Source: a virus. Taken from it: 21,153 nt of DNA. A program made the translations under genes and the position numbers. Under the pieces are notes generated by a model that was not told the origin of the DNA, made no database searches, and worked only from the letters and a program-made list of their open reading frames with translations. Position 1 is the stretch's first letter, and each line of letters starts with the position of its first letter. The stretch is from IMG/VR virus record IMGVR_UViG_3300007541_000286, positions 1 to 21,153 of that record; one strand, 5' to 3'. This document shows positions 1 through 21,153 of this stretch, in pieces.

Positions 1-40
1 CGGTAGATTTTAATTTTATCAACTATATTCTGTTAGATTA

Positions 41-61
41 TATACATATAGGTACAAGGAG
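41..61 (+). promoter_or_regulatory. Candidate late promoter with adjoining ribosome binding site
   Basis: TATACATA at 41-48 matches the T4 late promoter box TATAAATA at 7 of 8 positions. A good Shine-Dalgarno sequence, AAGGAG (56-61), follows and lies 7 nt before the ATG at 69. With T4-like spacing, transcription would begin near 54, giving a leader of about 15 nt. The reading frame of the following gene is open back to the left edge, so the Shine-Dalgarno site is what fixes the start at 69. The match is by eye only. Confidence 0.45.
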
Positions 62-68
62 TTTTATT

Positions 69-389
69 ATGAGATATGTAGATGTTAGCGATGAGTATGT
101 CGCATCTGTCCTTTCAGCAAATAAACTAAAGTCAAATCAGAAAATTGATGAGTCCGCTAAGGTTGATCAAGTTCAAGAAGAAGAGCAGGTTGAAGGCCAT
201 GTTTGCCCACTCTGTGAGTCACACTTAGAGGAGGCTATCCCCGAGGAAAACCTTCAAGAGTGCGTAGGTTACATTCTTGATAGTATCAACGAAGCAGTTG
301 ATCTTCTTGAAGAAGAGGATCTTCTAGAGGCTGAAGAGGGATGTGACGACGATGAGGAGTCTGAGGAAGACGAAGACGAAGATAAGTGA
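69..389 (+). CDS. Small acidic protein with CxxC motif, possible gp67-like prohead core protein
   Basis: A 106-residue, very acidic protein. The last 25 or so residues are almost all Glu and Asp. One CPLC pair sits near residue 46, and further Cys residues lie at about 66 and 92; this could bind a metal, but only one CxxC is present. The start at 69 is set by the AAGGAG site just upstream. It is the first gene of the head block, followed by two small genes and then the gp21 protease. In T4 the genes before 21 are 67 and 68, small prohead core proteins, and gp67 is acidic. Position and composition therefore suggest a gp67 analogue, but I see no sequence motif that proves it. Treat it as a head-region acidic protein of unknown exact role. 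Confidence 0.6.
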   Translation: MRYVDVSDEYVASVLSANKLKSNQKIDESAKVDQVQEEEQVEGHVCPLCESHLEEAIPEENLQECVGYILDSINEAVDLLEEEDLLEAEEGCDDDEESEEDEDEDK

Positions 390-398
390 GATTAAAAG

Positions 399-857
399 AT
401 GGGTGCTAGCACTAAAGATCTTTTAGCAATTTCTCAAAACATTATACAAGAGTCTTCTCCGGTTCCTGAAGTTGTTGTTCATAGTAAAGTTTTAGACGAT
501 GGTTTAAAGGCTGTCGTTGTCCCAGATTCATTTATGGATGAAATCATGGGATTTGCAGGATCACTAAATGAGTCCTGTGGCCCTAAGCATAAAAGAAATA
601 AAACTCAAAAGCCTGTTACTAAAACTTCTTCCGATGATAAACTAGATGAATCTCTTTTAAAAGAAAGACTTGAGGATCTAGTTGGTAAATTAAAAGTTCT
701 TATAGGAGAGGCTAAAGAAGTTATTGAGGAGATGACTAGCACCGGATGTTTAGGGGTTGGTCCTCAAAAGGCTCTAATGCTTAAAAAGAGGTCTGATGCT
801 TATCCTCCAAAAGGGAAGAAGGTAAAGAAAAATGGACTTGATAAAGCTTATAAGTGA
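399..857 (+). CDS. Putative prohead-associated protein, unknown function
   Basis: A 152-residue protein that I do not recognise with certainty. The N-terminus contains IIQE followed by Ser (residues 15-18/19). This fits the T4 prohead protease pattern (I/L)-x-E before a small residue, so an 18-residue propeptide may be removed during head maturation. The centre is charged. Residues about 88-112 form a likely amphipathic helix (LVGKLKVLIGEAKEVIEEM) followed by a short Gly-rich turn, and the C-terminus is Lys-rich. It lies 9 nt after the acidic gene, has only a weak ribosome binding site, and overlaps the next gene by 26 nt, so the three small genes are likely translated as a unit. Its place before gene 21 corresponds to T4 gene 68, but the homology is not shown. 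Confidence 0.55.
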   Translation: MGASTKDLLAISQNIIQESSPVPEVVVHSKVLDDGLKAVVVPDSFMDEIMGFAGSLNESCGPKHKRNKTQKPVTKTSSDDKLDESLLKERLEDLVGKLKVLIGEAKEVIEEMTSTGCLGVGPQKALMLKKRSDAYPPKGKKVKKNGLDKAYK

Positions 858-1236
858 GACCAGAGCAAGCTCTGGAAAAGGATCAAATTCTGGAAGGTCT
901 AAGGGCTTAGGATCGGGAAAAAAGGCGCACTCTCAGGCTGGGAAATCCCGTGTTAAAGTTTACAACTCTATTACAGATGCACTCAAGAAGGGGTATGTCG
1001 GTCAGATATTCTCAACCAAAAACTCAGATCGTCTTTACGTCATAACTAAGAGAAAGTGGGGTAAGGACGATGAGCAAGAGGTTGGAGGTAGAGTTGCAAA
1101 AGGATTCTCTCCTGGCGTTATACCCTCAAAGTTTTCTGATGTTAAAAAGTATGCTGTAAGGACTATGCTTAGGCATGGTAAACAAAAAACCTCTAAATTT
1201 AAGAGTGAGAAATATTGGTCTCGTAAACAAAAATAG
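832..1236 (+). CDS. Basic protein with capsid-targeting-like N-terminus, putative internal head protein
   Basis: A 134-residue protein rich in Lys, Arg, Ser and Gly. It starts MDLIKLISE-TR. T4 internal proteins carry a roughly 10-residue capsid targeting sequence ending in I-x-E that the gp21 protease removes; the first nine residues here fit that design (ISE, then Thr). Residues about 10-38 are a low-complexity Ser/Gly/Lys segment. The rest, from about residue 40, looks folded, with VYNSITDALKKGYVGQIF and a basic C-terminal tail. The gene overlaps the previous one by 26 nt and ends 8 nt before the protease gene. I infer a DNA-binding internal head protein packaged with the genome and possibly ejected with it. 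A prohead core role like gp68 is the main alternative. Function is inferred only from the N-terminus, charge and neighbours. Confidence 0.55.
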   Translation: MDLIKLISETRASSGKGSNSGRSKGLGSGKKAHSQAGKSRVKVYNSITDALKKGYVGQIFSTKNSDRLYVITKRKWGKDDEQEVGGRVAKGFSPGVIPSKFSDVKKYAVRTMLRHGKQKTSKFKSEKYWSRKQK

Positions 1237-1244
1237 GATAAACT

Positions 1245-2435
1245 ATGTTATTAGTTGAATACAATGTTTTAGATAAGGTTAAAGTTATCAATGAAGGGAC
1301 AAAGGCTTCCCCTAGAGTACGACTGCAAGGGAAGTTCCAAAAATGTGATGAGCAGAACAACAATGGACGAGTTTATCCTAGAAAAGTCCTAGAGTCCCAG
1401 GTGAAGGCCATACAGGATAAGATCAATGAAAGATCGCTAGTAGGAGCACTCGATCACCCAGCAAATGATGCCATCCATCTTTCCCAAGCATCACACTTGA
1501 TCACCAAGCTTTGGGTAGAGAAGAATGGTGACGTTATGGGTGAGTGTGAAATCCTTTCAACTCCTAATGGTAAGATTGTAGAAGCTCTTCTTAACGATGG
1601 TGTTAAGATTGGTATATCTAGCCGTGGTTTAGGTAGCGTCTCAGAGAACAGTGAAGGTAAAGTCGTAAACGAAGATTTCAAGCTTATCACTTTCGATCTT
1701 GTCTCTGATCCTTCAACTAAGGGTGCTTACCCTGAGCTTACCGAGTCCATTCGTGAGAATAGCCAGCGTGCTCAGGAGATTATTTCAAAGCACAAGAAGC
1801 AGAGAGTATTGCTAACAATTCTTGAGAGTAAAATTGAGGAAAGCTCTAGGATTGAGAGATGGGCCAGGGGAGGTGGTCGCGACTCAGCTAGACAGGATCA
1901 GTGGGCTTTTGATGCCGGTATGAAGCCGGGTCGCCCAAAACCAAAACCAAAGCCAAAACCAAAGCCAAAGCCAAAACCAAAGCCAAAGCCAAAGCCAAAA
2001 CCAGCATTAGAATCCGATAAAGCAATGAAGGCTAAGAAGGAAAGTATTTTTTCAAAAATTGGTAATGGCATAGTTGAAGCCTTAGAGTCCAAAAAAAGTA
2101 AGAACTACGTGGATAAGGAGAGATTCAGAAATCAGGGAAAGGATCCAAATTCCAAACCAGTTCGTAAACGGGCAATTAGAAAGCTAGTTAAATTTTCTAA
2201 AGATAAAGGCTTTGACAGAGATACTACTGGTATCGCAGCAAATGCTGTTGGAATAAAGACTGGCGATCCTAAGGGTGGCTTTAAAAAGCAGTTTAATGCA
2301 GAGTCTACCAATCTAATTGGAGACTCACTATTAGAGGGCCTTAAGAAGGCATGTTGGAAAGGTTATGAGGCAGTTGGAATGAAGTCTAAAGGTGGAAAGA
2401 AAGTTCCTAACTGTGTTCCCAAGGGGAAAAAATAA
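1245..2435 (+). CDS. gp21: Prohead maturation protease (gp21 type) with repetitive basic C-terminal extension
   Basis: Residues 1 to about 180 are a T4 gp21-type serine protease, which cleaves scaffold and capsid proteins inside the prohead. Visible hallmarks are QGKFQ (28-32), NNNGRVYP (38-45), the catalytic-His block LDHP with His71, and ISSRGLG (124-130) with the likely nucleophile at Ser125 or Ser126. VINE-GT (residues 14-19) is an ideal self-cleavage site for this family. T4 gp21 is about 212 residues; this protein has 396. The extension holds a Pro-Lys dipeptide repeat (residues 231-253), a basic segment, and a C-terminal motif with CWKGYEAVGM and VPNCVP (about 370-392). The last resembles a Cys-containing tail I associate with other phage virion proteins. 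Several L-x-E sites in the extension, such as LLE-G before the Cys motif, could let the protease cut its own tail free. The start has AGGA 6-9 nt upstream. The family call is secure; the role of the extension is unknown. Confidence 0.92.
   Translation: MLLVEYNVLDKVKVINEGTKASPRVRLQGKFQKCDEQNNNGRVYPRKVLESQVKAIQDKINERSLVGALDHPANDAIHLSQASHLITKLWVEKNGDVMGECEILSTPNGKIVEALLNDGVKIGISSRGLGSVSENSEGKVVNEDFKLITFDLVSDPSTKGAYPELTESIRENSQRAQEIISKHKKQRVLLTILESKIEESSRIERWARGGGRDSARQDQWAFDAGMKPGRPKPKPKPKPKPKPKPKPKPKPKPALESDKAMKAKKESIFSKIGNGIVEALESKKSKNYVDKERFRNQGKDPNSKPVRKRAIRKLVKFSKDKGFDRDTTGIAANAVGIKTGDPKGGFKKQFNAESTNLIGDSLLEGLKKACWKGYEAVGMKSKGGKKVPNCVPKGKK
1935..2003 (+). repeat. In-frame hexanucleotide repeat CCAAAR encoding a Pro-Lys run
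   Basis: Eleven tandem copies of CCAAAA or CCAAAG followed by a further CCA, all in frame in the protease gene. They encode an alternating Pro-Lys stretch of 23 residues. The third base of the Lys codon varies between copies, so the tract is not a perfect microsatellite. Even so, slippage could change its length between strains. Such a segment would be an extended, strongly positive linker. Confidence 0.95.
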
Positions 2436-2460
2436 TTTGTATTAAAAATAATACAAAACA

Positions 2461-2481
2461 CTAAATAACTATATAGAGGTT
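2461..2481 (+). promoter_or_regulatory. Candidate late promoter for scaffold and capsid genes
   Basis: CTAAATA at 2461-2467 contains the TAAATA core of the T4 late box, in the 51-nt gap after the protease gene. It is followed by TATATAGAGG; AGAGG (2475-2479) is the ribosome binding site for the ATG at 2487. With late-promoter spacing the start would fall near 2473, giving a leader of about 14 nt. A promoter here would let scaffold and capsid be made in excess over the protease. Confidence 0.45.
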
Positions 2482-2486
2482 AAATT

Positions 2487-3140
2487 ATGTCACAGAGTAA
2501 TGAAATTCTAGACTCGGTGGCTCAGTATCTTCCAGAGGGACTCGATGAAAGCACTCTTCAGAAGGTAGCTGAGCTTGTTGCTGTTAGCATTGAGAACCGT
2601 GTCGAAGAGAGGGTAAACGACTTATCCACGAAAGTCCAGTCTTTCATTCGTGGAAATATTGAGAAGCTAAAAGAACAAGCACTTAAAGAGCTAGAGCTAG
2701 AAAATGAGACATTCCGTAATGCTCAAATGTTTGAGACAGTTCGCTCTATGTTTGCCTTAGAGAACACCAACCAGGATGAATTAAATGGTATGGAAGTTCT
2801 AGCTTCACTTGGTGAGCAGCAAGAGGAGAAGAATCAAGCCCTTCTCCGTCAGGTAGATAAGCTCCTAAAGGAGAATGTCAACCTAAAGCGTCAGTCCAAG
2901 GTAATTAATGACAAGAACGAGAAACTTGAAGAGGCACTTCAGAGTGTTCATGGGGAGCTTTCAAGTTTACGTGAATCAGAGAATGCAGAGAGAAAGCTCT
3001 CTGATACGGCACTCGTCATCAGTGAGGATAACTTCAAGGTGAAGGAAGCTGATGAAAAGTTAAATGAAAACCACGCTGTCCACGGTAATGAGTGGATCCA
3101 TCAAGGCGTGTTAGAGAAACTCAACAATTATAGAGGTTAA
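2487..3140 (+). CDS. gp22: Prohead scaffolding core protein (gp22-like)
   Basis: A 217-residue, highly charged, Glu/Lys-rich protein predicted to be mostly helical. Long coiled-coil-like stretches span about residues 30-80 and 105-165 (for example LLRQVDKLLKENVNLKRQ). It lies directly between the gp21 protease and the gp23 capsid gene, exactly where T4 places gene 22, whose product forms the internal core of the prohead and is later chopped into peptides. Many L-x-E tripeptides, including LPE-G near residue 17, could be cleavage sites. It is somewhat shorter than T4 gp22 (about 269). The stop is 2 nt before the capsid ATG, so the two are translationally close. The call rests on position, composition and coiled coils rather than on a diagnostic motif. 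Confidence 0.87.
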   Translation: MSQSNEILDSVAQYLPEGLDESTLQKVAELVAVSIENRVEERVNDLSTKVQSFIRGNIEKLKEQALKELELENETFRNAQMFETVRSMFALENTNQDELNGMEVLASLGEQQEEKNQALLRQVDKLLKENVNLKRQSKVINDKNEKLEEALQSVHGELSSLRESENAERKLSDTALVISEDNFKVKEADEKLNENHAVHGNEWIHQGVLEKLNNYRG

Positions 3141-3142
3141 GT

Positions 3143-4813
3143 ATGACTGCTATTGATAGAAACAGTTTATTAAAGCGTTGGGAGCCACTCCTTGAAGGGA
3201 TCGGGGATGATCACATCGCATACCAGACAGCTCGTCTGTTAGAGAATCAGGCCAAAGAGTTCACCAAGACTAGAATGGACGAAGAGGCTTTAAGCCAGAC
3301 CGCCACCACCACAGGCAAGATCGGCACCTTCCAAAAGTGGGCTTTCCCACTTATTCGTCGTATGTACCCTGAGCTTATGTTCAACAAGATCGGTGCAACT
3401 CAGGCCATGGACGGCCCTGTCTCACAGATCTTCTACATGGGTAACTCACGTCACCATGACGGAAACACTCAGGTAATGTACTCCAAGTTTAACATTACCC
3501 CTCGGAACCTTACATCATCAGCTATTGGTTCATTCACTGGCACTTATGCACAGTCTAATCTTGCCGGTAATAATCCATGGATTCAGAATAACAATCCAGC
3601 AAGTGGTCTAACATACGATAGCGTTACTGGAGCCGCTTCATTTGATCTTTCAAACGTTCTAGGTCTCCATAACGGCTCTCCTTCAACCACCATGGGAGGT
3701 AAGTTAGCTTCTTTCCCAAGTGGAACTTCAATCCTGGGATACAGCGTTTCTGCTGCTGAGAGACTACGGGGCAACCTAATTCCAGAGATCTCCATGCATA
3801 TCCAGAAGCAGACCGTCCAGGCTCGTGAGCGCAAGATGAGAGCAGTGTGGACTCTAGAGGCCGCACAGGATCTCAAGGCTTACCACAACCTAGACATGGA
3901 AGCTGAGCTTACCGATCTCCTCTCAAAGGAAATGAACCTTGAGATTGATCGTGAGCTAATCGAAGATATCCGTATGATTGCTTATGGCCCAGGAGTTCTT
4001 GGCAGCACTGATGGTTTAAATGGCTGGTACCTACAGTCGCTATACCAGGGCGGCGCTGATAACTTCCCAGGAATTGGAGGTAACGCCGCCAACACCGCCG
4101 GAAACGGTGGAGTTTTCGTAGCAGGAAATTACGAATACGACTTTGATACTGCTCTAACCACCGAAGAGGGTACCGGAGCAGTTGGTGGAGGTGGAGGTAT
4201 TGATCGCAAGTATTCCAACATTTATGTCATGGATCTTGGAAGATTTGTTGATTCCACTACTTCTTTTGCTCCTCAGCATCTTGGTCACATGTACTCAAAT
4301 GTCCTAGCCTTGATCAACTTCGCTAGCACTGACATCTACCGTACGACTCTACGTGGCCCAGGTAACGTCATCATCACTTCACCAGTGATTGCTTCAATGC
4401 TTGAGTCAGCAGCTAAGCTTGAAGGTGGCCTACCAGCAGATGCAGGTCCAACGACCAACACTGCTACTCAGATTACTTACAAGGGCAAGTTCGCTGGTAA
4501 GTATGATCTAGTTGTTGATCCTATGTTCCCAGAGGACGAGATCATCATTGGCTATAAGGGTTCAAGCCCAATGGATGCAGGCTTCTTCTACTGCCCATAC
4601 ATCCCACTACAGCCACTAGATACCGTAGTTGATCCTGAGACCTTCCAACCACGGAAGGGCATCCTTACTCGTTACGGTAAGGTCGCTGTCCAACCAGCCT
4701 CAAGATTCTACCGCGTTATTCGCCTGATCGGAACTGGATCTGATTTCATCACGAAGGAGATCTTCCGTAACGGTTATAACAATGGAACCTCAATAAACGG
4801 TTACAGCACCTAA
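3143..4813 (+). CDS. gp23: Major capsid protein (gp23)
   Basis: A 556-residue T4 gp23-type HK97-fold capsid protein (T4 has 521). The N-terminus LLKRWEPLLEG closely follows T4's LLNKWKPLLEG, and the delta domain runs on with LLENQAKEF. The segment FPLIRRMYPEL with the following ATQAMDGPVSQIFYM is the conserved start of the mature shell protein. A central Gly-rich insertion (about residues 310-355) and the C-terminal FYRVIRLI with FITKEIFRNGY are also visible. Processing by gp21 is expected between about residues 45 and 60; EE-A at 47-49 is one candidate, but there is no perfect I/L-x-E site there. AGAGG (3132-3136) is the ribosome binding site. The gene looks more GC-rich, with many C-ending codons, than most of its neighbours, as expected for a very highly expressed gene. 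Two hairpins follow. Confidence 0.97.
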   Translation: MTAIDRNSLLKRWEPLLEGIGDDHIAYQTARLLENQAKEFTKTRMDEEALSQTATTTGKIGTFQKWAFPLIRRMYPELMFNKIGATQAMDGPVSQIFYMGNSRHHDGNTQVMYSKFNITPRNLTSSAIGSFTGTYAQSNLAGNNPWIQNNNPASGLTYDSVTGAASFDLSNVLGLHNGSPSTTMGGKLASFPSGTSILGYSVSAAERLRGNLIPEISMHIQKQTVQARERKMRAVWTLEAAQDLKAYHNLDMEAELTDLLSKEMNLEIDRELIEDIRMIAYGPGVLGSTDGLNGWYLQSLYQGGADNFPGIGGNAANTAGNGGVFVAGNYEYDFDTALTTEEGTGAVGGGGGIDRKYSNIYVMDLGRFVDSTTSFAPQHLGHMYSNVLALINFASTDIYRTTLRGPGNVIITSPVIASMLESAAKLEGGLPADAGPTTNTATQITYKGKFAGKYDLVVDPMFPEDEIIIGYKGSSPMDAGFFYCPYIPLQPLDTVVDPETFQPRKGILTRYGKVAVQPASRFYRVIRLIGTGSDFITKEIFRNGYNNGTSINGYST

Positions 4814-4818
4814 TAACC

Positions 4819-4838
4819 TAATCCTTGTTTAAGGATTA
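4819..4838 (+). other. Small hairpin downstream of the capsid gene
   Basis: TAATCCTT and AAGGATTA form an 8-bp stem with a GTTT loop, starting 5 nt after the capsid stop codon. No T-run follows, so it is probably not a terminator alone. It may block 3' exonucleases or act with the strong terminator 6 nt further on. Confidence 0.6.
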
Positions 4839-4844
4839 AAGTTC

Positions 4845-4877
4845 AAAGGGTTCGGATTATAATCCGAACCCTTTTTT
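4845..4877 (+). terminator. Rho-independent terminator after the major capsid gene
   Basis: A perfect 30-nt inverted repeat runs from AAAGGGTTCGG (from 4845) to CCGAACCCTTT (ending 4874), with an AT-rich centre, followed directly by a run of T to 4877. It would stop most transcription leaving the capsid gene and so separate it from the neck genes, which have their own promoter candidate at 4887. Confidence 0.93.
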
Positions 4878-4886
4878 CATTTAATG

Positions 4887-4901
4887 GTAAATAGTGTAGG
4901 A
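4887..4901 (+). promoter_or_regulatory. Candidate late promoter (GTAAATA-NN-GTAGG class)
   Basis: GTAAATA (4887-4893), two bases, then GTAGG (4896-4900), 8 nt before the ATG at 4909. The same arrangement occurs at 6761 and 11023. It follows the capsid terminator, so a new promoter is needed here. With late-promoter spacing the mRNA would start near 4899 and carry a leader of about 10 nt beginning with the Shine-Dalgarno sequence. Confidence 0.5.
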
Positions 4902-4908
4902 ACTTTTT

Positions 4909-6750
4909 ATGGCTGATAAACGATTAATTATTGCTTTTGGAGATTCAAACTGTGCAGGTAACGTAAATGCATCTTCAGTATCTTCATCTCCTGATTATTA
5001 TTACCTTTCAGGGACACAGACAAACTACAAGATTTGGAACCTAATTAGTAAGCAATGGGAGAATTATGATCCAAGCAATGCATATACAACTCAGCCAGTT
5101 GATTATGTCGGTCCTGAAATATCAATAGCATATACTGCTAACCTGAATGGAGGAGTCCCTGGGGGCACAGATATCCATGTGTTTAAGGCTTCCAAATACC
5201 AGATAAATATGTTGAAGTGGAATAACTCCGTAGATTTATCAGGTGTGGCTATCCCTGGAGGAGTTGACTACGATACATTATGGCCCTACGCAAAAACTAA
5301 CTTTTGGTCAGATGCTAATGCTGGTGTTGCAGTTCAATTGGCTAGTGCTGTTCAAGATCTTCAGGCTGGTGGTGCTAATACAGTTTATGTAGATGGTATG
5401 TATATCATCATGGGTACTTTGGATGCTTTGGCTCCTTATGGCTCTAAAGCATACAAGGGGCTGCTAATGGATCTAGCTGAGTTTATGTTTGATCATCTAA
5501 GAGGTTTAGGATGTGTTATAACAAACATCCACCCTGATCGAGCAGATGACCAACCTGTTGTTGTGTTCCCAGTAACTCATGATTCTTACTCAGGATTAAC
5601 AGTAGACGAGGAAGCTAGATTCGATGTTGTCAGGCAATCTACTAGAGATGCCGCTGAAGATCTATGTAATTTAGCTTATAAATCCTATAGTTTTGAAACA
5701 GTAACATACGGTATAAATCCTGATAAGGTTCACTATGACTTAAGTGGACTTGTTTCTATGTCACAGCAGATAGCCAATTTAATATACCCAACACTTGGTG
5801 ATGCTGCACCTTTATCGGATTGTGAAACTGATGTTGTAGAGAGGCTTCCTGAGGTTACTCTGACGTTTGCAGGTGCTGAAGATCTTCAATCCAACAAGAT
5901 AGGAGTTCCTAGAGTAACATCCTACGGGTCTTCATATGGCATTTACGGTGGAAGAAGATTAAAGGATTACGATACTCCTAGACCCGATGGTTTAAATGAT
6001 CGTGATGCACAAGATGTTGTAGAATTTAAAACATTTGATAGGACAGTTAAGGATTATGTACTATCGAAGCTTGGGTATCCTATAGTTGATGTTGAGCTTG
6101 ATGATTTCCAAATTAATGTATGCATTGATGAAGCTATATCAAAACTTGAATATCATGCTCCTGATTGGATGACTCAATATGCTACTTTTGAAGTAACAGG
6201 TGGGATAGGGGTATACGAGCTTCCACAACCAGTTGTAGATAATCTAAACGATGTTTGGTATCGAAGAGACTTCTTTAAGTTTGGGGCATCCCCTGGATCC
6301 TTAGAGTATGATTTTGCTGTGATGTTCTTCACTAATAATGGATTGTTTAACAATTACAATGTTAGTCAATACTTATTAATGCAGCAATACTTAAAACAAG
6401 TAAAGAACGTGCTGGGTCAAATGTCATCCTGGCAAGTCATTAATAATAAGTACCTACATATCTGGCCTGTACCGGAGAGCAGCACGGAAAGTGTTATACT
6501 GGAGTTTAGAGCATTTGATCCAAACACTATACACCATGCGTATAAGAGTTGGATACAAAGATACTCTCTAGCATTAGCTAAAGAAATTCTAGGTGGTATT
6601 AGAGGGAAGTATCAAACTCTCCCAGGTCCAGGGGGAGGAACAAGATTAAACGGACAACAACTTGTAGAGGAGGGTAGGCAAGAGAAACAAGAGCTTCTAG
6701 AGGAGTTAACAACTACCTTAGAAGGTCCACCACTATTTGATATAGTTTAG
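4909..6750 (+). CDS. SGNH-type esterase domain fused to gp13-like neck protein (copy 1)
   Basis: A 613-residue two-part protein. Residues 1 to about 300 form an SGNH/GDSL hydrolase of the carbohydrate-esterase kind. The nucleophile block is FGDSNCAG with Ser13; IIMGTLDAL (166-174) corresponds to the G-x-S/N-D-A block; DKVHYD (272-277) supplies the catalytic Asp272 and His275. Such enzymes remove acetyl or similar groups from polysaccharides. Residues about 327-613 match the T4 gp13 neck protein as I know it from T4-like cyanophages: KLGYPIVDVELDD, the EYDF segment, FRAFDP, then LPGPGGGTRLNG and a C-terminal PPLFDIV. T4 gp13 is about 309 residues, so the C-terminal part is nearly a whole gp13. 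The next gene ends in a very similar domain. Natural inference: an enzyme displayed at the head-tail neck. Substrate unknown. Confidence 0.85.
   Translation: MADKRLIIAFGDSNCAGNVNASSVSSSPDYYYLSGTQTNYKIWNLISKQWENYDPSNAYTTQPVDYVGPEISIAYTANLNGGVPGGTDIHVFKASKYQINMLKWNNSVDLSGVAIPGGVDYDTLWPYAKTNFWSDANAGVAVQLASAVQDLQAGGANTVYVDGMYIIMGTLDALAPYGSKAYKGLLMDLAEFMFDHLRGLGCVITNIHPDRADDQPVVVFPVTHDSYSGLTVDEEARFDVVRQSTRDAAEDLCNLAYKSYSFETVTYGINPDKVHYDLSGLVSMSQQIANLIYPTLGDAAPLSDCETDVVERLPEVTLTFAGAEDLQSNKIGVPRVTSYGSSYGIYGGRRLKDYDTPRPDGLNDRDAQDVVEFKTFDRTVKDYVLSKLGYPIVDVELDDFQINVCIDEAISKLEYHAPDWMTQYATFEVTGGIGVYELPQPVVDNLNDVWYRRDFFKFGASPGSLEYDFAVMFFTNNGLFNNYNVSQYLLMQQYLKQVKNVLGQMSSWQVINNKYLHIWPVPESSTESVILEFRAFDPNTIHHAYKSWIQRYSLALAKEILGGIRGKYQTLPGPGGGTRLNGQQLVEEGRQEKQELLEELTTTLEGPPLFDIV
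5887..6747 (+). repeat. Duplicated gp13 neck domain, copy 1
   Basis: Codes for residues 327-613 of the esterase fusion. The matching copy is at 8896-9756. By eye roughly four of five residues agree without any gap over 287 residues. The DNA also contains long identical runs, for example around TGGTATCGAAGAGACTTC. The duplication includes the linker with SYGSSYG, not just the folded neck domain. Confidence 0.92.
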
Positions 6751-6760
6751 TGCTTGTAGA

Positions 6761-6775
6761 GTATATAGAGTAGGT
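6761..6775 (+). promoter_or_regulatory. Candidate late promoter (GTATATA-NN-GTAGG class)
   Basis: GTATATA (6761-6767), two bases, then GTAGG (6770-6774), 6 nt before the ATG at 6781, in the 30-nt gap between the two neck genes. It differs at one base from the elements at 4887 and 11023. It is weaker than those, because GTATATA lacks the AAATA core. Confidence 0.38.
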
Positions 6776-6780
6776 AAGTT

Positions 6781-9759
6781 ATGTATTCAATATCAGTTAC
6801 TAGTAACTTTTCTGCCATACCCGAATTGGCTTCAGTGCCTCCTATTTCGGCATTGATAGTATCACAATATCCTATGCTGAGTGGCACCTACCCTGATCAC
6901 AGTGTTTGGGTTGCTCCGGTTTTCGCAGACGCTAATTTTTCAGCAACGGTATCTGCTTATACTCCTGAATACACTCAAGTTATGTGGTCAGAGTTCCCAA
7001 GTAATCCTAATTACCCTCTAGTTCCTTATTACATTAACGGGGCTGCTTGCAATCCTGCTGGTAACCTTAGAGGAACCCATTATGATCAAAGAGCTACTTC
7101 GAGGGGTTTTCCAATGGACTGGTATAACTCACATCAGCCTCCTTACGAAGTATCCGCAGACTATTGTTATATTATTGCTTCATCTTCTGATCTGTGGGTT
7201 TCAGGAAATCATCCATGGAACGCTGGTTATTGGACAAATACCCAGAGTAATGTAAGGTCTGCTATTGCCGCTAAGTTCCCTATAGTGTTTCTTAGTGCAG
7301 TACCTTCGGTTCCCACCTTTAGGCCGGGGCCTTTAGGGAAGGTGGAGGATAGAAGGTATTTCCCGTTATCAGACTTCGACGCTACCAGAATACCTCAAAT
7401 ATTTGGGGATGAAGATACAGGAACTTTTTCAGGGTATTATTATAGTAATGTTCCTAATCCAAGCATACCTAGCCCTGCTGTTAGTCCTAGTTGGATAGAT
7501 TTATATTTAGCTACATTATACTATGTTGGTGATGATTTATCGAGGTGGGGAACAGAGGCTCAATGCCCAGGGTACCACGGACCAGGGTATGGACAACAAT
7601 GGAGTGAGCTTCTTGGAACTATATTACTTAAGTCATTATTCAAGTATGATTACGAAGCAGAGGGGCATGACGCTGATTATAGAACTCTTACTTTAAGGAA
7701 TGTAACTCAATGGGGTATAGATTTATGGAGTGCTTTCCTTGATGAGAGACAATTTGAGCCTTTAGGCGGGCACATGCAAGGAAGAAAGTCAGCTATAATA
7801 GCAGCAGGAATCTTATTAGACGATCCTATTTTAAAAAATCCCGATGCCTACCTGGGGGATCACACCTTCACCGCTCCATACCGTCCAGGTCTTGGTAAAT
7901 TCCAAGAAAACCATGTTTTCTGGTCGGGTATTGATGAAGGATACAATGTTACTCCAAGTGCTTGGTTTAATGGATTTTATTGGGGACATGAATACCGTAT
8001 AGCTCGCAGTCATCCTTCAGCCACTAACGCATTTTTGAAAAATGATCCAAGTCTTTGGGACTACAATCAAGCCTTTGGTACTAAGTATTCTTTTGGAGAG
8101 AACTGTGAATCTCAATTTGGCATAGCGTTATTCATGCTAGCAATGGGGTATACTAAAAACTGGAGTCAGCCCATTATGGGAGCTACGACTCAAGGCACTT
8201 TTGGTATAACAAAGCCCTTTTGGGAAAAGATGTTTGGTACAGCGGCTGGGACTATATTAGACCCTAATTATTTAACTAACTTACCTGAGCATTTCGTAAG
8301 CTCCTTCCATACTAGTGCAGTTATTTTAGAATCTCACTCCTTATCAGGGACTCAAAGTTCTAAGAACTATACTGCTTACTATTTTAGAAAATATAGATTT
8401 TCTGATGAAATACATAATAACTTAAGTAATCACGGAAAAATAACATATCCACTTAAGTATATTGATATTCGAGATTTCTCAGGCCCATACTTAACTACAA
8501 ATGAAGAAATTATATGGGGAGAAAATAGACAGCTAGTATGGGAACTTTTCCAATGCCCTTCAGGAGCTACAGCTTTATTACACCGTGGAAAGATTCTAGA
8601 TACTCCAATTGATGTTGGCAACGGATATAAACTTTATATTGATCTTGAAAATACAGCGGCTACAAGCGTTCCGATATCAACGCCTAACAAGTATGGAGTA
8701 ACACTATACAAGGATACTTTAGGTGACGAACCTCCTGGAGGTTTATATGATAGATTTGGTTATCAAGCGGCCTTTTCTTTAGGTGATGGTACTTATATGA
8801 CTACTAATGCCGTTGAAATTGGACTTTATAATGATAACCCAGGACCAGAGGAAACAGGGGGTATAACTTTAACAGATTCGCAGCTAGCTGGTATTAGCAA
8901 TAACAAGATAGGTATTCCAACTGTTAAATCCTATGGATCCTCCTATGGGAAATATTCTGGGTCTAAGTTAAAAGACTACAAGTCCCCAAAGGATAATTAT
9001 TTAAATAACAAAGATTACAAGGATGTTGTAGAGTTCAAGGACTTTAACCGTACTGTTAAAGATTATGTCCTCACTAGGTTAGGATACCCTGTTGTAGATG
9101 TTGAGCTTGATGATTATCAAATAGAATTATGCATTGACGAAGCTATATCAAAACTTGAATACCATGCTCCTGATTGGATGACTCAGTATGCAGTATTTGA
9201 AACTTCCGGTGGTATAGGAGTTTATGATATTCCTAAACCCATAATAGATAACTTAAATGATGTTTGGTATCGAAGAGACTTCTTTAAGTTTGGAGCTTCT
9301 CCAGGTTCATTGGAGTACGACTTTGCTGTAATGTTCTTTACTAATAATGGATTGTTTAACAATTACAACGTTAGCCAGTATTTATTAATGCAGCAATACC
9401 TGAAACAAATAAAGAATGTTCTAGGTCAAATGTCTTCTTGGCAAGTTATCAACAATAAATATTTACATATCTGGCCGGTTCCTGAAAATAATACAGAGAG
9501 TGTTATTCTAGAGTTTAGAGCTTTTGATCCAGAAACTATACACCATGCTTACAAGAGTTGGGTACAAAGATTTGCATTAGCTTTATCTAAAGAAATTCTA
9601 GGAGGCATTCGTAGTAAGTACCAAACTCTTCCAGGTCCTGGTGGTGGAACTAGGCTTAATGGTTCAGAGCTTATTGCCCAGGCTAGAGAGGATAAGAAAC
9701 TACTTATAGAAGAGCTAACATCCTCAATAGAATCACCACCAATATTTGATATATTCTAA
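6781..9759 (+). CDS. Large putative carbohydrate-active module fused to gp13-like neck protein (copy 2)
   Basis: A 992-residue protein. Residues about 706-992 are a gp13 neck domain nearly identical in layout to that of the preceding gene (RLGYPVVDVELDD, FRAFDP, LPGPGGGTRLNG, PPIFDIF). The first 700 or so residues are unrelated to the SGNH domain of copy 1. They contain many Trp, Tyr and His residues. A helix-rich central part (about 235-480) has WIDLYLATLYYVGDDL and GRKSAIIAAGILLDDP, which resemble alpha/alpha-toroid polysaccharide lyases or glycoside hydrolases. A beta-rich stretch follows (about 540-690), as in such enzymes. That assignment is an impression from pattern, with no catalytic residue identified. 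TAA overlaps the next ATG by one base (TAATG). The gp13 part is confident; the N-terminal activity is not. Confidence 0.82.
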   Translation: MYSISVTSNFSAIPELASVPPISALIVSQYPMLSGTYPDHSVWVAPVFADANFSATVSAYTPEYTQVMWSEFPSNPNYPLVPYYINGAACNPAGNLRGTHYDQRATSRGFPMDWYNSHQPPYEVSADYCYIIASSSDLWVSGNHPWNAGYWTNTQSNVRSAIAAKFPIVFLSAVPSVPTFRPGPLGKVEDRRYFPLSDFDATRIPQIFGDEDTGTFSGYYYSNVPNPSIPSPAVSPSWIDLYLATLYYVGDDLSRWGTEAQCPGYHGPGYGQQWSELLGTILLKSLFKYDYEAEGHDADYRTLTLRNVTQWGIDLWSAFLDERQFEPLGGHMQGRKSAIIAAGILLDDPILKNPDAYLGDHTFTAPYRPGLGKFQENHVFWSGIDEGYNVTPSAWFNGFYWGHEYRIARSHPSATNAFLKNDPSLWDYNQAFGTKYSFGENCESQFGIALFMLAMGYTKNWSQPIMGATTQGTFGITKPFWEKMFGTAAGTILDPNYLTNLPEHFVSSFHTSAVILESHSLSGTQSSKNYTAYYFRKYRFSDEIHNNLSNHGKITYPLKYIDIRDFSGPYLTTNEEIIWGENRQLVWELFQCPSGATALLHRGKILDTPIDVGNGYKLYIDLENTAATSVPISTPNKYGVTLYKDTLGDEPPGGLYDRFGYQAAFSLGDGTYMTTNAVEIGLYNDNPGPEETGGITLTDSQLAGISNNKIGIPTVKSYGSSYGKYSGSKLKDYKSPKDNYLNNKDYKDVVEFKDFNRTVKDYVLTRLGYPVVDVELDDYQIELCIDEAISKLEYHAPDWMTQYAVFETSGGIGVYDIPKPIIDNLNDVWYRRDFFKFGASPGSLEYDFAVMFFTNNGLFNNYNVSQYLLMQQYLKQIKNVLGQMSSWQVINNKYLHIWPVPENNTESVILEFRAFDPETIHHAYKSWVQRFALALSKEILGGIRSKYQTLPGPGGGTRLNGSELIAQAREDKKLLIEELTSSIESPPIFDIF
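8896..9756 (+). repeat. Duplicated gp13 neck domain, copy 2
   Basis: Codes for residues 706-992, the partner of 5887-6747. Differences between copies lie mostly in the linker and in the last 30 residues. The block from DWMTQYA to NNKYLHIWPVPE is nearly unchanged, as expected if both copies occupy the same ring position. Many synonymous differences show the duplication is not brand new. Confidence 0.92.
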
Positions 9760-10301
9760 TGAGATTTAAAGTAAATACTCCTCCTACTAATTTCCCAGAA
9801 GCTAGGGATACTAGATTATCATTATTTAATAAAAAGAATGATAAGAATTTATTCAACATGATTGACTCAGAAAATATAAAACTATCTGGGTCGAGAGTTC
9901 AAGTGTTTGAGTATATTCCATCTGATGATATTGATGATGTTTATCAAGAGTCTAGACAAAAGGCTATTGCTTCTGAACCTGTTACACTTTGGGCTCACTA
10001 CGATCCACGTCCTATAGAGGAAAATCTTTCTCAGTTTGGCGTAGAAATGCAGATAGATCAAGTATTTGTTTTTAATAAGTCTTATACTGAAAACATTTTA
10101 GGGAGGCCAATAGCAATTGGGGATGTTATTAGACCTGAGTTTCAGGAAATTAAATTTGAGGTTTACGAAGTTCAAGAAGATAGCTTTGAAGCTTATGGTG
10201 TTTATCACTTGTTAGTTCATGCTAAACTTCTCAGAGATACTCAAGATATTCATAATGAAGATTACTTCGATAGGACTGATGATGTTGGAGGTAAAATATG
10301 A
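9759..10301 (+). CDS. gp14: Neck protein (gp14-like)
   Basis: A 180-residue protein directly after the gp13-type gene, starting at the TAATG overlap, and overlapping the gp15-type gene by 4 nt (ATGA). T4 gp14 is a head-completion protein that with gp13 forms the neck between portal and tail. Segments in keeping with that family are VTLWAHYDPRP (about 75-85), the GVEMQIDQVFVFNK strand (about 94-107), and PIAIGDVIRPEFQEIKFEV with the following strand pairs (about 117-150). It is shorter than T4 gp14 (about 256). The tight gp13-gp14-gp15 order and the translational coupling are the strongest evidence; the sequence match alone is moderate. Confidence 0.75.
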   Translation: MRFKVNTPPTNFPEARDTRLSLFNKKNDKNLFNMIDSENIKLSGSRVQVFEYIPSDDIDDVYQESRQKAIASEPVTLWAHYDPRPIEENLSQFGVEMQIDQVFVFNKSYTENILGRPIAIGDVIRPEFQEIKFEVYEVQEDSFEAYGVYHLLVHAKLLRDTQDIHNEDYFDRTDDVGGKI

Positions 10302-10975
10302 AACCTAACTTTAATGCAAGAAATCAAATTATGGATATGACTGAGAATAAGATTATTCCTGTAATTAATAACGTTTACAAGGAAAGCTTAAGGCAGATGT
10401 TACACATATTTAGTAACATTTATTATATTGACGGTAATGGTAATAGAGTTAAGGTTAAATGCTCTCATGGAAACCCTGAGAGGGTTGCTGGGAGGCTAAA
10501 AGCGGATAATACATTAATTCTGCCCATGATTACAATTGTTGAGAAACAAACTGTAAATTCTGAAGAAAGAAGAAGATACCGTCCAATTATAATTAACGAG
10601 TCTTATTGGGATCCTAATAAAAAAAGAGCAATTAGAATTGTAAGTCTAGCACCAAGACCAATAAACATAATTTACGAAATAAATGTATGGTGTAAGTATA
10701 AGGCAGATCTAGACATGATTAGATCTGGTGTCTTCTCTCTGTTCAATCCTGATTTAGATATCAGGACCAAATATTCAGATTTCAATAAGGGCTTTTTAGT
10801 ATCCGAAAGAGATATGGGTAACGTTATGGTCGGGGATACTAATGATAGGGTTTTGCAAAAGTCTATGGAGATATCTTTAGAAACTTATATTCCAAATCCA
10901 AAATTCCAGTTCACTAGTACAGGAGAGATAATGGAAGTCGATGTTAATTTTGAGTATAATATTGATGAATCGTAA
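10298..10975 (+). CDS. gp15: Tail terminator / proximal sheath stabiliser (gp15-like)
   Basis: A 225-residue protein of the T4 gp15 family, which caps the head-proximal end of the tail and joins it to the neck. Recognisable features are the basic strand RAIRIVSLAPRPINIIYEI (about 109-127), NVWCKYKADLDMI, the FNPD segment, and the near-diagnostic ETYIPNPKFQFTSTG (about 196-210). T4 gp15 is about 272 residues. It overlaps gp14 by 4 nt and is followed by 72 nt containing a promoter candidate, so it ends the neck operon. A role as terminator is well supported by both motif and order. Confidence 0.88.
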   Translation: MKPNFNARNQIMDMTENKIIPVINNVYKESLRQMLHIFSNIYYIDGNGNRVKVKCSHGNPERVAGRLKADNTLILPMITIVEKQTVNSEERRRYRPIIINESYWDPNKKRAIRIVSLAPRPINIIYEINVWCKYKADLDMIRSGVFSLFNPDLDIRTKYSDFNKGFLVSERDMGNVMVGDTNDRVLQKSMEISLETYIPNPKFQFTSTGEIMEVDVNFEYNIDES

Positions 10976-11022
10976 TAGCATTGTGCATAAACAAATTTAA
11001 TAGAAATGCTCTCCTAGTGGAA

Positions 11023-11038
11023 GTAAATATAGTAGGAG
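11023..11038 (+). promoter_or_regulatory. Candidate late promoter for the tail sheath and tube genes
   Basis: GTAAATA (11023-11029), two bases, GTAGG (11032-11036), and an AGGAG ribosome binding site (11034-11038), 9 nt before the ATG at 11048. CTCCTA at 11011-11016 is complementary to TAGGAG at 11033-11038. A read-through transcript from the neck genes could therefore hide this ribosome binding site in a hairpin, while an mRNA started at the promoter would lack the pairing arm. Confidence 0.5.
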
Positions 11039-11047
11039 CTTATAATT

Positions 11048-11314
11048 ATGAAAATAGTTAAAAATACAAGTATGCAAGGATTTTCTGTTCCTTTTACAAC
11101 CCCAAATGGAGTTATTTATCGGTTTATAAGCCCTAAGCAAACTATCAACATCCCTGATTCTTGGGGTGGTAAGGTTTTAGATAATTTAGTAAAGCGTAGA
11201 ATGTTCAAAGTTAGACTAGTTAAGGATTCTAGCGAAGAGCCTAAACCTGTTATCAAGAAACATATAGGAGTTACTAAAACCGACAGACAAGAGAACACAA
11301 AAAAGAGTAATTAA
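11048..11314 (+). CDS. Small hypothetical protein upstream of tail sheath
   Basis: An 88-residue protein that I cannot name. It has a beta-rich first half (MQGFSVPFTTPNGVIYRFISP), a helix with GGKVLDNLVKRRMFKVRLV (about 41-59), and a Lys-rich disordered tail. It is expressed from a good AGGAG site and ends 2 nt before the sheath ATG, so it is the leading gene of the sheath-tube operon. Small proteins before the sheath gene are common in myoviruses, and a role in tail or neck completion is possible. Nothing in the sequence proves it. Confidence 0.7.
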   Translation: MKIVKNTSMQGFSVPFTTPNGVIYRFISPKQTINIPDSWGGKVLDNLVKRRMFKVRLVKDSSEEPKPVIKKHIGVTKTDRQENTKKSN

Positions 11315-11316
11315 TC

Positions 11317-13329
11317 ATGGCATTACCTACTAGTCCTTCCGTTGTAGTACTTGAGAATGATGTTTCAATCTACACCCCAAATGTCAATTCAAGTGTCGTA
11401 GGAATTGTTGGCTTCGCTAACAAAGGTCCAACAAACAAAGCTACTTTAATTACCAGTCAAGAAAATCTAATTAGAAAGTTTGGTAAGCCTAACAGCGTAA
11501 TCCCTGGACAGGGCTTAGAAGGTGCTCTAGAAATTCTAGAGGCTACAAACCAAATATACTTTGTTAGAGCAGCAGACGTTGGTGCGACTAATGCATCAGC
11601 TAGTATACCTTTAGGAGTTTCTCCTGCATTTCAAGTTTCTTCTAACTGGGATCCTAGTCTAGCATCTTCTGTATTCTACGAAATTTATGATAACTCCCAG
11701 AATTTCTATGTAAGTGGTATTACTGAGATTCCAGCAAGCTCTACTACCTTTAATACAAAAAAGAAAGTTCTTTTTAACACTTTCAATCCAGAAATAACTG
11801 ATGATCAGCCTGTTGTGGCTTATGAAGATTCAACCGGGAATCTTTACCTAGCTTCTAAGTTTGCAGGATCTTCTACTACATTACAATTATCTGCCGCAGA
11901 TGTCAGATTTGTTCCTGTATTAGGAAATGGTTCTTTAAGTAGTATTGGGGCTCCGAACCACGATCAAGCCAAGAATGTTACTCATACCGGATATCAGCTA
12001 TCAAGCGTAGACTTAAGGGCCATAGCCAGATACCCAGGAACTGGGTACGACTTGAGTGCCCTTAGAGATGGCTCAACCCAAGGAATATCTGTTGAGATTG
12101 ACAACCTATCAGTTAAGGATAGGTTAGTTGTAAATGCTGACGGAGCCCAGGCAGAGTCATTTAAAGGTGAGCTTGCAGCAGTCTCAGCAGACTCCTTTGA
12201 GTATATGCTGCAAAATGATGATTTAAATGCTAAATCAGACTACATTTATGTAAATGCTTTAAAGTCTGATGGAACAGATTATGAAGGTTTCCCTGATACT
12301 TGGGGAGATGTTTTAGGAACAGCAGTGGATGTTAACGGGTATGTTGGAGTACAACCAAGATTCGTTAAGCCTATCGAAGGAACTTTCTCTTTTGCAGGTG
12401 GAGACAGTGGTTATACCGCTCAGCCTGACGCAGAAGATCCAGATGCTGCTGGTAAGACAGCCATCATAGGGTCTGCGGCATCCAAGACAGGAATCTACGC
12501 TCTTGATGATGATTCTTTGAACATATCACTAGCTCTTATCCCTGGTATAACAGATGATGATATTCAAAATGCACTAGTAACTTTAGCTGAAAGTTCAAAG
12601 AACTTTTTAGCTCTTGTTTCACCTCCTTACGCAGTTGGAGAGGTTCAAGATGCTTTCGATTGGATTAACGGTAAGGGCACTAGAACAGCAGCACTAAACT
12701 CTTCATATGCTGCCGCTTATTGGCCATGGGTTCAAGTCTTCAACTACTATGCAGGCGCTGAAGAGTGGTATGATCCTGCAATCTTTGCAGCTAGACAATG
12801 CGTGTATACTGACGGTGTTTCTGATCCTTGGTTTGCCCCAGCAGGCTTTAACAGAGGTAGACTAACAAAGCCTTCAGACACTGAGATGGTTCTTAACCAA
12901 GGGGATCGTGATGCGCTATACTCAAATGCAATCAACCCTGTTACTAAGGACCCAACAGCAGGAATTGTCATATTCGGACAAAAGACTACTCAGAGAAAGC
13001 CAAGTGCTTTGGATCGTGTTAATGTCCGTAGATTGATGATATACATTAGGAAGACACTACTTCAATTAGGTAAGCCCTACCAGTTTGAGCCAAATGATCA
13101 GTTCACTTGGGAACTAATTGAGGAAAACATAAAACCTTTCATTTCAGATCTACTGGCTAGAAGAGCCATTGTTGCCGGTGCTGTGAAGTGCGATGCAACA
13201 ACTAATACTCCTCTTAGAGTGGATAGAAATGAACTTTGGTGTTCAGTTACAATTAAGCCTACAAAAGCAGCAGAAACTGTTGTATTTGAAGTAAATCTAA
13301 CAAGTCAGTCAGCTACAATTAACGGGTAA
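11317..13329 (+). CDS. gp18: Contractile tail sheath protein (gp18)
   Basis: A 670-residue tail sheath protein, about the length of T4 gp18 (659). The N-terminus PSVVVLENDVSIYTPNVN with VVGIVGFANKGPTNKATLI and the following ENLIRKFGKP is the standard sheath opening. The C-terminal domain shows GIVIFGQKTTQ, then ALDRVNVRRLMIYIRKTL and the final WCSVTIKPTKAAETVVFEV strand that interlocks neighbouring subunits. The middle part is the variable surface domain. It forms the contractile cylinder around the gp19 tube. The gene follows the 88-residue protein by 2 nt and precedes the tube gene by 5 nt, with weak ribosome binding sites, suggesting coupled translation. No insertion or truncation is seen. 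Confidence 0.97.
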   Translation: MALPTSPSVVVLENDVSIYTPNVNSSVVGIVGFANKGPTNKATLITSQENLIRKFGKPNSVIPGQGLEGALEILEATNQIYFVRAADVGATNASASIPLGVSPAFQVSSNWDPSLASSVFYEIYDNSQNFYVSGITEIPASSTTFNTKKKVLFNTFNPEITDDQPVVAYEDSTGNLYLASKFAGSSTTLQLSAADVRFVPVLGNGSLSSIGAPNHDQAKNVTHTGYQLSSVDLRAIARYPGTGYDLSALRDGSTQGISVEIDNLSVKDRLVVNADGAQAESFKGELAAVSADSFEYMLQNDDLNAKSDYIYVNALKSDGTDYEGFPDTWGDVLGTAVDVNGYVGVQPRFVKPIEGTFSFAGGDSGYTAQPDAEDPDAAGKTAIIGSAASKTGIYALDDDSLNISLALIPGITDDDIQNALVTLAESSKNFLALVSPPYAVGEVQDAFDWINGKGTRTAALNSSYAAAYWPWVQVFNYYAGAEEWYDPAIFAARQCVYTDGVSDPWFAPAGFNRGRLTKPSDTEMVLNQGDRDALYSNAINPVTKDPTAGIVIFGQKTTQRKPSALDRVNVRRLMIYIRKTLLQLGKPYQFEPNDQFTWELIEENIKPFISDLLARRAIVAGAVKCDATTNTPLRVDRNELWCSVTIKPTKAAETVVFEVNLTSQSATING

Positions 13330-13334
13330 TTATT

Positions 13335-13925
13335 ATGGTAGATAGCGTTTATAAGACAGAGTTAAGAGCTAACTTCACTCCTGGCCAGAGCCTTCCTAGA
13401 GTATCAACTAAATTAGACTCAGTAAGAGCATATCAGTTTGAGGTTAGATTCTATGGTCTCCCTACGGAAGTGGGAGGTAACACACTAGATTTAGTAGCAG
13501 CAGCAAAGCAGGTTAGTCCTATCGGAGGCACAGTAGAAGATATTGTGGTTGATAGAGTTAACGATAAACTATACTATCCAGGAAAGTTTACACCAGAAGC
13601 TTTGACGATTACTTTTGATAATCAACTATTAAGTCGTACTTCACCTACATTATGGAATTGGTTTAAAACAATATATGATCCTGTAACGGGTGATCTAGCT
13701 AAACTATCTGCTCCAGGAGGGTCATCAAACAGAACCTTTAAAGCAAACAAAATGACTATCATAGAGTTAGATAATACTAATGATCCTCATGCCTTCATAG
13801 AACTTTATGGTGTTTATCCAAATTCTGTTAGATTCTCTGAAAAGAATTACTCCACAAATGAGTTCTCAACCATTGAGGTAGGATTCCGTTACGATTTCGT
13901 AGACTACGATAAGTACCAGCTATAG
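13335..13925 (+). CDS. gp19: Tail tube protein (gp19)
   Basis: A 196-residue protein directly after the sheath gene. T4 gp19 is 163 residues. The pattern AYQFEVRFYGLP (about 32-43), KLYYPGKFTPEALTITFDN (about 75-93), LWNWFKTIYDP and the FIELYGVYP segment (about 154-162) with the closing VGFRYDFVDY fits the T4-type tube fold, whose hexameric rings stack inside the sheath and conduct DNA. The extra length is at the N-terminus and in one loop. A strong terminator begins 22 nt after the stop, so this ends the structural operon. In T4 the portal gene 20 follows 19; here it does not. Confidence 0.92.
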   Translation: MVDSVYKTELRANFTPGQSLPRVSTKLDSVRAYQFEVRFYGLPTEVGGNTLDLVAAAKQVSPIGGTVEDIVVDRVNDKLYYPGKFTPEALTITFDNQLLSRTSPTLWNWFKTIYDPVTGDLAKLSAPGGSSNRTFKANKMTIIELDNTNDPHAFIELYGVYPNSVRFSEKNYSTNEFSTIEVGFRYDFVDYDKYQL

Positions 13926-13946
13926 TGGATAACATATAAATTAATA

Positions 13947-13981
13947 AGCCTTCTCTCTAAATATAGAGAGAAGGCTTTTTT
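13947..13981 (+). terminator. Rho-independent terminator after the tail tube gene
   Basis: A perfect 13-bp stem, AGCCTTCTCTCTA (13947-13959) with TAGAGAGAAGGCT (13964-13976), has an AATA loop and is followed by T residues to 13981. It closes the sheath-tube transcript. The loop and adjoining bases spell CTAAATA, which matches the late-promoter core but here is explained by the hairpin. Confidence 0.95.
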
Positions 13982-13988
13982 AATATAC

Positions 13989-13994
13989 TATGAT
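13989..13994 (+). promoter_or_regulatory. Candidate TATGAT -10 element giving a leaderless mRNA
   Basis: ACTATGAT (13987-13994) contains TATGAT, close to the bacterial -10 box. Only five bases (AAGTT) separate it from the ATG at 14000, so transcription would begin at or next to the start codon. No convincing Shine-Dalgarno sequence precedes this ATG, and no clear -35 box is visible. It sits just after the tube terminator, where a promoter is needed. The same box occurs at 17007 and 17995. Confidence 0.5.
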
Positions 13995-13999
13995 AAGTT

Positions 14000-16495
14000 A
14001 TGAGTATTTACATTGATTTACTAAAAAGTTTTAGTAGGGTCCATAAAAGAGATATTAGATTATTAGAGCAGGGACCCACCAGCCCATCCCCTGAGGCTCA
14101 GCAACTGGCTAATCAGGCTGTAGCCCAAGGTAGTCAATCTACCTCACCAACTCCTGTAAAAGGTAATGAGTCTGTGAAAGTATGGACAGCACAAGGAGGT
14201 GCTACCCAAGGTAGGGTTGTTTATCAAGTAGGATCAAGAAATAGAGGTGCTGTGGATGATAGTTGGGATGAGTTCGTCAGCCTTTTCGAGATTGGCGATA
14301 AGCAAGGGGATGAGGCTGGAGTAGGTGGCACTACAGATATAAATCAAGCTGAGTTAAGGTCTCTACCCCCAGATCAACAGTTTGAAGTTAGACAACAACA
14401 ACTTTTAGAATCAACTGATCTTACACAAGAAACTAAGGATGCTGTAGTCAACTCTTTCAGAGAAATTTACAACCGTAAAGATGCTATTTATAAAGCAATG
14501 TCCAAGGAGCCTATAGCAAAAAACGTAGGCTCGGCGTCTCAGTATGCAAGATATCTTTTTGGTACAACTAGTTGGTCATTCCAGAAAAGCTTATTAGCTC
14601 CAAAATTTACTCTTAACTTTGAAAACGGAATATGGACTTCACAGGAACAACCACTTCAAGAGGCTCAGACTTCATTGATAAGTGACTCTTTTAAAGATTT
14701 ATTAAACTTCATTGCTGATTCATCTGAAAAGGGCGTTACGGAAAAAGATTGTGAAAAAAGTAAGCAAATTTTATCTGGCTTTTATAAAACTAATAGAGGA
14801 GATGTTGTTGTTAAGCCAAAAGGAGATGCATCCCAGGGTCTTTCATTTGATGGTGGCGAAGGAAGAGGTGCATTCCTAAGAGAAGTTATTGATAAAGCCG
14901 CTTCAATTTGTGGACATGCTATAGAAACCTTAACTGTAAGAGCACCAATCACTGGCACAGGTAATTCAAATAATATTAGAGGAACAGGCGCTGAAGACAT
15001 ACTTGAAATAGCATCATTAGCTATACTTGCTAGATCAGATCAATTTGGTGGTAAACTTCCTGATGAGTTAGCAACCATGAGGACAATGAAGCTTTCTACT
15101 TTGTATGAAAAACTTAAGAAGGCTAAAATAGATTCAGAGGGTTGGGTTAGAGCCACTCAAGAATCTGGTATAGACCCGGAGACAGTATCTCTAGCTAAGG
15201 ATCTTTATGAGGCGTTTCAGGTTGATGATCAAGGTAAAACTCTTATTCAAAGTATATTGGAGCACAGTTTAGAGACTCTAAAAGTAAGAAAGCCAGTATA
15301 CGCAGTTCCCGTGGGTGATCAGGTAGGCGGAGGTAAGAGACAAGATATTTTTGAAGTTTTCAATAGTAATGATGAGGCAGTAGCAGCAGCTAATAGATCA
15401 GGTCTTAGTGTTACACCTGTAGAGATGAGTATCGAAGATGCATTCGGACCTAGGAAACAAGAAGAACTAGAAGCTTTAAAGAGGGCAGGAATTTTCAAAG
15501 ATGGTCAAGTAGTATCAGTTCTTAAGGTAAGTCTTAAGAATTATTTAGAACTTGATTCTGCCAAATATGGAAGTGGATCAGCTAACACTTTTGCTGGTGC
15601 GAATGGATTAATGCGTAAAAGTTATGCTAGTGAACCTCTACTAGCTACTATCTCCAGTAACCTACAAATGAGTAGGACGGATCAGCAAAATATGCGTAAT
15701 TATTTTAATCAAATTGATGAAATAGCTAAAAGCGTTTTCGATGTACCCAAGAATGTTATAGTCACTACATCTGATGGTAAAAAACTAAATGCTCGTTCAA
15801 ACGCACAGCAGACTTTTGCTAAAAGTATCATAGATAAGCTTTCGGGCTTAGGCTATACTGATAATCCAAAATTAAAAGATATAATGGATAATTGTAAAAA
15901 GATAATTAGTAAAATAGGAACTAAGTATGAGCTAGATGCTGCTATTGATTCCCTTAAGAATCAAACAGTTACATGGTTACAGTCATCCCAAATATCAAAA
16001 GATTTACTATCAAGCGACCCAATTACTAAAAAGAATGCTCAAATGTTTTTGGCTCATAAAATGTTCCACTCTGGTGGTTCCGATGACAATAACTTAATTT
16101 GCGATTATAGAGATCTAACTGCTAAGAAAAACTACATATTTAGACAAAATGATCCACTAAGAGATGCCTGGAGATCCGTTATGGGAGGTCAAGCTGACTC
16201 TAGAGGAAACACATGGGACTTGCTTATGGATCCTGTAACTGGAGAATCCAGGATAACTACTGGAAAGGGTTCTAATAGACTTGAAATCAAGCTTAAGAAT
16301 AACTTTTCGTTAAATAAGAGTGGAGATACTGGTAGGGTTAAGAGCCATCATACTAACTTTATCTTAGAAGTTAATAGGGCAGTTATGGAAGCCTACCACA
16401 AACAAACTATAGCTGAGAATATTAATCAAGAATTGGGAACTCTTTTGAAGAATATGGGAATATTACTCGAAAAAATGAGAATCTCTAACTTTTAG
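14000..16495 (+). CDS. Large hypothetical protein, possible virion component
   Basis: An 831-residue protein that I do not recognise. The first 24 residues (MSIYIDLLKSFSRVHKRDIR, then LLE-Q) form a basic amphipathic segment ending in L-x-E, like a prohead-protease propeptide, though Gln after the cut is not ideal. Residues about 25-55 are Gln/Ser/Pro-rich and probably flexible. The remainder looks globular and largely helical, with PDELATMRTMKLSTLYEKLK near 355 and a C-terminal helix VNRAVMEAYHKQTIAENI near 795. No transmembrane segment or enzyme motif stands out. The gene begins without a visible ribosome binding site, 5 nt after a TATGAT box, and its end overlaps the convergent nuclease gene by 33 nt. 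It follows the tube gene in the place of the T4 portal gene, but I see no portal features. A packaged, ejected protein is one possibility. Confidence 0.7.
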   Translation: MSIYIDLLKSFSRVHKRDIRLLEQGPTSPSPEAQQLANQAVAQGSQSTSPTPVKGNESVKVWTAQGGATQGRVVYQVGSRNRGAVDDSWDEFVSLFEIGDKQGDEAGVGGTTDINQAELRSLPPDQQFEVRQQQLLESTDLTQETKDAVVNSFREIYNRKDAIYKAMSKEPIAKNVGSASQYARYLFGTTSWSFQKSLLAPKFTLNFENGIWTSQEQPLQEAQTSLISDSFKDLLNFIADSSEKGVTEKDCEKSKQILSGFYKTNRGDVVVKPKGDASQGLSFDGGEGRGAFLREVIDKAASICGHAIETLTVRAPITGTGNSNNIRGTGAEDILEIASLAILARSDQFGGKLPDELATMRTMKLSTLYEKLKKAKIDSEGWVRATQESGIDPETVSLAKDLYEAFQVDDQGKTLIQSILEHSLETLKVRKPVYAVPVGDQVGGGKRQDIFEVFNSNDEAVAAANRSGLSVTPVEMSIEDAFGPRKQEELEALKRAGIFKDGQVVSVLKVSLKNYLELDSAKYGSGSANTFAGANGLMRKSYASEPLLATISSNLQMSRTDQQNMRNYFNQIDEIAKSVFDVPKNVIVTTSDGKKLNARSNAQQTFAKSIIDKLSGLGYTDNPKLKDIMDNCKKIISKIGTKYELDAAIDSLKNQTVTWLQSSQISKDLLSSDPITKKNAQMFLAHKMFHSGGSDDNNLICDYRDLTAKKNYIFRQNDPLRDAWRSVMGGQADSRGNTWDLLMDPVTGESRITTGKGSNRLEIKLKNNFSLNKSGDTGRVKSHHTNFILEVNRAVMEAYHKQTIAENINQELGTLLKNMGILLEKMRISNF

Positions 16496-17002
16496 TAGTT
16501 CCTTAAGGCTAACGATCATTACTCTGGACCCACCAGACACTCCTACAAACATATTACCTTCCACTGGTAGATTCAGATCGTTAGTTATAGCTATAGGATC
16601 CTTCCTGTCTTGACCGATAATCAGGAAAAACTTTTTAGAACATTTTTCTGAATCTCTTGATGCTTGAGCTATCATCTTTGAAATATTAGATTTTGGGTTT
16701 AAGAGATCACATATTTGTTCTTCGTTATAACCTTTCTTACATTCAATTATGTATTTAAAATCTTTTGGTGTTATTAAGTCTCCATATACTTTTAAGTATT
16801 CAGGTAATTTATGAGTAGTAGCAAAAGCTCCAGAACCAGGAGTTCTACAGAACTCTTTAGTATTAAATCTTTCATTTAGAGATTTAGCTATTTTATTCTC
16901 GAACCTATTACCTTTAGCCTTAGAGTTTATTTTTGCTTTCTTTCCACTAATATTTCTTTTTAGTGAAGTCACATCGAAATCATCTTCAACAAAATCCCTC
17001 AT
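16463..17002 (-). CDS. PD-(D/E)XK nuclease, Holliday-junction-resolvase-like
   Basis: A 179-residue nuclease with the resolvase-type PD-(D/E)XK signature. KGNRFENKIAKSLNERF (30-46) contains the helix-1 Glu35; CRTPGSGAF (52-60) follows; YGDLI gives Asp75; YIIECKKGY (84-92) gives Glu87 and Lys89. All catalytic positions are present. The rest includes a helix and FFLIIGQDRKDP (about 124-135), as in the fold's later strands. Likely role: cutting branched DNA made during replication and recombination, clearing it before packaging, the job of endonuclease VII (gp49) in T4. The ATG at 17002 lies 5 nt after TATAAT on the minus strand and lacks a ribosome binding site, so its message is probably leaderless. 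Its 3' end overlaps the convergent upstream gene by 33 nt. Confidence 0.82.
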   Translation of the reverse strand: MRDFVEDDFDVTSLKRNISGKKAKINSKAKGNRFENKIAKSLNERFNTKEFCRTPGSGAFATTHKLPEYLKVYGDLITPKDFKYIIECKKGYNEEQICDLLNPKSNISKMIAQASRDSEKCSKKFFLIIGQDRKDPIAITNDLNLPVEGNMFVGVSGGSRVMIVSLKELLKVRDSHFFE

Positions 17003-17006
17003 GGAC

Positions 17007-17013
17007 TATTATA
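17007..17013. promoter_or_regulatory. Palindromic bidirectional -10 element for divergent leaderless genes
   Basis: On the plus strand TATTAT (17007-17012) is followed by AGACT and the ATG at 17018. On the minus strand the overlapping TATAAT (17013-17008) is followed by AGTCC and the ATG at 17002. The symmetric core lets one site serve both directions with 5 nt between box and start codon each way. Only 15 nt separate the two coding regions, so there is no room for ribosome binding sites. Confidence 0.6.
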
Positions 17014-17017
17014 GACT

Positions 17018-17308
17018 ATGGATAATGTATCCTTAAATTTAGGCAATTCAAAAGTTAAGTTCGTAGAACGAAGTAGAGGACGTATGAAAATTCAAATTAA
17101 GTTAAATAAAGAAGAAGCTGAAGGCTTTAAGAACTTTATGATGGTTAGGCCACCCCAGTTAGATGAAGATACATTCTTTAAGCAGATCTTCTTTGCAGGA
17201 TGTAATGTCATGTTTTCTCAAATACAAGAGATGATTAATCAACACAAGAACTCTTCTGAATCTTCAGAAGAGCCGGTAGTTAACAACGATGAGCAAACAG
17301 AAAACTAA
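17018..17308 (+). CDS. Small hypothetical acidic-tailed protein
   Basis: A 96-residue protein of unknown function. The N-terminal half is basic and beta-like (KVKFVERSRGRMKIQIKLNK). The middle is helical (EEAEGFKNFM, then DEDTFFKQIFFAGCNVMFSQI). The C-terminal 20 or so residues are Ser/Glu/Asn-rich and acidic. It starts 5 nt after a TATTAT box without a ribosome binding site and overlaps the next gene by 20 nt. It lies two genes from the gp55-type sigma factor, and a small regulator such as a gp33-like co-activator can be imagined. I see no clamp- or polymerase-binding motif that supports this. Confidence 0.6.
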   Translation: MDNVSLNLGNSKVKFVERSRGRMKIQIKLNKEEAEGFKNFMMVRPPQLDEDTFFKQIFFAGCNVMFSQIQEMINQHKNSSESSEEPVVNNDEQTEN

Positions 17309-17660
17309 TTTTTCATCTGTTAGAGTAGACAACTCTAAACATTTAGAATCCATTGTTCAATCAAATATTGATGGTAAAAATACATCTTACTATTTGATTA
17401 CTAATCAATGGGATATTCCGTGCAAATACTTCAATGATAATCTACCATCTGAAGGTGACACAGACCTTAATGTGATAGATATATTTGATGTTCCAAACGC
17501 TCTAGATATTATAAAGTCTGCTATTAAGTCTAATAGGGAGACTATTTCTACATCATGCCTATCAAAGTATGATCAGCTTCCAATGCTTGTGGTTATTCAC
17601 AAGTCATTCCCTAGAGTGGTCACCTACAATGGCTCAGTAGGCGCGGAACTGGGGATATAG
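17289..17660 (+). CDS. Possible thioredoxin-fold protein with degenerate active site
   Basis: A 123-residue protein whose pattern recalls thioredoxin. YYLITNQWDIPCKYFNDNL (38-56) aligns with the strand-WCxxC-helix unit but has WDIPC, so only the second Cys is kept. LNVIDIFDVPNALDII (64-79) fits the next strand and helix. YDQLPMLVVIH (97-107) would hold the cis-Pro before the fourth strand, and RVVTYNG (112-118) the last strand. With one Cys it could not act as a normal dithiol reductant and would be a binding or regulatory protein, or a monothiol enzyme. It overlaps the preceding gene by 20 nt, and its last 37 nt overlap the convergent sigma gene. The fold call is tentative. Confidence 0.6.
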   Translation: MSKQKTNFSSVRVDNSKHLESIVQSNIDGKNTSYYLITNQWDIPCKYFNDNLPSEGDTDLNVIDIFDVPNALDIIKSAIKSNRETISTSCLSKYDQLPMLVVIHKSFPRVVTYNGSVGAELGI

Positions 17661-17989
17661 TCCCCAGTCTTATAACTTATATAAGAAGCTAGCTTATCAT
17701 TATACTTCTTATTTTTAGAGTAGATAAGCCTAAGATTATTTAAGATTACGGTTGTAAAGTAATTGAAGGCTTGTCCCTCTTCCCTCTTGAAATTGTTTAG
17801 GACTTTTAGTATAAGTAGGAAGCACTCTTGTTTCGCTTCCTCGTGATCAACATTAAACTTGAATGAGATCATTAACCTATCAATCAAGGTATTGAACATG
17901 AGGAACAGTTCATCCTCATCCCTTCGGATACCGGACTTGTAGGATTGTATTAGCTCTTCAAATCTTTTGTTGTCAATATAGTTTGTCAC
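17624..17989 (-). CDS. gp55: Late-transcription sigma factor (gp55-like)
   Basis: A 121-residue protein with a sigma region-2-like core. AKQECFLLILKVLNNFKREEG (52-72) and AFNYFTTVILNNLRLIYSK (74-92) correspond to the sigma pattern of QEG-helix, F-x-x-x-x-G and F-x-(T/Y)-(Y/F)-x-x-x-x-I-x-N. The N-F-YFTTVI-N form is that of T4 gp55, which directs RNA polymerase to late promoters. It is shorter than T4 gp55 (185) and ends in SSAPTEPL, without the hydrophobic sliding-clamp-binding tail of T4 gp55. The start is a GTG, 6 nt after TATCAT, with no ribosome binding site. Its presence fits the TAAATA boxes before the structural genes. The 3' end overlaps the convergent gene by 37 nt. Confidence 0.83.
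   Translation of the reverse strand: MTNYIDNKRFEELIQSYKSGIRRDEDELFLMFNTLIDRLMISFKFNVDHEEAKQECFLLILKVLNNFKREEGQAFNYFTTVILNNLRLIYSKNKKYNDKLASYISYKTGDYIPSSAPTEPL
17648..17668. other. Hairpin in the overlap of two convergent genes
   Basis: ACTGGGGA and TCCCCAGT make an 8-bp GC-containing stem with a 5-nt loop, and the plus-strand stop codon TAG (17658-17660) lies in that loop. It is inside the coding ends of both convergent genes. No T-run follows on either strand, so termination would be weak; it may cause pausing or be a shared RNA end. Confidence 0.5.
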
Positions 17990-17994
17990 TTTAC

Positions 17995-18001
17995 TATGAT
18001 A
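17995..18001. promoter_or_regulatory. Palindromic bidirectional -10 element between sigma and polymerase genes
   Basis: ACTATGATAGT (17993-18003) is a perfect odd palindrome. On the plus strand TATGAT (17995-18000) is followed by AGTCTC and the ATG at 18007. On the minus strand TATCAT (18001-17996) is followed by AGTAAA and the GTG at 17989. The start codons lie 6 nt from the box in both directions. A possible -35 for the plus side, TTGTCA, is at 17970-17975 with a 19-bp spacer; none is convincing on the minus side. Confidence 0.6.
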
Positions 18002-18006
18002 GTCTC

Positions 18007-19047
18007 ATGCCAGAACTAAGTTTTCAAGGGGACAATCCTAAGTGTTTAGGATGCCCTGCTCTTAAGAAGAATTTACCAGCGCACACAATTCTAGATTATG
18101 AATATGATGATTCTCCTGTAGACATTCTATTCCTATCTGATTCACCCAAGATGTTTGAAGGAGAGTATGTCTCTTTTAGACCACAGGAGTTCAGAGTTAT
18201 CATGCAGGAACTCTCGGATCTGGGAGTTCTAAGTAAGTTTAAAGTGGCATTTACTACAGCAGTTAAGTGTCCATCAATCACTTCAGAGAATCTTTCTACA
18301 GGTATTAGAAAGAAGTGTGTAGCCCATCTGTATGATACTATTGATCATTATAAGCCTTCCTTAGTATTTGCCTGTGGCAAGGTGGCAACTACCATGCTGT
18401 ATGGTAAAGCTAAAGAAGAGGGTAAGGTTCGTGGAAAAGTCGATTGGTTAAAGACAACTGAAGGGCATGAATTCAGGGTAGTTCCAATCATTCACCCTTT
18501 CCAGGTTGTAGCTGAGCCTAAGAATGCTTACTTGTTCTCTAAAGATTTGCATAATGCTGTAAATAATGAACTCCTAGGTAAGTCTTCTGAAGCTAAAGTC
18601 CCATACACTATGCCTTTAAGTATAGAGGAACTCAACTCAGTGTCTGATGAGTTCATCGACACAGATAAGGACATAGCAGTTGATATTGAAACTACTGGTC
18701 TAAACTTCCTAGAGGACACTATCCATACGGTTTCCATTACGCTAGTAGACAGGGATACCGGTGAGCTTGGGCGCACACTAGTGTTACCAATTGATCATAA
18801 GGAAGCTAAGCTCGGTTACAAGATCAAGGGCGCATTCCTAACCTTTGTATGTAAGGCAATGGCAAACAAGAAGAACCGTAAGATCCTTCAAAATGCAGGA
18901 TTCGATCTTAAGTTTATGAAGCGGTATGGTGTAGACGAAGTGTATAATGTGTATGACACCAAGCTCCTCCAACACTTGTATCGTGAGGACGTGCCAAAGA
19001 GCTTGGCAGATTTAGTAAGTTACTATTTCCCTGAGGAGAAGTTCTAA
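18007..19047 (+). CDS. DNA polymerase family A, part 1: UDG-like domain plus truncated 3'-5' exonuclease
   Basis: A 346-residue N-terminal piece of a family A replicative polymerase. Residues 1 to about 190 resemble family 4 uracil-DNA glycosylases: Cys13 and Cys16 (CLGC) with Cys88 and Cys104 (C-x15-C) are the four ligands of a 4Fe-4S cluster, and IIHPF (161-165) takes the place of the HPS block. The usual GExPG catalytic motif is replaced by SDSP (44-47), so glycosylase activity is doubtful. SPO1-like phage polymerases carry a similar N-terminal domain. Residues from about 220 are the proofreading exonuclease: DIETTG (Asp226, Glu228), NAGFD (Asp300), YDT (317). It stops at PEEKF before exo motif III, which lies in the next frame. 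The ATG at 18007 is preferred to an upstream TTG at 17983, because it sits 6 nt after TATGAT. Confidence 0.85.
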   Translation: MPELSFQGDNPKCLGCPALKKNLPAHTILDYEYDDSPVDILFLSDSPKMFEGEYVSFRPQEFRVIMQELSDLGVLSKFKVAFTTAVKCPSITSENLSTGIRKKCVAHLYDTIDHYKPSLVFACGKVATTMLYGKAKEEGKVRGKVDWLKTTEGHEFRVVPIIHPFQVVAEPKNAYLFSKDLHNAVNNELLGKSSEAKVPYTMPLSIEELNSVSDEFIDTDKDIAVDIETTGLNFLEDTIHTVSITLVDRDTGELGRTLVLPIDHKEAKLGYKIKGAFLTFVCKAMANKKNRKILQNAGFDLKFMKRYGVDEVYNVYDTKLLQHLYREDVPKSLADLVSYYFPEEKF

Positions 19048-19571
19048 TGCTTACAGTTGAAGGTAAAAACTTTGATTGGAAGAATATCCCCCTACTCCAG
19101 TGTGCAGAAGGTAATGCAAAAGACACCTATGCCACTGCTAAAGTGTATGTGAAGTTGCTTGATGAAGTACGTCAAAAAGGGCTTGAGAAACTCTACGATA
19201 AGTTGATTGCCCCACTATCGGTAGCTTTCATGGACATGGAATATGAAGGTCTTCTTATTGATGAGGATAAGCTAAACCAGTTGGATTCAGAACTTCAAAA
19301 CAAGATCTCCTCTTCAGATGCTGCACTGAGAGAAGCTGCTGGATTAGAGTCCGGCACCAACCTGAATTCCACAAATCAGCTTATTAAGGTAATCTACTCT
19401 TTTGAGAAAAACGAAGAAGGTGAGTGGATTCAGGTTGAAGACTTCGGACTAGGGTTGTATCCTTTCGAGTTCACTAAGAAGGGTGCTCCATCTACTAACG
19501 AGGAGACCCTTACAAAAGTAAAGTCCATGGTAGAAGAAGAGTTTGTTTCCAGAGGATTGAGCATTGAATAA
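19047..19571 (+). CDS. DNA polymerase family A, part 2: exo motif III and thumb
   Basis: A 174-residue middle piece of the polymerase. CAEGNAKDTYATAKVY (19-34) is exonuclease motif III with the metal-binding Asp26, completing the site begun by Asp226, Glu228 and Asp300 of the preceding frame. KLIAPLSVAFMDMEYEGLLI (about 54-73) and LNSTNQLIKVIY (about 106-117) with TKKGAPSTNEETL are the standard thumb elements. The start codon overlaps the preceding stop (TAATG), and GGAG (19036-19039) is 7 nt upstream, so coupled translation is possible. The frame is -1 relative to part 1. The sequence reads on from part 1 without any missing homology, so the break is either a true split gene or a single-base error. 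Confidence 0.82.
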   Translation: MLTVEGKNFDWKNIPLLQCAEGNAKDTYATAKVYVKLLDEVRQKGLEKLYDKLIAPLSVAFMDMEYEGLLIDEDKLNQLDSELQNKISSSDAALREAAGLESGTNLNSTNQLIKVIYSFEKNEEGEWIQVEDFGLGLYPFEFTKKGAPSTNEETLTKVKSMVEEEFVSRGLSIE

Positions 19572-20628
19572 CGAAGAGACAGCTATTGCTAGATCTGTTC
19601 TTGCGAACATGTCTAATGAGCAGATCATTTCAGCAAAAAGATTCTTTGATCGGTTTTCTGAATATAAGAAGCTGACCAAGTTGCATTCCGTCTATATTGA
19701 AGGCACAAGACAGGCTCTCAAGAATACAGGTAACAGTCGTATCTACGTAAAGTATAATATCGACGGGACTGTTACAGGTCGCATCTCGAACTCTGGAGCT
19801 AACATCGGACGCAAGAGGGAGGATAAGATCGGTGTGTCATTCCACACTCTCCCCCGTGAAGCTCTAGACGTAAACATTCGAGATTACGTGGTAGCTCCTC
19901 CTGGTTGGGACTTCATTACAATCGACATGAAGGCGATGGAGCTACGAGTCCTAGCACACGTAGCAAATGAACGCAACATGATCCATGCTTTCGAGAGTGG
20001 TGTGGATCTTCACAGCTACTCAGCAGGGCTTACCTTTAAGAAGGATCCTAGTGAAGTATCCAAGCTGGAGAGACAGATTGCTAAGGAAGTTAGCTTCCTT
20101 ACTGTATATGGTGGGACAGCGTTCACACTAGCTTCTAAGCGCAATATCCCTGAGGAGCGTGCCGAGGAGATCATCAACAACTGGATGTCTGCATTCCCAG
20201 GGGTGGGACGCTACATGAACACCATTGATGAATACATTAAACAGTTCGGGTATGCGAAGACTATCTTCGGTAGATTCCGCCACCTGCCGAACATCAACTC
20301 ACCCTTTAAAGGAGTCCGCAGAGAAGCTTTCCGCCAGGGCCTGAACTTCACAATCCAATCCGCTGCTAGTGATATTCTCCTGTGTGGTATGCTTGGTGTT
20401 ATTGAAAAGCTCAAGGGCATGAAGGCCAAGGTTGTGGCTACAGTTCACGACTCCATTGAACTGATTGCACCCAAGAGTGAGACAAAGGAAGTTGTAAGGA
20501 TCGTGAAGGATGAGCTTGAGAACTATCACTACCTAAGAGAAAACTTCCACATCAATCTCAAGGTTCCCCTCGCAGTTGATGTGGAAGTCGGTTCTAGCTT
20601 TGGTAATGGCGTGGAATATGGAGTTTAG
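19564..20628 (+). CDS. DNA polymerase family A, part 3: palm and fingers
   Basis: A 354-residue polymerase domain. GTVTGRISN (68-76) binds primer-template. Motif A is DFITIDMKAMELRVLAH, with Asp121 and Glu126; DYSQIELR of typical enzymes has become DMKAMELR. Motif B is R170-x3-K174-x3-F178-x3-YG, and Phe178 predicts discrimination against dideoxynucleotides as in E. coli Pol I. Motif C is VHDSIE with Asp296, where Ser replaces the usual Glu. The first possible start is TTG at 19564, 7 nt after AGAGGA (19551-19556), overlapping the previous stop by 8 nt. A TGA at 19558 closes the frame upstream. The frame is the same as that of part 1, so the two breaks cancel. The three pieces total about 874 residues, close to SPO1-type polymerases. 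T4 itself uses family B. Confidence 0.88.
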   Translation: MNNEETAIARSVLANMSNEQIISAKRFFDRFSEYKKLTKLHSVYIEGTRQALKNTGNSRIYVKYNIDGTVTGRISNSGANIGRKREDKIGVSFHTLPREALDVNIRDYVVAPPGWDFITIDMKAMELRVLAHVANERNMIHAFESGVDLHSYSAGLTFKKDPSEVSKLERQIAKEVSFLTVYGGTAFTLASKRNIPEERAEEIINNWMSAFPGVGRYMNTIDEYIKQFGYAKTIFGRFRHLPNINSPFKGVRREAFRQGLNFTIQSAASDILLCGMLGVIEKLKGMKAKVVATVHDSIELIAPKSETKEVVRIVKDELENYHYLRENFHINLKVPLAVDVEVGSSFGNGVEYGV

Positions 20629-21153
20629 CTCTTCTTCCTAGCTAATCCTTTTACAAGCTTAGAAAATGCTTTTTCATTAGCTGCTGCCTTAGCTCCCTCC
20701 TGACCTGATGACTTTGCCTTATTTATCTCGCTTCTTGCCATAGGTTTGGACTGCTTATTTGAGTCTCCTGCCTTGCCTCTATATGCAGTAGTTGATTTTT
20801 GAGTAGCCACTCCACCCATTACAGACTTCTTGGTGTTTTTGCCCTGAGCAGCCTTTGTGATTCTTTTGGTTGCCTTGCTAATTCCAACCTCCCTTTTCAT
20901 GGGAGTTTGTGTTGGATCCTGTGAGCTAGCTTTATCACGATAGCTCTGTACAGTTCCTTTGGAAAGCTCGTTAATAATCTTTTCTGCTAGGGACTCTCTT
21001 GCCTTCTTAACTTTCTTCTTACGAAGAAGTTTAAAGTCTTCACTATCTAGATCTCCACTCTTGTTGACATCTAATACATCTTGATTTCCTGGTAAATCTT
21101 CTTCTTTCATACCTTCTCTCCTCTTAATTTTCTTAACGCACCTTTCAAACTTA
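20625..21153 (-). CDS. Basic protein with EF-hand-like loop, probably 5'-partial at the window edge
   Basis: At least 161 residues if started at the ATG at 21110, which has GGAGAGAAGG just upstream. The frame stays open to the right edge, however, and the added codons read KFERCVKKIKRREG, which resembles a Cys-containing motif I associate with phage virion proteins. The gene may therefore begin outside the window. DVNKSGDLDSED (residues 14-25 from that ATG) is a full 12-residue calcium-binding loop with Asp, Asn, Ser, Gly, Asp and Asp at ligand positions, of the EF-hand or dockerin type. It is followed by a very basic helix and LAEKIINELSKGTVQSYRDK (about 41-60). The rest is Lys/Ser/Ala-rich and likely disordered. 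Its stop overlaps the convergent polymerase stop by 4 nt. Role unknown; a DNA-binding or virion-internal protein is my guess. Confidence 0.68.
   Translation of the reverse strand, partial: KFERCVKKIKRREGMKEEDLPGNQDVLDVNKSGDLDSEDFKLLRKKKVKKARESLAEKIINELSKGTVQSYRDKASSQDPTQTPMKREVGISKATKRITKAAQGKNTKKSVMGGVATQKSTTAYRGKAGDSNKQSKPMARSEINKAKSSGQEGAKAAANEKAFSKLVKGLARKKS

Follow-up and report, generated by a model that had tools for sequence, protein, structure and literature searches.

The 21,153 nucleotides analysed here (21 kb), called the window, come from an uncultured T4-like virus of bacteria; they form one contig of an incomplete genome and carry a T4-like structural block. The genes follow a T4-like order, running from the gp21 protease through a gp22-position gene and gp23 to two consecutive copies of gene 13, a gp14-position gene, gp15, the sheath gp18 and the tube gp19. 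The first-pass annotation had described tandem, adjacent gp13 genes at this locus, and both open reading frames are indeed present (Table 1). Each encodes a gp13 domain at its C-terminus with a different module in front of it. The T4 late-promoter motif TATAAATA showed no excess, and an Rfam search returned no match.

Table 1. Features of the tandem gp13 locus and its immediate neighbors in the window
Feature	Coordinates	Strand	Basis and remarks
gp23 major capsid protein, upstream neighbor	3143..4813	+	PF07068 3e-75
Perfect hairpin and T-run, resembling an intrinsic terminator, between gp23 and gene 13-1	4847..4877	+	Sequence read directly, no program score
Gene 13-1 (SGNH-like module and gp13)	4909..6750	+	613 aa; 99.8% in L001/L002, 56% over the whole length in L009/L038
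Module 1, residues 1-300, SGNH/CE6-like esterase (predicted)	4909..5808	+	Motifs, conservation, Foldseek and VIA-align on a low-confidence model
gp13 copy 1, residues 327-613	5887..6750	+	phrog_211 6e-24; PDB gp13 1e-14; hhalign 99.8%
Gene 13-2 (module 2 and gp13)	6781..9759	+	992 aa; L009/L038 homologue 1101 aa
Module 2, residues 1-690, phage virion domain	6781..8850	+	Conserved motifs; relatives L089, Halley gp45/phrog_34846, Mwe-JY25
gp13 copy 2, residues 706-992	8896..9759	+	phrog_211 1.8e-20; 79% identity to copy 1
gp14-position neck gene, 180 aa, downstream neighbor	9759..10301	+	Position, 78-89% identity in relatives; weak phrog_11591 virion protein match
gp15 tail sheath stabiliser	10298..10975	+	PF16724 4e-8

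Other genes of the window are listed here for completeness. The gp21-type prohead protease (1245-2435, + strand) has a long C-terminal extension with a (KP)n repeat, and the length of this protein varies widely among relatives, from 360 to 609 aa. Adjoining the structural block on the opposite strand is a PDDEXK_15 phage endonuclease gene (16463-17002, - strand). A 121-aa ORF (17624-17989, - strand) resembles by eye a sigma-factor region 2 protein of the T4 gp55 type; Pfam gave no match. A family A DNA polymerase is split across three consecutive ORFs (17983-20628, + strand): one fuses a uracil-DNA glycosylase to the 3'-5' exonuclease, one is only 174 aa long, and one, in a different frame, encodes the polymerase domain.

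The two gp13 domains and their relatives

That both genes end in nearly the same 287-residue gp13 domain, as first annotated, is borne out by sequence and profile comparison. The two C-termini are identical at 226/285 aligned positions (79%), with an alignment score of 1281 where the highest of 300 shuffles reached 66, and their DNA is 75% identical. Both match phrog_211, 'head-tail adaptor Ad2' (6e-24 for copy 1 and 2e-20 for copy 2), and copy 1 also matches the solved gp13 chains 9mkb and 9lu4 in the PDB (1e-14). A family profile of 15 sequences aligned by hhalign with the gp13 proteins of T4, cyanophage, Vibrio phage and GAP32 at 99.8% probability over 220 columns. Both domains retain the family's invariant residues, and both fused genes lie directly upstream of the gp14-position gene and gp15, as in the gp13 family. 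The phrog_211, PDB and hhalign matches rule out a tail-fibre identity for the C-terminal domain, which the profiles place in gp13 and not in a non-neck family. No third, stand-alone gp13 was found in the window or in the 40-kb contig of a sister phage, both of them incomplete genomes. If gp13 is essential here as it is in T4, at least one fused copy must therefore serve as the neck protein.

We scanned IMG/VR twice with the gp13 domain, and each scan recovered about 80 loci, mostly the same set, the second of them from 85 confirmed; this database is thus nearly exhausted for the family. Single and double gp13 genes were counted over 71 related contigs that cover the stretch from gp23 to gp14. 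In 68/71, gp13 is single and bare, with a length of 286-295 aa, and only three (L002, L009 and L038) encode two fused copies. L002 and a further contig without gp23 (L001) derive from the same virus as the window, at more than 99% identity, and carry the same tandem. The other two, L009 and L038, represent a diverged sister phage in which the two proteins are 687 and 1101 aa long and both front modules occur in the same order. The first-pass annotation was right that T4 gp13 (309 aa) is single-copy and lacks an extension; a bare single copy is also the rule among these relatives, and the architecture is unusual against T4 and the 68 single-copy relatives alike.

A tandem seen in a single window on an incomplete contig could in principle be an assembly error or a broken duplication confined to one virus. 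We consider this next to impossible, since the same arrangement recurs nearly identically in L001 and L002 and in diverged form in L009 and L038, with full-length open frames everywhere. Four other, independent contigs refute an assembly artefact. Between the sister phage and the window, identity is 74-80% in the gp13 parts, about 40% in module 1 and 33-38% in module 2. Because the tandem and the module order are kept in a diverged phage while the gp13 parts remain this similar, neither copy nor either module is decaying.

The bare relatives also reveal where the modules were joined. Their proteins begin with MGDKIGIP, and the fusions continue into xNKIGxP or xGKIGIP at the same point; the conserved 45-residue N-terminal arm of the stand-alone protein is kept inside gp13 copy 1 of the fusion. 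As the fusion point coincides with the start of the bare proteins, we conclude that the modules were added ahead of a complete gp13, at its native start. The phrog_211 profile itself has about 720 columns ahead of the gp13 part, which suggests that some classified phage gp13 proteins already carry a long N-terminal extension. No such extension was found among the isolates inspected, whose gp13 proteins are roughly 240-400 aa.

In gp13 trees, the two copies of each phage tend to group together (support 97/90 and 89/88 for L009, 85/88 for the window), with alternative topologies that are not rejected (AU p 0.25 and 0.096). Over codons 81-120, the two window copies have 81% of codons in common, compared to 41-57% between phages. 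Gene conversion between the two gp13 copies is the likely cause, and the within-phage clustering together with the codon likeness fits conversion that keeps both copies compatible with one ring.

The single-gp13 relatives have variable genes in the interval between gp15 and a small pre-sheath gene. L005 is among them, and this contig encodes a 767-aa protein (L005:6579-8879, + strand) with a match to the alpha-L-arabinofuranosidase B catalytic domain (2e-12) and FG-GAP repeats. The variable interval is missing from both tandem-gp13 phages.

The front modules

Module 1 carries the sequence landmarks of an SGNH hydrolase. Ser13, Asp272 and His275, listed for the SGNH esterase in the first-pass annotation, are located as described: S13 lies in a GDSN block (codon 4945-4947), and D272 (5722-5724) and H275 (5731-5733) lie in DKVH, with G169-T-L-D172 (5413-5424) between them. 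S13 thus gives the module its block I Ser close to the N-terminus, and D272 and H275 supply a block V DxxH close to the C-terminal end. The GDSN, GTLD and DKVH blocks, including S13, D272 and H275, are all conserved in the sister phage. Sequence searches found nothing further. Pfam and NCBIfam gave no family match, with PF13472 and PF03629 absent even at E 10 per genome; the PDB gave no meaningful sequence match and PADLOC none, and direct tblastn found no copy in GenBank phages.

Structure prediction for both modules drew on only 2-4 sequences, and the AlphaFold models have mean pLDDT of 33 (module 1) and 35 (module 2). With this low-confidence model of module 1, Foldseek placed SGNH carbohydrate esterases on top (At4g34215, SIAE, XAC1771, CE2), and nearly all of the best 45 VIA-align rows were SGNH hydrolases. 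The leading rows were the cyanopodophage Pan3 tailspike (Z 8.7), a putative acetylxylan esterase (8.0) and NanS (7.6), with the N4 tail complex, a phage virion protein like the Pan3 tailspike, also among the best (Z 5.9), on a scale where unrelated folds commonly score up to a Z of about 8. The motifs support the SGNH esterase first annotated on copy 1, and structure comparison refines it towards the CE6/SASA-like branch of carbohydrate esterases. Module 1 is therefore best read as an SGNH/CE6-like O-acetylesterase, an activity predicted from motifs and a model; we call it CE6-like, and not a CE6 member, because sequence profiles miss the family.

The sister phage also encodes a 1679-aa tail protein (Tail_P2_I; L101:9056-14095, - strand) with an inserted canonical SASA/CE6 esterase domain. 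In pairwise and hhalign comparisons of this domain with module 1, only block I aligns. The tail of the sister phage thus seems to bear a second acetylesterase, and O-acetylated polysaccharide, by extension, seems important to this lineage.

The first-pass annotation also described a 700-residue module on copy 2 resembling alpha/alpha-toroid polysaccharide-degrading enzymes. The module itself is real and conserved, including in the sister phage, with conserved FRPG (180-183), HxPGYGQ (266-272), GID (312-314) and GGH (329-331) motifs; structure comparison on a weak model neither confirmed nor contradicted the toroid resemblance. The weak model predicts a beta region, a helical core (238-484) and a beta-sandwich (560-681), in that order. 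This is the layout of some toroid lyases, and together with the GGH and HxPGYGQ motifs it is what speaks for a toroid lyase or hydrolase. There was, however, no toroid among the structure matches listed for this model, and no Pfam family was matched, so we regard the toroid reading as unlikely. The C-terminal part had only beta-sandwich or CBM-like structure matches, on the same weak model.

Module 2 has relatives in other phages. One is a 582-aa protein (L089, 4e-17) that adjoins a portal-position gene on a podovirus-like contig. L089 in turn matches phrog_34846 (7e-18), the Omegavirus minor tail proteins of mycobacteriophages (Halley gp45), which carry a lectin-like LamG domain; the direct match between module 2 and phrog_34846 is weak (0.005). 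A protein of Microcystis phage Mwe-JY25, encoded next to a tail-fibre gene, matches the module 2 profile at 1e-22 (a one-sequence search), and matches both the joint profile and single members. FRP and GGH are among the residues common to the family. Module 2 was not found by direct tblastn of GenBank phages, and its GenBank kin were reached only via L089; it was likewise absent from the bacterial genomes scanned and had no match in Pfam, NCBIfam or PADLOC and nothing meaningful by sequence in the PDB. A 17-sequence alignment, in which L089 was misaligned onto gp13, was left out of the folding of whole copy 2. Judged by these profile relationships, module 2 falls within a phage-specific family of virion-protein domains, so far unnamed.

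Two database annotations within this family are of interest. The Mwe-JY25 protein (L102:5638-9153) is annotated as 'carbohydrate esterase', for which Pfam gives no support, and NC_022066 gene 43 (Redno2) is annotated as 'lysin A', while its relative Halley has a separate annotated lysin A.

Both modules might instead be adhesins, that is, neck-borne carbohydrate-binding domains used for attachment, with the SGNH fold of module 1 kept for binding. The LamG domain in the kin of module 2 and its CBM-like C-terminal matches point this way, as do lactococcal 936 phages, whose neck carries carbohydrate-binding modules that bind hosts (PMC6669499). Yet the sister phage keeps all three of the catalytic Ser, Asp and His in module 1 though 60% of the module has changed, and we think this alternative improbable, if less so than the toroid reading.

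Proposed display at the neck

We propose that the neck adaptor gene 13 was duplicated and that each copy received a different surface module at its N-terminus, joined precisely where the ordinary 287-residue protein begins. Both fused proteins would then enter the neck ring, with membership inferred from T4, so that the decoration would be covalent on gp13 and the duplication would let one ring carry two kinds of decoration. Module 1 would deacetylate a host surface polysaccharide as an SGNH-type O-acetylesterase, and module 2 would be a glycan-binding or glycan-cleaving virion domain directed at the same or a neighboring polymer. In this way, the neck might help the virion hold, open or cross the sugar layer of the host. 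On balance we favor this arrangement, in which both copies contribute to the ring and pair an esterase with a glycan-binding or -cleaving partner. Neck display and a mixed gp13 ring are extrapolated from gene content and the T4 structure; the stoichiometry, outward display, catalysis and substrates of both modules are likewise deduced, as is the acetylated-capsule substrate that the first-pass annotation had the two modules share. That a diverged phage keeps the two modules paired makes their cooperation more likely.

One fused copy alone could also build the neck ring, the other being a repurposed gp13 that anchors its module elsewhere on the virion, such as at a few sites or in a second ring on the collar. 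The copies differ at about 21% of positions, which is enough for specialisation, and the module on copy 2 is much the heavier. Both gp13 domains nevertheless keep the invariant residues and cluster by phage, not by copy, and we hold such a division of labor to be rather unlikely.

Returning to the favored mixed ring, T4 gp13 forms a 12-mer on a gp14 6-mer (PMC12270204), and with twelve seats on a six-fold partner, six subunits of each kind would fit well, though any mixture is possible. Strict alternation of the two proteins in one hetero-12-mer on the six-fold gp14 ring is a speculative refinement that we doubt more than we believe. If true, the neck would bear different surface enzymes in two interleaved six-fold sets, an ordered array of two enzymes that arose by duplication of a connector subunit. 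Carrying 300-800 extra residues on 12 ring subunits could be sterically difficult.

Tail spikes, fibres and baseplates are known sites of phage enzymes that attack host polysaccharides. If the fusions are in virions, the head-tail connector ring would join these as a display platform for polysaccharide-directed enzymes, and a normally homomeric ring would become two-component. Whether a duplicated connector gene can give twelve seats on a six-fold partner two payloads is thereby made a testable question. The fusions would show a natural way of attaching surface modules to the neck of a contractile phage, and module 2 brings to light a phage domain family that has no name yet. In the literature searched, with incomplete coverage, we found no description of a gp13-enzyme fusion, nor of a connector protein that is duplicated and bears two distinct surface modules; N-terminally extended gp13 may already be known, given the long phrog_211 profile.

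Comparison with known systems

Virion SGNH esterases or deacetylases on tails (PMC8471582) and neck-borne carbohydrate-binding modules (PMC6669499) are each known separately. The Pan3 tailspike (9vyh) and the N4 tail complex (9lc0) resemble gene 13-1 in having an SGNH or deacetylase domain within a virion protein, and Acinetobacter phage Aristophanes carries a structural polysaccharide deacetylase on its virion (PMC8471582). All three are tail spikes or tail proteins, however, not neck adaptors, and have no second module paired on a duplicated ring protein. The top structural neighbors of module 1, CE6/SASA-type esterases such as At4g34215, SIAE and NanS, likewise have their Ser in a G-[DQ]-S-N block and a terminal DxxH; unlike module 1, these are cellular enzymes, and they gave no sequence-profile match to it at the thresholds tried. 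Halley gp45 has the core of module 2 in common, bridged by L089, but is an Omegavirus minor tail protein with a LamG domain and no gp13.

In lactococcal 936 phages, a neck passage structure places carbohydrate-binding modules at the neck, one of which was shown to bind its host (PMC6669499). These phages are similar in displaying carbohydrate-directed modules at this site; they differ in being siphophages that use a separate neck-passage protein, for binding and not catalysis, and that have no gp13.

A further close parallel is T4 gp13 with fibritin (gpWac). The T4 gp13 ring sits between the portal and gp14, and its domain III holds twelve fibritin fibres, six as whiskers and six in the collar (PMC12270204). 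Shared with the window are the gp13 family, its position before gp14-gp15, and a decoration gene adjoining gene 13, wac lying directly upstream of gene 13 in T4; in Campylobacter phage CP81 and cyanophages, too, gene 13 is immediately preceded by surface-type genes. The likeness to fibritin is one of gene position only. T4 has one gp13 gene with neither fusion nor enzyme, and its fibritin, a coiled-coil trimer with a foldon, is a separate protein bound via domain III, a region (T4 residues about 190-239) that hhalign identifies as an insertion in T4 and that is absent from the gp13 family of the window. Where T4 binds its decoration, the fusions would carry it covalently. What the two systems would have in common is the gp13 ring as carrier of neck decorations, known from structure in T4 and proposed here from the genes.
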